DNA of 64,000 bases, taken from an uncultured Bacteroidales bacterium (lineage in GTDB: Bacteria; Bacteroidota; Bacteroidia; Bacteroidales; UBA932). A program made the position numbers and the translations under genes. The stretch spans positions 186,001 through 250,000 of the forward strand of contig ONJB01000004.1 in NCBI GenBank assembly GCA_900318015.1, read 5' to 3'. The notes beneath the pieces are model-generated. The model was not told the DNA's origin. It saw only the letters and a list, made by a program, of their open reading frames with translations, and did not search any database. Below, piece after piece: positions 1 through 64,000 of this stretch. Position 1 is the stretch's first letter, and each line of letters opens with the position of its first letter.

Positions 1-778
1 TGGTGTGACCCGCCTTACCCTTCTTGGTCGTGATGACGATAACGCCCGCCATCGCGCGCGCACCGTAGATGGAAGTCGCGGAACCGTCCTTGAGGATGTC
101 GAAACTCTCGATATCCTCGGAGTTGAGACCGGCGATCGCGGACGAGATCAGGGTGTTGGCGTCACCGGAGCTGAGGTCTTCCGCATCGATGTCGACGACA
201 TCTTCCATGATCACGCCGTCCACGACCCACAGCGGCTTGGAGGAGCCGTAGATGGAGGTCGCGCCGCGGACGCGGATCTTCGGGGCGGTACCGAACGTAC
301 CGGAAACGTTCTGGACCGTGACACCGGCTACGCGGCCTTCCAGGGAGCGGGAGATATCCGCCATACCGCTGATCTTGGTGTCGTCGGCGTCCAGCTTGAC
401 GGTGGAACCCGTGAACAGGCGGCGGTCCACCGAGGTCATACCGGTCACGACGGCCTGTTCTAGGACCTCGGAATCCGGTTGGAGGGCGATGCGGACGTTG
501 TCGCGCACGGGAACTGTCTGTTCCTCGAAGCCCAGGAACGAGACCACGAGGTTCTTCGCGGTCTGCGGCACCTTGTCCAGGACAAAGTTACCGTCCAGGT
601 CTGTCATGGTTCCGACCGAGCTGGCGCCCTCCACGTACACGTAGGCGCCCGTCACCGGTTCTCCGTCATCGGCGGAGACGACCGTACCGCGGACCACCCG
701 TGTCTGCGCGGAGGCGGTCACCATGCCGAGAAGGAGGGAACCTGCACAGAGCAGATAGGTTAACAGTTTGGTTCTCAT
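1..778 (-). CDS. SusC/RagA-family TonB-linked outer-membrane protein, N-terminal part (cut by window edge)
   Basis: An outer-membrane TonB-dependent transporter of the SusC/RagA type; the family imports glycans or peptides together with a SusD lipoprotein. Only about 259 N-terminal codons are present and the gene leaves the window on the left. The ATG at 778 opens a signal peptide (MRTKLLTYLLCAG). A CarboxypepD_reg-like domain follows (about residues 25-105, with TDLDGNFVLDKVP). The TonB plug then shows QNVSGTFGTAPKIRVRG and the family hallmark SIYGARAMAGVIVVIT near the cut. No SusD partner can be seen because it would lie to the left. Substrate cannot be inferred from this fragment. The 198 bases between this start and the next gene hold only a terminator for that gene; no convincing TAnnTTTG box was found for this gene. 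Confidence 0.93.
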   Translation of the reverse strand, partial: MRTKLLTYLLCAGSLLLGMVTASAQTRVVRGTVVSADDGEPVTGAYVYVEGASSVGTMTDLDGNFVLDKVPQTAKNLVVSFLGFEEQTVPVRDNVRIALQPDSEVLEQAVVTGMTSVDRRLFTGSTVKLDADDTKISGMADISRSLEGRVAGVTVQNVSGTFGTAPKIRVRGATSIYGSSKPLWVVDGVIMEDVVDIDAEDLSSGDANTLISSAIAGLNSEDIESFDILKDGSATSIYGARAMAGVIVITTKKGKAGHT

Positions 779-920
779 TAGATAAGGATTAGAAGAAAAT
801 AACAGTTTTTTCAGGTTTCTTAAAGTGCTAATATACAATAAAATATTTTAATTATGCGAAAAAACCGTAAAAATTATTAATGATATCCGCTTCCCGGCCG
901 CCTTCTTTTCACAATAAAAC

Positions 921-952
921 AAAAATCGGGAGGGCTTTCTGCCCTCCCGATT
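921..952 (-). terminator. Rho-independent terminator after the 5'-nucleotidase gene pair
   Basis: An 11-bp perfect inverted repeat (ATCGGGAGGGC, 925-935, pairing with 941-951) around a 5-nt loop. On the minus strand it is followed by a T run (921-925). It lies 24 bases past the stop of the metallophosphatase gene and closes the ABC exporter/nucleotidase operon. Confidence 0.85.
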
Positions 953-975
953 GAAATCGGATTGGTCCGGATGGC

Positions 976-1842
976 TTACAAAGTATAATCGATGCGTCCC
1001 CAGAAGATGCCGTAGCAGCCGTCCTGGACAATGGGCGTCGGAACGCCGTCCACGTTCGGCAGATACACCATCTCTTCGAGGAACGTGTGCGAATGGCCGC
1101 CCACGATGAGGTCGAGGTTCCGGGTCCCGGAGCAGAGCATCGGGTCGGTGATGTCGCCCGGGGTGTGCTCCTCGTAGCCGATGTGCGTCAGCGCAATCAC
1201 GAGGTCGCAGCCCTCGTCGACCTTCAGGAGGTCCGCATACTTCTGTACGGTCTCCACCATCGGGAACTCGGGGACACGCTCGGCGATGTCGGCCGCCACC
1301 ATCGACTTGAGGTCGCACAGGACGCCGATCACGCCGATCTTCAGGCCGGCCTTCTCCACGATGACATACGGCTTGATGTACTTCCCCGCCTCGAAAGGCG
1401 AGAAGTCGTAGTTGCACACCACGACCGGCATCTCCAGCGAGGAAAGCCGCCGGCCCAGGTCCTCCAGGCCGTTGTCGAACTCGTGGTTGCCGAGGGTGAC
1501 GACGTCATACTTCATGGCATTCAGGGCCTGGACCTCCAGGTTGCCGCCCAGTTCGGAGAAGTAGGTCGTTCCCTGGCTGAAATCACCCGCGTGCAGCAGG
1601 AGCACGTTCTCCGGGCCTTCCGCCACACGGACACTGTCCAGATAGGCGGCCCGCTCGATGATGCCGCCCATGCCGGGATATTCCTCGTCCCGCACCGGCT
1701 CGAAATGGCTGTGCGTGTCGTTGGCATGCAGGATGACCAGATGGGTCTGAGGCTCCGCACTGCGCTTCTGCCAGTAATAGCCCACCCCCGCGGCCAGGGC
1801 CACGGAGAGGCAGATGAAGAGGATTCTTGCTGTCTTGTCCAT
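976..1842 (-). CDS. Metallophosphatase, N-terminal half of a split 5'-nucleotidase
   Basis: A 288-residue calcineurin-like metallophosphoesterase, the catalytic half of a UshA-type 5'-nucleotidase that would release phosphate from nucleotides or related esters outside the cytoplasm. An N-terminal hydrophobic segment (about 6-23) is a membrane anchor or signal. All metal-binding blocks are present: HANDTHSH (39-46), GDFSQGTTY, GNHEFD, THIG and GGHSHT. The C-terminal substrate-binding domain usual in UshA is missing here and is encoded by the gene immediately upstream (3-bp gap), an arrangement common in Bacteroidales. The two chains probably work together, though physical assembly is inferred. 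Last gene of the operon, before a strong terminator. Confidence 0.93.
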   Translation of the reverse strand: MDKTARILFICLSVALAAGVGYYWQKRSAEPQTHLVILHANDTHSHFEPVRDEEYPGMGGIIERAAYLDSVRVAEGPENVLLLHAGDFSQGTTYFSELGGNLEVQALNAMKYDVVTLGNHEFDNGLEDLGRRLSSLEMPVVVCNYDFSPFEAGKYIKPYVIVEKAGLKIGVIGVLCDLKSMVAADIAERVPEFPMVETVQKYADLLKVDEGCDLVIALTHIGYEEHTPGDITDPMLCSGTRNLDLIVGGHSHTFLEEMVYLPNVDGVPTPIVQDGCYGIFWGRIDYTL

Positions 1843-1845
1843 ACC

Positions 1846-2688
1846 TTAGTCCTCCATGATGACGCGTCCGTCCTTTTGATAGTCGATGATCTCGCCGGCC
1901 GCTTCCTTGGCGCGGATGAAGTCCAGCATCACGTCCTTCATCAGGACCGGGGTGAGCTTCACGTCCTCGGCCCGGGCGCCGACGGCGATGCCGTCCCCGC
2001 CGGAGAGCAGGAAGTCGATCGTGACCACGTTGTACAGGCGCTTCGGGTCGATGGGCGCGCCATCCACCTCCGCCTCCACGAGTTCATGGGCCTTGACCTT
2101 CACCCGGCAGCCGCTCACGGCCTGGAAGGCGGGCGTCTTCGCGAGCTGCTCCAGCAGGCGGGTCAGTTCACTCCCCCGAAGCTTCGCCAGGCACATGTAG
2201 TTCTTGAACGGGAACATGGACTCGATGTCGTCCAGGGTGACGGCTCCTTCCGGCATCGGGATGCGGATGCCGCCGTAGTTCGTGAGGGCGAATTCCACGG
2301 GCATCTGGAAATAGTCGGCCGCCTTCGCGCGGAGGGCGTCCGCGACGAGGTTGCCGATCGGGAGGTCGCATTCGGTCCGGGGATTGTCCATGAACCGGGC
2401 GTTGTGGCCCACCACTTCCTTGAGGTGCGCCATCTTCGGCTGGACTTCCATGAGCATCGCGGCCACTTCCGGGGTGGCCCCGTCCGTGAAATGCCGCCCG
2501 TTCGGGGCGATGTAATCATCCTCGAACGCGCCCAGGGCCGTATCCACGTTCTCGGCGTTCACCGGGACCACGCCGGTCCGGCTGCCGTCCATCGCGACGC
2601 GCTTCCACTCCATCCGCGGCCCCTGCTGGGCGCAGGAGACCGCGGCGAGGAGACAAAGTGCGGCTACTTTTGCTTTAACCATTTCCAC
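1846..2688 (-). CDS. 5'-nucleotidase C-terminal domain lipoprotein, partner of the adjacent metallophosphatase
   Basis: A 280-residue protein matching the 5'-nucleotidase C-terminal (substrate-binding) domain: IGNLVADALRAKA, the block FALTNYGGIRIPMPEG, and VVTIDFLLSGGDGI near the C-terminus. The N-terminus carries a lipoprotein signal ending in LLAAVSC, so it is probably a periplasmic or outer-membrane lipoprotein. It lacks the metal site, which sits in the next gene. The start overlaps the 3' end of the ABC permease gene by 25 bases; the second Met (codon 3, 2682) is equally possible. The overlap implies translational coupling to the exporter genes. Confidence 0.9.
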   Translation of the reverse strand: MEMVKAKVAALCLLAAVSCAQQGPRMEWKRVAMDGSRTGVVPVNAENVDTALGAFEDDYIAPNGRHFTDGATPEVAAMLMEVQPKMAHLKEVVGHNARFMDNPRTECDLPIGNLVADALRAKAADYFQMPVEFALTNYGGIRIPMPEGAVTLDDIESMFPFKNYMCLAKLRGSELTRLLEQLAKTPAFQAVSGCRVKVKAHELVEAEVDGAPIDPKRLYNVVTIDFLLSGGDGIAVGARAEDVKLTPVLMKDVMLDFIRAKEAAGEIIDYQKDGRVIMED

Positions 2689-4061
2689 AAATCTTTAAAG
2701 GTTGATTTCTTGCCGTACATGAGGATGCCCACCTTGTAGATCTTCGCAGACGCCCAGGCGCAGGCGAAGAAGGTCAGGATGAGGAGGCCGATGGACAGGA
2801 TGAGTTCCCACATCGGGACGCCGAACGGCAGGCGGGCCAGCATCACGATCGGCGAGGTGAAGGGAATCATCGAACCCCACCAGACGATGGTGCTTTCCGG
2901 GGCACGGAAGGCGTAGAAGGCGATGAAGAAGCCGAGCAGCAGCGGGATCGTCACCGGCAGCTGGAGCTGCTGGGTGTCCGCCTCGTTTTCCACGGCCGAG
3001 CCGATGGCCGCGAACAGCGACGCATACAGCAGATAGCCGAACAGGAAGAACAGGAGGAAGGAAACGATGAGCTGCGTGTAGTTCAGGGAACCGAGCGTAC
3101 CCAGGACGGCCTCCATGCCGGTCGGGCCTTCGGCCACGGCGGTGGTGTCGGTCAGGGCCTGGAGCTGTTCCATGCTGAGGGTGTTCCCCATCGCGTCGTT
3201 CATGGACGTCATGCCCGGCATCGTCTCTACCTGGTTCTGGCTCAAGGTGCCCGTGATCTTGTCCATGCCGATGATGCCGCCCACGATGCCGATGATCAGC
3301 CCGGTGAGGACGATCCACAGGAGGAACTGCGTCAGGGCCACGAGCGCGACGCCGATGATCTTGCCGAACATGAGTTCCGTGGACTTCACGGAGGAGACGA
3401 GCACCTCCACCACACGGCTGGTCTTCTCCTCGATGACGCTGGACATGACCATGCCGCTGAACAGGGCGATGAACATGTACAGGGCCATGGCGAGGACCAT
3501 CGAGACGATCATGTACACCTCGCTCTGGGAGATGGTCTCCTTGCCCTCCTCGTCCACGGTGTAGGACGTGAGATGGATGTTGAAGTGGACGTCTTCCATG
3601 ATCTGTTCCAGGCCCGGGATGTCATAGGAGTCGATGCGGTACGCCTCCACGGCGTCGTTGATGCGGCGCTCGATGACCTCGGCCGTCTCCATGCCCATGG
3701 GCTTGTCGGCATAGGTGGTCGCCGTCACCGACTTGGTGGCGCTGTCCAGCGGGGAGATGTACAGGAGGATGTCCGCGTCATACTCGCCCAGCCGGTTCTT
3801 GACCGCCTCGGGATCGGTTTCGGAAAGCTGCTTGAAAGTAACCAGCTTGGTGTCCTCGAGCTTCTCCATCACGATGCCGGAGTTGTCGATGACGGCGATG
3901 CGCTTGGAATCGCCCTCGGCCTTGAGCATCACGAAGAGCATCACGGCATAGATGCCGGCGATGAGGATCGGAACGCCGAAGGTGGTGAGCAGGAAGGACT
4001 TCTTCTTGACCTTGTTCAGGTATTCCCGCTGGATGATGATGCCTAATTTCTTGAGATTCAT
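2664..4061 (-). CDS. ABC-2 type exporter permease (NatB/YhaP-like)
   Basis: A 465-residue permease of the ABC-2 family. A single transmembrane segment near residues 22-48 is followed by a large periplasmic domain (about 50-185, including VTATTYADKPMG) and then a cluster of about five C-terminal membrane segments starting at MIVSMVLAMALYMFIALFSG. The motif SSVIEEKTSRVVEVLVSSV before the second membrane segment is typical of NatB/YhaP-like exporters. It forms a transporter with the ATPase encoded immediately upstream (start 2 bases after the ATPase stop region). The substrate is unknown: family members have been linked to sodium or drug export, but nothing here fixes that. Confidence 0.9.
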   Translation of the reverse strand: MNLKKLGIIIQREYLNKVKKKSFLLTTFGVPILIAGIYAVMLFVMLKAEGDSKRIAVIDNSGIVMEKLEDTKLVTFKQLSETDPEAVKNRLGEYDADILLYISPLDSATKSVTATTYADKPMGMETAEVIERRINDAVEAYRIDSYDIPGLEQIMEDVHFNIHLTSYTVDEEGKETISQSEVYMIVSMVLAMALYMFIALFSGMVMSSVIEEKTSRVVEVLVSSVKSTELMFGKIIGVALVALTQFLLWIVLTGLIIGIVGGIIGMDKITGTLSQNQVETMPGMTSMNDAMGNTLSMEQLQALTDTTAVAEGPTGMEAVLGTLGSLNYTQLIVSFLLFFLFGYLLYASLFAAIGSAVENEADTQQLQLPVTIPLLLGFFIAFYAFRAPESTIVWWGSMIPFTSPIVMLARLPFGVPMWELILSIGLLILTFFACAWASAKIYKVGILMYGKKSTFKDLWKWLKQK

Positions 4062-4062
4062 A

Positions 4063-4926
4063 CTATTTGCCCTCCCCTTCCGTTTCAGTTACGAGTTTGA
4101 TGAAAATGTCGTTCATGCGCGGGACGAGCTCGCGGTACGCGTTGATCCGGATGCCGCCCTCGATGAGTTCGGTCAGGCGGGCCGGCGCCTTCTCGCGGGA
4201 GAGGACCTCCTGCTTGCGGACGAAATCCTCCGTGTACTCGATCTCGACGTTGTCCTCGCCGAAGCGGTGGCGGATGTCGTCCGTCCCGCCGGTGACGACC
4301 AGCCGGGCCTTGTTGATGAGGGCGATCTCGTCGCAGAGCTCCTCCACCGACTCCATGTTGTGCGTGGAGAGGATGATGGTCGCGCCTTCCTCCTTGAGCC
4401 GGAGGATTTCCTTGCGGATGAGGTCCGCATTGACCGGATCGAAGCCGGAGAACGGCTCGTCCAGGATCATCAGGGACGGCTTGTGCACGACGGTGGTGAT
4501 GAACTGGACCTTCTGGGCCATGCCCTTGGAGAGTTCCTCCACCTTCTTGTTCCACCAGTCCTGGATGCCGAAGCGGACGAACCAGTCCTTGAGGGCGCGG
4601 GCGGCGTCGCGGGAAGACATGCCCCGCAGCTGCGCGAGGTACATCGCCTGGTCGCCGACCTTCATCTTGCGGTACAGGCCGCGCTCCTCGGGCAGATAGC
4701 CGATGTGGGCGACGTCCTCGTCCGTGATGGGACGGCCGTTGAACCAGACTTCGCCGCCGGTCGCCATGGTGATGCGGTTGATGATGCGGATGAGCGTGGA
4801 CTTGCCCGCCCCGTTCGGCCCCAGCAGGCCGAAGATCTTTCCTTCGGGGATGTCGATGGACACGTCGTCCAGCGCCACCTTGGGCCCGAAGTGCTTGGTC
4901 ACATGTTTGACTTCTATCAGTGCCAT
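4063..4926 (-). CDS. ABC exporter ATP-binding protein (NatA-like)
   Basis: A 287-residue ABC ATPase with Walker A GPNGAGKST (36-44), a Q-loop region around YLPEERGLY, the signature LSKGMAQK, Walker B LMILDEPFSGFDP and an H-loop STHNMES. The C-terminal 80 residues match the accessory DUF4162-type tail found on NatA-like exporter subunits. First gene of an operon with the ABC-2 permease and the split 5'-nucleotidase. A clear Bacteroidota promoter stands 18 bp upstream. Confidence 0.95.
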   Translation of the reverse strand: MALIEVKHVTKHFGPKVALDDVSIDIPEGKIFGLLGPNGAGKSTLIRIINRITMATGGEVWFNGRPITDEDVAHIGYLPEERGLYRKMKVGDQAMYLAQLRGMSSRDAARALKDWFVRFGIQDWWNKKVEELSKGMAQKVQFITTVVHKPSLMILDEPFSGFDPVNADLIRKEILRLKEEGATIILSTHNMESVEELCDEIALINKARLVVTGGTDDIRHRFGEDNVEIEYTEDFVRKQEVLSREKAPARLTELIEGGIRINAYRELVPRMNDIFIKLVTETEGEGK

Positions 4927-4943
4927 AACGGTGTTGTTTTCTG

Positions 4944-4974
4944 CAAATATAGAAATAATTTATTGAATTGCAAT
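4944..4974 (-). promoter_or_regulatory. Bacteroidota-type promoter for the ABC exporter operon
   Basis: On the minus strand TATATTTG (4951-4944) matches TAnnTTTG, with ATTG (4974-4971) exactly 19 bp further upstream in place of the TTTG -33 box. The start codon follows 18 bases downstream, and the region is strongly AT-rich. Confidence 0.75.
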
Positions 4975-4983
4975 AAAAATTTA

Positions 4984-6027
4984 CTAAATATTCAGAATTT
5001 TTGTCGTCAACTCCACGAGGAGGTCCGCCGGGGTGGCTTCCCCGACTTCGCCGCCTTTTCCTTTGAAATCGTAGTCGTTCAGGAGGGAGATGACGCGCAT
5101 CGCCTGTTTCAGCGAGTACTTCTTCACGGCCGCATCGTATTCCTTGAAGAAATACGGATTCACGCCCAGGACTTTCGCCTTGGCGGCGCCGTCGCCGCCC
5201 TGCCCCGCCTGGAGGAGGGCGTGGTAGCGGAGGATGCGGTTGAAATGCGTGTACAGCATGCTCACGGCCATCGGCATCGCGAACTTCGGGGTCTCGCCGA
5301 CGTTCCGGGCCACCTTCACGGCCCGGGCGGCGTCGCGGAAGGAGAGCGCCTTCGTCAGCTCGAAGATGCTGAACTGCCGGCTGATGCCTACGTTCTTCTC
5401 GATGTCCTCCGGCGTGATGGCCTTCACGCCTTCGGGGAGGTTCTTCAGGAGTTTCTCCGTCTCGACGGCGATCCGGCCGAGGTCGGTCCCGGTCGATTCG
5501 ACCAGCAGGCGGGCGCCTTCCGGGTCGATCTGCAGGCCCCGCTCGGAGTAATAGGTCATGACCCATTTCTCCGTCTCGTAATCCCGCAGCGGCAGGGACT
5601 CCACGATGACGCCCTGTTTCAGGACCGTCTTATAGAGAGACTTGCGCTTGTCGGCGGAAGCCCCGTGCATCAGGATGACCAGCACGGTGGAGTCCAGCGG
5701 TTTCTGGCAGTAGAGGGCGAGGTCCTCGAGAGACTTCATCGCCTGCGCCTCCTTGACCACGACCAGCTGCCGTTCCGCCATCATCGGGAACCGCCGCGCC
5801 GCGGTGATCACGGCGTCGGCATCGACATCGGCCCCGTAACAGATGAGCTCGTTGAAGTCCTTCTCCCAGTCCTGCAGGCAGTTGTCGATGATCGCCTGGC
5901 ACAGGAGGTCGGGATAGTACGGTTCCTCCCCCATCAGGAGATACACCGGCTTGAAGACGCCGGACTTGACCTCCCCGATGAGTTCCCGGACCTGCCGGTC
6001 CGTCTCGGTATAAGATTTCGCGGCCAC
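4984..6027 (-). CDS. holA: DNA polymerase III subunit delta
   Basis: A 347-residue clamp-loader delta subunit, which opens the beta clamp during replication. Recognised by its N-terminal region KPVYLLMGEEPYYPDLLCQAI, the domain III block AVSMLYTHFNRILRYHALLQ and the overall length. Translation starts at GTG (6027-6025). This GTG shares one base with the TAG stop of the upstream GH3 gene (TAGTG), so ribosomes could pass directly from the glucosidase gene to this one. Pairing a replication gene with a secreted glycoside hydrolase looks fortuitous functionally, but it may make holA expression depend on the GH3 promoter unless an internal promoter exists. Confidence 0.92.
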   Translation of the reverse strand: MAAKSYTETDRQVRELIGEVKSGVFKPVYLLMGEEPYYPDLLCQAIIDNCLQDWEKDFNELICYGADVDADAVITAARRFPMMAERQLVVVKEAQAMKSLEDLALYCQKPLDSTVLVILMHGASADKRKSLYKTVLKQGVIVESLPLRDYETEKWVMTYYSERGLQIDPEGARLLVESTGTDLGRIAVETEKLLKNLPEGVKAITPEDIEKNVGISRQFSIFELTKALSFRDAARAVKVARNVGETPKFAMPMAVSMLYTHFNRILRYHALLQAGQGGDGAAKAKVLGVNPYFFKEYDAAVKKYSLKQAMRVISLLNDYDFKGKGGEVGEATPADLLVELTTKILNI

Positions 6028-8273
6028 TATTTCAGTTCGAATTCGACAGTCCCCTTCACATCCTGCGCGGAAGCGGCGATGAGGGCGCGGAAGGTGCCCT
6101 TCTCAGCCACCCAGGCGTGCTTGTCCGCATCGAAGAAGCTGAGGGCTTCCCGGTCGATGGTGAAGCTCACGTCGGCCTTCTGGCCGGGCTCGAGGCACAC
6201 CTTGGCAAAGCCCTTGAGTTCCTTGGCGGGACGGCCCACGGAGGCTTCCACGTCCGTGATGTACAGCTGGACGACCTCGGCGCCGGCGGCGGAACCGGTG
6301 TTCCTGACCGGCACGGTCACCGTCACGGTGCCGTTCTCCTTCATGGACTTCCTGTCAATCTTCGGCTCGCCGAATTCGAAGGTGGTGTAGCTCAGGCCGT
6401 AGCCGAACGGGAAGAGGACGCCGCCGTGGAGATCATACCAGCGGTAGCCCACATAGATGCCCTCGGTATATTCCATGTCCAGGACCGGCATGCCGTCGAT
6501 CGTCCCGTCCCGGAGGATGCCGGGATACTGTTTTTCCGTCTGCACCGGATTGTCGGCATAGGAGACGGGGATGGTGAACGGCAGGTGGCCGGACGGGTTC
6601 ACGTCGCCGGACAGGACATCGGCCAGGGAATGGCCGGCCTGGGTGCCCAGGTACCAGTCCTGGAAGAGGGCGGGGACCTTCTCCACCCACGGCATCGCCA
6701 CGGCGTTGCCGGAGATGTTCACCACGACAAGTTTGTCCGTCGCGGCGGCGAGCGCCTCGATCACGGCGTCCTGACCGTACGGCAGGCCGTACTGGACGCG
6801 GTCCAGGCCCTCGGAATCCTGCCGGTCGGCCTTGTTCAGGCCGCCGATGAAGATCACGTAGTCAGCGCCTTCCGCCGCCTTCACGGCATCGGCGATGAGC
6901 GTGGCCGCATCGCGGGATTCGCGGAGATCCTGGCCGGTGGACACGCCGTTGTATTCACCGCCCACGTCGCCCACGTAACCGCGCTCCCAGACCACCTCGG
7001 ACTCGGGCCAGCGGGCCTTGATGCCGTCCAGCGGGGACACTTCCAGCTTCGCCTTCAGGGAGGAGGAGCCGCCGCCCACGGTCATCATCTTGACGGCGTT
7101 CTCACCCACGACGAGGATCTTGCCCGGCTTCGTGGCCATCGGCAGGATTCCGCCGTCGTTCTTGAGGAGGACGATGGACTCGGCACCGATCTTCCGCGCC
7201 GCAGCGTAATGCTCCGGCGAGGTCTGGCTGCCGAACGGGCGGTTGCGGTCCATGGAGGTACGGAAAATGAGGCGCAGGAGCCGCTTCACGCGGGCATCGA
7301 GCTCCTCGGTGCCGATCTCGCCCTTCAGGATGGCATCCTTGTAGGCCGTGGCCAGGTAGTAATTGTCATAGGCGTTGGTCTTGCCCATCGTGAGGCCGTC
7401 GGTCCAGGAACCGTATTCCAGGTCCACGCCGTGCTTCGCGGTCTGGAGCGTGTTGTGCACGCCGCCCCAGTCGCTGATCACGACACCGTCGAAGCCCCAT
7501 TCCCCGCGGAGGATCTTGTCCAGCAGGACCTCGTTGGAGCACAGGTGCTCGTTGTTATACAGGTTGTAAGCGGCCATGATGGACCAGGCGTGGCCCTTCT
7601 GGACCGCCGCCTTGAAGGCCGGGAGATAGATTTCATACAGGGTGCGGTCATCCACGATGGTGTTCGCCGTGTGGCGGTTCACCTCGCTGTTGTTCAGCGC
7701 GTAATGCTTCACACACACTGCGACGCCGTTGGACTGCACTCCCTCGATGTAAGGGACCACCATCTCGCCCGCGAGATACGGGTCCTCGCCCATGTACTCG
7801 AAGTTGCGGCCGTTCAGCGGGAACCGGTAGATGTTCACGCCCGGGCCCAGCAGCACGGTCTTGTTCCGGTAGCGCGCCTCCTCGCCGATGCTCTTGCCGT
7901 ACAGGCGGGAGAGCTCGCGGTCCCAGGTGGCCGCCAGGCCGCTCAGGGCCGGGAACGCCGTGATGGAGTCGTTGGTCCAGCCGGCCTGGTCCCACTCGTC
8001 CCAGAGCACTTCCGCGCGGATGCCGTGGGGGCCGTCGGTGCACCACACCTCCGGGATGCCCAGGCGCGGCACGCCCGGCGAGCTGAACTTGGACTGCGCA
8101 TGGACCATCGCGATCTTCTCGTCGAGGGTCATCTTCGAGAAGGCGTCTTCCACCCGCGCCTCCAGGGGCTGGGCGTCGTCCAGATAGACGGGAAGGTTCG
8201 ATTTCTTCTGGGGGGCCTGCCCGCACGCGACAGCGACGAGGGCGAGGCCGAGGAGGAGGGATCTGCAGTTCAT
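6027..8273 (-). CDS. Glycoside hydrolase family 3 lipoprotein (beta-glucosidase-like)
   Basis: A 748-residue GH3 enzyme hydrolysing beta-linked sugars at non-reducing ends; exact specificity is open. A lipoprotein signal ends at LALVAVAC, placing it at a membrane surface. The N-terminal (beta/alpha)8 domain contains VKHYALNNSE and the nucleophile block VVISDWGGVHNT (Asp about residue 270). The second domain begins near ESIVLLKNDGGILPM, and a fibronectin-III-like C-terminal domain includes VRNTGSAAGAEVVQLYI. Length is normal. Expressed from a promoter at 8297-8304 and translationally coupled to holA through TAGTG. Confidence 0.94.
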   Translation of the reverse strand: MNCRSLLLGLALVAVACGQAPQKKSNLPVYLDDAQPLEARVEDAFSKMTLDEKIAMVHAQSKFSSPGVPRLGIPEVWCTDGPHGIRAEVLWDEWDQAGWTNDSITAFPALSGLAATWDRELSRLYGKSIGEEARYRNKTVLLGPGVNIYRFPLNGRNFEYMGEDPYLAGEMVVPYIEGVQSNGVAVCVKHYALNNSEVNRHTANTIVDDRTLYEIYLPAFKAAVQKGHAWSIMAAYNLYNNEHLCSNEVLLDKILRGEWGFDGVVISDWGGVHNTLQTAKHGVDLEYGSWTDGLTMGKTNAYDNYYLATAYKDAILKGEIGTEELDARVKRLLRLIFRTSMDRNRPFGSQTSPEHYAAARKIGAESIVLLKNDGGILPMATKPGKILVVGENAVKMMTVGGGSSSLKAKLEVSPLDGIKARWPESEVVWERGYVGDVGGEYNGVSTGQDLRESRDAATLIADAVKAAEGADYVIFIGGLNKADRQDSEGLDRVQYGLPYGQDAVIEALAAATDKLVVVNISGNAVAMPWVEKVPALFQDWYLGTQAGHSLADVLSGDVNPSGHLPFTIPVSYADNPVQTEKQYPGILRDGTIDGMPVLDMEYTEGIYVGYRWYDLHGGVLFPFGYGLSYTTFEFGEPKIDRKSMKENGTVTVTVPVRNTGSAAGAEVVQLYITDVEASVGRPAKELKGFAKVCLEPGQKADVSFTIDREALSFFDADKHAWVAEKGTFRALIAASAQDVKGTVEFELK

Positions 8274-8296
8274 TCGTTCAGCGTTTTAATAACTTA

Positions 8297-8304
8297 CAAA
8301 TATA
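8297..8304 (-). promoter_or_regulatory. Candidate -7 element upstream of the GH3 gene
   Basis: TATATTTG on the minus strand, 23 bases before the GH3 start. No good TTTG is seen at -33, because that position lies inside the terminator hairpin of the upstream gene; promoter and terminator are packed together. Confidence 0.55.
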
Positions 8305-8336
8305 AAAAAAATCTGCGGAAATCACTTCCGCAGATT
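8303..8336 (-). terminator. Rho-independent terminator after the sppA/barrel-protein genes
   Basis: An 11-bp perfect inverted repeat (AATCTGCGGAA, 8310-8320, with 8326-8336) and a 5-base loop, followed on the minus strand by a run of T. It begins 5 bases after the stop of the barrel-protein gene. Confidence 0.85.
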
Positions 8337-8340
8337 CGGA

Positions 8341-9102
8341 TCAGAAGGTCGTCAGGCAGACGCCCACCGTCCAGGTGGAAAAAGTGGGCCCTGGCTCCGG
8401 AAAACGCCGGGCTGAAGCGGGCTGGAACTTGCCATAGACCCCGAAGTGCCCGAAAGAGACAGCGGCCAGGAAATCGTAGCCGAAGGCCCGGATCCGCGCG
8501 CCCTTGCTTTCCGTGAACTCCCGGAAATCCTTCCTCGTGATGTCGAGCCGGACTCGGGGCGCGAAGGAATATTGCGCCTCGGCGCCCAGCCGGAGGGTGG
8601 CTTTCCCGAAATGGAACTGGAGGGTGGCGGGAACCGTCACCGTCCACTTTGTGACGGACGAACGGTATTTCGAATCCTTATCTTTGCCTTCTATGTCTTC
8701 TATGTCTTCCGGAAACGGCGCGACCATGACGTTGTGCTCATCATCCTGCACGAAGAGCATATCCCGGATCTTGAACCAGTCCATGCCGATTGCGGCGCCT
8801 ATATGCACGCTTCCCCACACGAACGGCCGGTAAAACACGTCCAGGGCCTGCAGGTACGCCTGCCCGGAGTCCAGCCCCTGGGAACGGAAGTCCTCCGACT
8901 TGACCAGATGGGCTCCGTATCCGATTTCCGGCACCAGCCGGATCCCGAACCGGTCGAACTTCGGACCGCCCTTCTTGGCCGTAACTTCCATTTTCTCGAT
9001 TTCGGACAGCCGGCTGCGGTTGGCCTCATTCTGGGCGAAGGCCGCGGACGCCGCCAGCGTCAGGGCCGCCCAAAGGATGATTCTCAAGTATTTCATCTTC
9101 AT
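8341..9102 (-). CDS. Predicted outer-membrane beta-barrel protein of unknown function
   Basis: A 253-residue secreted protein with a cleavable signal peptide (cleavage near ASAAFA/Q). The mature part shows the alternating hydrophobic pattern of a small porin-like barrel and ends in an aromatic residue (TVGVCLTTF), typical for BAM-inserted barrels. An acidic stretch (FPEDIEDIEGKDKDSKY) would form a loop. No specific family was recognised. Its ATG overlaps the sppA TGA (ATGA), so the two are co-translated and may act together in envelope quality control; that is inference. A second Met at codon 3 is an alternative start. Confidence 0.7.
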   Translation of the reverse strand: MKMKYLRIILWAALTLAASAAFAQNEANRSRLSEIEKMEVTAKKGGPKFDRFGIRLVPEIGYGAHLVKSEDFRSQGLDSGQAYLQALDVFYRPFVWGSVHIGAAIGMDWFKIRDMLFVQDDEHNVMVAPFPEDIEDIEGKDKDSKYRSSVTKWTVTVPATLQFHFGKATLRLGAEAQYSFAPRVRLDITRKDFREFTESKGARIRAFGYDFLAAVSFGHFGVYGKFQPASARRFPEPGPTFSTWTVGVCLTTF

Positions 9103-10748
9103 TTCTGGTCAAGTTCGACATAAGGCATACGGGCGATGACGGAGAAACCGGCCGGAAGGATGTCCCGGACGCGGATGAGCGGCTGGTCCACTTCCTTGGC
9201 CAGGGAGAGGAGCTCTCCCAGCAGGTCATTCTTCTCGGGATATGTCACGATGCCGTACTTGTCCAAGCCTACCCGCCAGGCCGCATATTTGACGGCATCC
9301 AGGAGGGTGCCTTTTTCATCGACAAGGCCGTTTTTCAGGGCATCCCCCCCGGACCAGACCCGTCCCTGCGCCACAGCCTCGACAGCGTCGCGGTCCATGC
9401 CGCGGCCGGTGGCCACCACCTGGACGAATTCGTCGTAGATTCCGTCGATATCCTGCTGGTACCGAGCCAGTTCCAATTCGTCCAGCGGGCGCATGCCGGA
9501 ACCCATGTCGCTGTGTTCATGCGTCCCGACCGTATAAGGATGGACGTGGAGCTTCCTGCTCAGCGCCTCCCCGTACGAGATGACCTGCCCGAACACGCCG
9601 ATGGACCCGGTCAGGGTGGCATTGTCCGAGAAGATCCGTTCCGTTCCTGCGGAGATCAGGTAGCCGCCCGAGGCGGCATAGTCCCCATAGCTGGCGATGA
9701 CGGGCTTGTCCTTCCGCAGCGCTTCGATCTCGCGGCGGATCATCTCCGCGGCCACGACTTCCCCGCCGGGAGAATTGACCCGGAAGACCACGGCCTTGAC
9801 GGAAGAATCGGCCCGGACCTTCGCGATCTCCCGGGCGAACTTCTCCCCGGCGATTCCGCTCCCGGAACGGACGATCTCCCCTTCCGCATACAGGACGGCG
9901 ACCTTCTTGGAACCGCTCTGCTTCAACGACTCGACATACTCGGACATAGAAACTTTCTTCAGGTCGTCCAGATCGGCCTTGCCGAAGAGATGGCACAGGT
10001 AGTCCTCCATCTCATCCCGGTATTTCAGGCCGTCCACCAGTCCCTTTTCCAGCCAGTCGCGGGAAGTCGAGAGCTTCAGGCCGGTGACCCAGGCGCGGAG
10101 CGAATCGGCGGCGATGCCCCGGGAGGAGGCCATCTCCTCCACCATCGGCTCCCAGACGGACCCGAGCAGGGCCTGGTACTGCTGCCGGTTCTCCTCGCTC
10201 ATCTCGCTGCGGACATAGGGTTCTCCGGCCGACTTGAAGTTTCCGTGCCGGATCAGCTGGATCCTCACGCCCAGGGAATCCAGCAAGTCCTTGTAATACA
10301 GCTGGGTCGACGACGGGCCGACCAGGGTCCCGCTGGACCCGGGATGCATGAAGACGCGGTCGCCCACGGATCCCAGGTAATAGGAACCCGTATCGAACGA
10401 GATGCCGTAGCAGACGACCGGTTTCCCCTTCGCGGCGAAACGCGCCAGGCTTTGCCGCAGTTCCTCCCGCGCGGCCATGCCGGCCGATATCTTGTCTGGC
10501 CGGAAGAAGACCATCGCGATGTCGTCGTCCTCCGCCGCCTTTTCAAGGGCGCGTTCTACGGACAGGATGGACAAGGAATTGCTGATCGACAGGCCGCCCA
10601 GCAGGGAGAACCGGAAACTGCTTCCCGTCTGTTCGCTCAGATTGTTCCCCGCATCGAAATAGAGGATTTTCCCCTTGAGGAAACCCTGGGCTCCCAGCGG
10701 CGCCCAGAGAAGCAGGGCCAGCAGGAGGCAGGCGAATGTTTTTTTCAT
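9099..10748 (-). CDS. sppA: Signal peptide peptidase SppA, 67K type
   Basis: A 549-residue membrane-bound S49 serine protease that degrades cleaved signal peptides. The start at 10748 (MKKTFACLLLALLL) gives an N-terminal membrane segment. Two S49 repeats are visible: the N-terminal one carries the general-base lysine in HGNFKSAGEPY and the C-terminal one the nucleophile serine in YAASGGYLISAG followed by NATLTGSIGVFG, as in E. coli SppA. It is preceded by the hpf terminator and followed by a co-translated barrel protein. Confidence 0.94.
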   Translation of the reverse strand: MKKTFACLLLALLLWAPLGAQGFLKGKILYFDAGNNLSEQTGSSFRFSLLGGLSISNSLSILSVERALEKAAEDDDIAMVFFRPDKISAGMAAREELRQSLARFAAKGKPVVCYGISFDTGSYYLGSVGDRVFMHPGSSGTLVGPSSTQLYYKDLLDSLGVRIQLIRHGNFKSAGEPYVRSEMSEENRQQYQALLGSVWEPMVEEMASSRGIAADSLRAWVTGLKLSTSRDWLEKGLVDGLKYRDEMEDYLCHLFGKADLDDLKKVSMSEYVESLKQSGSKKVAVLYAEGEIVRSGSGIAGEKFAREIAKVRADSSVKAVVFRVNSPGGEVVAAEMIRREIEALRKDKPVIASYGDYAASGGYLISAGTERIFSDNATLTGSIGVFGQVISYGEALSRKLHVHPYTVGTHEHSDMGSGMRPLDELELARYQQDIDGIYDEFVQVVATGRGMDRDAVEAVAQGRVWSGGDALKNGLVDEKGTLLDAVKYAAWRVGLDKYGIVTYPEKNDLLGELLSLAKEVDQPLIRVRDILPAGFSVIARMPYVELDQK

Positions 10749-10760
10749 AGCTTTTCCACG

Positions 10761-10784
10761 AAAAAAGGCGGCCGGACGGCCGCC
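10761..10784 (-). terminator. Rho-independent terminator after hpf
   Basis: GGCGGCC (767-773 within 10767-10773) pairs with GGCCGCC (10778-10784) around GGAC; on the minus strand it is followed by six T. It ends the housekeeping operon that starts near 13.75 kb and sits just upstream of sppA. Confidence 0.8.
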
Positions 10785-10802
10785 CACAAGGTTATCAAAG
10801 GA

Positions 10803-11019
10803 TTATTTCTCGAACCGTTTTTCCTTGGCGCGGACGATCTTTTCCTTCATGGCGTCGGCCGCTTCGGTAACGGCCTCTTCGAAAGAATGCGCATGCCGCT
10901 CGATCACGAGGTCTTCACCGGGGAAACGGGTTTGGAGCCGGACACATTTGTTCTCGGGTTCCGGGGAGAGAGAGAGGGTGACGTCGATGTCGCCGCTTCA
11001 GGGACTTCACATTAATCAT
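10803..11019 (-). pseudogene. Ribosome hibernation/interface factor (HPF family), internally deleted and frameshifted
   Basis: Both ends of a short HPF-like protein are present but in different frames. The 5' part reads MINVKSLK from ATG 11019, preceded by a good ACGGAGG ribosome site (11024-11030) and overlapping the stop of the recombinase gene. After about position 10995 the frame changes and continues GDIDVTLSLSPEPENK, then FEEAVTEAADAMKEKI and ending AKEKRFEK before TAA. Family members carry some 20-25 residues between SLK and GDI; here they are missing, with a net loss not divisible by three. HPF dimerises or silences ribosomes in stationary phase. The location after a XerC/D-like gene is conserved in Bacteroidales. 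Either a real deletion or a consensus error. Confidence 0.75.
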
Positions 11020-11974
11020 TTGAGCCTCCGTTTTTTGCCCTGGGATGGGCGTTGTTATACACTTTTTTCAGCCGGTCGACGGAGTTGTGCGTGTACACCT
11101 GCGTGGCGGCGAGGTTCGCGTGGCCGAGCATTTCCTTGATGGCGTTCAGGTCGGCGCCGTCGTCCAGGAGGGCCGTGGCGACCGTATGCCTGAGCACGTG
11201 GGGGGATTTCCTCCCGGTGATGCCGTAGCCGTCGAGTTCCGCCTTGATGGTCCGGTCCACGTAATTGGGATACAGGGGCCTGCCCTTTTCCGTCACGAGG
11301 AGGGGGCTGTCCGCGGGCGGCGCGCTGCCTCTCATCGACTCAACTGCATTCAAATATAAGCAAATTTCGTGACAAAGTGAAGGGACCACCGGAATTTCTC
11401 GCATTTTATCGCCTTTCCCCAGGACCCGGAGCACCTGCCTGGCCGGGTTGAACGACCCCACGCGGAGGCCGATGAGTTCCGCCCGCCGGATGCCCGTTCC
11501 GAACAGCAGGCTGACGATGAGCCGCCGCAGGCGGGCCCGGTAGATTTCCACCGCAGTCTTGTCCGCGGGCGCCGGACCATAGCTTCGCAAAATGGCCAGC
11601 TCGTCCTCCCCGGCCCAGTGGTCGGTAGCCGCAAAGTATTCATCCATCGACTTTTCCTGATAGAACTCCGGCAACCGTTTCTCCATCTTGGGACGCTTGA
11701 CGCTGCGGGCGGGATTGGACTTCAGGACGCCCTTCTGCATCAGGAACCGGCAGAAGCCGCTCAGCACCGACATGTGCTGGTGCACCGTCCGCGGCTTCAG
11801 GCCCCGGCCCATGCAGTCCGCCTCATACCGGCGCAGCATCGACGGGGTCAGGGACGCCACGGCTTCTCCCTCGCAGAACTGCGAGAAATCCGCCAGCACA
11901 TCCCCGTAGATGGCCTGCGTCCGCGGCGAATACCGCCGGATATCCCGGATGTATGCGAGGTATGCGTCGATCAT
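11012..11974 (-). CDS. XerC/XerD-family tyrosine recombinase
   Basis: A 320-residue site-specific recombinase, probably for chromosome dimer resolution. The N-terminal SAM-like DNA-binding domain (1-95) is followed by the catalytic domain with the conserved Arg in LLFGTGIRRAELIGLR, the HVLRHTVAT box, GH in LGHANLAATQVYTH, and the nucleophile Tyr in that last block. It lies in a housekeeping operon: 10 bp after cca, and its stop overlaps the start of hpf. The context (HsdR-N-like, cca, hpf) indicates a chromosomal Xer protein and not a mobile-element integrase. XerC and XerD cannot be told apart from one sequence. Confidence 0.9.
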   Translation of the reverse strand: MIDAYLAYIRDIRRYSPRTQAIYGDVLADFSQFCEGEAVASLTPSMLRRYEADCMGRGLKPRTVHQHMSVLSGFCRFLMQKGVLKSNPARSVKRPKMEKRLPEFYQEKSMDEYFAATDHWAGEDELAILRSYGPAPADKTAVEIYRARLRRLIVSLLFGTGIRRAELIGLRVGSFNPARQVLRVLGKGDKMREIPVVPSLCHEICLYLNAVESMRGSAPPADSPLLVTEKGRPLYPNYVDRTIKAELDGYGITGRKSPHVLRHTVATALLDDGADLNAIKEMLGHANLAATQVYTHNSVDRLKKVYNNAHPRAKNGGSND

Positions 11975-11984
11975 GGCGGGAGTA

Positions 11985-13348
11985 TTATTTCACCGGCGTG
12001 AGCCCCAGTTCGGCGGCCTTTTCGCGCATGAGGGCGTCGGCGGCCTCGAAGGTGTTGGGGATGTCGCCGTCCAGGATGGCGTTCTTGACGTGCTCCTTGA
12101 TCTGGCCGATGGTGTTGCAGGGGCCGATGCCGAAGACCTCCATCACGTAGTCGCCGGTGATGGGGTTCTTCCAGTTCCGGATGGCGTCCTTCTCCTCCAC
12201 TTCCACCAGTTTCTCCTTGACCAGCTGGAAGTTGCGGTGAAGGCGGGCGACCTTCGCGGGGTTCTTGGAGGTGATGTCCGCGTGGCAGAGGAGCATGAGG
12301 TCGTCGATGTCGTCGCCGGCGTCGAACAGGAGCCGGCGCACATCTTCTCGTTCAGGGGCATCTTCAGGCCCTGGAAGATCTTCGGGACCATACGGGCGCC
12401 GATGACTTCGTGCCCGTGGAACGTCCAGCCCTGGCCCGGCGCATAGCGCTTGGAGGCAGGCTTGCCGATGTCGTGCAGGAGGGCGGCCCAGCGGAGCCAG
12501 AGGTTGGGTTCCCCTTCCTCGCTTTCCGCCACGTTGTCCAGCACTTGCAGGGTATGGGAGAAGTTCTCCTTGTGTCCCTTGCCCTCGACGGTTTCCACGC
12601 CTTTGAGCTGCACCAGCTGCGGGAGGAACTGCTCCAGGAGGCCGGTTTCGTCCATCAGGCGGAAGGCCATGGACGGCTTCCGGGTGACGAGCATCTTGTT
12701 CACCTCCTCCACGATGCGTTCGGAGGAGAGGATCTTCAGGCGGTCCTTCATCGCCTTCATCGCCTCCAGGGATTCCGGGACGATGGTGAAGGCGTGCTCG
12801 GGGGTGGTGAGCTGCGCGGCGAAGCGGATGGCGCGGAGCATCCGCAGCGGGTCGTCGCTGTAGGTCTGTTCGGGCTGGAGCGGGGTGCGGATGATGCCGG
12901 CCGCGAGGTCGCGGATGCCGCCGAACGGGTCGACCAGGGCGCCGAAGTCCTCCTTACACAGGCTGAAGGCCATGGCGTTGATGGTGAAATCCCGCCGGAG
13001 CTGGTCCTCTTCGAGAGTTCCGTCCTCGACGATGGGTTTCCGGGAATCGCGGTGGTAGGACTCCTTGCGCGCGCCCACGAACTCCACCTCGATGCCCTTG
13101 TAGTGCAGCATCGCGGTACCGAAGTTCTTGAATACGCTTACGTTCGTAGGAACCTTCGCCGCCACGGCTTCCGCGAGGGCGATGCCGCTCCCCTCCACCA
13201 CGATGTCGATATCCGTGTTGGGGCGGCCCAGGAAGCAGTCGCGGACATAGCCGCCGATGACGAAGGCGCGCACCCCGAGGTCCGCCGCCACGTCCGACAC
13301 CAGCTTGAAGACCGGTGCGTCCAGGTATCCTTCCGTTATCGTCGACAT
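11985..13348 (-). pseudogene. cca: CCA tRNA nucleotidyltransferase, apparent internal deletion with frameshift
   Basis: The family adds or repairs the 3' CCA of tRNAs. From ATG 13348 the class II nucleotidyltransferase fold is complete: FVIGGYVRDCFLGR, the metal-binding pair NTDIDIVVEG, RRDFTINAMAFSL and RMLRAIRFAAQL, then the HD-type block LLHDIGKP. At about 12340 the frame breaks: KMPLNEKM is followed in another frame by RRLLFDAGDDIDDLMLLCHADITSK and continues to ELGLTPVK before the stop at 11985. Related Bacteroidales proteins have about 26 residues between NEKM and RRLLF, so roughly 76 bases are missing. The loss lies outside the catalytic head. As written, the product would be cut after the HD region with an unrelated tail. 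It overlaps the upstream gene by 13 bases. Confidence 0.85.
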
Positions 13349-13749
13349 AGCATATCCTCCCAGAGCGGCGCTTTTTCCACGAAGACGAACCCGTCCGTGT
13401 GACGCTCGAACATGAAGGTTTTCAACCCATTGGTAATCACGATATAACGCACGTCCAGCGCGTGGTTGTAGCGGATGGCCTGATCCACGACCTCCTGCGT
13501 CAGCTCCACTTCCGGCCGCTTGCATTCCACCACGAGGAGCGGTTGCGCCTGCCGGTCATAGACGACGATGTCGGCCCGGTAGTCCATTCCGTTCCAGGTA
13601 AGGGAGACTTCGCTGCCCATCATGTGCTCGGGGACCTTCATCCCTTCGTGCAGGACGGATATGAACCACTGCCTGACCTCTTCTTCGGGGGTCAGCCGGA
13701 CGCTCTTTTTCCGGAGCGGGTCCCAGACCATATCACTGTGAATCGGCAT
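13336..13749 (-). CDS. HsdR N-terminal-like PD-(D/E)XK domain protein
   Basis: A 137-residue stand-alone domain related to the N-terminus of type I restriction subunit HsdR. It has a PD-(D/E)XK-like core, YRADIVVYD followed by LLVVECKRPEVEL, and helices at the N-terminus (LTPEEEVRQWFISVL). No methylase or specificity subunit is near, and such small proteins are widespread chromosomal genes in Bacteroidales, so a role in nucleic-acid metabolism is more likely than restriction. The start at 13749 (MPIHSDMVW) was preferred to an earlier Met because a TATCTTTG box lies only 7 bases upstream. First gene of the cca-xer-hpf operon. Confidence 0.8.
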   Translation of the reverse strand: MPIHSDMVWDPLRKKSVRLTPEEEVRQWFISVLHEGMKVPEHMMGSEVSLTWNGMDYRADIVVYDRQAQPLLVVECKRPEVELTQEVVDQAIRYNHALDVRYIVITNGLKTFMFERHTDGFVFVEKAPLWEDMLCRR

Positions 13750-13755
13750 CCGTTG

Positions 13756-13763
13756 CAAAGATA
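13756..13763 (-). promoter_or_regulatory. Candidate -7 element for the HsdR-N/cca/xer/hpf operon
   Basis: TATCTTTG on the minus strand between the SGNH esterase stop (13768) and the start at 13749, in a short AT-rich gap. No TTTG at -33; the leader would be only a few bases. Confidence 0.55.
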
Positions 13764-13767
13764 GCAA

Positions 13768-14850
13768 TTATTTGTGCGCTTTGCGCAGGGCCTTGCGGAT
13801 GACGGGGAGCACGAGGTCCACGTAGCGCTGCATGCCCAGGTCCGTGAGGTGGATCGTGTCGGCCGTGGTCTCGCCGTCCGGCATCGTCATCTTCGCGGCG
13901 GGGATGTAGTAGATCCGCTTCTCTCCCTGCCTCCTCAGGCGCTCGAACAGGGCCTTCTGCTCGAAGTTCTTGTCCTCCACTTCCTTGCGGATCTCGCTGT
14001 CGAAGAGCGTGTGCGGGAAGATGACGTCTTCGATGAAGATCACCGGCACGTCGGGATGCGCGTCGCGGAGGATGCGGAAGAATTCCTCGCCGTGCTCCTT
14101 GATCAGCGGAGCATACGCGTTGGGCGCATAGTCCAGTACGAAGACGGCCGGATCGGGCACGGAGGCCATCAGGCGGGCGATTTCCAGGTCCAGCAGGGCG
14201 TTCCCGCTGAAGCCCAGGTTGAACACCTCGCGGTCCAGGGCCCGGGAAATCATGTTCGTATGGGCCATGCCCGGACGGCTGGCGCTGCACCCTTGCAGGA
14301 TGCTGGTGCCGTACATCACCACAGGACGTTCCGTGCCGGGAGCCGCGGCGACCGGCTGCGCCAGCGAAGCCCCCTCGTCGATCCCGATTTCAAGGGAGTC
14401 CACGCCGTCATACAGCGAGAGGTACAGCATGTACTCCCGCCACTCCGGGGTCATGTTCCTGACCAGGCAGTCGGTGCTCGTCTTCTCCTGCGAGGGCCGG
14501 CCGACGCCGGCATGTTTCCATGCGCCATCGACCAGGATGTACAGGTCCAGGCCCCGGACGCCCGTCGGATTCATGTTCGACAGCCAGCTTCCGTAGGTCG
14601 ATGTCCACCGCGCATGGATGGCCGTGGAGTTGGACCGGAAGCGGATGTACAGGCCCGCGCTCTGGGTACCGAGATACCAGACGGGGTCGCGGGACACGCC
14701 CTCGAGGGCGGCAGGAAGCCGCTGGTAGCGGGTTTTCGTCGCGTCGGAAACCTTTCCGTACACGGGGAAGGCCGAGGCATCGGTGAACACCTGGGCGGAC
14801 AGGTTCAGGCCCAGGCAGGCGGTCACGAGGAAAGTCAGGATCTTTTTCAT
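13768..14850 (-). CDS. Secreted SGNH/GDSL-type esterase
   Basis: A 360-residue secreted protein with a signal peptide (MKKILTFLVTACLGLNLSA). An N-terminal jelly-roll-like domain (about 20-170, SGNH_hydro_N type) precedes the SGNH hydrolase core. The core has VVMYGTSILQGCSASRPG (block I, nucleophile Ser in GTS), NLGFSGNALLD (block II with Gly), VLDYAPN (block III region) and DTIHLTDLGMQRYVD (block V Asp and His). It probably removes acyl groups from a lipid or glycan. Last gene of a nine-gene overlapping operon; its ATG overlaps the TGA of the acyltransferase upstream. That context points to trimming or releasing the lipid product of the cluster, which is inference. Confidence 0.88.
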   Translation of the reverse strand: MKKILTFLVTACLGLNLSAQVFTDASAFPVYGKVSDATKTRYQRLPAALEGVSRDPVWYLGTQSAGLYIRFRSNSTAIHARWTSTYGSWLSNMNPTGVRGLDLYILVDGAWKHAGVGRPSQEKTSTDCLVRNMTPEWREYMLYLSLYDGVDSLEIGIDEGASLAQPVAAAPGTERPVVMYGTSILQGCSASRPGMAHTNMISRALDREVFNLGFSGNALLDLEIARLMASVPDPAVFVLDYAPNAYAPLIKEHGEEFFRILRDAHPDVPVIFIEDVIFPHTLFDSEIRKEVEDKNFEQKALFERLRRQGEKRIYYIPAAKMTMPDGETTADTIHLTDLGMQRYVDLVLPVIRKALRKAHK

Positions 14851-15917
14851 AACAGGGGGCCGGCGTAGATTTTCAGGACGGTGTTCCGCAGTTCCTCCGG
14901 AATGGAGGCGAGATGGGCTTCGAAGGCGGCCTTCTCCCGGGGCGTATAGCCGCCGGACAGATTGCTCTCCAGGTAGTGCGCGGCGATGCGGTTGTTCGGC
15001 CAGATCCGGTACCCGGCCCGGATGCGGCGGTCGATGAGGGCCGCCGTCTCGCGGCAGAACGTATTGACAGGCAGGGCCTGCCAGGGGGCGAGGTCCTCCG
15101 CCATCACCGGGTCGCAGACGGTATAGTGGACCCGGCCCTTGGGCTGGGTGATGCCGGTGAGGATACTCTGCAAGTCCTCCCCGGGCTTCTTTTCGTAGTG
15201 ATGGTCCCGCTCCAGGGCGGTCAGTTCCGCGGCCTTCAGCACGTCGCAGGGTTCCCATTCATAGGAAACGGCGAGCGGTACGATGTGCAGGTCCAGGATG
15301 TCGCCCGCCAGGGAGAACATCTTGATGATGCCCTGGTCCGTCGCGTCCACCCCGTCCTTCGTCCGGCCGTTCCGCTGGGCGATCCAGATGGACTCGTTCT
15401 TCTCGAGGATGGTCCACCGGATGTACTCCGACAGGCGCACCGAACTGGTGAGGAAGGCCCGGGGAGAAGAGACCGTCGTGGGCCGCTCCACCCTGAACAT
15501 CTTGTTGGATTTGCCGAAATCCACCACCAGGCCGCCCTGCATGAGGTTCGCCCCGAAGGTGATTTCAGAGGTCCGGAGGCCCGCCCGGCGCAGCAGCACC
15601 TGCAGGAACGCGGCGTCCATCACGATGTCGCGGTGGTTGGAAACGAAGAGATACGCCTTCGCAGGGTCCAGCTTCTCCATCCCCTCCACGGTCACCCCGT
15701 CGGTCGTCTTGGCCATCAGGGCTTCCACGACGGGCATCATGAAACGGACCTGGAACTCTTCCACGTTCCGGCAGGAGGTCACGACGGAAGTCACCTCCTC
15801 GAACGGCTTGTCCGGGAAGAGATAGCCGCACACCACCCGGAATTCGGGATAGGCGACCATGCGCTGCATGGCGGCGGGAATCTCCGCATCGGTATAGGGA
15901 CGGATATCGTCAAACAT
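14847..15917 (-). CDS. PlsC-type acyltransferase
   Basis: A 356-residue acyltransferase of the lysophosphatidate (PlsC) superfamily. The catalytic HxxxxD block appears as SNHRDIVMDAAF (about 95-105); a second block is ESIWIAQRNGRTKDG. There is no clear membrane segment at the N-terminus, and about 90 residues precede the catalytic block. In aryl-polyene-like clusters similar enzymes attach acyl chains to a lipid head group. It overlaps its neighbours on both sides (8 bases with the CoA ligase, ATGA with the esterase). This is a second acyltransferase beside the one fused to the MMPL protein. Confidence 0.88.
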   Translation of the reverse strand: MFDDIRPYTDAEIPAAMQRMVAYPEFRVVCGYLFPDKPFEEVTSVVTSCRNVEEFQVRFMMPVVEALMAKTTDGVTVEGMEKLDPAKAYLFVSNHRDIVMDAAFLQVLLRRAGLRTSEITFGANLMQGGLVVDFGKSNKMFRVERPTTVSSPRAFLTSSVRLSEYIRWTILEKNESIWIAQRNGRTKDGVDATDQGIIKMFSLAGDILDLHIVPLAVSYEWEPCDVLKAAELTALERDHHYEKKPGEDLQSILTGITQPKGRVHYTVCDPVMAEDLAPWQALPVNTFCRETAALIDRRIRAGYRIWPNNRIAAHYLESNLSGGYTPREKAAFEAHLASIPEELRNTVLKIYAGPLL

Positions 15918-17166
15918 GCTTGGGTCGGTTGTCGATGAATTTCACAGGTTTGCGGGACTTGGCCGGATACAGGATGGCCGCCACTTCGCCCGCGGGGCAG
16001 ATCTCGATGCGGGGCGCCACCCGGATGCGGGAGCGGAAGCGGTCCTTGAGGTCCTTCACGGCGTCGAACTCCGGCTGGTACTTGAGGCCCAGCTTCACGA
16101 GGTAGTTCTCCACATAGTCCGCATTGTCCAGCACGTCGTTCACGGCCGGCGGATACAGGGTGGTCCCCTTGAGCTTGATCATGTTGTTCTTGCGGCCCAC
16201 GAGCGGCGTGAGGCGGTACGACCAGCGGCCGCACTTGCATTGCTCGGTGACCTTCGCGGCCATGTCGCCCGTCCGGAAGCGCAGGAGCGGCATGCCCTCG
16301 ACGCCCAGCGTCGTGACCACGATCTCGCCCACTTCCCCGTCGGGCACCGGCAGGTTGTCCTCGCCGATGATCTCCACGATGATGAGCTCCGGATGGACAT
16401 GGCCGCCGCAGCCGTAGGGGCACTCGGAGAAGGTCGCGCCCATCTCGGTGGAAGAATAGGTCGCGAACAGCTCCACGTCCCATTTCTCCTTGATCCGGCG
16501 GCCCAGGAGATTCAGGTCGAAGTGCTGGTCCCGAAGGCCCTCGCCGATGCCGATGATCCGCCGCACCGAGGAGTTCCGGTAGTCGATGCCGTGTTCCTCC
16601 GCATACTGGATCAGGCGGAGGATGAAGGACGGGACGCACATGATGGTGTCGGGCTTCAGCCGCTGGATGGTATCCCACTGCAGTTCCGGGATGCCGTTTC
16701 CGACGCGGATGATGCTGGCGCCGAGCTTGCGGATTCCCAGGAAGTAGGCCAGTCCCGCCATGAAGCGCTTGTCGATGGTGGTCATCAGCTGGACGATGTC
16801 CCCGGGCTTCACGCCGGCGCAGGCGAACGATTTCTCCTCGTTGAACGCGAGCCGCTCGAGGTCCTTGTCCGTGCACCCGAAGGTTACGGGATCCCCCAGG
16901 GTGCCGGAGGTCGTGACGTAATCCACGATCTTCTCCCTGGGGCAGCACAGGAAATCGTCGTTGAACAGCTGCAGGTCCTTCTTCTCGGTGAAGGGGATCT
17001 TCACCAGGTCCTCCAGCGTCCGGATCTTCGTGATGTCGATATGGTAGCTGTCGAACATCCGCTGATAATACTTCGAATGCTCCGCCAGGTATCGCAGGGC
17101 CTCCGCGAGGCGGCCTTCCTGATAGGCCTTGATGGCTTCCGGCCTTTGGAACTCAATGTCTTCCAT
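15910..17166 (-). CDS. Phenylacetate-CoA ligase-like adenylate-forming enzyme
   Basis: A 418-residue member of the PaaK-like branch of acyl/aryl-CoA ligases, which activate a carboxylic acid as an AMP ester and transfer it to CoA or a carrier protein. Core motifs: DYVTTSGTLGDPVTFG (P-loop-like), TYSSTEMG (adenine-binding block), LLRFRTGDM and the hinge LVGRKNNMIKLKG. A putative zinc-binding set, CPYGCGG and CKCGRW, is present as in PaaK homologues. In aryl-polyene/flexirubin clusters such a ligase loads the aryl starter; here the starter is unknown and no carrier protein is encoded nearby. Overlaps genes on both sides within the nine-gene operon. Confidence 0.9.
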   Translation of the reverse strand: MEDIEFQRPEAIKAYQEGRLAEALRYLAEHSKYYQRMFDSYHIDITKIRTLEDLVKIPFTEKKDLQLFNDDFLCCPREKIVDYVTTSGTLGDPVTFGCTDKDLERLAFNEEKSFACAGVKPGDIVQLMTTIDKRFMAGLAYFLGIRKLGASIIRVGNGIPELQWDTIQRLKPDTIMCVPSFILRLIQYAEEHGIDYRNSSVRRIIGIGEGLRDQHFDLNLLGRRIKEKWDVELFATYSSTEMGATFSECPYGCGGHVHPELIIVEIIGEDNLPVPDGEVGEIVVTTLGVEGMPLLRFRTGDMAAKVTEQCKCGRWSYRLTPLVGRKNNMIKLKGTTLYPPAVNDVLDNADYVENYLVKLGLKYQPEFDAVKDLKDRFRSRIRVAPRIEICPAGEVAAILYPAKSRKPVKFIDNRPKHV

Positions 17167-18013
17167 AGTTGATCTCTTGTATCCAATCGAGGAATTCGGC
17201 CTGCCAACGGGCCGTTTCCTCCGTAAACTTCTCCGGGTCCGCGCCGAATCCGTGCCCGCCCGTCCGGTAACGGATGGTGCGGTGCGGCACGCCCTTTTCC
17301 GTCAAGGCGGCGTCCAGCAGGTCCGCATTGTGCGGGTCCACCACCGGGTCGTCGTCACAGCGGAGCAGGAACACGGGCGGTGTATCGGGCCGCACGTGGC
17401 ACTCGAGCGAAAGGGAATCGCGCAAGGCCTGGTCCCCGGTCCTACCATCGCCCAGCAGGCCGCGCCGGGACCGGGCGTGGGTGCAGGAATCGCGCATGGA
17501 CACGACCGGATAGACGGGCGCCACGAAATCCGGACGCAGCGGAGTTCCCGCCGCGCGCTTCGTGAAATCCGTCCCGAAAAACTCCGCCGCCGACATCACC
17601 AGGTGCCCGCCGGCGGAGAAGCCCATCGCGCCCACGGGGCCGTCGAACTGCCGCCGGACCAGGGTGATGGCCCGCTGCAGGTCCGCGATCATGTCCGGAT
17701 GCCGGTTGCCGCCGAACAGGGCCCGGGTGTGGAAGGTGAAGTTGAACCAGCCGCCCGTGCGGTACAGGAGCACGTAAGCGGCGATGCCGTTCCCGGCGAG
17801 CCAATCGCCGACCCGGTCGCCTTCCCCCTCCTTGTCCAGCCAGAAATAGCTGCCGCCCGGGCACACGACCACGGCGGCCTTCGGCTCCCCTTCCGGCAGG
17901 TAGGCCGTCAGGGTGGAGCCGGCCCGCACGGACGTGCCTTCCCAGATCTTCACGGTCTGGGCCTGCAAGGCCGTGCACAGCACGAGTAACAGGAGGGTCA
18001 GGAATCTTCGCAT
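17153..18013 (-). CDS. Secreted alpha/beta hydrolase (BD-FAE-like)
   Basis: A 286-residue esterase-like protein with a signal peptide (MRRFLTLLLLVLCTALQA). Catalytic triad: Ser in GFSAGGHL, Asp in RCDDDPVVDPHN and His in GGHGFG; the oxyanion block VVVCPGGSYFWL precedes it. Substrates of this branch include acetyl, feruloyl and other small esters. It overlaps the end of the MMPL fusion gene by 16 bases (or 25 if the first Met at 18022 is used) and the CoA-ligase start by 14. It is unusual to find two secreted esterases (this and the SGNH gene) in one lipid-type operon; they may release or tailor the exported product. Confidence 0.85.
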   Translation of the reverse strand: MRRFLTLLLLVLCTALQAQTVKIWEGTSVRAGSTLTAYLPEGEPKAAVVVCPGGSYFWLDKEGEGDRVGDWLAGNGIAAYVLLYRTGGWFNFTFHTRALFGGNRHPDMIADLQRAITLVRRQFDGPVGAMGFSAGGHLVMSAAEFFGTDFTKRAAGTPLRPDFVAPVYPVVSMRDSCTHARSRRGLLGDGRTGDQALRDSLSLECHVRPDTPPVFLLRCDDDPVVDPHNADLLDAALTEKGVPHRTIRYRTGGHGFGADPEKFTEETARWQAEFLDWIQEINYGRH

Positions 18014-21000
18014 TTCCCACAAATATACGTCAAATTCTCCGGAACGCCCGCACAGCGGACGGCCGTCAGGTACTTGTCTTCGTCTTCCTCATAGGCCGTC
18101 ACCTGCATGTCAGGATGCGTCAGGGCGATGAGCAGTGCCTGCACGCCACATCCTGCCTCCCGGATGACCATCGATTCGCCGGTCAAGGCGTCGATCCCCT
18201 CCAGAACCTTGGGCTGCAGGGACTGGCCGATCTCACGACCGGCGTCCGCCCCTTTGTAGCGGTACAGCGACTGCACATACCAGGCATTGTACGCCGCCGT
18301 CTCGCGTTCGCGGCGGATGCGGGCGTACTCCCGCTCATAGTCGTGACGGACCTTCCGGGTGAACGCGGCGATATCGCCTTCCGGCACCTCGAACCGCTTG
18401 CCCACCTCCATAAACAGCCCGGCCTTCCGCAGGAGGAAGTCATGCTTGGGCAGGGCGTAACCGAAACCGTGGATGTAGAGCGGCAGGATGGGCAATCCCA
18501 GCGCCCGGGCGGAAAGGAAGGCGCCCCGGTGGAAACGCTGGATCCGGCAGTCCAGGCTCCGGGTTCCCTCCGGGAAGATGACGATGGAATAGCCCCGCGC
18601 CACGAGGTCTTTCATATGGGCCAGGTTCTTTTCCAGTCCTTCCATCACCGGGTAGAACTCCGCCTTCCGGATCAGATAGCCGTAGAACGGGCTGTTCCAG
18701 ACCCATTCGTTCGTGAGGAGGATCACCTTCGGATGCAGGGCGATGATGGGCAGGACGTCGAAATGGGACTGGTGGTTGCAGATATAGACGGCCGGCTTGG
18801 AGAAATCCTCCCCGTGCGGGTTGGACAGCGTGTAGGGACAGCCCGGGATGGCCTTCAGCGCCAGCCGGGCCGTCTTGGTCAGCGCCTTGCGATACCGTTC
18901 CCGTTTCCGGGGCGTGGGACCGCCCAGGAACAGGAAGAAGGTCCACACGGTCAGCCCCAGCATGGCCAGGAGGAACACGATGAAGATGTAGCCGGTCCGG
19001 AGGGAACTGCCCAACGTCCACGGCAGTTTGCGCGGCTGGCCTTTCTTCGTCGTCAGGAAGCGGAACACCAGCGGCGGAAGGTAGTAGGCCATCACCACCA
19101 CGGTAAACATGCCCACGATGGTCACGGCGGCCAGCGACCGCAGGGCCGGATGCTTCGCCACGATGAGGGCGCCGATGCCGATGAACATGATGAGGGCCGA
19201 GAGGACCACGGCGTTCTTGAACGACCGCAGGATCTTCTTGCCCGTCGCATATTCGTACATCAGCCCCTCGGTGATGAAGATGGAATAATCGTCCCCCTGG
19301 CCGAAGATGAAGGTGGCCAGGATGATGTTGACGATGTTGAACTGCAGGCCGAACAGGCGCATCGTCCCGAGGATCCAGATCCAGCCCACCGCGAGCGGCA
19401 GGAAAGCGGTGACACCCATCGTCAGGCCCAGGGACAGGCACAGGAAGAAAAGGACGATGACGCTGCACAGGAGGCCGATCCGGTCGAAATCCTCCGACAG
19501 CATCCGCGCCAGCGTGCCGGACACGTCGTCCATCGAGAAGCAGAAGGCGCCGTCGGGCAGGGCCGTACGCAGGGCCGCCTTGGCCGCCTCCAGGTCATCC
19601 GTCTTCAAATAATTGACCACCTGCACCTTTTCCTCCCCCGGAAGGTACATCGCCGTTCCCAGCGTCCCGGTAATCGGAGCGAAATAGTCCACATCCTGCA
19701 CCGCCCAGCCTTCGTCCAGCACCTCGAAGAAAGGCTGGAAGGCATGGGCCGTGAAACCGGCCTTCAGACCGGCGTCGATGATGCGGTCCGACAGGTCGGG
19801 ACGGGCCTCCAGGAAGGCGTTCCAACGGGCCAGGCGCTTCGCCTGCTCCTGCTTCGATGGCAGGAACGTGCCCAGGCCGGAGAAGCCGGTTGCTGAGCCT
19901 GTCGAAGCACCGGCATCCACGGCGGCCTGGAGCGCTTCGTTGCACCGCAGCGCTTCCTCCGCCGTCGCGCCGGAGGCCACCACGTACACGGTCGATGCAC
20001 CATCGGCGGAAGCGCCCATTTCCTCCAGGATGGCGAAACCACGCTCCTGCTCTGGAGTCATGTAGTTGATGTGGTGCATGTCCGCGTCGAAGGAAATGCC
20101 CCGGCTGAGCCAGTAGAGGACGGCCGTCACGGCGAGGAAGCCGATGAAAACCCATTTCCGGGCCTTGGGAGAAAGGTGGATGTGCCGGTCCAAGTCCAGT
20201 TTCAAGGTGTTCCGGGGCCGGGTGGCCGCCGGGACGAATACGGGCAGGAACACCAGCACGAACAGGATCGTCCCCACCAGCATCATCGCGCCGATGAAAC
20301 CGAAATCGTGCAGGGCCCCCGCCTTCAGCAGGAGCAGCGACAGGAAGGCGCCCACGGTGGTGATGTTGCCCACCAGCAGCGGATTGACCTGGTCCGCGAG
20401 GGCCTTGCGCTTGTCAGGCTGGTATTTCAGGTGGTCCACATAGTGGAGCGGGTAGTTCACGGCGATGCCGATGATCATGGAACCGATACCCAGCACGATG
20501 AGCGATACCGAACTCTTGAAGCAGGCGATGATCCCGAGGGCAAACAGGGCGCCGGTGAGGATGGACACGAGGATCCAGAACACGTCGGCAAAGCGTTTAT
20601 AGCTGAGCCACAGGACGATGCAGATCAGCAGGGCGGCGATGGCCAGGGCCAGGAAGGAGTCCTTCTTGATCCTGGACGCATTTCCTACGGCCACCTCGGG
20701 GCCGCCGCTCGAGAAGATGCGGATGTCCGGGAACTGGGCCGCCGTCCGCGCCTTGACGGTATCCGTCAGGGCAACCAGCTGCGCATTTTTCCCCGACTCG
20801 CTACCGCCGAACGGCGAATTGAACAGGACGACGCCGGTGCGGCCGTCGCCCGTGAACAGGAAGCCGTCCTCCACGCGGCTCTTCGTGGCCGGATTCAGCG
20901 CTTCCAACCGTTGCAGAACCGGAGAGAACAGACCCAGCGGGTCACTGCGGAGATACTGGGAAGTGAAGCTCGAGCCCATGGAGTAGAAACTCCGCTCGTT

Positions 21001-21495
21001 TTCCGTCATCCGCTCCTCCACATAGCCAGGGATAGCCAGGAGGGAATCCATACGGGCATAGTCGGCCTCCGTCAGGAAATAGGGCCAATGGGAACGGATG
21101 AAACCGAAGACCTCCTCCACGGCGCCCGCGTCGGCGGCTACCTGCAAGTCCGGCACCAGGCGGCCGACGGTAGCGTGGCGGCCGTCGGTGGTGGCGGTGA
21201 CCGTGTCGACATCGGCCCAGTTCTCGCCGAAGGCGGTCATCGCGTCCATCAGGCGGTCGGTATCCTCCCCGTCGGATTCGAAGAAAACGGCCATCCGGTC
21301 CTGTCCGAGGCGGTTGTAGACGTCGGAATAGCGCCTGCTTTCCTCGCTCTGCGGCAGGAAGGCCGTAATATCCTCCTCGTAGTGGACCCGAAGGGCGGAG
21401 AAGGCGCAGAGGCCCAGGATGAAGACCAGGAGGAGGACCGCGCGGCCCTTATGCGCCGACAGCCAGTCGTAGATATGCAGGACGATCCCTTTCAT
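17998..21495 (-). CDS. MMPL/RND-type exporter fused to a PlsC acyltransferase and a methyltransferase-like tail
   Basis: A 1165-residue inner-membrane fusion. Residues about 1-800 form an MMPL/RND lipid exporter: an N-terminal membrane helix, a periplasmic loop, a sterol-sensing-like bundle (SLIVLGIGSMIIGIAVNYPLHY), a second loop and a second bundle with FIFGQGDDYSIFITEG. Residues about 865-1060 are an acyltransferase with CNHQSHFDVLP and FPEGTRSLD. The last 90 residues contain a Gly-poor methyltransferase-like remnant (IREAGCGVQALLIAL, TAYEEDEDKYLTAVR). The start at 21495 forms ATGA with the GT2 stop. Exporters of this type occur in aryl-polyene and flexirubin clusters; the fused acyltransferase suggests acylation is coupled to flipping. 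It contains a 21-bp palindromic repeat in frame (19888-19908, residues ASTGSAT). Confidence 0.9.
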   Translation of the reverse strand: MKGIVLHIYDWLSAHKGRAVLLLVFILGLCAFSALRVHYEEDITAFLPQSEESRRYSDVYNRLGQDRMAVFFESDGEDTDRLMDAMTAFGENWADVDTVTATTDGRHATVGRLVPDLQVAADAGAVEEVFGFIRSHWPYFLTEADYARMDSLLAIPGYVEERMTENERSFYSMGSSFTSQYLRSDPLGLFSPVLQRLEALNPATKSRVEDGFLFTGDGRTGVVLFNSPFGGSESGKNAQLVALTDTVKARTAAQFPDIRIFSSGGPEVAVGNASRIKKDSFLALAIAALLICIVLWLSYKRFADVFWILVSILTGALFALGIIACFKSSVSLIVLGIGSMIIGIAVNYPLHYVDHLKYQPDKRKALADQVNPLLVGNITTVGAFLSLLLLKAGALHDFGFIGAMMLVGTILFVLVFLPVFVPAATRPRNTLKLDLDRHIHLSPKARKWVFIGFLAVTAVLYWLSRGISFDADMHHINYMTPEQERGFAILEEMGASADGASTVYVVASGATAEEALRCNEALQAAVDAGASTGSATGFSGLGTFLPSKQEQAKRLARWNAFLEARPDLSDRIIDAGLKAGFTAHAFQPFFEVLDEGWAVQDVDYFAPITGTLGTAMYLPGEEKVQVVNYLKTDDLEAAKAALRTALPDGAFCFSMDDVSGTLARMLSEDFDRIGLLCSVIVLFFLCLSLGLTMGVTAFLPLAVGWIWILGTMRLFGLQFNIVNIILATFIFGQGDDYSIFITEGLMYEYATGKKILRSFKNAVVLSALIMFIGIGALIVAKHPALRSLAAVTIVGMFTVVVMAYYLPPLVFRFLTTKKGQPRKLPWTLGSSLRTGYIFIVFLLAMLGLTVWTFFLFLGGPTPRKRERYRKALTKTARLALKAIPGCPYTLSNPHGEDFSKPAVYICNHQSHFDVLPIIALHPKVILLTNEWVWNSPFYGYLIRKAEFYPVMEGLEKNLAHMKDLVARGYSIVIFPEGTRSLDCRIQRFHRGAFLSARALGLPILPLYIHGFGYALPKHDFLLRKAGLFMEVGKRFEVPEGDIAAFTRKVRHDYEREYARIRRERETAAYNAWYVQSLYRYKGADAGREIGQSLQPKVLEGIDALTGESMVIREAGCGVQALLIALTHPDMQVTAYEEDEDKYLTAVRCAGVPENLTYICGKCEDS
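19888..19908. repeat. Short palindromic repeat embedded in the exporter gene
   Basis: Twenty-one bases identical to 42047-42067 inside hutI, read in the same frame in both genes and giving ASTGSAT. Core on the minus strand: GCTTCGACAGGCTCAG. The flanks form an imperfect CCGGT/ACCGG inverted repeat. The motif lies in a variable linker of the second periplasmic loop. Confidence 0.8.
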
Positions 21496-22202
21496 CGGCC
21501 GAGGAGCATCCGGGGATAACCATAGACCAGGGCAAGCACGCACAGGACGGTGTTCAGCACGCTGATCCGGAAGAAATCGGCGAAGGGCCGGAAATGGGAT
21601 ACGCGGTCCTCGGGATAGTACACCCGCACCGGGACCGGGACGATCCGGAGGTTCTTCCAGGCGGAAAAGACGAGGAGCGTGAGTTCCGCCTCATACCGGG
21701 CGGTCAGGAGTTTCAGGGACGGGAGGTCTTCCAGCGGGTAGACGCGGAAACCGGTCTGCGTATCGGGGAGTTTCCGTCCGGTCTGGACGGTGAACCAGAA
21801 ATTCGAGAACTTGTTCGCGAACGTGTTGCCGGAGGGCATTCCGTCGGCCGTGAGGTTGCGGCTGCCCACGACGAGCGTCCGCTCCCCTGCCGCGGCGACG
21901 AGCGCCGGGATGTCCGCGGGATCGTGCTGGCCGTCCGCGTCCAGCGTCAAGGCGAACCGATAACCGAGCTTCCGGGCGGCTTCCAGGCCGGTCTTGAGGG
22001 CCCGGCCTTTCCCCCGGTTGGTTTCGTGCCGCAAGACCCGGATGTCCAGGTCCTTCAGCTTTTCCTGCGTATCGTCCGTACTGCCGTCGTCCACGACGAT
22101 CACCGGGAGTCCCTGCCGGAGGACGCCGCGGACCACGTCCGCGACCGTCCCGCCGTTGTTGAACGTCGGGATGACGGCGCAGATATGACGGGGATCGGTC
22201 AC
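21492..22202 (-). CDS. Family 2 glycosyltransferase (dolichyl-phosphate mannose synthase-like)
   Basis: A 236-residue GT-A glycosyltransferase with AVIPTFNNGGTVADVV, VVDDGSTDDT, the metal-binding block TLDADGQHDP and a QTGFRVYP acceptor block. The C-terminal stretch (SVLNTVLCVLALVYG) is hydrophobic and probably membrane-attached. It transfers a sugar from a nucleotide donor to a lipid, most likely on the cytoplasmic face. Overlaps the dehydratase gene by 4 bases and the exporter gene by 4 (ATGA), which makes sequential translation likely. GT2 enzymes are regular members of aryl-polyene-like clusters. Confidence 0.9.
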   Translation of the reverse strand: MTDPRHICAVIPTFNNGGTVADVVRGVLRQGLPVIVVDDGSTDDTQEKLKDLDIRVLRHETNRGKGRALKTGLEAARKLGYRFALTLDADGQHDPADIPALVAAAGERTLVVGSRNLTADGMPSGNTFANKFSNFWFTVQTGRKLPDTQTGFRVYPLEDLPSLKLLTARYEAELTLLVFSAWKNLRIVPVPVRVYYPEDRVSHFRPFADFFRISVLNTVLCVLALVYGYPRMLLGR

Positions 22203-22549
22203 GCCACGGACAGGCTCATTTTAGCACAGAGGGTCTCTCCGGACAGGATTTCCACGGTCCGTTCGCTCCCTTCCCCGCCCAGGTTGAACCGGAGTTCCAT
22301 TCCTTCGACCGGGATGATCGGGCTCGTGAACTTGATGTTCTTCGCCCCCACCAGTTGAACTTTCTCGTCATGGCCGACCTGATCGGCCATCTCTGCGATC
22401 AGTTCCAGCGCTATCTCCACCAGGCACACGCCCGGCGTGATGGGATACCCCGGGAAATGCCCCTGGTAAACGGGGCTTTCCGGCAGCAGGCGGATGGTCG
22501 CGCCGGCCGCGTCGACCGCGATGGTCTCGTAGAGGATTCCCTGCAGCAT
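22199..22549 (-). CDS. Hotdog-fold 3-hydroxyacyl-ACP dehydratase (FabZ/ApeI-like)
   Basis: A 116-residue single hotdog domain. The block VYQGHFPGYPITPGVCLVEIALE has the FabZ/FabA catalytic His (GHFPG) and the acidic partner (VEIALE). It would dehydrate a 3-hydroxyacyl-ACP during chain extension, yet no ketosynthase, ketoreductase or ACP gene is in the window, so the carrier must be encoded elsewhere or be that of housekeeping fatty-acid synthesis. The start at 22549 (MLQGILYE) was chosen because the upstream gene stops one base before it; an earlier Met lies inside that gene. Confidence 0.88.
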   Translation of the reverse strand: MLQGILYETIAVDAAGATIRLLPESPVYQGHFPGYPITPGVCLVEIALELIAEMADQVGHDEKVQLVGAKNIKFTSPIIPVEGMELRFNLGGEGSERTVEILSGETLCAKMSLSVA

Positions 22550-22550
22550 C

Positions 22551-23072
22551 TTATTCTTTTTCAAACAGTTTGGCATCCACCGGCCGATTTACGACGAGGT
22601 CCTTGAACTCCAGCTGCGTCCAGTCGCCGTCCGGCGCCATGAGGAGGGCGGAGCGGAGCTGGAGCGACTGTTTGTCGGCATGGACGATGATTTCCCGGAA
22701 CAGGGACTTGAGGTCCCGGCGGACCGGCACCAGCTTCACGGTGAGGTCCTCTCCTTCCAAGACTGTCGCGGTGAAGTCCTTCTCCGTGGGCATCCGGAAG
22801 CGGCGGCCGGCGATGGCCAGTTCTCCGCTGGAGACGAATACGCTCGGATAGGGCTTGAGTACCTCCCAGCGGATGCGGTCGGGGCTCGCCAGAACCATCC
22901 GGCCCTCGCTCCGGAGATCCTTCGTCAGCATGGCGCTGTGCCGCGTCTGGACAAAGGAGAGCTGCAGTGTCTCGTAGGTATTGGCCGCCTTCAGGCGGTC
23001 CAGGATGTTCTCCTGGGCCGATGCGGCCAGCGCCAGCGCCAGGCCGGCCAGTATGAGGAGCCAGCGTTTCAT
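22551..23072 (-). CDS. LolA-like outer-membrane lipoprotein carrier protein
   Basis: A 173-residue periplasmic protein with a signal peptide (MKRWLLILAGLALALAASA) and the LolA-type half-barrel pattern: LQLSFVQTRHSAML, LRSEGRMVLASPDRIRWEVLKPYPSVFV and FKDLVVNRPVDAKLFEKE. Dedicated LolA paralogues are a hallmark of aryl-polyene-like clusters, where they probably carry the lipid product across the periplasm. It overlaps the transporter gene upstream (ATGA) and abuts the dehydratase. The cell presumably has another LolA for ordinary lipoproteins. Confidence 0.88.
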   Translation of the reverse strand: MKRWLLILAGLALALAASAQENILDRLKAANTYETLQLSFVQTRHSAMLTKDLRSEGRMVLASPDRIRWEVLKPYPSVFVSSGELAIAGRRFRMPTEKDFTATVLEGEDLTVKLVPVRRDLKSLFREIIVHADKQSLQLRSALLMAPDGDWTQLEFKDLVVNRPVDAKLFEKE

Positions 23073-23422
23073 CGGGCGATCAGGACACAGCCGGAAATGA
23101 CCAGGAACACGCCGATCCACTGCACCCAGTTCACCTGCTCATGGAACACGAGGATGGCCGCCACCATCCCGAACGCATAGCTCAGGCAGGACAGCGGATA
23201 GGCGATGCTGAAGGGGAAATGCTTCAGGATGTACAGCCACAGGACCGTGGCGACGCCGAAGGAAATCCCGCAGAACAGGAACCACCAGTTGGTGAGCTGG
23301 CTCTTGAAAAAAGACCAGGTCCAGCTGAAAGGCCCCGACGCGGCCAGGCCCAGCTTCAGCAGGACCTGCCCCCCGCAGAGGAACACGCTTTGCGTGACGG
23401 CAAGGATGACGAGTTTCCACAT
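23069..23422 (-). CDS. Small EamA/SMR-type membrane transporter
   Basis: A 117-residue protein with four predicted membrane helices (about 2-22, 33-52, 60-80 and 95-115), the size and layout of an EmrE/ArnE-like half transporter that would act as a dimer. Motifs: LLKLGLAASG, GVATVLWLYILKHFPFSIAYPLSCLSYA (split over helices 2-3) and a C-terminal GVFLVISGCVLIAR. In lipid A modification such proteins flip sugar-modified carrier lipids, which would suit an operon with a GT2 enzyme. The start at 23422 (MWKLVILAV) lies just 7 bases past a -7 box, so the transcript may be almost leaderless. First gene of the nine-gene operon. Confidence 0.82.
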   Translation of the reverse strand: MWKLVILAVTQSVFLCGGQVLLKLGLAASGPFSWTWSFFKSQLTNWWFLFCGISFGVATVLWLYILKHFPFSIAYPLSCLSYAFGMVAAILVFHEQVNWVQWIGVFLVISGCVLIAR

Positions 23423-23429
23423 AATTATA

Positions 23430-23461
23430 CAAAAATACGGAATCCCCCTCACAAATGCAAA
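23430..23461 (-). promoter_or_regulatory. Bacteroidota-type promoter for the nine-gene lipid operon
   Basis: On the minus strand TTTG (23461-23458), 20 bp, then TATTTTTG (23437-23430). The start codon at 23422 is 7 bases beyond the -7 box. The -33 region overlaps the T tract of the upstream terminator. Confidence 0.75.
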
Positions 23462-23491
23462 AAACGGGCGGTCCCGAAGGGCCGCCCGTCA
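23459..23491 (-). terminator. Rho-independent terminator after the EF-hand/Gly-repeat gene
   Basis: ACGGGCGG pairs with CCGCCCGT around a TTCG-capped inner stem; on the minus strand it runs into six T. It lies 20 bases past the stop of the 182-residue gene. Confidence 0.8.
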
Positions 23492-23509
23492 GATTCTCAG
23501 GGAACCGGA

Positions 23510-24058
23510 TTACTTCTTCTTGCCGAAGATGCCGCCGAGCACGCTGCCGGCGATGCTGCCGAGCACGCTGCCGTTGGAGGTCTTCTGCGCGGGAGCCGCG
23601 CCGCCAGCCAGGCTGCCGAGACCGCCGAGCACGCTGCCGAGGCCGCCGAGCACGCTGCCCTTGCCGCCCTTGAGGACGATGAGGATGTCGTTCAGGTCCA
23701 CGTCACCGTCGCCGTCCTGGTCCTTGAGGATGCCCTTGAGGCCGCCGAAAATCTTCGGGATGAGGGCGAGGAGGCCGCCACTGAGGACACTGCCGAGGTT
23801 GAGCTTGGACAAGAAATTGTTCTTGAACAGGTTGCCGGCCATCGCCGTGATCGGGCTCGTGTTCGCATCGGCCTTACCGGTGAGGAGGTTCTTGATCAGA
23901 TCGATACCGCCGGGAGCGGCCGCGGTCTTGGTCAGGGAACCGAGGATGGAGTCGGAGAGGCCGCCGAGGACCTGCTGCTGGACGTTGGACGGGATCTGGA
24001 GGTTGCTGCCAGACACGTTCTTGGTCACCTGCTGGAGGATGATGTCGCTGAGATTCAT
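23510..24058 (-). CDS. Unrecognised protein with one dockerin-like calcium loop and Gly-Ser-Val-Leu repeats
   Basis: A 182-residue protein without signal peptide that I do not recognise. The N-terminal 60 residues are helical and polar (MNLSDIILQQVTKN), vaguely like DUF937/YidB-type starts. The middle is hydrophobic (SVLSGGLLALIPKIFGGL). A single EF-hand loop DQDGDGDVDLND follows with ILIVLK, resembling half of a dockerin. The C-terminus consists of repeats GSVLGGLGSVLGGLG and GSVLGSIAGSVLGG, encoded by near-identical DNA units, and ends in GKKK. Monocistronic, with its own -7 box and terminator. Possible roles: calcium-dependent assembly or a self-associating structural protein; both are guesses. 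Confidence 0.7.
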   Translation of the reverse strand: MNLSDIILQQVTKNVSGSNLQIPSNVQQQVLGGLSDSILGSLTKTAAAPGGIDLIKNLLTGKADANTSPITAMAGNLFKNNFLSKLNLGSVLSGGLLALIPKIFGGLKGILKDQDGDGDVDLNDILIVLKGGKGSVLGGLGSVLGGLGSLAGGAAPAQKTSNGSVLGSIAGSVLGGIFGKKK

Positions 24059-24095
24059 ACTGTATTGGAATTAGTGTTTTGTGTTTTCAGTCAGG

Positions 24096-24103
24096 CAAAT
24101 ATA
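24096..24103 (-). promoter_or_regulatory. Candidate -7 element for the EF-hand/Gly-repeat gene
   Basis: TATATTTG on the minus strand, 37 bases before the start at 24058. No TTTG at the expected -33 distance. Confidence 0.55.
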
Positions 24104-24135
24104 ATGAAAAAACAAACACTTTCTCCGCAGGATAC

Positions 24136-24165
24136 AAAAAAAAAGACAACCTTTCGGCTGTCTTT
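24136..24165 (-). terminator. Rho-independent terminator after the tRNA-Lys pair
   Basis: On the minus strand AAGACAGCC-GAAA-GGTTGTCTT followed by a long T run (one G-T pair in the stem). It starts 6 bases after the encoded CCA of tRNA-Lys(CTT). Confidence 0.85.
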
Positions 24166-24170
24166 CTTTC

Positions 24171-24246
<76 letters not shown>

Positions 24247-24280
24247 ATTTCAGTATGTCCGGAAGACTCGCTTCCTCTTG

Positions 24281-24353
24281 TGACCCGTTCGGGGCTCGAA
24301 CCCGAGACCCCAACATTAAAAGTGTTGTGCTCTACCAACTGAGCTAACGAGTC
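24281..24353 (-). tRNA. tRNA-Lys (anticodon TTT), CCA not encoded
   Basis: A cloverleaf on the minus strand with acceptor stem GACTCGT/ACGGGTC, anticodon stem CAACA/TGTTG and loop CTTTTAA giving TTT, and a T arm with TTCGAGC. Discriminator A is followed by CAA, so the 3' CCA must be added by an enzyme. Upstream partner of tRNA-Lys(CTT), 34 bases apart, probably one transcript. Confidence 0.95.
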
Positions 24354-24416
24354 CTCCTTGTTTTCCCAAACGGGATTGCAAAGGTAGTAACTATTTTTGA
24401 ATCCGCAAGGTTTTTT

Positions 24417-25466
24417 TTAATTTTTTTCAGAAGAAAATTCCTTGATCCGCTGCTCCTCGGAGAGGCGGCAAACGAGCAGGCGCTCCGCCGATTCCGCAAC
24501 GATATATCCTTCAAGGCCTTCCACCACGACGGTCTTTTCGCCGGCCGCATGGACAAAACAATCCTTGCAGCCGAAGAGGCGGATGTCGCCGCCCACGACG
24601 GTGTTTCCGTCGGCGTCGGGCTTGATGTGCGTTTTGATGGATCCCCAGCTTCCGAGGTCGCTCCAGGCGAAGTCCCCGGCGATGACATGGATGTTGCGGG
24701 ACTTCTCCATCACGGCATAGTCGATGGAGATCTTTTCGCAGGTGGGGAATAGCTTCCGCAGGACGGAGGCCTCCGCATCGGAGAACAGGGCGGGAGCGAT
24801 GGTGTCCATGACGCCGGCAATCTGCGGCGCATAGGCGCGCAACTGCCGGGTGATGGTCTTCACGTTCCAGATGAAGATGCCCGCGTTCCAGAAATAGTGC
24901 CCGTCGGCGAGATAGGCTTCCGCCGTCGCAGCGTCGGGCTTTTCCTTGAAGGCCGATACTTTCACGACCTCCCCGGGCACGGCTTCGGACGCATAGATGT
25001 AGCCGTAACCCGTCTCCGGGCGTGTCGGCTTGATGCCCACGGTGACAATGGCGTCCGTCCCGTCCGTCACGGCGAGCGCTTTCGCGATGGCGTCGGCAAA
25101 TTCGGCGGTCTTCAGCACCAGGGCGTCGGCCGGGGTGACGACGATGTTGGCGGCGGGATAGCGCTGGGCGATCTTCCAGCAGGCGTAGGCGATGCAGGGC
25201 GCCGTGTTCCGGGCCTCCGGCTCCGCCAGGATCTGCTCGGCGGGGATGTCCGGCAGCTGTTCCCGGACGATGTCCACATACTTCTCGGAGGTGACCACCC
25301 AGAACTTGTCCGGGGCGCACACGGGCAGGAAACGCTCCACCGTCAGCTGGAGGAGCGACTTCCCCACCCCGAGAACGTCGATGAACTGCTTCGGGCGTTC
25401 CGGGGTGGAAAGCGGCCACAGCCGGCTGCCGATGCCGCCGGCCATGATGACGACGTGGGTGTCCAT
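24417..25466 (-). CDS. manC: Mannose-1-phosphate guanylyltransferase
   Basis: A 349-residue cytoplasmic enzyme making GDP-mannose from mannose-1-phosphate and GTP, for surface glycans and fucose synthesis. Motifs: the nucleotide-binding signature HVVIMAGGIGSRLWPLSTPERPKQF (in parts), EPEARNTAPCIAYA, TPADALV, FKEKPDAATAEAYL, YFWNAGIFIWNV and DFAWSDLGSWGS. It is the short GMP form without the phosphomannose-isomerase domain. The start is at ATG 25466 or the adjacent ATG 25469. It stands alone, upstream of the tRNA genes and divergent from GH109. Confidence 0.94.
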   Translation of the reverse strand: MDTHVVIMAGGIGSRLWPLSTPERPKQFIDVLGVGKSLLQLTVERFLPVCAPDKFWVVTSEKYVDIVREQLPDIPAEQILAEPEARNTAPCIAYACWKIAQRYPAANIVVTPADALVLKTAEFADAIAKALAVTDGTDAIVTVGIKPTRPETGYGYIYASEAVPGEVVKVSAFKEKPDAATAEAYLADGHYFWNAGIFIWNVKTITRQLRAYAPQIAGVMDTIAPALFSDAEASVLRKLFPTCEKISIDYAVMEKSRNIHVIAGDFAWSDLGSWGSIKTHIKPDADGNTVVGGDIRLFGCKDCFVHAAGEKTVVVEGLEGYIVAESAERLLVCRLSEEQRIKEFSSEKN

Positions 25467-25528
25467 CATAATTTGGAATAATTTGGAATTACGTGGCCGC
25501 AAGTTAGCTATTTTTCACCGAAAAACCT

Positions 25529-25536
25529 TACCTTTG
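25529..25536 (+). promoter_or_regulatory. Candidate -7 element for the GH109 gene
   Basis: TACCTTTG, 21 bases before the start codon at 25558, in an AT-rich gap between divergent genes. No clear -33 TTTG. Confidence 0.5.
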
Positions 25537-25557
25537 GTTTTCAAAGACCTCCATTCT

Positions 25558-26946
25558 ATGAAAAAGATCTTACTCATCCTGCTTGCCATCGGTGCGCTCC
25601 TCGCCACCGCGTGCAAGACAAAGACCTCCCCTACCGTCCTGAAGACGGACGTCCCCGCACGCCCGGCCGGACAGGAAAACGTCATCGGCCTCAGGACCGA
25701 GCCCCTGGAGACCGTCCGCATCGGCGTCGTCGGCCTCGGCATGCGCGGCAGCGACGCCGTGGAACGCCTGACCTACGTTCCCGGGGTCGCCATCACCGCC
25801 CTCTGCGACGTCGTCCCCGAGCGTGTGGCCGAGAGCCAGGAAACCCTGGCCAAGCGCGGCTTGCCCGCCGCGAAGGGATACACGGGCTCCGAAGACGCCT
25901 GGAAGGACCTCTGCAAGCAGGAGGACCTCGACCTCGTCTATATCTGCACCGACTGGAGCCACCACGTGCCCGTCGCCCTCTGCGCGATGGAAAACGGCAA
26001 ACACGCCGCCGTGGAAGTGCCCGCCGCCGGCACCCTGGAGGACATCTGGGCCCTCATCAACACGTCCGAACGCACGCGCAAGCACTGCATCATGCTGGAG
26101 AACTGCTGCTATGACTTCTTCGAGATGGCCACCCTGGCGATGGTCCAGGCCGGCGCCATCGGCGAACCCATCCACGGCGAAGGTTCCTACCAACACAACC
26201 TGGATCCTTTCTGGAAGGCCTACTGGGACAACTGGCGCCTGAAGGAAAACCAGAAGAACCGGGGCGACCTGTATCCCACGCACGGACTCGGCCCGGTGTG
26301 CCAGGTGATGAACATCCACCGCGGCGACCGGATGAAGACCCTCGTGGCGATGGACACGGAGCCGTTCAACGGCGCGAAACTGTCCGAGAAACTGTACGGC
26401 ACGCCCGATGCTACCTTCGCGGCAGGCGACCAGACCTCCACGCTCATCCGCACCGAAAAGGGCAAGACCATCCTTGTGGAGCACGATGTGATGACCCCGC
26501 GCCCCTACAGCCGGATGTACCAGATCGTGGGCACCGACGGTTATGCCGCCAAGTACCCCGTCCCGATCCTGTGCTTCCGCGAGTTCGACGAAAACCAGCC
26601 GGTGGACGCCCATACCGTGGGCACGGAGAAGGTGTACCGCAACGCGGCTGTGGACGAGATCCTCGCCAAGTACCCGAGCCCCATCCTCACGCCCGAGCTC
26701 GAGGCCCTCGCCAAGGAAGTGGGCGGTCACGGCGGCATGGACTACATCATGGACTACCGCCTGGTCTATTGCCTCCGCAACGGCCTGCCGCTGGACATGG
26801 ACGTGTACGACCTCGCCGAATGGTGCTGCATCACCCCGCTCTCCCGCCTCTCCCTCGAGAACGGGAGCATGCCGGTGGAAGTCCCCGACTTCACCCGCGG
26901 CGCCTGGGACCAGCTGAAAGGATTCTCCTACGCTTTTGCCGAATAG
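25558..26946 (+). CDS. GH109-type Gfo/Idh/MocA lipoprotein (alpha-N-acetylgalactosaminidase-like)
   Basis: A 462-residue lipoprotein (signal ending LLATAC) of the NAD-dependent Gfo/Idh/MocA fold. The Rossmann block is VRIGVVGLGMRGSDAVERL, and the family GH109 pattern is visible in YICTDWSHHVPVALCAMENGKH followed by EVPAAG, YDFFEMATLAMVQAG and GDLYPTHGLGPVCQVMNI. GH109 enzymes use bound NAD to cleave terminal alpha-GalNAc, for example from mucin. The external location fits glycan foraging. It is followed by a terminator, and by a convergent hexosamine-kinase-like gene that could phosphorylate a released sugar. The specificity is known only from family members. Confidence 0.88.
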   Translation: MKKILLILLAIGALLATACKTKTSPTVLKTDVPARPAGQENVIGLRTEPLETVRIGVVGLGMRGSDAVERLTYVPGVAITALCDVVPERVAESQETLAKRGLPAAKGYTGSEDAWKDLCKQEDLDLVYICTDWSHHVPVALCAMENGKHAAVEVPAAGTLEDIWALINTSERTRKHCIMLENCCYDFFEMATLAMVQAGAIGEPIHGEGSYQHNLDPFWKAYWDNWRLKENQKNRGDLYPTHGLGPVCQVMNIHRGDRMKTLVAMDTEPFNGAKLSEKLYGTPDATFAAGDQTSTLIRTEKGKTILVEHDVMTPRPYSRMYQIVGTDGYAAKYPVPILCFREFDENQPVDAHTVGTEKVYRNAAVDEILAKYPSPILTPELEALAKEVGGHGGMDYIMDYRLVYCLRNGLPLDMDVYDLAEWCCITPLSRLSLENGSMPVEVPDFTRGAWDQLKGFSYAFAE

Positions 26947-26989
26947 GCCTGCTGGCAGTCAATCAACTGATTTACAAGGATTTAAAGAT

Positions 26990-27023
26990 AGTCCTGTGTT
27001 CCAAACGGAACACAGGACTTTTG
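26990..27023 (+). terminator. Terminator between convergent GH109 and kinase genes
   Basis: A perfect 12-bp inverted repeat GTCCTGTGTTCC/GGAACACAGGAC (26991-27018) with an AAAC loop and TTTT on the plus strand. The minus strand offers only a weak T-rich tail, so it may act mainly for GH109. Confidence 0.85.
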
Positions 27024-27046
27024 TCATATCGCTCGTATTCAACGAG

Positions 27047-28138
27047 TTACGCGCCAAGACCTTCAATGAACGCCTTCATCTGGGGCACTTTGGCATAGGC
27101 CGCGTGGAAGAGGGCGACTTGATTCCGTGTCCGGACCAGGTTATGGTCCGGATACTTGATTTTATAGTAGGTGTCCCCGTTGATGTAGTCCGCGAAGAAG
27201 CGGACGGCCTGCATGTACGGGAAGAGGCAGGCGGCGTACGGAAGGTTCTCCTTCTCGACGGGCGTGAGGAACACTTTCGCGGACTCCACATAGCCCTTGG
27301 CGAATGCCTCGAAGATGTCCATCTTGAAATCGACCTTCTCCACGGCCGGGTCGTCCTCGGCCACCGTGTTCGCGGCCGTGCGGAGGAAGTCGCCGAAGTC
27401 GGAGAAGACGAAGGACGGCATCAGGGTGTCCAGGTCGATGACGCAGAGGATGTTCCCATCCTTGTCGAACATCATGTTGTTCACCTTGGTATCACAGTGG
27501 CAGATGCGCTTGGGGAGGACGCCCTCGCGATAGAGGCGCTCCGCCTTGCACATTTCCTCCTCGTAGGGTTTCAGGTCCGCCAGGATGGCCTGCACCTCGG
27601 GTTCCGCCATGCGGCCCACGGGATCGGCGGCCACGGCCTCGGCGAGCTGCCGGGCGCGGAGTTCCATGTTGTGGAAGTCCGGGATGGTCTCCCCCAGCGT
27701 GTCGGGAATGTCGGCGAGCATGGCCTCGAACTGGCCGAAGGCCTTGCCGGCGTAGTACGAATACTCCGGATTCACGGTCTCATAGGTATAGGCGTCCTTG
27801 ATGAAAACGGATACCCGCCAATAGGTTTCCCCATCGGTCCAGTAGGTCTTGCCCGTGTCCTTGCAGGGGATGAAGGTGAGCACTTTCCGGTCGATGTCCG
27901 GGTCCCCGGCGAGCTTCCGGCGGATATGGGCCGTGGCGCAGTCAATGTTGTGCTGCAGGAGGTCCACATCCTGGAAGATCGCGTTGTTCACGCGCTGGAG
28001 GACATAGTTGTCCGGCCCGTCGATCTTCACGAGCAGGGTGTCGTTGATGAGCCCGTTGCCGAGGGGCTTGATCTCCCGGATCGTCCCCTTCACCTCAAAG
28101 CGGGCGACGATGGCTTTGAGTTCTTCGATGGATTTCAT
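27047..28138 (-). CDS. Phosphotransferase-family sugar kinase (N-acetylhexosamine 1-kinase-like)
   Basis: A 363-residue kinase of the aminoglycoside-phosphotransferase/ChoK fold. Motifs: LGNGLINDTLLV (P-loop-like), the catalytic loop ICHCDTKVNNMMFD and the metal-binding IDLDTLMPSFVFSDFGDFLR. The pattern matches NahK, which phosphorylates GlcNAc or GalNAc at C1 in host-glycan pathways. It is four bases downstream of the BglX-type gene and so likely co-transcribed with it. Together with GH109 across the terminator, this suggests a small hexosamine or glycan scavenging locus; the substrate is inferred. Confidence 0.85.
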   Translation of the reverse strand: MKSIEELKAIVARFEVKGTIREIKPLGNGLINDTLLVKIDGPDNYVLQRVNNAIFQDVDLLQHNIDCATAHIRRKLAGDPDIDRKVLTFIPCKDTGKTYWTDGETYWRVSVFIKDAYTYETVNPEYSYYAGKAFGQFEAMLADIPDTLGETIPDFHNMELRARQLAEAVAADPVGRMAEPEVQAILADLKPYEEEMCKAERLYREGVLPKRICHCDTKVNNMMFDKDGNILCVIDLDTLMPSFVFSDFGDFLRTAANTVAEDDPAVEKVDFKMDIFEAFAKGYVESAKVFLTPVEKENLPYAACLFPYMQAVRFFADYINGDTYYKIKYPDHNLVRTRNQVALFHAAYAKVPQMKAFIEGLGA

Positions 28139-28142
28139 AACC

Positions 28143-30482
28143 TTAGATGTTCGGGGTTTCCCAAACTTTGGTTTCGGTGCAGCGGGCCATCACGCCGAGG
28201 CCGCCGCAGGAGAGGCGGAAGTCGCCCGCTTCCAGGCGCCACTTGCCGTCGGCGCCCACGAAGGCGAGCTCGTGGGCCGGGATCACGAAGGAGACGGTCT
28301 TGGTTTCTCCCGGTTCCAGCGAAATCTTTTCGAAGCCGCGGAGGCGCTTGACGTCCGGAATGAGGGAGGCCACGAGGTCGGAGCTGTACAGCAGGACGGC
28401 CTCCTTGCCGGCGCGGTCGCCGGTGTTGGTGACCTTGACGGACACCTTCAGGTCGTCACCGGCCTTGAAGTCCGCCGGGCTCTCCAGCACGAGGTCGCTG
28501 TAGGCGAAGCTGGTGTAGCTGAGGCCGGAGCCGAAGGCCCACTGCACGTCCATGACGGCGTCGTAATTGTAGGCTCCGTCCATCACCTCTCGGTGCTCGG
28601 AGACCTTGTAGTCGTAGGTATGGAGGGAGTTGATGTACTTGGGATAAGTGAACGGAAGCTTGCCGGAGAAGTTCTCGTCGCCGGCGAGGAGGGCGGCCAG
28701 GGCGTCGCCGCCGTAGTTGGACGGGAGCATCACGTCCACGACGGCCTTCGCGAGCGGCTCGATGTCGCCGATGATGCGCGGACGGCCTTCGTTCAGCACG
28801 AGGATGACCGGCTTGCCGCTGGATGCGAGCTTGCGCACGAGTTCCTTCTGGTTCTCGGAGAGATTCAGGTCATTCATGTTGCCGGGCGTCTCGCAGTAAG
28901 AGTTTTCACCCATGCAGGCGATGATCACATCCGCCCGTCGGGCGGCCACCTCGATCGAACTGAATAAAGAACCGGATACGACCCGCTCGGACTGCCAGCT
29001 TCCGAAAGCGTTGTCATATTCCACGCCGGGGACGTAGGTCACATTCTTGAACCGCTTCTGGATTGCCTCCAGGATGGTGTTGTACTGCGGGGCGAACGCA
29101 TCGGCATTGCCCTGCCAGGTGTAGGACCAACCGCCATTGAGCGTCCGGAGGCTGTTGGCGTTCGGACCGGTCACGAGGATGCGCTCGTTGCCCTTGAGCG
29201 GGAGGATTCCCTCGTTCTTGAGCAGGACTTCGGACTCGACGGCGGCCGCGTAGGACTGCTTCGCGAATTCCTCGGAGGCGAACTCGGGGTACTCGTGCTC
29301 CCAGGTCGGGTTCTCGAACAAGCCCAGGCGGACCTTCAGGCGGAGCACCCGTCGAACGGCGTCGTCCAGGCGGGCCATCGGTATGTCTCCGGACTTGACG
29401 AGGTCCACGATGACGTTGCAGCACTCGGGATCGTACGGGTCCATGATCATGTCGATGCCGGCGTTGATGCCCATCGCCACGGCCTCGCGCTTGTCAGCGG
29501 CCACATGGTCGCGGGTGTAGAGGTTGTCGATGTCGGCCCAGTCGGTGACGAGCATGCCGTCCCAGCCCAACTGTTCCTTCACCCAGCCGGTGAGGAGAAG
29601 CTGGTTGGCGTGCGTCGGGACGCCGTTGATGGAAGCGGAATTCACCATCGCGGTGAGGGCGCCGGCCTGGAAGCACTCCTTGAAGGGGCGGAAATACTTC
29701 TCCCGAAGGTCATTCTCCGCGATATAGGCCGGGGTGCGGTCCTTGCCGGTGTGCGGCACGCCATAGCCCATGAAGTGCTTGATGCTCACGGCCGCATGCT
29801 CCAGGTCGATGTGGTTGGGATCCCCGCCCTGGATGGCCACGGTCTCGACGCGGGCCATCTCGGACTGCAGGTACGGATCCTCGCCCCAGCTTTCCCACTG
29901 GCGGGGCCAGCGCGGATCCCGGCCGAGGTCCATCACCGGGGAGAACACCCACGGGCACTGGGCGGCGCGGGTCTCATAGGCCATCGCATGGCCCATCATC
30001 GCGGCATATTCGCGGTTGAAGGTCGCGCCGAGATTGATTTCCTGCGGATAGAAGGATCCGTCGGTCAGGTAGGAGGCGCCGTGGATCATGTCCAGGCCGT
30101 AGATGCATGGGATGCCGATGTGCTTCATCGAACTTTCCTGGATCTTGGAGATGAAGGCGGCGGTCTGCTCGCGGTCCAGGGCGTGGTCGTTCATCACGTT
30201 CAGGATGGAACCGACCTTGTACTTGCCGAAGATGACGTCCATCTTCGCAGGATCCACATCATCCTTCCCTTCGGCCGAGATGACGCCGATGGAAAGCTGG
30301 ACCAGCTGGCCGGCCTTCTCCTCGAGGGTCATTCCCTTGAGGACTTGTTCGACTTTGGCCTCCACGGCGGCATCCGGCGCGATGGCGGGTTTGACGGCGG
30401 GAGCTTTGTTTCCGCAGGCGACGGCGGTCGCGGCGGCGAGGGCGAAGGCCACGGCCCTCAGCATGTTTTTAAGCAGGTTCAT
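28143..30482 (-). CDS. BglX-type GH3 beta-glucosidase lipoprotein
   Basis: A 779-residue GH3 enzyme with a lipoprotein signal (ATAVAC). BglX features: GIPCIYGLDMIHGASYL, INLGATFNREYAAMMG, VSIKHFMGYGVPHTGKDRTPA, nucleophile Asp in MLVTDWADIDNLYT, second-domain VLLKNEGILPLKGNERILVTGPNANSL and a C-terminal fibronectin-III-like domain (VKVTNTGDRAGKEAVLLY). It acts on short beta-glucans or glucosides in the periplasm or at the surface. Full length. Leads a two-gene operon with the kinase from a well-formed promoter (30513-30544). Confidence 0.94.
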   Translation of the reverse strand: MNLLKNMLRAVAFALAAATAVACGNKAPAVKPAIAPDAAVEAKVEQVLKGMTLEEKAGQLVQLSIGVISAEGKDDVDPAKMDVIFGKYKVGSILNVMNDHALDREQTAAFISKIQESSMKHIGIPCIYGLDMIHGASYLTDGSFYPQEINLGATFNREYAAMMGHAMAYETRAAQCPWVFSPVMDLGRDPRWPRQWESWGEDPYLQSEMARVETVAIQGGDPNHIDLEHAAVSIKHFMGYGVPHTGKDRTPAYIAENDLREKYFRPFKECFQAGALTAMVNSASINGVPTHANQLLLTGWVKEQLGWDGMLVTDWADIDNLYTRDHVAADKREAVAMGINAGIDMIMDPYDPECCNVIVDLVKSGDIPMARLDDAVRRVLRLKVRLGLFENPTWEHEYPEFASEEFAKQSYAAAVESEVLLKNEGILPLKGNERILVTGPNANSLRTLNGGWSYTWQGNADAFAPQYNTILEAIQKRFKNVTYVPGVEYDNAFGSWQSERVVSGSLFSSIEVAARRADVIIACMGENSYCETPGNMNDLNLSENQKELVRKLASSGKPVILVLNEGRPRIIGDIEPLAKAVVDVMLPSNYGGDALAALLAGDENFSGKLPFTYPKYINSLHTYDYKVSEHREVMDGAYNYDAVMDVQWAFGSGLSYTSFAYSDLVLESPADFKAGDDLKVSVKVTNTGDRAGKEAVLLYSSDLVASLIPDVKRLRGFEKISLEPGETKTVSFVIPAHELAFVGADGKWRLEAGDFRLSCGGLGVMARCTETKVWETPNI

Positions 30483-30512
30483 GGTATGCTGTTTCGGTTA
30501 TTATCGAATTCT

Positions 30513-30544
30513 CAAAGATACGGATTATTTGTTTTTCGTGCAAA
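30513..30544 (-). promoter_or_regulatory. Bacteroidota-type promoter for the BglX/kinase operon
   Basis: On the minus strand TTTG (30544-30541), 20 bp, then TATCTTTG (30520-30513), with the start 31 bases downstream. Interleaved with the divergent promoter at 30528-30559. Confidence 0.8.
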
Positions 30545-30559
30545 AAGGGACTACATTTG
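30528..30559 (+). promoter_or_regulatory. Bacteroidota-type promoter for the serine/cysteine dehydratase gene
   Basis: TTTG (30528-30531), 20 bp, TACATTTG (30552-30559). The first usable ATG is 15 bases downstream, so the leader is very short. It overlaps the opposite promoter by 17 bases, so only one can be occupied at a time. Confidence 0.8.
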
Positions 30560-30574
30560 TATTTGTCCCCACCC

Positions 30575-31888
30575 ATGGAACCCATGACTGACCGCCAAGC
30601 CGAACTCATCGAACTCATCCACAAGGAAGTGAAGCCCGCCCTGGGCTGTACCGAACCCATCGCCGTCGCCCTCGCCGTCGCGAAGGCCGTGGACATCATC
30701 TCCGAGAACTGCACGCATTGCGGCGACTGCCCCCTTTGGCGGCAGACCGCCGATTTCCGCATCGCGGTGGAAGTGAGCGGCAACATCCTCAAGAACGGAA
30801 TGGGCGTGGGCATCCCCGGGACCGGCATGGTGGGCCTGCCCATCGCGGCCGCGCTCGGCGCCGTGTGCGGCGACCCGGGCCGCGGGCTGGAGGTCCTCCA
30901 GGGCGTTACCGACAGCGCGGTCGCCCGCGCCAAGGAACTGGTGGCGGCCAAGCGCGTCGCCATCTCCGTGGCCGATACGGACCACCTCTTGTACGTGAAG
31001 GCCACCGTGTCGATGGGTGAAGGCATCCGGGCCTCGGCGGAAGTCCATCCCCATGCCTATGCCGTCATCGAGGACGACCATGACAAGATCGTGGAAACCA
31101 GCTTCGCGGACCGCATCCTGATGAGCTCCGAATCCGGCGCCGCCGTCAAGGACCGCACGACGCTGGACTATGGGCTCACCGTCCGGGAGATCTACGACTT
31201 CGCCTGCACGGCCGATTTCGAGGACATCCGGTTCATCCTGGAAGACCGCACGCTGAACCTCGCCCTCGCGAAAGAAGGCCTGGACGGAGACTATGGTCTC
31301 CGCGTGGGCAAGGCCATCCGGGAGAACCAGCTGGAAGTGTTCGGCGACGACCTGATGAGCTATGCGATGGGCCTTACCGCCGCAGCTTCCGACGCCCGCA
31401 TGGCTGGATGCACGCTCCCCGCAATGAGCAACAGCGGCAGCGGCAACCAGGGCATCACCGTGTCGATGCCCATCATCGCCTACGCGCTCAAGTACGGCAT
31501 CGCCGACGAACCCCTCGCCCGGGCGCTCATCCTGAGCAATCTCGTCGCCATCCATATCAAGGGATACCTGGGCAAGCTCTCCGCCCTCTGCGGCTGCGTG
31601 GTGGCTTCCACCGGCTCCGCCTGCGGCATCGTCTACCTCCAGGGCGGCACCTACCAGCAGGTGTGCGCCGCCATCAAGAACATGATCGGCAACATCACCG
31701 GGATGGTGTGCGACGGGGCCAAGGTCGGCTGCGCGATGAAAGTCGCCTCCGGCGTCTCCAGCGCCATCCAGTCCGCCGTCCTCGCCCTCCGCGGCACCTG
31801 CATCCCCTCCACCGACGGCATCATCGAGGACGACATCGAAAAGACCGTCCGCAACCTCGGAGCCCATCATCGGATAATCAGAATTTGA
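30575..31888 (+). CDS. L-serine/L-cysteine dehydratase of the UPF0597 (CyuA/YhaM) family
   Basis: A 437-residue cytoplasmic protein of the UPF0597 family. E. coli CyuA (YhaM) is a cysteine desulfidase, and family members share the fold of the alpha chain of Fe-S L-serine dehydratase. Motifs: VKPALGCTEPIAVALAVAKA, the Cys pair in NCTHCGDCPLW, GSGNQGITVSMP and GGTYQQVCAAIKNMIGNITGMVCDGAKVGCAMK, with Cys residues suited to a 4Fe-4S cluster. ATG 30575 (MEPMTDRQ) was chosen because the longer reading starts inside the -7 box; ATG 30584 is also possible. The 3' end overlaps the convergent SDR gene by 11 bases. Confidence 0.88.
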   Translation: MEPMTDRQAELIELIHKEVKPALGCTEPIAVALAVAKAVDIISENCTHCGDCPLWRQTADFRIAVEVSGNILKNGMGVGIPGTGMVGLPIAAALGAVCGDPGRGLEVLQGVTDSAVARAKELVAAKRVAISVADTDHLLYVKATVSMGEGIRASAEVHPHAYAVIEDDHDKIVETSFADRILMSSESGAAVKDRTTLDYGLTVREIYDFACTADFEDIRFILEDRTLNLALAKEGLDGDYGLRVGKAIRENQLEVFGDDLMSYAMGLTAAASDARMAGCTLPAMSNSGSGNQGITVSMPIIAYALKYGIADEPLARALILSNLVAIHIKGYLGKLSALCGCVVASTGSACGIVYLQGGTYQQVCAAIKNMIGNITGMVCDGAKVGCAMKVASGVSSAIQSAVLALRGTCIPSTDGIIEDDIEKTVRNLGAHHRIIRI

Positions 31889-32705
31889 CTTTTCCGCCGA
31901 GGCGGAAGAGAGCGTCCCACCAGCGGGCGGGAAGGATCGTGTGCAGGAAGACGAGGGTGCCGGCGCCGAAGCCGACGCGGTAGCGGGCGCGCGGGCGGCG
32001 GCTGTTCACGGCCCTGGAGATGGCGCGGGCCACGACCGCGGGCTTCGAGAGAAGACGCATGGAATAGGCCTTGCGCATCGTTTCCGCCTCGCGGAGTCCC
32101 TCCGCTTCATAGGGCGTCCCTTTCGAAGATTCGGCCAGATGGTCTGCGGCGATGAGGCCCCAGTTGGTCTGGATGCCACCCGGCTCGATCATGGACACAT
32201 CGATGCCGAAAGGTTTCAATTCCATCCGGAGCGCATCGCTGAGCGCCTCTACGGAATACTTGGACACATGGTACCATCCGCCGAAATACAGGACGGTCTT
32301 TCCCGCCACGGAGGAGGTGTTGACGATGCGGCCGCTCCCCTGCTCCCGCATGGACGGAAGCACCAGCTGGCACAGGCGGGCGAGGCCGAACACGTTCACT
32401 TCCAGCTGCCGGCGGGCCTCCTCCATCGACACATTCTCGATGGCGCCGAAGTAGCCGTATCCGGCATTGTTCACAAGGACGTCGATGCGGCCTTCCGCCG
32501 CCAGGACGGTCCGGACACCCGCCTCCATGGAGGCCTCATCCGTCACGTCCATCTGCAGCGGGACCACGCCGCATTCCTTGAGTGGCTCCATGCGCTCCAC
32601 GCGCCGGGCCGCCGCATACACGCGGTGCCCTTGCCGCGCAAGCGTCGCAGCGGCATCGAACCCGATGCCGCTGCTCGCGCCTGTGATCAAGATGACCTTT
32701 GTCAT
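31878..32705 (-). CDS. Short-chain dehydrogenase/reductase
   Basis: A 275-residue classical SDR. NAD(P)-binding TGASSGIGFDAA, an Arg after the second strand (AARRVERM, favouring NADPH), LVNNAGYGYFG, catalytic Ser in IVNTSSVAGKT and YHVSKYSVEAL (Tyr and Lys). The extra C-terminal 60 residues (VVARAISRAVNSRRPRARYRVG) are typical of the retinol-dehydrogenase-like branch acting on lipophilic substrates. Substrate unknown. It starts 20 bases after the stop of the broken GH3 gene; that gap is filled by a short dispersed repeat. Confidence 0.88.
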   Translation of the reverse strand: MTKVILITGASSGIGFDAAATLARQGHRVYAAARRVERMEPLKECGVVPLQMDVTDEASMEAGVRTVLAAEGRIDVLVNNAGYGYFGAIENVSMEEARRQLEVNVFGLARLCQLVLPSMREQGSGRIVNTSSVAGKTVLYFGGWYHVSKYSVEALSDALRMELKPFGIDVSMIEPGGIQTNWGLIAADHLAESSKGTPYEAEGLREAETMRKAYSMRLLSKPAVVARAISRAVNSRRPRARYRVGFGAGTLVFLHTILPARWWDALFRLGGKVKF

Positions 32706-32725
32706 TTCGAGCGAAGTCGAGAAAC
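32702..32725. repeat. Short dispersed palindrome-like repeat of the ATTTCGAGCGAAGTCGAGAAA type
   Basis: TCATTTCGAGCGAAGTCGAG continuing to AAAC fills the gap between the GH3 stop and the SDR start and includes the SDR start codon. I know similar sequences as frequent intergenic motifs in Bacteroidota; a related version occurs at 36586-36612. Confidence 0.55.
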
Positions 32726-34967
32726 CTATTTCCTGAAACGGAACCGCTTCGACCGCACCTGGTCGGAACTGCCGCCGTAGAGCAGCTCATACTTGCCCGG
32801 AAGCGGGACCATGTCCTGCTTTTCTTCCGACCACCAGAGGAAGGTCTCATCCTCGAGCGGGATGCACACCTTGACGGTCTTCCCGGCCGGGATGGTCACG
32901 CGGCGGAATGCGCGGAGGGTCTTGACGGGGCCGTTCGGATCGTCCTTGCGGCGGACATAGACCTGGACCACCTCGGTGGCCTCGCGCTTGCCGGTGTTCT
33001 TCACCGGGATGATGAGCGAGTTGTTCTTCACTTTCGCCCGCTTGTAGCGGAACGTCGTGTAGCTGAGGCCGTAACCGAACGGATACAGGGGCTTTCCCTG
33101 GAAGTAACGGTAGGTGTGGCCCTTCATGTCGTAGTTCTCGAAATCGGGCAGGTCATCCACGCTGCGATAGAAGGTGACGGGCAACTTGCCGGAAGGGGCC
33201 ACGTCGCCGAAGAGGACGTCCGTGATAGCGAGACCGCCCTCCTCGCCCGGATACCAGGCCTGGAGGATGGCTTCACAGGTCTCGGTCTCCGGGACAAGGC
33301 CGATGGCGCAGCCGGAAAAGTTCACGAGAATGACCTTCTTTCCGGCGTCGTGCAGCGCCTTGATGAGGTCGCGCTGCACCTGCGGAAGCTCGATGTCCGT
33401 CCGGTCGCCACCCTTGAAGCCGGGCAGCTGCACCGGCATCTCCTCGCCTTCCAGGCGGGGCGAGATGCCGCCCGCGAAGATCACGACGTCGATGTCCTTG
33501 AGGCTCTCGAGGACGGCATTGACATCCAGGGCCGGGAGGAAGTCCTTCTGCCGCTCATCCTGGCGGCGGATGTAGTTCTGGACATCCTGGACGCCGATGG
33601 CGTACTGCTTCGCAACGGCCTCCAGTTCGGCGCCGGTCAGGTGGCGGGCCTTCTCCAGCGGGTTGTTGGGATCGGGCTTCGGCATGAACTCATTCGAAAT
33701 CAGGCCGCAACCGCGGACGTACTGGATGCCGGGAATCCGCTCCTTGAGGGCCTGGTACAGGGTGACCGTCCGGTTCGGGACGGGATTGTAGTTACCCCAC
33801 TGCATCTTCGCGTCATCGCCGTTGGGGCCCACCAGCGCGATCCGCGCATCGGGCGCCAGCGGCAGGATGCCGCCCTTGTTCTGCAGGAGAACCATCGTCT
33901 CCTGCGCCATCTTCCGGGAAAGGGCGAGGTGCTCCTCTCCTTCCACGATGGAAGCGGGGAGGTCGTCCCAGAGGGAGATGTCGTCCATTTCGCCCAGGCG
34001 GTAACGGGCCGCAAACAGGCGGATCAGGTTCCGGTCCAGGTCCTTCTCGTCCAGCAGGCCGCGTTCGACGGCCTCCGGGATGTGGCGATACGTTCCGCCG
34101 CACTCGGTATCCACGCCGGAGTGGATGGCCAAAGCCGCCGCTGCGGCGACGTCGGGCACGTATTCGTGGTGGTTCTTGCGGTAGAAATCGTCGACGGCGC
34201 CGCAGTCGGAGGTGATGATGCCCTTGTAGCCCCATTCACCGCGCAGGATCTTGTTGATGAGCTCGTCGGAGGCGCCGCAGGGAACGCCGCGGAAGATCGG
34301 CCTTGACCACCAGGTCCTTGAAAGCCGGGAGGTAAGTCTCGCGGAGGTCGCGTTCGGAGACGACGGCGTCATAGCTGTGGCGGTTCCATTCCGGGCCGGA
34401 GTGGACGGCGTAATGCTTCGCGCAGGCGTGGGCCTTCAGGACCGGGGAATCCGACGGACCCTGCAGGCCGCGGACGACGGCCATGCCCAGCTGGCCTGTC
34501 AGGTACGGGTCCTCGCCGTAGGTTTCCATGCCCCGTCCCCAGCGCGGGTCGCGGAATATGTTGATGTTCGGCGTCCAGAAGGTGACGCCCTGGTACTGCC
34601 GCACCTGGCCCGTCTCCTTGGCCTGGTTGTACTTCACCCGGGCCTCGTCGCTGACGGCCGTGAAGACCTCGTACACGAGGGGTTCATCGAAGGAGGCGGC
34701 CATGCCGATGGGCTGCGGGAACACCGTGGCGGCTCCATTGCGGGCCACCCCGTGCAAGGCCTCGCTCCACCAGTTGTAGGCCTTGATGCCCAGGGCGGGC
34801 ACCGCAGCCGACGAATTCATGGACAGGGACATCTTTTCCTCCAGGGTCAGGCGGGACACGAGGTCCGCCGCCCGCTCTTCGGGCGAAAGGGAACGGTCTT
34901 TGTAGGGTTGAGCCGACAGGGCGGCTGTCATGGTGCAGAGCATCAGGATCGTGGTCAGTCGTTTCAT
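32726..34967 (-). pseudogene. Glycoside hydrolase family 3, frameshifted by an apparent 29-base loss
   Basis: A GH3 gene of about 750 codons (beta-glucosidase/xylosidase type) read in two frames. From ATG 34967: signal peptide MKRLTTILMLCTMTAALSA, LTLEEKMSLSMNSSAAVPALG, YNWWSEALHGVARNG, NINIFRDPRWGRGMETYGEDPYL (in parts) and KHYAVHSGPEWNRHSY, up to YLPAFKDLVVKAD. At about 34295 the frame shifts and resumes at RGVPCGASDELINKIL, then the nucleophile block GIITSDCGAVDDFY, a PA14-less second domain and a fibronectin-III-like C-terminus ending SKRFRFRK. Relatives have VxxVMCAYNR between the two halves, a loss of about 29 bases here. If real, the enzyme is dead; if an error, it is an ordinary secreted GH3. 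Confidence 0.85.
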
Positions 34968-35004
34968 TATCAGGCAGATATCGTTGTTGGCAAGGTTAGT
35001 TTTA

Positions 35005-35012
35005 CAAAAATA
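35005..35012 (-). promoter_or_regulatory. Candidate -7 element for the GH3 gene
   Basis: TATTTTTG on the minus strand, 37 bases before ATG 34967; the -33 box is not convincing. Confidence 0.45.
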
Positions 35013-35045
35013 AGAAAAACGGACGGAATAAAAAGGGAATTTCCG

Positions 35046-35053
35046 TAAATTTG
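35046..35053 (+). promoter_or_regulatory. Candidate -7 element for the flippase gene
   Basis: TAAATTTG ends 8 bases before ATG 35062, so the transcript would be leaderless or start at the Met at codon 4 (35071). The -33 box is poor. Confidence 0.5.
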
Positions 35054-35061
35054 TAGTTGCT

Positions 35062-36555
35062 ATGGCAGACATGAAAACCCTGGCCAAGGATACGGCCATC
35101 TATGGACTCAGCAGCATCATCGGGCGGTTCCTGAACTACCTGCTCGTTCCCCTCTATACCTACAAGATCGCGGCGGCCAGCGGCGGCTACGGGGTCATCA
35201 CGAACCTGTACGCGTACACCGCCCTCCTGCTGGTCATCCTGACCTACGGGATGGAGACGACCTTCTTCCGCTTCGCGAACAAGGAGGGCGAGGACCCGAA
35301 GCTGGTGTACTCCTCCATCCTCCGGATGGTCGGCCTCACCTCGCTCGTGTTCATCGGCCTGGTGTTCGCCTTCATCGGCCCGATCTCCTCGGCCATGGGC
35401 TATCCGGAGCATCCGTCCTACATTTGGTCGCTCGCCATCGTGGTGGCCCTGGACGCCTTCCAGGCCATCCTGTTCTCCTACCTGCGGTACCAGAAACGGC
35501 CTTTGAAGTTCGCCGCGCTGAAACTGTTGTTCATCGGCCTGAACATCGCCCTGAACCTGGTGTACTTCGTCCTGCTTCCCAAGCTGTACGACGGGAATCC
35601 GGCCGTGTGGGGCAAGCTGTACGACCCCGGGGTCGGTGTCGGTTACGTCTTCTATATCAACCTGTTCTGCACTTCCCTCGTCACTTTCTTCTTCGCAAAG
35701 GAACTGAAGGGAATCGGCTATGGCTTCGACTGGAACCTGTGCAAGCGGATGCTCTCCTACAGCTGGCCCATCCTGGTGCTCGGCATCGCCGGCATCCTGA
35801 ACCAGACGGCCGACAAGATCCTCTTCCCGAAGGTCTATCCCGGGGCCGATGCGAACGTCCAGCTGGGCATCTACGGGGCCGTCGTGAAGATCGCCATGAT
35901 CATGGCGCTCATCACGCAGGCCTTCCGCTACGCCTACGAGCCGTTCGTGTTCGGCAACTCCCGCGAGAAGGACAACAAGGAAACCTATGCGAAGGGCATG
36001 AAATACTTCGTCATCTTCACGCTGCTGGCCTTCCTGTGCGTGATGGCTTACATGAACGTTCTCCGCTATATCATCAAGAGCGACTACTGGGACGGCCTGA
36101 AGGTGGTCCCGATCGTGATGGCGGCGGAGATGATGATGGGCATCTATTTCAACCTGTCCTTCTGGTACAAGCTCACGGACAAGACCATCTGGGGCGCCAT
36201 CTTCTCCGGCATCGGCTGCGCCGTCCTCATCGGCATCAACGTCCTCCTGGTCCCGAAATACGGCTACATGGCCTGCGCCTGGGGCGGTTTCGCCGGCTAC
36301 GGCGTGGCGATGCTGCTGTCCTATTTCGTGGGACAGAAGTACTATCCCATCGACTATCCCATCAAGGACATGCTCGTCTATACGCTCCTGGCGGCGGTGC
36401 TTTTCGTGGGCATCACCTACTCCAACAAGCTTCTCGGCTTCTGGCCGGCCATCCTCGTGAACACGGTCCTGGTCGTCGTCTTCCTCGCCTACATCGTGAA
36501 GAAGGACCTGCCGCTGGCGGAAATCCCCGTGATCGGGAAATACTTCAAGAAATAA
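35062..36555 (+). CDS. Polysaccharide flippase (MOP superfamily, Wzx-like)
   Basis: A 497-residue inner-membrane protein with about 12-14 hydrophobic segments, starting with DTAIYGLSSIIGRFLNYLLVPLYTY, the usual N-terminus of oligosaccharide flippases. Further helices include AYTALLLVILTYGMETTFFRF and ILVLGIAGILNQTADKILFPKVYPG. It would flip a lipid-linked oligosaccharide. No other surface-polysaccharide gene lies next to it, so the cargo is unknown. It ends 5 bases before a strong terminator and has its own -7 box. Confidence 0.9.
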   Translation: MADMKTLAKDTAIYGLSSIIGRFLNYLLVPLYTYKIAAASGGYGVITNLYAYTALLLVILTYGMETTFFRFANKEGEDPKLVYSSILRMVGLTSLVFIGLVFAFIGPISSAMGYPEHPSYIWSLAIVVALDAFQAILFSYLRYQKRPLKFAALKLLFIGLNIALNLVYFVLLPKLYDGNPAVWGKLYDPGVGVGYVFYINLFCTSLVTFFFAKELKGIGYGFDWNLCKRMLSYSWPILVLGIAGILNQTADKILFPKVYPGADANVQLGIYGAVVKIAMIMALITQAFRYAYEPFVFGNSREKDNKETYAKGMKYFVIFTLLAFLCVMAYMNVLRYIIKSDYWDGLKVVPIVMAAEMMMGIYFNLSFWYKLTDKTIWGAIFSGIGCAVLIGINVLLVPKYGYMACAWGGFAGYGVAMLLSYFVGQKYYPIDYPIKDMLVYTLLAAVLFVGITYSNKLLGFWPAILVNTVLVVVFLAYIVKKDLPLAEIPVIGKYFKK

Positions 36556-36559
36556 CAGA

Positions 36560-36582
36560 AGCCCGGTCCGCCGGGCTTTTTT
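36560..36582 (+). terminator. Rho-independent terminator after the flippase gene
   Basis: AGCCCGG-TCCG-CCGGGCT followed by a run of T, directly after the stop. Confidence 0.9.
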
Positions 36583-36585
36583 CTT

Positions 36586-36612
36586 GTCATTCCGTGCGAA
36601 GCGAAGGAATCT
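36586..36612. repeat. Short dispersed repeat of the GTCATTCCGTGCGAAGCGAAGGAAT type
   Basis: GTCATTCCGTGCGAAGCGAA continuing GGAATCT, imperfectly palindromic (ATTCC/GGAAT ends). Related in form to the motif at 32702-32725. It lies between the flippase terminator and the hut promoter. Confidence 0.55.
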
Positions 36613-36636
36613 TGTTACAATTTAAAAACAAATTGC

Positions 36637-36644
36637 TATCTTTG
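36637..36644 (+). promoter_or_regulatory. Candidate -7 element for the histidine-degradation operon
   Basis: TATCTTTG, 25 bases before the ftcD start at 36670. A TTG lies 22 bp upstream, slightly too far for an ideal -33 box. No HutC-like operator palindrome was recognised. Confidence 0.6.
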
Positions 36645-36669
36645 AAAGATAAACTGATAACCTTTTTCT

Positions 36670-38376
36670 ATGAAAAGAATCATCGAATGCGTGCCCAACT
36701 ATAGCGAAGGGCGGGACAAGTCGGTCATCGACGCCATCGTGGCGGCGATTGCCGCGGTGGAAGGCGTGAAGGTGCTGGACGTGGATCCCGGCGAGGCGAC
36801 GAACCGGACGGTCGTAACCTTCGTGGGCGAGCCGGAGCCAGTCGTCGAAGCCGCTTTCCGGGGCGCGGCGAAAGCCCAGGAACTGATCGACATGCGCCAG
36901 CATCACGGCGCGCACCCGCGCAGCGGAGCCACCGACGTGCTGCCGCTCATCCCGGTGTCCGGGATTACGCTGGAAGAATGCGCTGCGCTGGCCCGCGGGC
37001 TGGCGGAGCGGATGTATAAGGAACTGGGCATCCCGTGCTACTGCTACGAGGCCGCGGCCTTCAAGCCGGAAAGGCGGAACCTGGCGGTGTGCCGGGCGGG
37101 CGAATACGAGGCCCTGCCCGAGAAGATGGCCGATCCGGCCCGCAAGCCGGACTTCGGCGGCGCGTGGGACGAAGTCGCCGCCCGCGCCGGCGCCACCAAC
37201 GTGGGCGCCCGCAACTTCCTCATCGCGGTCAATTACAACCTGAACACCACCTCCACCCGCCGCGCGATGGCCGTCGCCTTCGACGTGCGCGAGAAGGGCC
37301 GCAAGGCCCGCGAGGGCGGCTCCCTCACCGGCAAGCTGCTGAAGGATGAGAAGGGCGAGCAGATCTGGATTCCCGGCACGCTGAAGGGCTGCAAGGCCAT
37401 CGGCTGGTACATCGACGAATACGGCATCGCGCAGGTGTCGATGAATATTACCGACACCGACACGGTGCCCCTGCACGTCGCCTACGAGGAAGTGTGCCGC
37501 GCCGCGGCCGCCCGCGGGCTCAAGGTCACCGGCGTGGAAATCGTCGGCCTGGTCCCGAAGCGCGTCCTGATCGACGCCGGCAAGTTCTACCTGGCCAAGC
37601 AGCAGCGGTCCCTGGGCATTTCCGAGGAGGAAATCCTCAAGATCGCCGTCAAGTCGATGTCCCTGGACGACCTCAAGCCCTTCAACCCGAAGGAGAAGGT
37701 CATCGAATACCTGATGGAGGACGAGGCCGAACTCGCGGTCCGCGAGAAGCTCGTCCGGATGTCCGTCAAGGGCTTCGCCGCCGAGACGGCCTCCGAGTCC
37801 CCCGCCCCGGGCGGCGGGTCGATATCGGCCTATATGGGCGCGCTCGGCGCCGCCCTCGCCACGATGGTCGCGAACCTGTCCTCGCACAAGCGCGGCTGGG
37901 ACGACCGCTGGAAGGAATTCTCCGACGTCGCCGAAAAGGGCCAGGCCCTGATGGCGGAACTCCTCGCCCTGGTCGACGAGGACACGGCCGCCTTCAACCG
38001 CATCATGGACTGCTTCTCCATGCCGAAGGGCACGCCCGAGGAGAAGGCCGCCCGCGCCGCCGCGCTCGAAGAGGCGACGCTCTACGCCGCCTCCGTGCCC
38101 CTGAAGACGATGGAAGCGGCCCTAAAGGCCCTCCCGCTGGCGCTGGAGATGGCGCAGAAGGGCAACCCGGCATCGGCCTCCGATGCGGGCGTCGCGGCCC
38201 TCGCCGCCGTCGCCGGCATCCGCGGCGCCGCCCTCAACGTCCGCATCAACGCCGCCGGCCTCACGGACAAAACGCCCGCCGAACCGCTCCTGAAGCGCGC
38301 CGACGCCATCGTCTCCGAAGCCCTTGCCCTGCAGGACCAGGTGCTCGCCGAAGTGAACAAGCATATCGAAGCCTGA
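36670..38376 (+). CDS. ftcD: Bifunctional glutamate formimidoyltransferase / formimidoyltetrahydrofolate cyclodeaminase
   Basis: A 568-residue cytoplasmic fusion. Residues 1-about 320 are the transferase, moving the formimino group from formiminoglutamate to tetrahydrofolate (IIECVPNYSEGRD, HHGAHPRSGATDVLP, TNVGARNFLIAVNYNLNT). Residues about 355-565 are the cyclodeaminase, releasing ammonia and giving methenyl-THF (ETASESPAPGGGSISAYMGALGAALA). This is the last step of histidine breakdown to glutamate, here placed first in the operon. It takes the place of HutG or HutF/G, which are absent. Three bases separate it from hutU. Confidence 0.96.
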   Translation: MKRIIECVPNYSEGRDKSVIDAIVAAIAAVEGVKVLDVDPGEATNRTVVTFVGEPEPVVEAAFRGAAKAQELIDMRQHHGAHPRSGATDVLPLIPVSGITLEECAALARGLAERMYKELGIPCYCYEAAAFKPERRNLAVCRAGEYEALPEKMADPARKPDFGGAWDEVAARAGATNVGARNFLIAVNYNLNTTSTRRAMAVAFDVREKGRKAREGGSLTGKLLKDEKGEQIWIPGTLKGCKAIGWYIDEYGIAQVSMNITDTDTVPLHVAYEEVCRAAAARGLKVTGVEIVGLVPKRVLIDAGKFYLAKQQRSLGISEEEILKIAVKSMSLDDLKPFNPKEKVIEYLMEDEAELAVREKLVRMSVKGFAAETASESPAPGGGSISAYMGALGAALATMVANLSSHKRGWDDRWKEFSDVAEKGQALMAELLALVDEDTAAFNRIMDCFSMPKGTPEEKAARAAALEEATLYAASVPLKTMEAALKALPLALEMAQKGNPASASDAGVAALAAVAGIRGAALNVRINAAGLTDKTPAEPLLKRADAIVSEALALQDQVLAEVNKHIEA

Positions 38377-38379
38377 ACT

Positions 38380-40401
38380 ATGAACAGATTCCAAGAAGAG
38401 ATTTTAGCGGGCATTCCGGCGGAGCTGCCGGAGGTGAAACCGTATGATCCGGAGATCAACCACGCCCCCAAGCGGAAGGATATCCTGACCGACGAGGAAA
38501 AGGTACTGGCGCTGAAGAATGCGCTGCGCTATTTCCCGGCCAAGCATCACGCCGTGCTGGCGAAGGAGTTCGCCGAGGAGCTGCACAAGTACGGCCGCAT
38601 CTACATGTACCGTTTCCGCCCGTCCTATGAGATGTATGCCAGGCCCATCGACGAGTACCCGGCCAAGAGCCGGCAGGCGGCGGCCATCATGGCGATGATC
38701 CAGAACAACCTGGACCCGCGCGTGGCCCAGCATCCGCACGAACTCATCATCTACGGCGGCAACGGCGCCATCTTCCAGAACTGGGCGCAGTACCGCCTCG
38801 TGATGCAGTACCTCGCCACGATGACGGACGAGCAGACGCTCGTGATGTATTCCGGCCATCCGCTGGGTCTCTTCCCCAGCCACAAGGACGCCCCGCGGGT
38901 GATCGTCACCAACGGCATGGTCATCCCGAACTACTCGAAGCCCGACCACTGGGAAAAGTTCAACGCCCTCGGCGTAAGCCAGTACGGCCAGATGACGGCC
39001 GGCTCCTACATGTACATCGGCCCCCAGGGCATCGTCCACGGCACCACCATCACGGTGATGAACGCCGCGCGGAAGCAGTTGAAGGCCAAAGGCCTCGACG
39101 GCGACGACCGCGGCGGGCTGCTGTTCGTGACGGCGGGCCTCGGCGGCATGTCCGGCGCCCAGCCGAAGGCGGGCAACATCGCCGGCGTGGTGAGCGTCAC
39201 CGCCGAAATCAACCCCAAGGCCGCGGAAAAGCGCTACGCGCAGGGCTGGGTCGACGAACTCCACACGGACCTGGACGAACTCATCCCTCGCATCCGCAAG
39301 GCGGTGGCCGCGAAGGAGGTCGTCTCCCTCGCCTACGTGGGCAACATCGTGGACCTGTGGGAACGCCTCGCAGACGAAGGCATCCATGTAGACCTGGGCT
39401 CCGACCAGACTTCCCTCCACAACCCGTGGGCGGGCGGCTATTACCCTGTGGGCTACAGCCTCGAGGAATCCAAGAAGATGATGGCCGAGGAGCCGGAACG
39501 CTTCAAGGAGGCCGTCAAGGCGTCGCTGCGGCGCCACGTCGCCGCCGTGAACCGCCTCGCCAACCGGGGCATGTACTTCTTCGACTACGGCAACGCCTTC
39601 CTCCTGGAAAGCTCCCGCGCCGGGGCCGACGTCCTCAAGGCCGACGGTACCTTCCGGTATCCGTCCTATGTGCAGGACATCATGGGCCCGCTCTATTTCG
39701 ACTACGGGTTCGGCCCGTTCCGCTGGGTGTGCATGAGCGAGAAGCCTGAGGACCTCGCGAAGTCCGACGCCCTCGCCGTGAAGGTCCTCGGCGAAATCGC
39801 CGCCACGGCCCCCGAGGAGATCGCCGGCCAGATGCGCGACAACATCCACTGGATCGAGGAAGCCGGCCGGAACCACCTTGTGGTGGGCTCCCAGGCCCGC
39901 ATCCTCTATGCCGACTGCGAAGGCCGCACAAAGATTGCCCTCGCTTTCAACGACGCCATCCGCAAAGGCGAAATCACCGCGCCCATCGTCCTGGGCCGCG
40001 ACCACCACGACGTCTCCGGCACGGACTCCCCGTTCCGCGAGACGTCCAACATCTACGACGGCTCGCAGTTCACCGCCGACATGGCCGTCCAGAACGTCAT
40101 CGGCGACGGCTTCCGCGGCGCTACGTGGGTGTCCATCCACAACGGCGGCGGCGTGGGCTGGGGCGAAGTCATCAACGGCGGCTTCGGCATGGTCATCGAC
40201 GGCAGCGAAGATTCCGCCCGCCACATCCGTGAGATGCTGTTCTGGGACGTGAACAACGGCATCGCCCGCCGCAGCTGGGCCCGGAACGAGGGCGCCCGCT
40301 TCGCCATCGAGCGCGAAATGGCCCGCACCCCCGGCCTCCGGGTCACCCTCCCGAACTTCGCCGACGAAACCCTTCTCCGCAAAACCCTGAACGAACTATG
40401 A
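38380..40401 (+). CDS. hutU: Urocanate hydratase
   Basis: A 673-residue NAD-dependent enzyme converting urocanate to imidazolone propionate. Recognised by HPHELIIYGGNGAIFQNWAQY, YSGHPLGLFPSHKDAPR, GQMTAGSYMYIGPQGIVHGT, FVTAGLGGMSGAQPKAG (dinucleotide binding) and DLGSDQTSLHNPWAGGYYP. It is the longer form of about 670 residues seen in Bacteroidota and vertebrates, compared with about 555 in proteobacteria. Its stop overlaps the hutH start (ATGA). Confidence 0.96.
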   Translation: MNRFQEEILAGIPAELPEVKPYDPEINHAPKRKDILTDEEKVLALKNALRYFPAKHHAVLAKEFAEELHKYGRIYMYRFRPSYEMYARPIDEYPAKSRQAAAIMAMIQNNLDPRVAQHPHELIIYGGNGAIFQNWAQYRLVMQYLATMTDEQTLVMYSGHPLGLFPSHKDAPRVIVTNGMVIPNYSKPDHWEKFNALGVSQYGQMTAGSYMYIGPQGIVHGTTITVMNAARKQLKAKGLDGDDRGGLLFVTAGLGGMSGAQPKAGNIAGVVSVTAEINPKAAEKRYAQGWVDELHTDLDELIPRIRKAVAAKEVVSLAYVGNIVDLWERLADEGIHVDLGSDQTSLHNPWAGGYYPVGYSLEESKKMMAEEPERFKEAVKASLRRHVAAVNRLANRGMYFFDYGNAFLLESSRAGADVLKADGTFRYPSYVQDIMGPLYFDYGFGPFRWVCMSEKPEDLAKSDALAVKVLGEIAATAPEEIAGQMRDNIHWIEEAGRNHLVVGSQARILYADCEGRTKIALAFNDAIRKGEITAPIVLGRDHHDVSGTDSPFRETSNIYDGSQFTADMAVQNVIGDGFRGATWVSIHNGGGVGWGEVINGGFGMVIDGSEDSARHIREMLFWDVNNGIARRSWARNEGARFAIEREMARTPGLRVTLPNFADETLLRKTLNEL

Positions 40402-41885
40402 TCCATACCATCTCCACCGGCCGCATCACCCTCGAGCGGCTGAAAGAAATCATCGACAACCATGCCACCCTCGTCCTCTCGGAAGAGGCGAAGATGGCCA
40501 TCCTCAAGTGCCGCCGCTACCTGGACGAGAAGATGAAAGACCCGGAGAAACCGATGTACGGTATCACCACGGGCTTCGGTTCCCTCTATAATGTCACCAT
40601 TCCGAAGGACGACCTTTCCCAGCTCCAGCATAACCTCGTGATGTCGCACGCCTGCGGCGCCGGCGAGACCGTCCGCCCGGAAATCGTGAAGCTGATGCTG
40701 TTCCTGAAGGCCCAGAGCCTGTCCTACGGCCATTCGGGCGCGCAGCTCATCACGGTGCAGCGGCTCATCGACATGTTCAACGAGGATGTCCTCCCGGTCG
40801 TATACCAGCAGGGTTCCCTCGGCGCCTCCGGTGACCTCGCCCCCCTCGCCCACCTGAGCCTCCCGCTCATCGGCATGGGCGAAGTCCTGTACAAGGGAGC
40901 GGTCCGCCCCGCCGTGGATGTATGGGCCGAAAAGGGCTGGGAGCCCATCCGCCTCCAGTCCAAGGAAGGCCTCGCGCTGCTGAACGGCACCCAGTTCATG
41001 AGCGCCCACGCGGTCTATTCCCTCCTCAAGAGCATGCGGCTTTCCGCCTGGGCGGACCGCATCGCCGCGATGTCCCTGGATGCCTATGACGGCCGCATCG
41101 AACCGTTCCTGCCGCTGACGCACCTCATCCGCCCCCACACGGGCCAGATCGAGACCGGCAAGAAATTCATGTCCACCCTGGAAGGCAGCGAACTCATCCG
41201 CCGCCCCAAGGAGCACGTCCAGGACCCGTACAGCTTCCGCTGCATCCCGCAGGTCCACGGCGCCGTGAAGGACAACATCAACTACGTGAAGTCGGTGATC
41301 GAGAACGAGATCAACTCCGCGACGGACAATCCGAACATCTTCCCGGACGAGGACATGATCATCTCCGCGGGCAACTTCCACGGCGAGCCCATCGCCATCC
41401 CGATGGACGCCCTCGCCATCGCGATGTCGGAACTCGCCAGCATCTCTGAAAGACGCACTTACCAGCTCATCCACGGCCTTCGCGGCCTGCCCAAGTACCT
41501 GGTTGCCAACCCCGGCCTGAACAGCGGTTTCATGATTCCGCAGTACACGGCCGCGAACATCGTGAGCCAGAACAAGGGCCTCTGCTGGCCCGCCTCCTGC
41601 GACTCCATTCCCTCGTCGCAGGGCCAGGAGGACCACGTGAGCATGGGCTCGAACTCCGCCACCAAGCTGGTCCGCGTCGTAGACAACACCGAAACCGTCC
41701 TGGCCATCGAACTCTTCAACGCCGCCCAGGCTCTCGAGTTCCGCCGCCCGGCGAAGACCTCCCCCATCCTGGAGCGCATCTTCGAAGACTACCGCAAGGT
41801 CGTCCCCTTCATCGACAACGACACCTACATGCACCCACTGATCGAAAAATCCGTCCAGTTCCTCCGTCAGGAGCAGTATCTATGA
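40398..41885 (+). CDS. hutH: Histidine ammonia-lyase
   Basis: A 495-residue lyase that deaminates histidine to urocanate. The tripeptide Ala143-Ser144-Gly145 in GSLGASGDLAPLAHL would cyclise to the MIO cofactor. Other family blocks: YGITTGFGSLYN, LLNGTQFMSAHAVYSLL, SATDNPNIFPDEDMIISAGNFHG (in parts) and SQGQEDHVSMG. Aryl-polyene clusters also use ammonia-lyases, but the overlap with hutU and hutI on both sides makes histidine breakdown the clear role. Confidence 0.96.
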   Translation: MIHTISTGRITLERLKEIIDNHATLVLSEEAKMAILKCRRYLDEKMKDPEKPMYGITTGFGSLYNVTIPKDDLSQLQHNLVMSHACGAGETVRPEIVKLMLFLKAQSLSYGHSGAQLITVQRLIDMFNEDVLPVVYQQGSLGASGDLAPLAHLSLPLIGMGEVLYKGAVRPAVDVWAEKGWEPIRLQSKEGLALLNGTQFMSAHAVYSLLKSMRLSAWADRIAAMSLDAYDGRIEPFLPLTHLIRPHTGQIETGKKFMSTLEGSELIRRPKEHVQDPYSFRCIPQVHGAVKDNINYVKSVIENEINSATDNPNIFPDEDMIISAGNFHGEPIAIPMDALAIAMSELASISERRTYQLIHGLRGLPKYLVANPGLNSGFMIPQYTAANIVSQNKGLCWPASCDSIPSSQGQEDHVSMGSNSATKLVRVVDNTETVLAIELFNAAQALEFRRPAKTSPILERIFEDYRKVVPFIDNDTYMHPLIEKSVQFLRQEQYL

Positions 41886-43108
41886 TTCTCATCAAGAACA
41901 TCGGCGAACTCGTCGGGATCGTGCCGGCGGGCGTCCTGCGGAAGCAGGGCGCCGAGATGGCGGAGACGGGCGTGCTCCGCGACGCCTGGCTCGCCATCGA
42001 GGACGGCAAGATCGCCGGGTTCGGCCAGATGGCCGATCTGGCGGTTGCTTCGACAGGCTCAGCAACCGCCATCGACGCCCGGGGCGGCATGGTCCTGCCC
42101 GCCTTCTGCGACAGTCATACGCACATCGTGTATGCGGGGAGCCGCGACGGCGAGTTCCTGGACAAGATCAACGGGCTCAGCTACGAGGAGATCGCCGCCC
42201 GCGGAGGCGGCATCCTCAACTCCTCCGACCTGCTGCACGAAACTTCCGAAGACGAGCTCTACGCACAGTCGATAGCCCGCGTCCGCGAGATGATGGGCAA
42301 GGGCACCGGCGCCATCGAGATCAAGAGCGGCTATGGTCTCAACCCCGCGGACGAACTCAAGATGCTGCGCGTCATCCGCCGCATCAAGGAGTCCGTCCCG
42401 GCGCTCGTCCGCGTCACCTTCCTCGGGGCCCATGCCGTCGGCCGCGGCTACACGCACGAGGAATATGTGCAGGTGATGGTCGACATGATGCCGCAGGCGG
42501 CGGAATACGCTGATTTCGTGGACGTTTTCTGCGACGAAGGGTTCTTCACCGTCGAGGATACGGACCGCCTGCTCTCGGCCGGTGCGGCTTGCGGCCTTAG
42601 GCCGAAGATCCACGCCAACGAGCTCGCCGTCAGCGGCGGCGTGCAGGTGGGCGTGAGGCACGGCGCCCTGTCCGTGGACCATCTCGAGCGGACGACGGAC
42701 GTGGAGATCGAAGTCCTGCGGGGCTCGTCGACCATGCCGACGATGCTGCCTGGCTCGTCCTTCTTCCTCGGCATCCCGTTCGGTCGCGCGAAAGAATTCA
42801 TCGGCGCAGGCCTCGGCATCGCCCTCGCATCGGACTACAACCCCGGGTCCTCCCCCTCCGGCGACATGCGCTTCGTAATGGCCCTCGGCTGCATCCGCAT
42901 GCGCCTCACCCCCGTCCAGGCCCTGAACACCGTCACCCTGAACAGCGCCTACGCGATGGGCCTGAGCGACATCACCGGCTCCATCACCCCCGGCAAGCGC
43001 GCCGACCTCCTCCTCACCCGCCCCGGCTGGACCCTCACCAAACTCCCCTACCTCTACCAGACCCCCTTCCTCCGGACAGTCTTCCTGGGCGGCCGGCCGC
43101 TGGAGTAA
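41882..43108 (+). CDS. hutI: Imidazolonepropionase
   Basis: A 408-residue metal-dependent amidohydrolase opening imidazolone propionate to formiminoglutamate. Metal ligands and signature: FCDSHTHIVYAGSRDGEF, IEIKSGYGLNPADELKMLR, FLGAHAVGRGY, KIHANELAVSGG and SDYNPGSSPSGDM. The start overlaps the hutH stop (ATGA). In the N-terminal linker before the metal site it contains a 21-bp palindromic repeat in frame (residues ASTGSAT), also present in the exporter gene at 19.9 kb; the family normally has a short variable loop here. REP element A begins 10 bases after the stop. Confidence 0.95.
   Translation: MILIKNIGELVGIVPAGVLRKQGAEMAETGVLRDAWLAIEDGKIAGFGQMADLAVASTGSATAIDARGGMVLPAFCDSHTHIVYAGSRDGEFLDKINGLSYEEIAARGGGILNSSDLLHETSEDELYAQSIARVREMMGKGTGAIEIKSGYGLNPADELKMLRVIRRIKESVPALVRVTFLGAHAVGRGYTHEEYVQVMVDMMPQAAEYADFVDVFCDEGFFTVEDTDRLLSAGAACGLRPKIHANELAVSGGVQVGVRHGALSVDHLERTTDVEIEVLRGSSTMPTMLPGSSFFLGIPFGRAKEFIGAGLGIALASDYNPGSSPSGDMRFVMALGCIRMRLTPVQALNTVTLNSAYAMGLSDITGSITPGKRADLLLTRPGWTLTKLPYLYQTPFLRTVFLGGRPLE
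42041..42069. repeat. Palindromic repeat embedded in hutI
   Basis: GCGGTTGC and GCAACCGC form an 8-bp inverted repeat around TTCGACAGGCTCA. The inner 21 bases (42047-42067) are identical to 19888-19908 on the other strand, and both are read in the frame A-S-T-G-S-A-T. Confidence 0.8.
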
Positions 43109-43118
43109 CCCCCTCTTG

Positions 43119-43208
43119 GTGCTCGTACAGGTCCACCGAATGGACCCATACAAGCAAAAACGCCCCTAAATGCCCGTACTGGTCCAGGCAATGGACCTGT
43201 ACGGGCAC
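43119..43208 (+). repeat. REP-like double-hairpin element, copy A
   Basis: Copy of a 90-91 bp element. Hairpin 1: GCTCGTACAGGTCC, 7-base loop, GGACCCATACAAGC. Spacer AAAAACGCCCCTAAAT. Hairpin 2: GCCCGTACTGGTCC, loop AGGCAAT, GGACCTGTACGGGC. It starts GTGC and ends GCAC. Located 10 bases after hutI. Confidence 0.9.
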
Positions 43209-43248
43209 TCTGTGCATATTGTGGTATAGCATATTCCAACTTTTTGAC

Positions 43249-43256
43249 TATCTTTG
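43249..43256 (+). promoter_or_regulatory. Candidate -7 element for the TlpA-like gene
   Basis: TATCTTTG, 52 bases before ATG 43309, just downstream of REP copy A. No clear -33 box. Confidence 0.55.
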
Positions 43257-43308
43257 TGTTGTGCGATTATCAAAGATTTATTGTTCAAGCAGATCATTTG
43301 TGGGTATC

Positions 43309-44379
43309 ATGAATAAACGGCTTTTCCCCGGTTTGTGCTGGCTTCTTGCATGCCTTTTTGCATGCCAGTCCCAAGCCGAATACTGCACCGTCAAAGGTAC
43401 CGTCCAAGGTGTCAAAGACGGGGCGGAACTTGTTTTGCAGGACGATTGGAACAAAAACAAGGTCATTTCCACGACGACGGTCGAGAACGGGACCTTCGAG
43501 TTTCATCCCCGCATCTCGACCCCAACCCGCGTGTTCCTGTATGCCACGGTTCCTGAGGATGTCTATGCCAATCCATATGACGGAGGTCAATTGAAGGATT
43601 TCTTCCTGGAGCCCGGTACCATTATCGTCGATGTCCATGCCGAGGATGAGATGGACATGGTCACGGGCGCGTCAGGGACGGTCCTGAACGACGCCTACCG
43701 GAAGATCCAGGCTGCGGATGTGGATGCCCGAGATGCTCTTTGGGAAGAAGCGGTCCGTGATGAACGGACGAATCTCCTGGCTTTGGTATATGCCGACAGA
43801 CATTCCGACGATCTCGACAAGGCATCGGAGATCCTTGACCGTTTGTCCCCGGACTTGGCCAAGAACTATAAGAAAACGATCTCGACCTTGAAAAAAAGGT
43901 GGGTCCTCAGAGCCCAAAGGGCAGAAAGAAGGAAAAAAGCCGCCGAAGAAGCCGTGAGTCTCGTCCATCAGCCGTACATCGACATGGAGTATCCGGATAC
44001 GGACAACGCCCCCGTCCGCCTGAGTTCGGTCGTCAACAATCCCGCAAACCGCTATGTCATCCTGGATTTCTGGGCGACCTGGTGCGCCCCCTGCGTGCAA
44101 TCCATTCCCACGCTGAAGGAGGTTTATGCCAAGTTTCACGACAAGGGTCTGGAAATCTACAGCATCTCCCAGGATTCCAAAGCCAAGGAATGGAAGACCT
44201 TTGTGGCGGAGAATGGAATGACCTGGATCAATGTCTTGGCCCATGGAGGCAAGGTATATAAGGATTACGGCATCCAGTATATCCCGACCGTCTTTCTGAT
44301 CGACTGCAAGACCGGGGAAATTCTGGTCCACGAAGGCCATCCGGACCTTGATGCCATCCTGTCCGAGTTACTTCCGTAA
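43309..44379 (+). CDS. TlpA/ResA-like thioredoxin lipoprotein with DUF4369-type N-terminus
   Basis: A 356-residue lipoprotein (signal MNKRLFPGLCWLLACLFAC). The N-terminal beta domain (about 22-130, CTVKGTVQGVKDGAELVLQ) resembles DUF4369. A charged helical middle (TLKKRWVLRAQRAERRKKAAEE) leads to a thioredoxin fold with the redox motif FWATWCAPCVQSIPTLKEV and cis-Pro region IQYIPTVFLID. It should reduce or rearrange disulfides outside the cytoplasm. It is the first gene of a lower-GC island between REP copies A and B. It may be unrelated functionally to the small membrane proteins that follow. Confidence 0.88.
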   Translation: MNKRLFPGLCWLLACLFACQSQAEYCTVKGTVQGVKDGAELVLQDDWNKNKVISTTTVENGTFEFHPRISTPTRVFLYATVPEDVYANPYDGGQLKDFFLEPGTIIVDVHAEDEMDMVTGASGTVLNDAYRKIQAADVDARDALWEEAVRDERTNLLALVYADRHSDDLDKASEILDRLSPDLAKNYKKTISTLKKRWVLRAQRAERRKKAAEEAVSLVHQPYIDMEYPDTDNAPVRLSSVVNNPANRYVILDFWATWCAPCVQSIPTLKEVYAKFHDKGLEIYSISQDSKAKEWKTFVAENGMTWINVLAHGGKVYKDYGIQYIPTVFLIDCKTGEILVHEGHPDLDAILSELLP

Positions 44380-44459
44380 GTCGTGATCCACTGGATCAAA
44401 GATTATCGTTGCTGCTTCGCCGATGAATCGCAATCGAATCAGGATAAACAATAAGCATC

Positions 44460-44660
44460 ATGAAAAAACCCATAGGTGCCATCGTCATTTATTCAATTGG
44501 AGTGCTTTTCGGCGTGTATTTGCTGATCAGCAGCATCTGCCAGCATGACCGGCCCATTTCCATCATCTTGACAGCTATCCTGCTCCTCATCTTTGCCGCT
44601 CAGTTGTACCTGACCTTGAAAGGGGCTCGCAAGCAGGATGATGAGAGTTGCGAGCGATAA
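44460..44660 (+). CDS. Small two-helix membrane protein (66 aa)
   Basis: A 66-residue protein with two hydrophobic segments, IGAIVIYSIGVLFGVYLLIS (about 5-24) and ISIILTAILLLIFAAQLYL (about 33-51), and a charged tail (KGARKQDDESCER). No family recognised. It starts 80 bases after the TlpA-like gene with no own promoter seen. REP copy B begins 21 bases after its stop. Confidence 0.7.
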   Translation: MKKPIGAIVIYSIGVLFGVYLLISSICQHDRPISIILTAILLLIFAAQLYLTLKGARKQDDESCER

Positions 44661-44681
44661 TTCAATCTCCAAGTCATCCGA

Positions 44682-44772
44682 GTGCTCGTACAGGTCCATC
44701 GACGGGACCCATACAAGCAAAAACACCCCCGAAATGCCCGTACCGATCCATTCCCTGGACCTGTACGGGCAC
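44682..44772 (+). repeat. REP-like double-hairpin element, copy B
   Basis: Hairpin 1: GCTCGTACAGGTCC, loop ATCGACG, GGACCCATACAAGC. Spacer AAAAACACCCCCGAAAT. Hairpin 2: GCCCGTACCGATCC, loop ATTCCCT, GGACCTGTACGGGC. Same orientation as copies A, C and D. Confidence 0.9.
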
Positions 44773-44823
44773 GTGCAGTTCCGCGGAATTCCTCTGACAT
44801 TCAAACAATTCCCACTTTTTTTA

Positions 44824-44831
44824 TATCTTTG
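44824..44831 (+). promoter_or_regulatory. Candidate -7 element for the small-membrane-protein genes
   Basis: TATCTTTG, 65 bases before ATG 44897, 51 bases after REP copy B. The sequence ahead (CACTTTTTTTATATCTTTG) closely resembles the one after copy A, which suggests duplication of promoter and repeat together. Confidence 0.55.
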
Positions 44832-44896
44832 TGCGGTAGGACTGTTCGAGGAATAACCTCACAGCGAAAATATCTAAAGTTTAACGGATTGGACAT

Positions 44897-45049
44897 ATGG
44901 CAACTTGGAAGATTATTGTCAATTCTTTCCTGATTCTGGTGATTCTGGCCGCATCGATTGCCGTTATCGCTGACTATCGGAAGCATAAGGATGATGAAAA
45001 CATCTCACCCTGGTTACTTTTTGTCCATGTTGTCAGATTCTTCTCGTGA
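44897..45049 (+). CDS. Single-helix membrane microprotein (50 aa)
   Basis: A 50-residue reading frame, MATWKIIVNSFLILVILAAS continuing IAVIADYRKHKDDEN and ending VRFFS. One membrane helix at residues 5-25 with a charged tail. The TGA stop shares its last base with the ATG of the next gene (TGATG), strong support that it is translated. No family recognised. Confidence 0.65.
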   Translation: MATWKIIVNSFLILVILAASIAVIADYRKHKDDENISPWLLFVHVVRFFS

Positions 45050-45474
45050 TGGACTACTACACCTATACCAAACCCAAGCTGTGGGCCAATGTGATTTGCG
45101 CCGCCCTGCTTTATGTCTTGTTCGCCTATGAACTCCATAGCCGTTTGACGGGTCATTCTAAAGGCATCGGTTACCTGCTGTTCTTAATACTTGCTGTGAA
45201 CTGCACGTTCCGGGTGTTTGCCTATGCGAAGCTGAAGCGATTGGAGAAGAGTATCACGGACGAACGGCAATTAATCCATGCCGAGCGTCGCCAAGGCCTC
45301 ATCATCACCCTCTTCAGCAATGCTACGGCCTTGCTTGGCCTGCTGCTTTTCCTGATTCACTCCATCCTCATCAAAGGTCCGGCCGCCCTCGATATCTTCT
45401 TCCTGTTCTGCGCCGTCTGTTTCGGCGGGATTCTGATCCTGACCATCCAGAACCTCAGGCGGCTGGACAAATAA
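45049..45474 (+). CDS. Four-helix membrane protein of unknown function
   Basis: A 141-residue protein with four hydrophobic segments: VICAALLYVLFAYEL, GIGYLLFLILAVNCTF, LIITLFSNATALLGLLLFLI and LDIFFLFCAVCFGGILIL. A cytoplasmic charged loop between helices 2 and 3 reads KLKRLEKSITDERQLIHAERR. The ATG at 45049 overlaps the stop of the 50-residue gene; a GTG one codon earlier is less likely. No family recognised. Co-translated with its neighbour. Confidence 0.7.
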   Translation: MDYYTYTKPKLWANVICAALLYVLFAYELHSRLTGHSKGIGYLLFLILAVNCTFRVFAYAKLKRLEKSITDERQLIHAERRQGLIITLFSNATALLGLLLFLIHSILIKGPAALDIFFLFCAVCFGGILILTIQNLRRLDK

Positions 45475-45497
45475 AGAACAGCAATCAAAGATTTCTT

Positions 45498-45680
45498 ATG
45501 AAACCGAAGGTAAAGAAAACCATCCAGATCGTCTTGGGGAGCGTGTTTTTACTCTCCATTTTTGCATATCTGATCCTGGGCAAGGAATGGGCGAAATTAC
45601 CCTTTTCCCTATCATTGTGCCTTGTCTGTCTCTATAACCTGTTTTTCAACAACCCCGCTTCGGGCGCGAAGAAAGAGTAA
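45498..45680 (+). CDS. Small two-helix membrane protein (60 aa)
   Basis: MKPKVKKTIQIVLGSVFLLS opens a basic N-terminus and first helix, and LPFSLSLCLVCLYNLFF is the second; it ends in NPASGAKKE. Same size class and layout as the genes at 44460 and 45737. Starts 23 bases after the four-helix gene. No family recognised. Confidence 0.68.
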   Translation: MKPKVKKTIQIVLGSVFLLSIFAYLILGKEWAKLPFSLSLCLVCLYNLFFNNPASGAKKE

Positions 45681-45736
45681 GGCTAGATCAGTAGATTCAC
45701 ATCTTGTCGGTCAAGTCAAAGTTTACACAGGAACCT

Positions 45737-45919
45737 ATGGAAAACGATAAGCAACTGAAAGTAGGATTGATTATCGCACTCGTCTTTGCCCTTTTCTTTG
45801 CGGGTATGCTGGGCTATTTCATCGCAGTCAAGAATCTGTGGATGTGTATAGTCTCGGGGCTCATGGTCATTTCATCCTGCACCAGGAGTATTCAACTGTT
45901 TAAGAGGATCAAAGAATAA
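45737..45919 (+). CDS. Small two-helix membrane protein (60 aa)
   Basis: Start ATG 45737 (MENDKQLKVG) gives 60 residues with helices VGLIIALVFALFFAGMLGYF and LWMCIVSGLMVISSCT and a basic tail (FKRIKE). An earlier Met at 45704 would add a polar stretch with no support. It has the same length and topology as the preceding gene, with no obvious sequence identity. Followed by the CPBP protease gene after 27 bases. Confidence 0.68.
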   Translation: MENDKQLKVGLIIALVFALFFAGMLGYFIAVKNLWMCIVSGLMVISSCTRSIQLFKRIKE

Positions 45920-45946
45920 GGTTAGGGAACCCAACACCGTCGAACC

Positions 45947-46759
45947 ATGTGGAAAGCCATCAAATACATCCTCATCTATTTGGCATTTCAAGTGCTTGGC
46001 GTGGTGATCGTCATGATTCCGTGTCATATCCTGGACGCGGATGAAGCCGTGATGCTCGTCAGCGCCCTGGCCGTTGCGAACCTGCTTTTCTGCCTATACA
46101 TTTCCCGGAAAGACAGAATACGTCTCGACAAACAGTCCTTCACAATACGCCCTTGGACCATGCTCCTGCTCACGATCCTCGCCGTTTTCTTTTTCATCCT
46201 GCCGGAGGTGGAACTGATTGAACGGCTGGACCTGCCCAACAACCTGGGAGACGAACTCGATGATGTGGGCGGCACGGTCCTGGGGCTGATTTCGATCGGA
46301 ATCTTAGGCCCGATTGCGGAAGAACTGCTGTTCCGGGGCGCCGTACTCGGCTCGCTGCTGGAGTGGAAGCCGATCCGGTCGATGCCCTGGATCGCCATTG
46401 TGCTTTCCGCGGCCATCTTCGGTCTCGTCCACATGAACCCGGCGCAGATGCCCGGTGCCATCGCAATCGGCCTGCTCTACGGCTGGCTTGTCTACCGGAC
46501 CGGCAGTCTGCTCCCCGGCATTATCGGCCATATCTTCAACAACTCTCTGGCCTGCATTCTCGAAATGTTCCCGGAGGAGGAAGGCAGTCCCGAAACGGTC
46601 GCCGAAATGTTCGACTCCCCCTTCCTGGAATTCCTCGCCGTCGCCGGATCGCTCTTCATCTGCATCGTCGTCGTCAAAGCCATTGTCCGTCAGGTCAATG
46701 AGCATTACATCCCCCAAGAGCCGGACCTGGTTGCCGATGACCTGTCCGGTCAACAGTAA
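45947..46759 (+). CDS. CPBP (CAAX/Abi) family intramembrane metalloprotease
   Basis: A 270-residue polytopic membrane protein, about eight helices. CPBP motifs: IAEELLFRGAVLGSL (Glu-Glu and Arg), SAAIFGLVHMNP (His) and GIIGHIFNNSLACI (second His and Asn), forming the expected metal/catalytic set. Family members process prenylated or small membrane peptides and occur as self-immunity factors next to bacteriocin genes. Directly behind four to five tiny membrane proteins, which makes those candidate substrates or partners; this is inference. Confidence 0.88.
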   Translation: MWKAIKYILIYLAFQVLGVVIVMIPCHILDADEAVMLVSALAVANLLFCLYISRKDRIRLDKQSFTIRPWTMLLLTILAVFFFILPEVELIERLDLPNNLGDELDDVGGTVLGLISIGILGPIAEELLFRGAVLGSLLEWKPIRSMPWIAIVLSAAIFGLVHMNPAQMPGAIAIGLLYGWLVYRTGSLLPGIIGHIFNNSLACILEMFPEEEGSPETVAEMFDSPFLEFLAVAGSLFICIVVVKAIVRQVNEHYIPQEPDLVADDLSGQQ

Positions 46760-46772
46760 TTACGATAGAATT

Positions 46773-47005
46773 ATGACAGCAACCCGTTTGCTTTGTTTCC
46801 GCCATCCTGCTCCCCACGCTGCTGGCCTGTTCCCATTCCAATGAGAGAGGGAGAACGATCCGGACAACGACAGGACGGTCCATTTCAGCGGCACTGTCGA
46901 GAATCTGTCCCCCAGGGATGTGAGAATCGCCCTGGCAGGAACGGACGTGTCATCAAGGTCGATCCCACCCGCGAAGAAATCGAGGCCGCCCTGTCCGGCC
47001 TGTGA
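46773..47005 (+). pseudogene. Decayed small lipoprotein gene
   Basis: Pieces of a lipoprotein are spread over three frames. The start is MTATRLL, then (frame +1) ILLPTLLACSHSNER with a clean lipobox, then (original frame) ENDPDNDRTVHFSGTVENLS up to RIALAGT, then (third frame) VIKVDPTREEIEAALSGL before TGA at 47005. At least three small indels are needed to rebuild it. No family recognised. It is either a decayed gene or a stretch of poor consensus. The remaining 48 bases to the next gene hold nothing notable. Confidence 0.55.
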
Positions 47006-47053
47006 CCACCGGTCAAATCAAGAACTGATTCAATAACCAATCATTTGCCTATC

Positions 47054-47281
47054 ATGAAATTGAAAATGACTGACGACTTCAAGAAGGCTTCCAAAGGAAT
47101 GGTCTTCTATGCGATTACTTCCATCGTCGTATTCCCCATCATTCATCTGATCAAGGGTGACTTCGACTGGGGCGACACGCTGATCAATGCCGGTCTCATG
47201 ATTCTGATCTGCCTCGTCCTGGGCGTCTTTTTCTACTTCGGCATGCAAGTTCCGGAGAAAAACGACCAATCCCAAGAGTAG
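47054..47281 (+). CDS. Small two-helix membrane protein (75 aa)
   Basis: Start ATG 47054 (MKLKMTDDFKKASKG). Two hydrophobic segments, MVFYAITSIVVFPIIHLI and LINAGLMILICLVLGVFFYFG, with the acidic loop KGDFDWGD between, and a polar tail. The TAG stop directly abuts the ATG of the next gene, so the two are co-translated. No family recognised; it fits the series of tiny membrane proteins upstream. Confidence 0.7.
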   Translation: MKLKMTDDFKKASKGMVFYAITSIVVFPIIHLIKGDFDWGDTLINAGLMILICLVLGVFFYFGMQVPEKNDQSQE

Positions 47282-48169
47282 ATGCGACTTAGATCCTTCC
47301 TTTTCACCCTGTGCCTGACGGTGCTGGCGGCGTGCGGGCCGATGGCGCGTACCGCGCGGCAGGAGGCCGCGGGCCCCGCGCAGGAGGCGACCGCCGCGAC
47401 CGCCGACTGGGTATGGACCTACAGCCAGGCCCATCCGGACGGGTTCACCGTGGACATTCGCGATCGGAAGGCACCCACGGAAGGGATTTCCGTCGCGTAC
47501 GCGGCGACGCAGGACAAGCATTCGAAGGAGGACCTCGGGGATGTGGTTTCCCATGCGCTGGCGCACGACGGCTATGTGGGCGGTTGGTGGAACAGCGAGG
47601 ACAGCCTGTATTATTTCGACAGCGTCCGGATCCTCCCGGAGAGCGCCGCCGGCGAGGCCGTCTCCTTCGCCCTTGAGAATGAGCAGCTTGCCTTCTTTGT
47701 GCTGTCCACGGGCGAGGAAGTCCGCATTGACAATGTCATCCATCCGCACGAGTACGAGCCCACGGACCTCCGCGGCTGGACCACCGTCTTCCTGGCCGGC
47801 ACCATCGACAATGGCCATAGCGAGGACTGGCAGCAGACGGTCGCCGCGAAGCTCGCCGGGCGGGATCGACGGTACCTGCTCTACAACCCCCGCCAGGAAG
47901 AATGGCATCCCGAGCGCGAGGGCGAGATGTATCAGGTCCATTGGGAACTCGAGCACATGGAAAAGGCCGATCACATCCTGATGGTCTTCCTCCCGGGCAG
48001 CCAGTCCCCCATCACCCTCCTCGAACTCGGCCTCCACGCCCGCAGCGGAAAACTCCTCGTCGTCTGCACCCCCAGCTTCTACCGCTACGACAACGTCCGC
48101 CTCACCTGCGACCGCTACGGCGTCCCCGTCTATGGGTCGCTGGAGGAGGCTATCGAGGCGCTGCCGTAG
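47282..48169 (+). CDS. Lipoprotein with a nucleoside 2-deoxyribosyltransferase-like domain
   Basis: A 295-residue protein. A lipoprotein signal (LTVLAAC) is followed by a domain of about 90 residues (FTVDIRDRKAPTEGISVAYAATQ, HDGYVGGWWNSEDSLYYFDSVRI). The C-terminal half resembles nucleoside 2-deoxyribosyltransferase-like proteins: TTVFLAGTIDNG, YNPRQEEW, HILMVFLPGSQSPITLLELGLHA (acidic residue in LLELG) and VVCTPSFYRYDNV. Cytoplasmic relatives lack a signal, so export is unusual. GC is high again from here on. REP copy C starts 16 bases after the stop. Confidence 0.7.
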   Translation: MRLRSFLFTLCLTVLAACGPMARTARQEAAGPAQEATAATADWVWTYSQAHPDGFTVDIRDRKAPTEGISVAYAATQDKHSKEDLGDVVSHALAHDGYVGGWWNSEDSLYYFDSVRILPESAAGEAVSFALENEQLAFFVLSTGEEVRIDNVIHPHEYEPTDLRGWTTVFLAGTIDNGHSEDWQQTVAAKLAGRDRRYLLYNPRQEEWHPEREGEMYQVHWELEHMEKADHILMVFLPGSQSPITLLELGLHARSGKLLVVCTPSFYRYDNVRLTCDRYGVPVYGSLEEAIEALP

Positions 48170-48185
48170 CAGGTTACCGACTCAG

Positions 48186-48276
48186 GTGCTCGTACAGGTC
48201 CATGGGCGGGACCTATACAAGCGAAAACACCCCTATAATGCTCGTACAGGTCCATGAGCGGGACCTGTACGAGCAC
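48186..48276 (+). repeat. REP-like double-hairpin element, copy C
   Basis: Hairpin 1: GCTCGTACAGGTCC, loop ATGGGCG, GGACCTATACAAGC. Spacer GAAAACACCCCTATAAT. Hairpin 2: GCTCGTACAGGTCC, loop ATGAGCG, GGACCTGTACGAGC, a perfect 14-bp stem. It lies 24 bases downstream of the transposase gene stop, on its 3' side. Confidence 0.92.
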
Positions 48277-48300
48277 TGAGACCTTCGCGGATGCGAGATT

Positions 48301-49170
48301 TCAAACGCTGTCCATCATCCGGGCGGCTGCTTCATAGGTGAGGCCGGTCACGCGGGCAATTTGATGGACATTGGAGCAGAAACGCCGTTGGATCTGGCGG
48401 AGGGACTCTATCTGCTCCGCAGGAGTCAGTTCCTCGAAACTCTGCTTTCCAAACAGGCTCCGGTAGAGGTCCGGCAGGGCCGTCAGGATGACCTGGTCCC
48501 TGAAGGCAGGATGGTGGTCATCGGCATTCTCGATCTTCCGTTTGGCCTTGGAGGAGTTCACCAGGAAATAGTTCATCCGGCTGGCACGGCGATAGCAACC
48601 CTCCACAAACCCCACAGCCACATACGATTCGGGAAGGACATACCCTTCCTCGGAGACCAGCCAATCGGCAGGAAAACCCTCTTTGCAGCAATGAAGCAGC
48701 CGGATCCGGGCCCGCTTCGACAGGCTCCCCAGAGGCTTCCCGGACCGTTTGGACGCATTGAAGAACACCGGACCCGTCCCCCACGGATACTGCGATGGAT
48801 GCGAGCAGATGTTCGCCGCCACACTGTTCATCTGCGTGTAGGCAATCGCCCTCTCCAACCCCTCGTTCAGCGTAGACACCTCTTCGATGGTGACCTTGTT
48901 CCGACGAAGGAATTCAGCAGTGCCGTACTTGTGGTTCAGATACTTGGAATGACGGCTTTTGATACCGTCGATGAAAGCCTTGACATCCGCCCATCTTCCC
49001 TGGACGACAAAATGAAGATGATTGGACATCAGAATGAATGCAAGAACCGTCACTTTGGATTGATACGCCTGGATGGCTACGAAATTCATCCCGGCCCGGA
49101 AATCGTTCTCGTCCCGAAACCAAAGCCCCTCTTTCAGATGTTCCGTCGTGACCAGATAATATTTTCTCAT
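48301..49170 (-). CDS. REP-associated tyrosine transposase (RAYT, Y1/HUH family)
   Basis: A 289-residue single-strand DNA transposase of the Y1 type related to IS200/IS605 TnpA. HUH motif His51-Leu-His53 in LMSNHLHFVVQG, the fold start YYLVTTEHLKEGLWF, and a candidate nucleophile Tyr77 (or Tyr82) in IKSRHSKYLNHKYG. The Y1 domain ends near residue 135. About 150 more residues follow, ending in LTPAEQIESLRQIQRR and a helix-turn-helix-like segment IARVTGLTYEAAARMM, which may bind DNA. ATG 49170 was preferred to TTG 49179. REP copies C and D flank it in the same orientation, 24 and 94 bases away. No insertion-sequence ends or target duplications are seen. Confidence 0.9.
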   Translation of the reverse strand: MRKYYLVTTEHLKEGLWFRDENDFRAGMNFVAIQAYQSKVTVLAFILMSNHLHFVVQGRWADVKAFIDGIKSRHSKYLNHKYGTAEFLRRNKVTIEEVSTLNEGLERAIAYTQMNSVAANICSHPSQYPWGTGPVFFNASKRSGKPLGSLSKRARIRLLHCCKEGFPADWLVSEEGYVLPESYVAVGFVEGCYRRASRMNYFLVNSSKAKRKIENADDHHPAFRDQVILTALPDLYRSLFGKQSFEELTPAEQIESLRQIQRRFCSNVHQIARVTGLTYEAAARMMDSV

Positions 49171-49191
49171 ACGCCTCAAAATCTATCTCCA

Positions 49192-49199
49192 CAAAAATA
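49192..49199 (-). promoter_or_regulatory. Candidate -7 element for the RAYT gene
   Basis: TATTTTTG on the minus strand, 21 bases before ATG 49170. No TTTG at the right -33 distance. Confidence 0.5.
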
Positions 49200-49264
49200 A
49201 GGAATTGCCCGAAATCCCACAACCCCTTTCCGCAGTTTGTCAGAGAAAGCTCAACAACCTCCAA

Positions 49265-49355
49265 GTGCCCGTACAGGTCCATGGACGGGACCTATACAAG
49301 CAAAAACACCCCTTAAATGCTCGTACAGGTACATCGTCGGGACCGATACGAGCAC
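49265..49355 (+). repeat. REP-like double-hairpin element, copy D
   Basis: Hairpin 1: GCCCGTACAGGTCC, loop ATGGACG, GGACCTATACAAGC. Spacer AAAAACACCCCTTAAAT. Hairpin 2: GCTCGTACAGGTAC, then GGGACCGATACGAGC after ATCGTC, with more mismatches than other copies. On the 5' side of the RAYT gene. Confidence 0.9.
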
Positions 49356-49389
49356 TTAGCGGATAGGAAGGCCCGGGAGGCCGGCGAAT

Positions 49390-50781
49390 TTATAGCACCA
49401 GCGTATTGATTGACCCGACCGGGAGGGTGACCACGCGGGGGCGGCCGGGGAGGCCTTCCACAGATACGGTCTTCGGGGTGTCACTCTGATTCGCCAAAAG
49501 CAAAACCGTGCGGCCGTCGGGATTCAGGAAGCCCAAAGCATCCGCGTAGGTGCCGCCCAGAGTGAGGACACGAGCGCCAGGCTGGACGTAGTGGCTGGCG
49601 TGCTTAAGGACATAATACTCAGGCGAGTAGCGATAAGTCCCCTTCTCTTTGTCCACGACCACCAGGGAGTTTTGGCGCCACATCCAGGTGCTGATGCCGC
49701 CATCCAGCAGGGAGGTGTTCCAATAGAAATAGCTCTGGACACCGTTGCCGAAGTAGTGTTTCATCAGGTCCCAGCTGTGCATGGCGCCGCGCCAGTCGTT
49801 GCGGCCGTCGCCACATTCCTGCTCGGTCTGGTAGCAGGGCAGCAAAGGATGCCGCCGATGCAGTTCCGGCAGCGCATCCTTTCCGGCCCATTGGAAGCCC
49901 ATGCCCTTGATGGACGGTCCCACCTCCGGATCGGCGAGGACGCGGTCCCAGAGCTCGGGGTCGGCCCGTTCCATGGTGCCCAGGTATACATCGACATCAC
50001 GGGAGGCCATCTCCGGCTCCAGGTACTTCAAGAACGCAATTAAACCTTCCGGGGTCCAGGTGCAGGAGGGGAAGACCTGGTCCGAGTTGGGTTCGTTCTG
50101 CGGCATTACCATGAATATGTCGATGCCTTCGGCCTTGTACGCGTCGATGAACTGGCCGAAATACTGCGCATAGGCCTTCAGGTAAGCCGGTTCCAGGATG
50201 AAGGCATCCGTTCCCTCCGGGGTTTCCCGGTCTTTCGGAAGGCCATTGAAAGGGGCGGTCCGGGAGGCATAATGGCGGTTCACTTTCATCCATTCCGGCG
50301 GGCACCAGGGCGAGGCCCATATGCGCAGGGAAGGATTCACGGCCTTCGCCGCCTGGATGAACGGGATCAGCCGCTGGCGGTCCCGGTCGATGGAAAAGTG
50401 CTCCAGCGCCAGGTCGCCGGGGACCTCGTCATAGGAGTAGAATTCTACGCTGAAGTCATTGGCGCCAACCGGCATCCGGGCCATCGTCAAATTCATGCCT
50501 GCAGGCGTGAACAGATCCTCGAGGATCGCCGTCCGGTCCGCCTCGGCTAGCTCCGACAGCGAGGTCCATCCCAGTTCGTTGAAGCAAGTGCCGAACCCCT
50601 CGACCGCCAGATTCACGGCCTGGAGGTCCACGACGACGGAAGCCTCCGCCGGCGCATCGGCCGCGACCGCTTCCATCACCTGCCAAGGATTCTCAAACGT
50701 GGTCGATACCCATTCCACCTTCGCGGCGCGCTGGCATGAGAATGCCGTGAGCAGCGCGAGCAATAAAACCCAATTCCTCAT
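49390..50781 (-). CDS. GH30 glycoside hydrolase lipoprotein
   Basis: A 463-residue GH30 enzyme with a lipoprotein signal (MRNWVLLLALLTAFSC). Family blocks: VEGFGTCFNELGW, RMPVGANDFS, IWASPWCPPEWMK, the acid/base Glu in MPQNEPNSDQ and the nucleophile Glu in CYQTEQECGDG, then a beta-sandwich C-terminus ending in NTLVL. GH30 members act on beta-glucosides, beta-1,6-glucan or xylan. The reading frame is open upstream through REP copy E, but the signal sequence fixes the start at 50781. Probably transcribed with GH43 and the two-component genes. Confidence 0.92.
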   Translation of the reverse strand: MRNWVLLLALLTAFSCQRAAKVEWVSTTFENPWQVMEAVAADAPAEASVVVDLQAVNLAVEGFGTCFNELGWTSLSELAEADRTAILEDLFTPAGMNLTMARMPVGANDFSVEFYSYDEVPGDLALEHFSIDRDRQRLIPFIQAAKAVNPSLRIWASPWCPPEWMKVNRHYASRTAPFNGLPKDRETPEGTDAFILEPAYLKAYAQYFGQFIDAYKAEGIDIFMVMPQNEPNSDQVFPSCTWTPEGLIAFLKYLEPEMASRDVDVYLGTMERADPELWDRVLADPEVGPSIKGMGFQWAGKDALPELHRRHPLLPCYQTEQECGDGRNDWRGAMHSWDLMKHYFGNGVQSYFYWNTSLLDGGISTWMWRQNSLVVVDKEKGTYRYSPEYYVLKHASHYVQPGARVLTLGGTYADALGFLNPDGRTVLLLANQSDTPKTVSVEGLPGRPRVVTLPVGSINTLVL

Positions 50782-50786
50782 AATCA

Positions 50787-50877
50787 ATGCTTGTATAGGT
50801 CCATTCCATGGACCGGTACGGTCAAAAACACCCCCAAAACGCTTGTATAGGTCCAAACAGTGGACCTGTACGAGCAC
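50787..50877 (+). repeat. REP-like double-hairpin element, copy E (variant)
   Basis: Hairpin 1: GCTTGTATAGGTCC, loop ATTCCAT, GGACCGGTACGGTC. Spacer AAAAACACCCCCAAAAC. Hairpin 2: GCTTGTATAGGTCC, loop AAACAGT, GGACCTGTACGAGC. The G-T-type mismatches sit in the opposite arm from copies A-D. It occupies the whole gap between the GH43 stop and the GH30 start. Confidence 0.88.
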
Positions 50878-52928
50878 TATTTCAGTGTAAAGGTCTTCGT
50901 TTTACCCTTGTACGTGCACCGCACGACGCGGGCGTCCTGGTCGATGGCGACCGCCACGGACTTCGGCGCCTTGACGGCAATCTTGCCCGTGACGCCATCA
51001 GGCACGGCCACCTCATAGAATGTATTGTCAGTCAATCCGTTCTGTTCCGTCGTCCAGACGGGATGGGCGGGCATTTCCAGTGCCTGGCCGCCGACGGAAA
51101 TCTTCACGGCCGGCGGGACGGGGAATGCCATCTTCTGCCCCTTCTTGCTAAAGCCGAAACCGACGATGTCGCACAGAGGTTCCTCTGCGGATCCCTCTGC
51201 CACGAGGAACAGGGCGTGCTTACCAGTCAGACCGTCGACGGCGTCACCCAAGGAAACCGTATACTTCCTGACTTCGGCCGATGCGCCGGCGGGGATTACC
51301 ACCTCGCCGACCTTCGTGCCGTTCCAGGCGCCGCCTTCCCAGGGGCCGTCGATCCAGACGCCCACCTTGAAGGCCTGGGCCGTGCGGGCGGCGACGAAGA
51401 GATTGAACGCCGTTCCATTGCCTGGACGCACGCCCTCGAAAGCCGGCAGGCCGGGCGCGCCCTCGGGCAGGCCGCCGAAACCGATGTATTTATACCCCAG
51501 GATATCTCCGGCCCGGACCTCGGTAATGTCCATGCGGTTATCCCAGACATCATAGTTGTCCTGGATCGAATTCGGGTTGGAGAGGTAGCAGGCGTAACCA
51601 GCGGAATAGTAGCGATACGGCGGCAGGCCGTAGATGAAGAAGCCTTCGGACGTCACTTCTGCGCCGCGGTACTCCGAGCCGTCAGAGGCCTTCACCGTGA
51701 AAGCGCCCTGGTACGGGTCGTAGGCGGTAATCCGCACCACGCCGCCTTCCGAAACCGGCTTCTCATCGGCCTGGACGGCCACCGGGGCGACCATCGCCTG
51801 GCGGGCGTAGCCGAAGCCGCGCGGGGCGCGGTGATAGAACACATACCACTGGCCATTGATTTCCGCCAGCGAGCCGTGGGTGTTGTTGTCGCCGAAATGG
51901 GTTTCCAGCGCGGAGCCGTCGCGGGACAGGACGGGGCCGCGGGCGTCCACGAGGACGCCGCCGCTCTTCCAGGGCCCGCGCGGGGTATCGGCATAGGCAT
52001 ACCGCAGGGTCGCATTGCTCTGCGTCAGGCCGTATTCCTGCCCGGAGAAGCCGCTGTACAGGTAGATGTACTTGTTCCCGATCTTCCGGAACGAGGAAGC
52101 CTCATAGAACTGGAAGTCGTCCAAGTCCTCCCCTTCCGCCACGGCCGGGAAGTCGATCATCTCGCCCTCACGGATGCCAGCCCACTGGACGTGCTGCTTC
52201 AGGTCGTCCGCCACGGCCTGTCCCTTCGGCAGATTCGCCAGATAAGACGTAATCATGGAAGGAACCCAGAACGGGTAGTCCGGCTTCCCGTAGCGGGGAG
52301 AATACATCGTGTTCTGATCCAACTCCGTCGCACTGGCCCGCTGAATACCCCAGGCGCCGTAGGCCCGGAAGCCGATGGCATAGTCGGGATCGGAAGGATC
52401 GTCGATCTGTTCGACCAGCACGCCCGGGTCGAAGCCCATGATACTGCCGGGCGTAAGCCGGCCGTCCTGGATGTTCAGAATCGTGAACGGGCCGTCCGGA
52501 CGGTCGCCGACGCACACCATGGGCGTATGCATCAAAGCGTGCGGATACAGGTAATACTTGTGTGAACCGTCATCCCTGCGCATCACCTCCACGAGGTCCG
52601 GCGCATAGATCGTACTCAGGTTTCCGTTCTGAGAGTAAGTGAACACCGGGCCCTCGTCCCGCCAGGCGGTCAAATCCTCCACCGGCGCGGACCATTGCCG
52701 GTCATCCTGCCCGCAGTAGCTTTCGGCGCGCGTATCGTGCGAGCCCGTCACATAGATGCGGTAATGACCGGGATTGTCCGGATCTTCAAACACCCGCGGT
52801 TCCCCGTCAGGAACGTGCTCCCACAAAGGCAGGTAGGGATTACCGATGAAATCGGCGGTCTCGGAGACGGGACCGCCACAGGAAACGACGGCCAGGCAAA
52901 GGGCCGACAGAACTCGTACAGGCTTCAT
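50877..52928 (-). CDS. GH43 glycoside hydrolase lipoprotein with C-terminal sugar-binding-like domain
   Basis: A 683-residue lipoprotein (signal LCLAVVSC). The five-bladed GH43 propeller shows EPRVFEDPDNPGHYRIYVTG (catalytic base Asp), SIMGFDPGVLV (pKa-modulating Asp), FYEASSFRKIGNKYIYLYSG (acid Glu) and GDNNTHGSL (metal-site His). From about residue 410 a carbohydrate-binding-like beta-sandwich follows (NRMDITEVRAGDILGYKYIGFGG). Likely an arabinofuranosidase/xylosidase-type enzyme acting outside the cell. It starts 10 bases after the LytTR regulator gene. REP copy E begins at its stop codon. Confidence 0.9.
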   Translation of the reverse strand: MKPVRVLSALCLAVVSCGGPVSETADFIGNPYLPLWEHVPDGEPRVFEDPDNPGHYRIYVTGSHDTRAESYCGQDDRQWSAPVEDLTAWRDEGPVFTYSQNGNLSTIYAPDLVEVMRRDDGSHKYYLYPHALMHTPMVCVGDRPDGPFTILNIQDGRLTPGSIMGFDPGVLVEQIDDPSDPDYAIGFRAYGAWGIQRASATELDQNTMYSPRYGKPDYPFWVPSMITSYLANLPKGQAVADDLKQHVQWAGIREGEMIDFPAVAEGEDLDDFQFYEASSFRKIGNKYIYLYSGFSGQEYGLTQSNATLRYAYADTPRGPWKSGGVLVDARGPVLSRDGSALETHFGDNNTHGSLAEINGQWYVFYHRAPRGFGYARQAMVAPVAVQADEKPVSEGGVVRITAYDPYQGAFTVKASDGSEYRGAEVTSEGFFIYGLPPYRYYSAGYACYLSNPNSIQDNYDVWDNRMDITEVRAGDILGYKYIGFGGLPEGAPGLPAFEGVRPGNGTAFNLFVAARTAQAFKVGVWIDGPWEGGAWNGTKVGEVVIPAGASAEVRKYTVSLGDAVDGLTGKHALFLVAEGSAEEPLCDIVGFGFSKKGQKMAFPVPPAVKISVGGQALEMPAHPVWTTEQNGLTDNTFYEVAVPDGVTGKIAVKAPKSVAVAIDQDARVVRCTYKGKTKTFTLK

Positions 52929-52938
52929 ATACAGTGTA

Positions 52939-53685
52939 TTATCTTGCAATCGAATATTCCCGCAGATATGCATCAAAGGCCTCGCGATAGGCGTCGGACA
53001 CGTGCAGCAGCCGGTCCCCCACCTTCACGTCGCCGGTGCCGCTCACCGAGGCGACCTTGTCCAGGGCGACGATGAAAGACCGGTGGATCCGCATGAACTG
53101 CCCGGCGGGAAGCATCTCTTCCATCCCCTTCATCGTCACGTGCGTGACGAGCGGCTGTTTCTGCGAAGCCAGGAACACCATCACGTAATCCTTCATTCCC
53201 TCGACGAACAGGATGTCATCATATTCCACCTTCCGGAGGGCGCCGTCAACCTTGAAAAAGGTGGACGTCTTCGCTTCGGGAGCCGGAGCCGCCGGGGTTG
53301 CCGAAGCCGTTGCCGCCTCCTTGAGCGCAAACCATTCCCGCGCCTTCTCCGCCGCCTCCAGGAACTTCTGGTAGCGGATCGGCTTGAGGAGGAAATCCAG
53401 GGCGGAAACCTCATAACTCTCGAACGCGTACTGCTTGAAGGCCGTCGTGAAGATGATGCGGGTGCCGGCGGGGACCATCCGGGACAGTTCCATCCCGCTC
53501 AGGTCGGGCATCTGGATATCCAGGAACACCAGGTCCGGCGCCTGTGTCCGCATCTCGGACAAGGCCAGGACCGGGTCGGTGAAAGAGGCTACCAGCTCCA
53601 GGAAGGGCGTCCTGGCGATGAAATTCTCCAGCATCTTGACGGCGAGGGGCTCGTCGTCCACGACGAAACAGCGCAGGGAGGTCAT
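52939..53685 (-). CDS. LytTR-type response regulator
   Basis: A 248-residue regulator. Receiver domain 1-about 120: RCFVVDDEPLAVKML (acidic pocket), phospho-acceptor Asp in DLVFLDIQMPDLSG, TTAFKQYAFESYEVSALDFLLKPI (Thr and Lys). An Ala-rich linker (ATASATPAAPAPEAK) joins the LytTR DNA-binding domain (FFKVDGALRKVEYDDILFVEGMKDYV in parts, FMRIHRSFIVAL). It overlaps the kinase gene by 4 bases. GH43 follows after 10 bases, so the pair may control the GH43-GH30 genes on the same transcript. Confidence 0.94.
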   Translation of the reverse strand: MTSLRCFVVDDEPLAVKMLENFIARTPFLELVASFTDPVLALSEMRTQAPDLVFLDIQMPDLSGMELSRMVPAGTRIIFTTAFKQYAFESYEVSALDFLLKPIRYQKFLEAAEKAREWFALKEAATASATPAAPAPEAKTSTFFKVDGALRKVEYDDILFVEGMKDYVMVFLASQKQPLVTHVTMKGMEEMLPAGQFMRIHRSFIVALDKVASVSGTGDVKVGDRLLHVSDAYREAFDAYLREYSIAR

Positions 53686-54743
53686 AAGGATTTCAAGGTA
53701 ACTTGCACGTGATACGTGTCGTCGGAGGCCGACTGCTCATAGGTGTAGCGGCCGGGATACAGCAACTCGAGCCGCCGCTTCATGTTCTCCAGGCCGATGC
53801 CGGAGCCGATCCGGTCCGTCCCCTGCTTCTCGAACAGGGAGTTGTCGCACGCGAAAACCAGGTCGTCCCCGTCCATGCGCATCGACACCTTCACGAAGGA
53901 AGGATGCCGGGCGTTGACCCCGTGCTTGAAGGCGTTCTCAATCAGGGAGATGAACAGCAGCGGCGCCACCTCCACCGGGCGGGAAGGAGCTTCAAGATGC
54001 TTCTCCACCGTCGTCAGTTCGTTGCAGCGGAGGGCCATCAGGTCGATGTAATTGTCCATAAACTCGATTTCCGACGCAAGTTGGACCTTCTCCGCCTCAC
54101 TGTCGTACAGCGCGTACCGCAGCAAGTCGCTCAGCTGGCCGATGCTCTCCTGCGCCTTGTCCGGGTCGATCTGCGTCAGGGACGAGATGTTGTTCAGGGT
54201 ATTGAACAGGAAATGCGGGTTGAGCTGATGCTTGAGCCAGGTCAGTTCGGCCTCGGCCGTCTTGCGGCGTTCCTCCTCGAACTGCATCTCCCGGTCGTTC
54301 ATCCGCATCAGGTGGCGAAGTCCCACCGCAAGCAGGATCATCAGGACCTGGAAGAAGACCGCGGCGATGATCCCGCCCAGGAAGAAGGCCCAGATGTTCC
54401 TCAGCCCAATCTGTTGCACGACTTCCTCCGGCGGAGTCATCGGTCCGCGGGGCCAGAAGCGGTACAGGTTGTAGCCCACCAGCAGCAGGATATTGAGGAT
54501 GTAGAACCACTTCACCTTCCCTTTCCCGCCATACAGGAACTGCGGGACCAGTAAATAGTAGTTCAAGCCGTACAGGACGAACAGCGGGAGCACCATCCGC
54601 GCGGTGTGGCGGAAGACGAAAAGCGCCTGCTGCATATGGCCGGTCGTCGTCCAGGTGACGAGGGCCGGAACAAGAAAAACACCAGCCCAGATGACAATCT
54701 GGGTGGTGTTCAGGATGAGATTTCTGCGCCGGAGATTTTGCAT
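53682..54743 (-). CDS. LytS/YehU-type sensor histidine kinase
   Basis: A 353-residue membrane kinase with four predicted helices in the first 150 residues (first: TQIVIWAGVFLVPALV). The His_kinase domain shows LKHQLNPHFLFNTLNNISSL (phospho-His) and the ATP lid block LLFISLIENAFKHGVN, then GSGIGLENMKRRLELLY. No extracytoplasmic sensor domain, as usual for this class. The signal is unknown. The start at 54743 (MQNLRRRN) is only four bases beyond a TATATTTG box, implying a leaderless mRNA. Confidence 0.93.
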   Translation of the reverse strand: MQNLRRRNLILNTTQIVIWAGVFLVPALVTWTTTGHMQQALFVFRHTARMVLPLFVLYGLNYYLLVPQFLYGGKGKVKWFYILNILLLVGYNLYRFWPRGPMTPPEEVVQQIGLRNIWAFFLGGIIAAVFFQVLMILLAVGLRHLMRMNDREMQFEEERRKTAEAELTWLKHQLNPHFLFNTLNNISSLTQIDPDKAQESIGQLSDLLRYALYDSEAEKVQLASEIEFMDNYIDLMALRCNELTTVEKHLEAPSRPVEVAPLLFISLIENAFKHGVNARHPSFVKVSMRMDGDDLVFACDNSLFEKQGTDRIGSGIGLENMKRRLELLYPGRYTYEQSASDDTYHVQVTLKSL

Positions 54744-54747
54744 ATTG

Positions 54748-54755
54748 CAAATATA
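54748..54755 (-). promoter_or_regulatory. Candidate -7 element for the kinase/regulator/GH43/GH30 genes
   Basis: TATATTTG on the minus strand, with ATG four bases after it. It lies between the stop of the barrel protein gene and the kinase start. No good -33 box, because that position is coding sequence. Confidence 0.5.
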
Positions 54756-54760
54756 GTAAA

Positions 54761-57229
54761 TTATTGCATCATAATCGAGCCCATGCTTTCGGCGGTGGTG
54801 GTGCTGTTCAGCTGGTCCTCGTTCTGGATGGTGCGGGAGGCGCGCTTGGCGGAGTAGTTGCCCTGCTTGCCGAAGGTCCAGCTGACCTGGAACGTAATCT
54901 GGCGCATCGGAATGGTGGTGCTCATGTCGGAGACGAAGCCCTTGCCGACGGTATGGGAGGACATGGACATCTCGAAACCCTTGGCCAGCGGGAGCATGCC
55001 GTTCACGGAGAAGCTCAGGCGGTCGTTGAGGAAGGACTTGGTGAGGCCGACCATCGCCATGGACATGCCGGTCGTACGGCCCTGGAGGGTCACCTGGCTG
55101 CCCATCATGATGGCGTTCGCGGAGAGGCGGATGTCCCAGGGCAGGGTCTGCTGGCCGCCCACCATGAGGTTGTAGGCCCATCCGCTGTTGTGCTGGCCGA
55201 GCTGCGCGCTGGCGATGTCGCTGTAGGTGAGGCCGCCGTTGATCATGATGCGGGTCTTGTTGGTGGGATTCAGCATCATGTAGGCGTTCAGGCCCGTGCT
55301 CTGGCTCGTGACGATATTGCCGTAGGTCGTGTTCAGGAGGTTGTTCTCGTCAAAGAAGCTGTAGGCGGAGATGCCGTTGCCGGTGTAGCTGTAGCGCAGG
55401 GTGGCGTTCACCATTACCTTCGGGGTATAGGCGCTGTACACGAGGGAGATGTTGTGGCCGCGTTCGACTTCCAGGTCGGTGTTGCCGTAGGTGAGGGCGG
55501 TCGGATCGGTGGTGTCCACGTACGGGTTCAGGTAGGAGATGCCCGGGCGGGAGATGCGCATGTTGTAGCTGATGCCGATGTTCTGGGTCATGGACGGGCT
55601 CCACTGGATGCTGGCGGTCGGGACGAGGCTGCCGTAGTCGGTGCTGAACGCTTTCGTCTGGGCCGTGGAGTTGTAGGTCTGCCAGGTGTGCTCGTAGCGG
55701 ACGCCGCCCTTCACGCCGACGGTGCCGAAGTTGCCGGTGAGTTCGGCATAGGCCGCGCCGATGCGGTTGTAGAAGTCATAGTCCAGGCTGCTCAGGGGGT
55801 TGATGACGAACTGGGAGCCGTTCCAGAGGTAGTCCTGCTGGCTGGAGGAGTTGTGGCGGTCGATGTACTTGGCGCCGGTGGAGAGGCTGTAGTACAGGCC
55901 CATCGGGGTGGTGAAGTCGGCCTGGACCGTGTGGTCGGTGGAGCCGGTGCGGCCGTCGGACTTGCGGTCGGTGAGGTCGAAACCGGGGATGCTCTCCGCG
56001 TTGAAGGTATTCAGGGTGTTATTCACGGACGGAGCGCCGTTGTACTGGTAGGACAGGGTGAAGGTGCGGCCGGGGAAATCGGCCCAGGTGTGCTGGTAGT
56101 CGGTACCCACGGAGATGCTGTTGCGGGTCATCAAGGATTCGGTCGTGCCGGTGTAGGTGAAGGCGTCGGCGCCGGGGGCGAAGAGCATCGTGTTCGTGGT
56201 GCCGGCGGTGTTGTTGGTGCCGAAGTGCATCAGGCCCACGGTGGCGGACACGAGGTTCTGGGGATCGATCTCATAGGAGGCGCTGATGTTGCCCATCAGC
56301 ATCGGCATGGACATCGTGGACTCGGTGTGGGTGGAGGTGGAGAAGCCGTTGTCCTGCTTGCGGGTCATGTCCATCACGGTGCCCTTGCTCCCCTGCTGCA
56401 TGCCGTTGAAGTTCGCGGTCAGGGCGAACTTGCCCTGCTGCATGCTGCCGAACAGGCCGCCGCCGTAACCGCGGGTGGAAGCCTGGGCACGGAGGGTGCC
56501 GTACATGCCGTCGGCCGCGCTCTGACCGCCCGTGACGGCCTTGTTGGTGGTGATGTTGAGCACGCCGCCCACGCCCTCGGCGTCATAGCGGACACCCGGG
56601 TTGGTGACGACCTCGACGTTCTTGACGGAGCTCGCGGGCATCATCTTGAAGATCTGCGAGGCGTTCTGGGACATCATCTGGTTGGGCTTGCCGTCCACAT
56701 AGACCACGAAGGAGGAGGAGCCGTTGACGGAGATGTTGTCCTGGCCGTCCACGGAAACCATCGGGACCTTGCGGAGCATGTCCAGCACGGTGGAGGTCTT
56801 GGAGTCCACGTCGTCCTCCACGTTGTAGGTGATCTTGTCCACTTCCATCTTCACGAGCGGACGCATCGCGGTGACGGTGCCGGCCTTGAGGACCTCGGCG
56901 GCGTCCTCGACGAGGATCTCGCCCAGGTCGATGACCTCTTCGCCGTTGATCTTGAAGTAACGGCGGGCCTGCTTGCGGCCCATGTTGTCGAAGAGGAGGT
57001 AATAGTTGCCCTTGATGTCGAAGGTATGGACGAACGTGCCGTCCTCCGCAGTGGTGGTGAAGGCGACGGCCTTGGAGTCGTCACCGACCTTGAAGAACTG
57101 GAGGATGGCCGCCGGCTCCGGCTGACGGGTCAGGGAGTCGAGGACGATGCCTTTGACGGTACGGATTTCCTGGGCGTTCGCGGCGAGGCCTGCGAAAAGG
57201 ACGGCGAGGAGGAGGATGATCTTTTTCAT
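54761..57229 (-). CDS. TonB-receptor-like outer-membrane barrel protein (OMP_b-brl_3 type)
   Basis: An 822-residue outer-membrane protein. Signal peptide (MKKIILLLAVLFAGLAANA), CarboxypepD_reg-like domain (about 22-115), a TonB plug-like domain (VDKITYNVEDDVDSKTSTVLDML, VYVDGKPNQMMS, NPGVRYDAEGVGGVLNI) and a C-terminal barrel rich in aromatic strands with FQVSWTFGKQ near the end. Lacks a SusD neighbour; such proteins are commonly found in Bacteroidota outside polysaccharide loci. A short charged tail follows the barrel. It has its own -7 box. Cargo unknown. Confidence 0.88.
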   Translation of the reverse strand: MKKIILLLAVLFAGLAANAQEIRTVKGIVLDSLTRQPEPAAILQFFKVGDDSKAVAFTTTAEDGTFVHTFDIKGNYYLLFDNMGRKQARRYFKINGEEVIDLGEILVEDAAEVLKAGTVTAMRPLVKMEVDKITYNVEDDVDSKTSTVLDMLRKVPMVSVDGQDNISVNGSSSFVVYVDGKPNQMMSQNASQIFKMMPASSVKNVEVVTNPGVRYDAEGVGGVLNITTNKAVTGGQSAADGMYGTLRAQASTRGYGGGLFGSMQQGKFALTANFNGMQQGSKGTVMDMTRKQDNGFSTSTHTESTMSMPMLMGNISASYEIDPQNLVSATVGLMHFGTNNTAGTTNTMLFAPGADAFTYTGTTESLMTRNSISVGTDYQHTWADFPGRTFTLSYQYNGAPSVNNTLNTFNAESIPGFDLTDRKSDGRTGSTDHTVQADFTTPMGLYYSLSTGAKYIDRHNSSSQQDYLWNGSQFVINPLSSLDYDFYNRIGAAYAELTGNFGTVGVKGGVRYEHTWQTYNSTAQTKAFSTDYGSLVPTASIQWSPSMTQNIGISYNMRISRPGISYLNPYVDTTDPTALTYGNTDLEVERGHNISLVYSAYTPKVMVNATLRYSYTGNGISAYSFFDENNLLNTTYGNIVTSQSTGLNAYMMLNPTNKTRIMINGGLTYSDIASAQLGQHNSGWAYNLMVGGQQTLPWDIRLSANAIMMGSQVTLQGRTTGMSMAMVGLTKSFLNDRLSFSVNGMLPLAKGFEMSMSSHTVGKGFVSDMSTTIPMRQITFQVSWTFGKQGNYSAKRASRTIQNEDQLNSTTTAESMGSIMMQ

Positions 57230-57264
57230 GATATTGCGATACTTTTGTTTTCGATTTCCGAGAG

Positions 57265-57272
57265 CAAAAGTA
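57265..57272 (-). promoter_or_regulatory. Candidate -7 element for the barrel-protein gene
   Basis: TACTTTTG on the minus strand, 35 bases before the start at 57229. -33 box not evident. Confidence 0.5.
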
Positions 57273-57335
57273 CCGCAATATGCAAGAGGCTGACGCCGGT
57301 TTTAGACGAACAGCCCGTTTCCTTCGACGAATTCC

Positions 57336-58673
57336 CTACAGGCGGGCCTTGATGGCTTTCGTCGCCTCCTCATAGCCAGGCTTTTCGAGGAGGGCGAACA
57401 TGTTCTTCTTGTAGGCCTCCACGCCGGGCTGGTTGAACGGATTCACCCCGAGCGTGTACGCGCTCACGCCGCACGCGAACTCGAAGAAATAGAACAGGGA
57501 ACCGAGGTTGAAGGCGTCGACCTTCTCCACGGACACCTGCATCTGGGGCACGCCGCCGTCCTGGTGGGCGATGACGGTGCCGAGCTCGGCCATGTGGTTG
57601 CAGTGCTCGACGTTCTTGCCGGCGAGGTAGTTCAGCTGGTCCAGGTTCTGAGGGTCGGAGCCGATGACCACGGTGCGGGTGGCCTTCTCCACGTGGACGA
57701 CGGTCTCGAACATCACGCGGTCGCCTTCCTGGATGAACTGGCCCATGGAGTGCAGGTCCGCCGTGTTGTTGACGGAGGCGGGGAAGATGCCCACGCCGTC
57801 CTTGCCCTCGGACTCGCCGTAGAGCTGCTTCCACCATTCGGCGAGGTAGGTGAACTTGGGATTGTAGTTGACGAGGATTTCCACCTTCTTGCCATATTCC
57901 TTATAAAGGAGATTCCGCATCGCGGCGTACACGACGGCAGGGTTCTCCGCGGACTTCACGGCGAGGGCCTTCTCGGCCTCCAGGGCGCCGGCGAGGATGG
58001 CACGCACGTCGAATCCGGCCACCACGATGGGCAGGATGCCCACGGGGGTGAGGACGGAGAAGCGGCCGCCCACGTTGTCCGGGACGACGAAGGTCTTGTA
58101 GCCTTCCTGGGTGGACAGGGTCTTGAGGGCGCCCTTCTTGGCGTCGGTGATGGCGACGATGCGCTCGGCCGCCTCCTTCTTGCCGTAGGTGTCCTCCAGG
58201 TACTGCTTCACGATGCGGAAGGCGACGGCGGGCTCGGTGGTGGTGCCGGACTTGGAGATGACAATGCAGGCGACATTGCGCTCGGCGGCCAGGTCCATCA
58301 GTTCGGCGAGGTATTCCTCGGACAGGTTGTTGCCGGCGAAGACCACCTCGGCGGCGTCTTTCTTCGCCAACTGCTTCGCGAAGTTGTGGCTGAGGGCCTC
58401 GATCGCGCACTTGGCGCCGAGGTAGGAACCGCCGATGCCGATGGCGATCACCAGGTCCACGCCCTTGGCCTTCCAGTCGTCGCAGATCGCCTCGCAATCC
58501 GCAATCAGGCTTTCGGGCGTTTCGGACGGCAGGTGCTTCCATCCCAGGAAGTCATTGCCGGCGCCGTTCCCGGCGACGAGGACATCGAAAGCATCGAGGG
58601 CCTTGCCCACATACGCGTCATACTTGGCTCCATCCACGAAGCCGCAGCAACCTTTAACGTCAACTTTTACCAT
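57336..58673 (-). CDS. pgi: Glucose-6-phosphate isomerase
   Basis: A 445-residue cytoplasmic enzyme interconverting glucose-6-phosphate and fructose-6-phosphate. Motifs: IGIGGSYLGAKCAIEAL, VISKSGTTTEPAVAFR, DNVGGRFSVLTPVGILP, DLHSMGQFIQEG and NPFNQPGVEAYKKNMF (catalytic Lys region). It is the short bacterial form. The start at 58673 (MVKVDVKGCCG) is preferred over a TTG 24 bases upstream that overlaps the -7 box. Confidence 0.95.
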   Translation of the reverse strand: MVKVDVKGCCGFVDGAKYDAYVGKALDAFDVLVAGNGAGNDFLGWKHLPSETPESLIADCEAICDDWKAKGVDLVIAIGIGGSYLGAKCAIEALSHNFAKQLAKKDAAEVVFAGNNLSEEYLAELMDLAAERNVACIVISKSGTTTEPAVAFRIVKQYLEDTYGKKEAAERIVAITDAKKGALKTLSTQEGYKTFVVPDNVGGRFSVLTPVGILPIVVAGFDVRAILAGALEAEKALAVKSAENPAVVYAAMRNLLYKEYGKKVEILVNYNPKFTYLAEWWKQLYGESEGKDGVGIFPASVNNTADLHSMGQFIQEGDRVMFETVVHVEKATRTVVIGSDPQNLDQLNYLAGKNVEHCNHMAELGTVIAHQDGGVPQMQVSVEKVDAFNLGSLFYFFEFACGVSAYTLGVNPFNQPGVEAYKKNMFALLEKPGYEEATKAIKARL

Positions 58674-58694
58674 AGTCTTAAAATTATATTCTTG

Positions 58695-58726
58695 CAAAAA
58701 TAAGCATTTGGGCGGGATTAAACAAC
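58695..58726 (-). promoter_or_regulatory. Candidate promoter for pgi
   Basis: On the minus strand GTTG (58726-58723), 20 bp, TATTTTTG (58702-58695), 22 bases before ATG 58673. The -33 box overlaps the stop of the upstream gene. Confidence 0.6.
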
Positions 58727-60735
58727 TAGCGCTCCCAGAGGATCTCGCGGGTCAGGGCGGGCTTGTCCGTGGTGATCTGGTCCACACCCAGGTCGCGCAT
58801 CGCGCGGATGTCTTCCGGATCGTCCACGGTCCACACATTGACGCTCATCCCGAGGTCGTGCGCTTCCTTCACCCATTCCGGATGCTTCTTGAATACGCTG
58901 TAGTGGTAGTCGATGCCATTGATGCCTTCCGCGTGCAGCTGGGCCGGGGAAAGGTCGCCGTTCAGGTACTGGACCGTGTAGCCGGGGGCCTTCTTGGCGA
59001 GTTCCTGGCAGATGTGGTGGCTGAAGGAGATGAACACGACCTTGGTGGGCTCGGAAGACCGGCGGGCGAAGGAGGCGAACTCCGGCGGGACGTTGCGCGG
59101 AGCGGCCGGGCGGAGGGCCTGGAGGCACTTCTCCACGAGTTCATCTTCACGTTCCACGGTGGTCTGCGGCTTGAGTTCCAGCACGGGCATGCACTCGCGG
59201 CTCCGCGCGGCCTGGGCCATGTACTCGGCCAGGGTCGGGATATGTTCGCCGTTGGCAAGCCGGTTCGCGCGGACTTCCTCGAAATTGCTCTTCTGGATGT
59301 CCAGTTCACCGATCATCTGGTTGTGGTGGACGACGGGCACGCCGTCGGCGGTCAGATGGATGTCGAACTCACTGCCCCAGAGGCCGTATTCCTGCGCCTT
59401 GCGGAAGGAGGCGACGGAGTTCTCCGCATTGCCCTCCCAGTAGCCGCGGTGGGCGACGATCTGCGTCTTCGGGATGCGCTTCGCGCACCAGGCCTTGACA
59501 TCGTCCCAGCGGTAGAAGATGCCGTTGACAGCCTGCAAGGCCGGAAGTTTCGTCTCCCGCTCGTTCATCAGGAACTTGACCAGGATGTCGTCGGACTTCT
59601 TGCTCCGGTAGAAGATCATCTGCAGGTTCGTCGCGAAAGGACAGTAGTAGGAAGGAAGCCAGTTCGCGGCGGCTTCCTCCACGGTATAACGCTCGCTCAC
59701 GCCCTCCAGGCCCAGGTAGCACACCAGGCCCAGGAAAGGCCAGTCGTGGCCGAAGCACAGGTCGGCGGCCTTCTGCACCGTGCCGGCGATGACGGCGTCC
59801 GCCTGGCTGATGAGGGTGTCGACCAGCTCCTGGGAGCGCGGCATGCGGATCTCCCCGTTCAGCTTGGAGTCGCACTGGTTCAGGTAGGCGGAGAGGAAGT
59901 TCAGCTCATGGAAATGGACCACGTTCTCGAAGGGGAGGTAACGGAACATGTTGTCCGGGATGTCGAAGGGATCCGAGACGCGGGCGCAGTCGTAGATGGC
60001 GTTCTGGAAATCCCAGGCGTTCGGGATGAGCTTCTTGGCCGCTTCGGGATCCGTGAACAGGGTCTTGTACACGGTCTCGTTGTCCCACTGGATGGTCTTC
60101 TTGTATTCGTCCAGGGCCTTGTTGGTGCGGGCGATGAGGGTGCTGTTCTCACCGCGGGCGATGTAGGCGTAGTACTTCTCGCCGGTGTCCAGGTCCATGT
60201 CCAGGTCCGGCTGCAGCGCCTGGAGACGGGCGGTGAAGCCGTTCATGGACACGATGCAGCGCGGCGTGGTGCTGGAAACGGCGCGGATATGCTTGCTGCC
60301 GTTCTTGAACACTTCCGGGAAGCGTTTATACATCCGCTCGGCGAGCTGCGCGTGCTCGCGGACACCTCGGGGAGTCAGGCGGCCGTCCATGCCATCGTGC
60401 AGTTTGTAGAGGAGGGCGGCCTCCTTCATCAGGGAGTCGCCGGCGGGCGTCAGCAGATGCTGCTCGTTGGCCTGGGTAAGGAGGTCGCGGACCAGCTTAT
60501 ACTGCGGGCCGCCCCAGTCCGAACGGGAGCCGTGGCGTCCGTAGTGGCTGATGTAGAACGCCTTGTACCCCTTCGGGGCGGGCGTGTCCTTGACGGGTTC
60601 GAATTCGTAGGAATGCGTGTTGAACGCGGCGCGGCGGATGTCGCCTTTCAGGTACTTCACCACCGGGGTGTCCGGCTGGGCGGCGGCCGTCAGGGCGAAG
60701 AGCGCCAGCGCGGCCAGGGTCAAGATTCGTTTCAT
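58726..60735 (-). CDS. Histidine-type acid phosphatase fused to a glycerophosphodiester phosphodiesterase
   Basis: A 669-residue secreted fusion (signal MKRILTLAALALFALTAAA). Residues about 20-420 are a histidine phosphatase: YISHYGRHGSRSDWG (phospho-His), the branch-typical RAVSSTTPRCIVSM and C-terminal CFGHDWPFLG (His-Asp pair). Residues about 425-669 are a GDPD: AHRGYWEGNAENSVASF, SEFDIHLTADGVPVVHHN (Glu, Asp and His of the active site), VLELKPQ and VNVWTVDDPEDIRAM. Relatives of the first domain include phytases and inositol polyphosphatases; the second cleaves glycerophosphodiesters. Together they could strip phosphate from phospholipid head groups or phytate outside the cell. It starts 4 bases after the M64 peptidase gene stop. 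Confidence 0.88.
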   Translation of the reverse strand: MKRILTLAALALFALTAAAQPDTPVVKYLKGDIRRAAFNTHSYEFEPVKDTPAPKGYKAFYISHYGRHGSRSDWGGPQYKLVRDLLTQANEQHLLTPAGDSLMKEAALLYKLHDGMDGRLTPRGVREHAQLAERMYKRFPEVFKNGSKHIRAVSSTTPRCIVSMNGFTARLQALQPDLDMDLDTGEKYYAYIARGENSTLIARTNKALDEYKKTIQWDNETVYKTLFTDPEAAKKLIPNAWDFQNAIYDCARVSDPFDIPDNMFRYLPFENVVHFHELNFLSAYLNQCDSKLNGEIRMPRSQELVDTLISQADAVIAGTVQKAADLCFGHDWPFLGLVCYLGLEGVSERYTVEEAAANWLPSYYCPFATNLQMIFYRSKKSDDILVKFLMNERETKLPALQAVNGIFYRWDDVKAWCAKRIPKTQIVAHRGYWEGNAENSVASFRKAQEYGLWGSEFDIHLTADGVPVVHHNQMIGELDIQKSNFEEVRANRLANGEHIPTLAEYMAQAARSRECMPVLELKPQTTVEREDELVEKCLQALRPAAPRNVPPEFASFARRSSEPTKVVFISFSHHICQELAKKAPGYTVQYLNGDLSPAQLHAEGINGIDYHYSVFKKHPEWVKEAHDLGMSVNVWTVDDPEDIRAMRDLGVDQITTDKPALTREILWER

Positions 60736-60739
60736 ATGC

Positions 60740-62071
60740 TTAACGGGTATAATAATCAATCATCTGTACGATGGCGCGGGCGCAGACGGGGCAGAATTCC
60801 TCGCACTCGTTGATGCGCATGCGGCATTCCTGCACGGGCCGGTATACGCCGTGGAGCTGATAGCCGGCCCCCTCGTACACGCCGACCTTCAGGTTCAGCT
60901 GGTCCTTCTGCTCCTGGGTGAAGGTGCGCCAGAGCCGGCGGACATTCTGCTTGTCCAGCTCATCGACCGGCGTCGGGATCCGGATGTCCTTGGGCAGCAT
61001 ATCTTGCCACTTGGAAGCGAAATCGTGGAGCGTGGTGATATTGGGCTCCCAGGGCTCCGTATCGGCCGGATAGGGCGTTTCCACCTGGTCGCCGTAGGCG
61101 TACTCGTCGGCCAGGCCGCCGAAGGCGTGGCCGAACTCATGGACCATCACCGGGACGAAGGTGGGATGGTCGCTGTTCATGATGGTCAGGGAATTGTAGA
61201 TGCCGCCCCCGCCGTAGATGGCCGTATTGACCAGCAGTACGATGTGCTCGAACGGCACGGTGCCGATGAGGTCGAAGATCTTCTGCTGCGCGGAGGAGGT
61301 CAGGTACCGGTCCGTGTAGAAGGTGTCGAAGTGGCTGTCCGCGACGGTGCGCTTCCAGCTGCCGTTCCGCGGGACGCTGACGCCGGAGTCCTGCGAGGGC
61401 GCGAAAACGGCCCGGACGGCGAACTTGTTCCGCCGGCTGGCGAACGGCTCGTGGTGGAAGAGCGCCTGCGCGACGCGCTCGGCGTCCCCATAGAACTTGG
61501 CCTTCTCGGAAGCGGCGTAGCCTTCGGAAACGACCACGATGTCAATGGTTTCGTCCAGCGGACCGCCCTGCCAGATGACGGCGGAGGAGTATTCGTTGTC
61601 AGCCACCTTCCGGATGAGGATGTCGGTCGGGTCGATCCGGTGCTTCAGGTAGGAAGACCGGTTCCGGTGCGTGTCCATGAGGAAAACCTCGATGTCCACC
61701 GGCCGCTTGGGGAACGGAACCTGGTAGCAGTTCTCGAAAGCCCGCTGCACGCGCGTGGCTTCTTCTTCCACCTGCCATTCCTGGAACAGGGTGGAGAAGG
61801 AATTGGCATACAGGCACTCCCCCGTTTCGGGATCCAGGACACGGATCTGGCCGTTGCCTTCCAGCAGCGGCCTGGCGAGGTTGTGCCGACGGCCGGCCCA
61901 CTGGGAAGTCCTCAGGGCCTGCTGGAAATAGATGGCCTGGTGCGCGTTGTCCCCGCAGAACACATAATCCAGCCGCAGGGTCGCATCTTCGAAATCCTGG
62001 TCGAAGTCCCGGGCGACGAGGCCCGGCAAGGCCAGCAGCAGCGCTACGGCCGTCAAAAAGAATCGTTTCAT
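60740..62071 (-). CDS. Secreted M64 (IgA-type) metallopeptidase
   Basis: A 443-residue secreted peptidase (signal MKRFFLTAVALLLALPGLVA). The N-terminal beta domain (about 20-150, M64_N type) precedes the catalytic domain: IDIVVVSEGYAASEKAKF, ILVNT-like VLLVNTAIYGGGGIYN, the zinc site PVMVHEFGHAFGGLADEY and a Cys-containing C-terminus (ECRMRINECEEFCPVCARAIV). The family is named for an IgA protease, but most gut members have unknown targets. ATG 62071 overlaps the recX TGA (ATGA). Part of a run with recX and the phosphatase fusion. Confidence 0.92.
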   Translation of the reverse strand: MKRFFLTAVALLLALPGLVARDFDQDFEDATLRLDYVFCGDNAHQAIYFQQALRTSQWAGRRHNLARPLLEGNGQIRVLDPETGECLYANSFSTLFQEWQVEEEATRVQRAFENCYQVPFPKRPVDIEVFLMDTHRNRSSYLKHRIDPTDILIRKVADNEYSSAVIWQGGPLDETIDIVVVSEGYAASEKAKFYGDAERVAQALFHHEPFASRRNKFAVRAVFAPSQDSGVSVPRNGSWKRTVADSHFDTFYTDRYLTSSAQQKIFDLIGTVPFEHIVLLVNTAIYGGGGIYNSLTIMNSDHPTFVPVMVHEFGHAFGGLADEYAYGDQVETPYPADTEPWEPNITTLHDFASKWQDMLPKDIRIPTPVDELDKQNVRRLWRTFTQEQKDQLNLKVGVYEGAGYQLHGVYRPVQECRMRINECEEFCPVCARAIVQMIDYYTR

Positions 62072-62520
62072 GGCATCACACGTTTCACGGCCGCCTCCAC
62101 CTCGTCGTAACCGTATCCCCGGGAAAGGAGCGCCTTCAGAAGCTTCAGGCGGCACTGGGGATCGTCCTTGAGGATGCGGTACCGGTCAGCGGCCAGTTTA
62201 TCCAGTTTCGAGGCCGCCTTCGCAGGGTCGATCTCCTGCAGGGCCTCGGCAATGATTTCATCGGAAACCCCCTTCCCGCGGAGCTGGAAGCGGATCTTCA
62301 CGGTCCCCCACCCTTGCAGGGCGGATTTCTCCCGGGCGAAGGCGGCGGCGAAGCGCCGGTCATCGACAAAGCGGTCCTTCACCAGCGAGGCGACGATGCG
62401 GTCGGCCGCGTCAGGGTCGCCTTCCATCGCCTTCAGGGCCTTCCGGCGGATGTCGGAGACGCAGTACTCCATCCGCGCGCACTGGCGCTGCAGCCGTTCG
62501 AGGACCTTCTGCTCTTCCAT
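62068..62520 (-). CDS. recX: Regulatory protein RecX
   Basis: A 150-residue all-helical protein with RecX repeats: RMEYCVSDIRRKAL, IVASLVKDRFVDDRRFAAAFAREK, WGTVKIRFQLRGKGVSDEII and LLKALLSRGYGYDEVEAAV. It binds RecA filaments and limits recombination. No recA is in the window. Its stop overlaps the M64 gene start, and it begins 4 bases after the upstream barrel gene stop, so a DNA-repair regulator is embedded among envelope and secreted proteins. Confidence 0.9.
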   Translation of the reverse strand: MEEQKVLERLQRQCARMEYCVSDIRRKALKAMEGDPDAADRIVASLVKDRFVDDRRFAAAFAREKSALQGWGTVKIRFQLRGKGVSDEIIAEALQEIDPAKAASKLDKLAADRYRILKDDPQCRLKLLKALLSRGYGYDEVEAAVKRVMP

Positions 62521-62524
62521 GGGC

Positions 62525-64000
62525 CTAGAAATCGAAACCGAGGGACAGGTAGGCGCCCACCTTGCGGGTCATCGACGACCAGTGGACGATGGCCTTCAGC
62601 GGGCCCACGATCGTGTCGTAGGCATAGCCCAGGCCGAAGCCGTAGAGGTTCTCGCCGTTCTCGAACTGGCGGAAGCTGTAGAAGTCGCGGGAGTAGTTGA
62701 AGGCCGCGGTGAGGTAGTTGTTCCGGAAGATCTGGTAACGGAGGTCCGACCGGAGGACGACGAGGTTGTTGCGTCGGAAAGCGGCGTTGTTGATGCCGAT
62801 GAACGGCAGCTGGTGGTCCACGTACCGCCCGAGCATCTCGCCGCCGAGGACGTTCGCGAACGGAATCGGGATGTCGTCACCGAAGATGAAGCGGAAGCCG
62901 CCCTTCAGCGACAGGGTGAAGCGCCGGCCGATGGGGACGGGCATCTGGCCCGATCCCGAGACGATGCCGAAGAAGCCCGGATAGCCGGGGCCGTCGAACA
63001 CGCGGGAGACCAGGTCGTACCGCAGGTGCGCAGAGAAGCCCTGGCGCGGGAAGTAGCCGTCGTCCAGCGTATAAGCGGTTCCGTCAATGAACACGCCCGG
63101 ATAGTCCATCCGCCACAGGGAGCGGTCATAGTCGCCGATCACGTCGCTCGCGAGGAGGTGCGCGATGTTGAAATAGGTATTCCGCAGGCCGCCCTTGACG
63201 TCGAAGTTCGACCACTCCATATTGGAGGCGTAAATTTCCTGGTTGGTGGTCAGGTAGGCGACGTTGAACCGGTTCTCCCCCATCAGGAAGTTGTTGTGGT
63301 CCGTCCAGCGGAGGTCCGCCCGGATGTTGAAGGTAGGCCACCGGGGCGTTTCGTAGGCGTAGTGCACGTCCAGGTACGGGTTCGCGCCCACCCGGGCCGT
63401 CAGGTCCAGGGACGAGCCGCGCATGGCCGTCGTGTTCAGGCCCACGTTCAGCAGCAGGGACACGAGTTCCTCGGTATCCAGCCGGAAGCCGATGCCCAGC
63501 AGGTGCTTCGGGCCGCGCTTACAGTTGATCCGCAGGTGGAACGGCTCCTCCGTGCCCAGCATGTCGTAGCTGACATATTCGTAGGATCCCTTGCCGAAAA
63601 TGGTGTTCAGGGCGTCCTCCACGTCGTCGCGGGACACGCGGTCGCCGGCATGGACCTTGAGTTTCGCCCGCAGGTAATCCGCTTCCTTGCCGGAAACGCC
63701 CAGGATCTCGATGCTGTCGACGAGGACCGGGGTGCGGTCGATGTCGATGGCCTTCGGACCGGCGTACCGGAGGGTGTCGGTCCCCACCCAGCGCCGGACC
63801 GCGTCCAGTTCTTCCTTCATCTCCTCGGCCGCCTTGTAGCCGCGGTTGAGCATCGTGTCGATGGCGACGGCGTCGAAGCTCATCATCCCATACCCGGAGA
63901 GATCCGGCTTGATGCGCACGTCCACGTTCCGGATGTTCCGCTCGAAGGAATCCTCGGCGAACATGTCGATGCCGCGCCAGAGGATGTCGGCGATGTTGTG
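62525..64000 (-). CDS. Patatin-like phospholipase with POTRA and BamA-like barrel, C-terminal part (cut by window edge)
   Basis: The reading frame is open to the right edge (upstream residues HNIADILWRGIDMF), so only the last 492 residues are present. The segment DILWRGIDMFAEDSFERNI matches the end of a patatin domain. It is followed by a POTRA-like unit (VDSIEILGVSGKEADYLRAKL, DRVSRDDVEDALNTIFGKGSYEYVSY) and an Omp85-type barrel (SLLLNVGLNTTAMRGSSLDLTARVG, ending GAYLSLGFDF with terminal Phe). Related proteins (PlpD/RssA-like) export or display their own lipase. The catalytic Ser/Asp lie outside the window. Confidence 0.88.
   Translation of the reverse strand, partial: HNIADILWRGIDMFAEDSFERNIRNVDVRIKPDLSGYGMMSFDAVAIDTMLNRGYKAAEEMKEELDAVRRWVGTDTLRYAGPKAIDIDRTPVLVDSIEILGVSGKEADYLRAKLKVHAGDRVSRDDVEDALNTIFGKGSYEYVSYDMLGTEEPFHLRINCKRGPKHLLGIGFRLDTEELVSLLLNVGLNTTAMRGSSLDLTARVGANPYLDVHYAYETPRWPTFNIRADLRWTDHNNFLMGENRFNVAYLTTNQEIYASNMEWSNFDVKGGLRNTYFNIAHLLASDVIGDYDRSLWRMDYPGVFIDGTAYTLDDGYFPRQGFSAHLRYDLVSRVFDGPGYPGFFGIVSGSGQMPVPIGRRFTLSLKGGFRFIFGDDIPIPFANVLGGEMLGRYVDHQLPFIGINNAAFRRNNLVVLRSDLRYQIFRNNYLTAAFNYSRDFYSFRQFENGENLYGFGLGYAYDTIVGPLKAIVHWSSMTRKVGAYLSLGFDF

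Follow-up and report, generated by a model that had tools for sequence, protein, structure and literature searches.

The window, a stretch of 64,000 nucleotides from contig ONJB01000004.1 of an uncultured Bacteroidales bacterium, carries a gene for a RAYT-like Y1/HUH transposase and five REPIN-like units, A to E (Table 1). The units measure about 91 bp each, lie on the plus strand and share 69-88% pairwise identity. Their outer arms are inverted repeats around a spacer, and the foot of the family is GTGC. They are multicopy and, as judged from the ORFs, extragenic. The five copies of the preliminary description were borne out, at the places that it gives. The plus-strand folds beat those of shuffled sequences (z from -3.0 to -7.8); the shuffles folding as well as A, B, C, D and E were 0, 0, 0, 2 and 0 of 200, respectively. 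For B and C, the best plus-strand fold is a single long hairpin pairing both halves. The covariance model R1, built from A-E, matched these five units alone in the window (E up to 0.1), so the earlier claim that the remaining 56 kb hold no other copy is true for the window. The Rfam search gave a single match, far under its gathering score.

Table 1. Units and RAYT gene of the window, with the main parts of the encoded protein.
Feature	Position	Strand	Remark
Element A, two-hairpin REPIN-like unit	43119..43209	+	10 bp past the stop of the amidohydrolase ORF (41882-43108)
Element B	44682..44772	+	Sequence copy; fold and covariance match
Element C	48186..48276	+	Between the 3' ends of ORF 47282-48169 (Nuc_deoxyri_tr2) and the RAYT gene
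Element D	49265..49355	+	Past the GH30 ORF stop, upstream of the RAYT gene
Element E	50787..50877	+	Between the GH30 ORF start and the stop of ORF 50877-52976
RAYT-like Y1/HUH transposase, 292 aa	48301..49179	-	TTG start as listed; ATG 9 nt further in
HUH motif SNHLHF	49009..49026	-	H54 and H56 invariant in 30 aligned sequences
Presumed catalytic tyrosine Y114 in YTQMNS	48838..48840	-	Y114 and N118 invariant in 30 aligned sequences
C-terminal extension, about residues 137-292	48301..48771	-	Largely missing from E. coli RayT

As described earlier, the transposase with its SNHLHF motif is flanked by two units in the same orientation: C begins 24 bp past its stop and D lies 85 bp before its start. 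By alignment, the predicted protein has the HUH motif and the one tyrosine of the class 2 Y1 proteins (RAYT/TnpAREP). The Pfam family Y1_Tnp matches it at 24.1 bits (cut-off 23). The NCBIfam model REP_Tyr_transpos (NF047646) matches it with an E value of 1.2e-10 and 41.5 bits, under the curated cut-off of 80 bits, above which nothing was found in the genome; all 30 aligned RAYTs match this model. Y---NP is the signature of this class; the residue pair after Y--- is NS in the window RAYT, NS, NC or NP in the close group, and NP in 14 of the 21 RAYTs of the far group. The single window protein had no match in a PDB sequence search, and profile A3 matched transposases weakly there (E = 0.033). 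The hhalign comparison of A3 with E. coli RayT was also weak (probability 2%), and an AlphaFold2 model from seven sequences was poor (pLDDT 51.9). The C-terminal extension had no match in Pfam, PADLOC or PHROGs. The TIRYTs (subclass 2.1) are defined by an HTH C-terminal domain and TIRs; here the extension has no family match and the flanks are hairpin doublets, not TIRs.

The family has 11 copies genome-wide. Five are those of the window, and six further full copies (60 bits or more) lie on other contigs. The same genome holds two additional element families of like build. When the window genome and seven close ones are summed, 20 of 31 copies of at least 60 bits lie within about 5.2 kb of the RAYT. 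This distribution supports the clustering of cognate REP-like doublets at the RAYT locus. The suggestion that the elements stay close to their transposase stands as a tendency only.

Long RAYTs (about 290 aa) were matched in 46 of 61 genomes of the same genus. In a wider sample they appeared in 2 of 295 genomes and 1 of 183 genera. Element-like matches were present in 14 of the 27 same-genus genomes with a full close RAYT vs 5 of the 34 without (Fisher p = 0.002). The preliminary description would take copies in genomes that never carried this RAYT as refuting its reading, and these five genomes go part of the way towards that. The five are G013, G033, G044, G050 and G059, and the last has a RAYT fragment. 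Incomplete assemblies or past loss of the RAYT could explain these matches.

Hairpin doublets also adjoin the RAYTs of relatives. A double hairpin lies within 600 bp of 29 of the 47 close RAYTs; under the rule used, none was found for the other 18. Some of the loci are near-duplicates (window/L111 and, probably, L126/L128 and L133/L134). Near RAYTs we counted 46 double hairpins in 55.0 kb, vs 13 in 228.1 kb elsewhere, and these 13 include elements A and B themselves. The flanks often repeat each other. With a threshold of 24, chosen after a first look at the data, 25 of the 46 testable close RAYTs had direct flank repeats, 2 had inverted ones and 19 had none detected. The far group of 21 RAYTs gave 10 direct and 2 inverted, and the controls gave 0 of 300 and 1 of 142. 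Different RAYTs are adjoined by unrelated stem families. Stem identity tracks RAYT identity (Spearman 0.316, with 0 of 2000 permutations as high), which may in part reflect shared host descent.

The geometry is more constant than the sequence of the stems. In 22 elements, the hairpin centres are 51 nt (n = 7), 52 nt (n = 13), 53 nt (n = 1) or 54 nt (n = 1) apart. About 52 nt is close to five turns of B-DNA. Tandem arrays near close RAYTs have a 51-53-nt period in 18 of 24 cases; elsewhere in the same loci there are 2 arrays in 196 kb, neither with this period. The feet of the 22 elements contain TGC in 15 and GTG in 16, and a GT[AG]G foot in the first 10 nt was found in none. The spacers are T/A tracts, and 10 of the 22 elements have a GGCC core. 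In the sampled genomes, these systems form a branch within a single genus, with long RAYTs carrying Y-x-x-x-N-[SCP], mostly GTG/TGC feet and T/A-tract spacers.

Two relatives (L215 and L216) have a colinear site without element E; therefore, single units come and go. The difference could be a gain or a loss, because L219, the sister of L215, keeps a stub of about 20 nt at this site. When empty sites were sought for the copies on C33 and C64, the relatives' DNA at the unit was too diverged among the matches returned, and the left and right neighbours of the C64 copy match separate places in relatives. In L213 and L214, other genes adjoin units A and C. These two loci showed no clean unit-to-unit swap of the kind expected if genes between same-strand units were exchangeable cassettes. 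The thioredoxin-like gene of the A-B interval is present at 85% in G057, whose 9-kb locus L179 had no R1 match.

The anatomy of the units, the unrelated families per RAYT, the correlated divergence of stem and RAYT, the clustering and the presence or absence of a whole unit were all observed. With this evidence, the locus is very probably a RAYT-REPIN system, in which the units are REPINs (inverted REP doublets) mobilised by the RAYT. The mobilisation itself is putative; the one observation that bears on it is the presence/absence polymorphism at E. On single-stranded DNA, the RAYT would recognise the hairpin pair that marks its own family of elements, and it would copy or move the ~91-bp two-hairpin unit in trans. 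Cutting and joining would be done by the RAYT itself, and the stem would be the part that it reads. The fixed spacing of about 52 nt might arise if the two hairpins were bridged by a single RAYT dimer or by two active sites.

We considered whether the RAYT plays no catalytic part and copy changes result solely from slippage during replication, or from ordinary recombination, between direct repeats. Slippage would find good substrates in same-strand copies and in tandem arrays, and relatives have different genes next to the units. This explanation is nevertheless unlikely. At site E, a whole unit stands between unique flanks, which unit-unit recombination alone would not yield, and a near-constant period over unrelated sequences is not expected from slippage.

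Another possibility is that the RAYT and its direct flank repeats form a mobile IS-like unit of the IS200/IS605 type, with the lone units as remnants. IS608 has two end hairpins on the same strand. The direct flank repeats resemble these ends, they are chiefly direct (35 direct and 4 inverted among all 67 testable RAYTs), and gene content beside the units varies among close relatives. However, IS200/IS605 elements have near-identical multiple transposase copies, and none was found in this genome, where the best paralogue is 52% identical. Moreover, the GH30 gene is still found next to the near-orthologous RAYT in all six loci reaching that far (L212, L213, L214, L215, L216 and L219). We consider this reading quite improbable.

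A role in RNA or transcription (terminators or mRNA-protecting 3'-UTR hairpins), with the RAYT as a mere neighbour or past source, is improbable: each of A-E has a stop codon no more than about 35 bp away, their hairpins fold well on either strand and such REP roles are published (PMC8266576), but the orientation relative to the upstream gene is inconsistent (A and B share its strand, whereas D and E are on the other), unrelated stem families adjoin different RAYTs, and the 51-53-nt arrays beside RAYTs were not found further off in the same loci.

Within the RAYT-REPIN reading, a broader idea can be offered tentatively. Dozens of RAYT-element pairs may have radiated in one Bacteroidales genus, the stem being free and the ~52-nt ruler, the T/A spacer and the GTG/TGC feet being fixed. 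The ruler would reflect a RAYT assembly holding both hairpins at once and copying in 52-nt steps, producing doublets and arrays of up to about 15 units. If true, this would define a new class of REPINs and offer natural data from which to read the RAYT recognition code. RAYTs in the genus are numerous and diverged, and a good share of them have an element of their own, in a near-constant geometry. With this set, the protein residues that read each stem can be tested directly, as can the need for the fixed spacing.

Marinomonas belongs to another phylum. As in the REPtrons of Marinomonas MWYL1, the REPs are concentrated near the tnpAREP gene, although those REPs carry GTAG (PMC8266576). Cognate palindromic repeats flank the gene, as in a REPtron, through C and D in the window and at some loci only in relatives. 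The E. coli REP/BIME system with TnpAREP (rayT b0228) is similar in its aligned HUH and Tyr, imperfect palindromes and inverse doublets (PMC8266576). However, E. coli RayT has 165 aa, vs 292 aa here, with 21% identity, and GTAG is essential there (PMC8266576), whereas GT[AG]G feet occur in 0 of 22 elements here. The REPIN-RAYT system of Pseudomonas fluorescens SBW25 shares the extragenic inverted hairpin doublets, the clusters by RAYTs, the tandem clusters and one element class per RAYT. Its spacing varies by family, with peaks at 71 and 110 bp (PMC3116915), unlike the roughly 52 nt found here across unrelated stems.

The preliminary description considered a two-hairpin unit tied to a Bacteroidales RAYT to be undescribed, which is not supported. 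REP doublets with two hairpins are already known as REPINs or BIMEs (PMC3116915, PMC3733652), and the published subclass 2.6 comprises Bacteroidetes RAYTs with atypical hairpins at their flanks (PMC6006769). The likeness to this subclass includes NH[LIV]H, atypical flank hairpins without GT[AG]G and copies elsewhere in the genome. Conversely, its members have a median of 179 aa and YIH[QN]NP (PMC6006769), whereas our close group has Y---N[SCP] and a length of about 290 aa. The close members span 281-319 aa, except the L129 RAYT (245 aa), which reaches a contig end, and YIH[QN]NP occurs in 0 of 68 RAYTs. The literature searched, including the consulted parts of PMC6006769, PMC8266576, PMC3116915, PMC3686654 and PMC3733652, was found to describe neither this clade nor its GTG/TGC feet nor a 52-nt ruler. 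Measured against that literature, the RAYT clade, the GTG/TGC foot and the 52-nt ruler are new; the REPIN kind itself is known. Relatives carry other RAYT versions, many beside their own repeat with 52-nt spacing, so this is a new and unusual branch of REPINs, themselves a known type of miniature mobile DNA. It extends REPIN-RAYT biology in the Bacteroidetes, where the literature consulted notes only "atypical structures" beside the genes of subclass 2.6 and, for subclass 2.4, REPs that are canonical or have a double foot.

The locus is a REPtron, that is, a RAYT gene with flanking cognate repeats, and its repeats are REPINs (inverted REP doublets). The five units share 69-88% pairwise identity. 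In each, two hairpins are separated by a spacer of the form AAAAACACCCC...AAAT. The outer arms, which read TGCTCGTACAGGTCC on one side and the reverse complement of this on the other, are conserved best; the inner ones vary more. Several positions of the first hairpin that are C.A mismatches on the + strand pair as G.T on the - strand. Folding of the + strand beats shuffles in 5/5 units, D being the least clear (z -2.96, 2/200 shuffles). A search of the window with R1, the covariance model built from A-E, gave matches at these five places only. Tandem Repeats Finder (periods 30-200) detected no array of the 51-53-nt type in the window, whose five units are doublets.

Features of the REPtron and tandem arrays flanking RAYT genes in other loci
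Feature	Location	Strand	Remark
Unit A	43119	+	~91 bp
Unit B	44682	+	~91 bp
Unit C	48186	+	~91 bp
Unit D	49265	+	~91 bp
Unit E	50787	+	~91 bp
RAYT ORF	48301-49179	-	292 aa; Pfam Y1_Tnp just over cut-off
Amidohydrolase ORF	41882-43108		Pfam
Thioredoxin-like ORF	43219-44379		Pfam
Rce1-like ORF	45947-46759		Pfam
Nuc_deoxyri_tr2 ORF	47282-48169		Pfam
GH30 ORF	49390-50784		Pfam
ORF	50877-52976		no Pfam match
Long tandem arrays (52-53-nt units, up to 15.6 units)	L146 2193-3002; L130 1436-1876; L153 3945-4316; L169 3982-4295		flank RAYT genes

The NCBIfam model REP_Tyr_transpos matches the window RAYT with E 1.2e-10, yet under its cut-off. In A3, an alignment of 30 RAYT sequences, this model matches 30/30 members and Y1_Tnp 29/30; H54, H56, Y114 and N118 are invariant. 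Compared with E. coli RayT, the HUH motif and the tyrosine align at 21% identity, but most of the C-terminal extension is absent from the E. coli protein. Among the neighbours, the amidohydrolase gene is presumably hutI. An 85% identical relative of the thioredoxin-like gene between A and B lies in another genome (L179 2511-3525, G057:C28), in a 9-kb locus without an R1 match. In the close relative G010, a stretch of 2.27 kb directly beside element C, with the Rce1-like and Nuc_deoxyri_tr2 ORFs, is absent (window 45914-48187 against L111/L212 2257-2517), and ~260 bp of other sequence stands in its place.

Searched with the window protein, the window's own genome (G000; 3.20 Mb, 106 contigs, 92.5% complete) gives eight RAYT-like matches. 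One of them is the protein itself, and the best of the other seven is 52% identical to it. The NCBIfam model adds one more on C58. Eleven R1 copies reach 60 bits: five in the window and one each on contigs C70, C11, C64, C41, C42 and C33. Two further families have the common build with different stems. One is on C99, C86 and C26, and no RAYT was identified for it; the other lies ~1 kb from the C51 RAYT. The copies look extragenic; some are overlapped by long antisense frames, probably spurious in this GC-rich genome. Another repeat set of ~50-90 bp is common to C33 (L051 132-218, 1235-1288, 1384-1470, 3918-3991) and C21 (L197), and one copy abuts a window-family element. C32 has a very distant RAYT-like match (E 1.6e-8), and ~100 bp away from it is a double hairpin whose spacer is A-rich (L044 8077-8165).

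RAYT matches with E <= 1e-20 occur in 46/101 genomes, all 46 from this genus, which contributes 61 genomes (own included). Across the order, profile A3 at 1e-20 matched 2/295 genomes, both of this genus; by genus, it is 1/183. The near relatives are recorded as uncultured Bacteroidales or Bacteroidia MAGs, one from goat reticulum. At least 100 matches are listed at this threshold. We examined 68 RAYTs: the 61 that rank highest in relatives once three fragments are set aside, the two top-ranked matches of the own genome and five weaker ones from it. Of the 34 lower-ranked matches in the list, the 68 include one, from the own genome. Those with identity >= 36.5% were called close (n=47) and the rest far (n=21).

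Comparing 500 bp on each side, a strong same-orientation repeat flanks 25 of the 46 testable close RAYTs, with 2 inverted and 19 showing neither. The far RAYTs gave 10/21, 2/21 and 9/21, respectively. Controls reached the threshold of 24, fixed after a first run in which shuffles reached at most 16, in 0/300 pseudo-genes of the window and 1/142 in the same loci. In a separate scan, 29/47 close RAYTs had a double hairpin no more than 600 bp away, 7 of them on both sides. The 55.0 kb near close RAYTs contained 46 double hairpins, some of which overlap one another within arrays, versus 13 in 228.1 kb of controls, a contrast that is understated because 2 of these 13 are elements A and B (segment choice).

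In 22 elements of different RAYT loci, the hairpin centres are 51 (7), 52 (13), 53 (1) or 54 nt (1) apart. The scan admitted ~40-62 nt, a bounded range but one that extends beyond the values seen. Both T tracts carry much information (1.2-1.7 bits). It is moderate in the feet (0.7-0.8) and at three of four +/-5 positions near the apex (0.9-1.0), and low at most stem positions (~0.05-0.6), except position -8 (0.8). Since each element was oriented to give a T-rich spacer, T over A is partly by construction; the agreement of both tracts is not. The spacer contains GGCC in 10/22 elements. Within the first 10 nt, GTG occurs in 16, TGC in 15 and GT[AG]G in 0 of the 22. Within 800 bp of close RAYTs, Tandem Repeats Finder (periods 30-200) made 24 array calls, 18 with period 51-53; the remaining six include three (105, 106 and 159) that could be multiples of such a period. 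The remaining 196 kb gave 2 calls (periods 33 and 39). At far RAYTs, there are arrays of 52-nt units in L159 and L169 and of 72-73-nt units in L163 and L170.

R1-type units remain beside near-orthologous RAYTs (86-97%). In 22 diverged pairs, identity of the RAYTs correlates positively with that of the outer stem arms (Spearman 0.316, 0/2000 permutations as high), shared host descent still being included. R1 matches (E <= 1e-5) are present in 14/27 genomes of this genus that have a full close RAYT (E <= 1e-60) and in 5/34 that lack one (Fisher 0.002). Counting each place once and excluding weaker matches, G000, G010 and G355-G360 hold 11, 3, 6, 1, 5, 1, 2 and 2 copies >= 60 bits. Within ~5.2 kb of the RAYT are 5, 3, 4, 1, 3, 1, 2 and 1 of them (20/31; several assemblies break near the RAYT).

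Site E separates the start of the GH30 ORF from the stop of the next. In the relatives' loci L215 and L216, the sequence to either side of it is colinear with the window (L215: 1,340 and ~3,500 bp). The site measures 20 bp in L215 and 15 bp in L216, versus 108 in the window. The window reads CTCATAATCA[unit]TATTTCAG and L216 reads CTCATATCTATTTCAC, with no obvious target duplication. Therefore, the whole unit is present or absent. Element E is present in L213; of it, L219 has just the first ~20 nt, and another repeat comes next. The latter is a different palindrome (GATTCCTTCG...CGAAGGAATC), as though a second repeat had inserted into the stub. L215 and L219 are sisters in the GH30-gene tree. 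Element E was therefore either lost at least once or gained more than once. In L216, RAYT and hutI adjoin each other with no unit detected between them; this locus thus lacks A, B and C.

Several of these properties are already known from other systems. Inverse REP doublets with conserved spacers have been described (PMC3116915, PMC3733652), and so have REPs that cluster near the RAYT gene (PMC8266576) and atypical hairpins beside RAYTs of Bacteroidetes (PMC6006769). REPs that flank the gene as inverted repeats were the arrangement by which classical rayt genes were sought and described (PMC3686654). The direct orientation of whole units here does not contradict this, because each unit is itself an inverted doublet. 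What sets the system apart from these is a RAYT clade with proteins of ~290 aa, found in one genus and having Y---N[SCP] in close members. It also differs by its GTG/TGC feet and by a ~52-nt spacing common to doublets and arrays of unrelated stems. Two families of the single genome of Pseudomonas fluorescens SBW25 are spaced 71 and 110 bp (PMC3116915), whereas here ~52 nt holds across unrelated stems.
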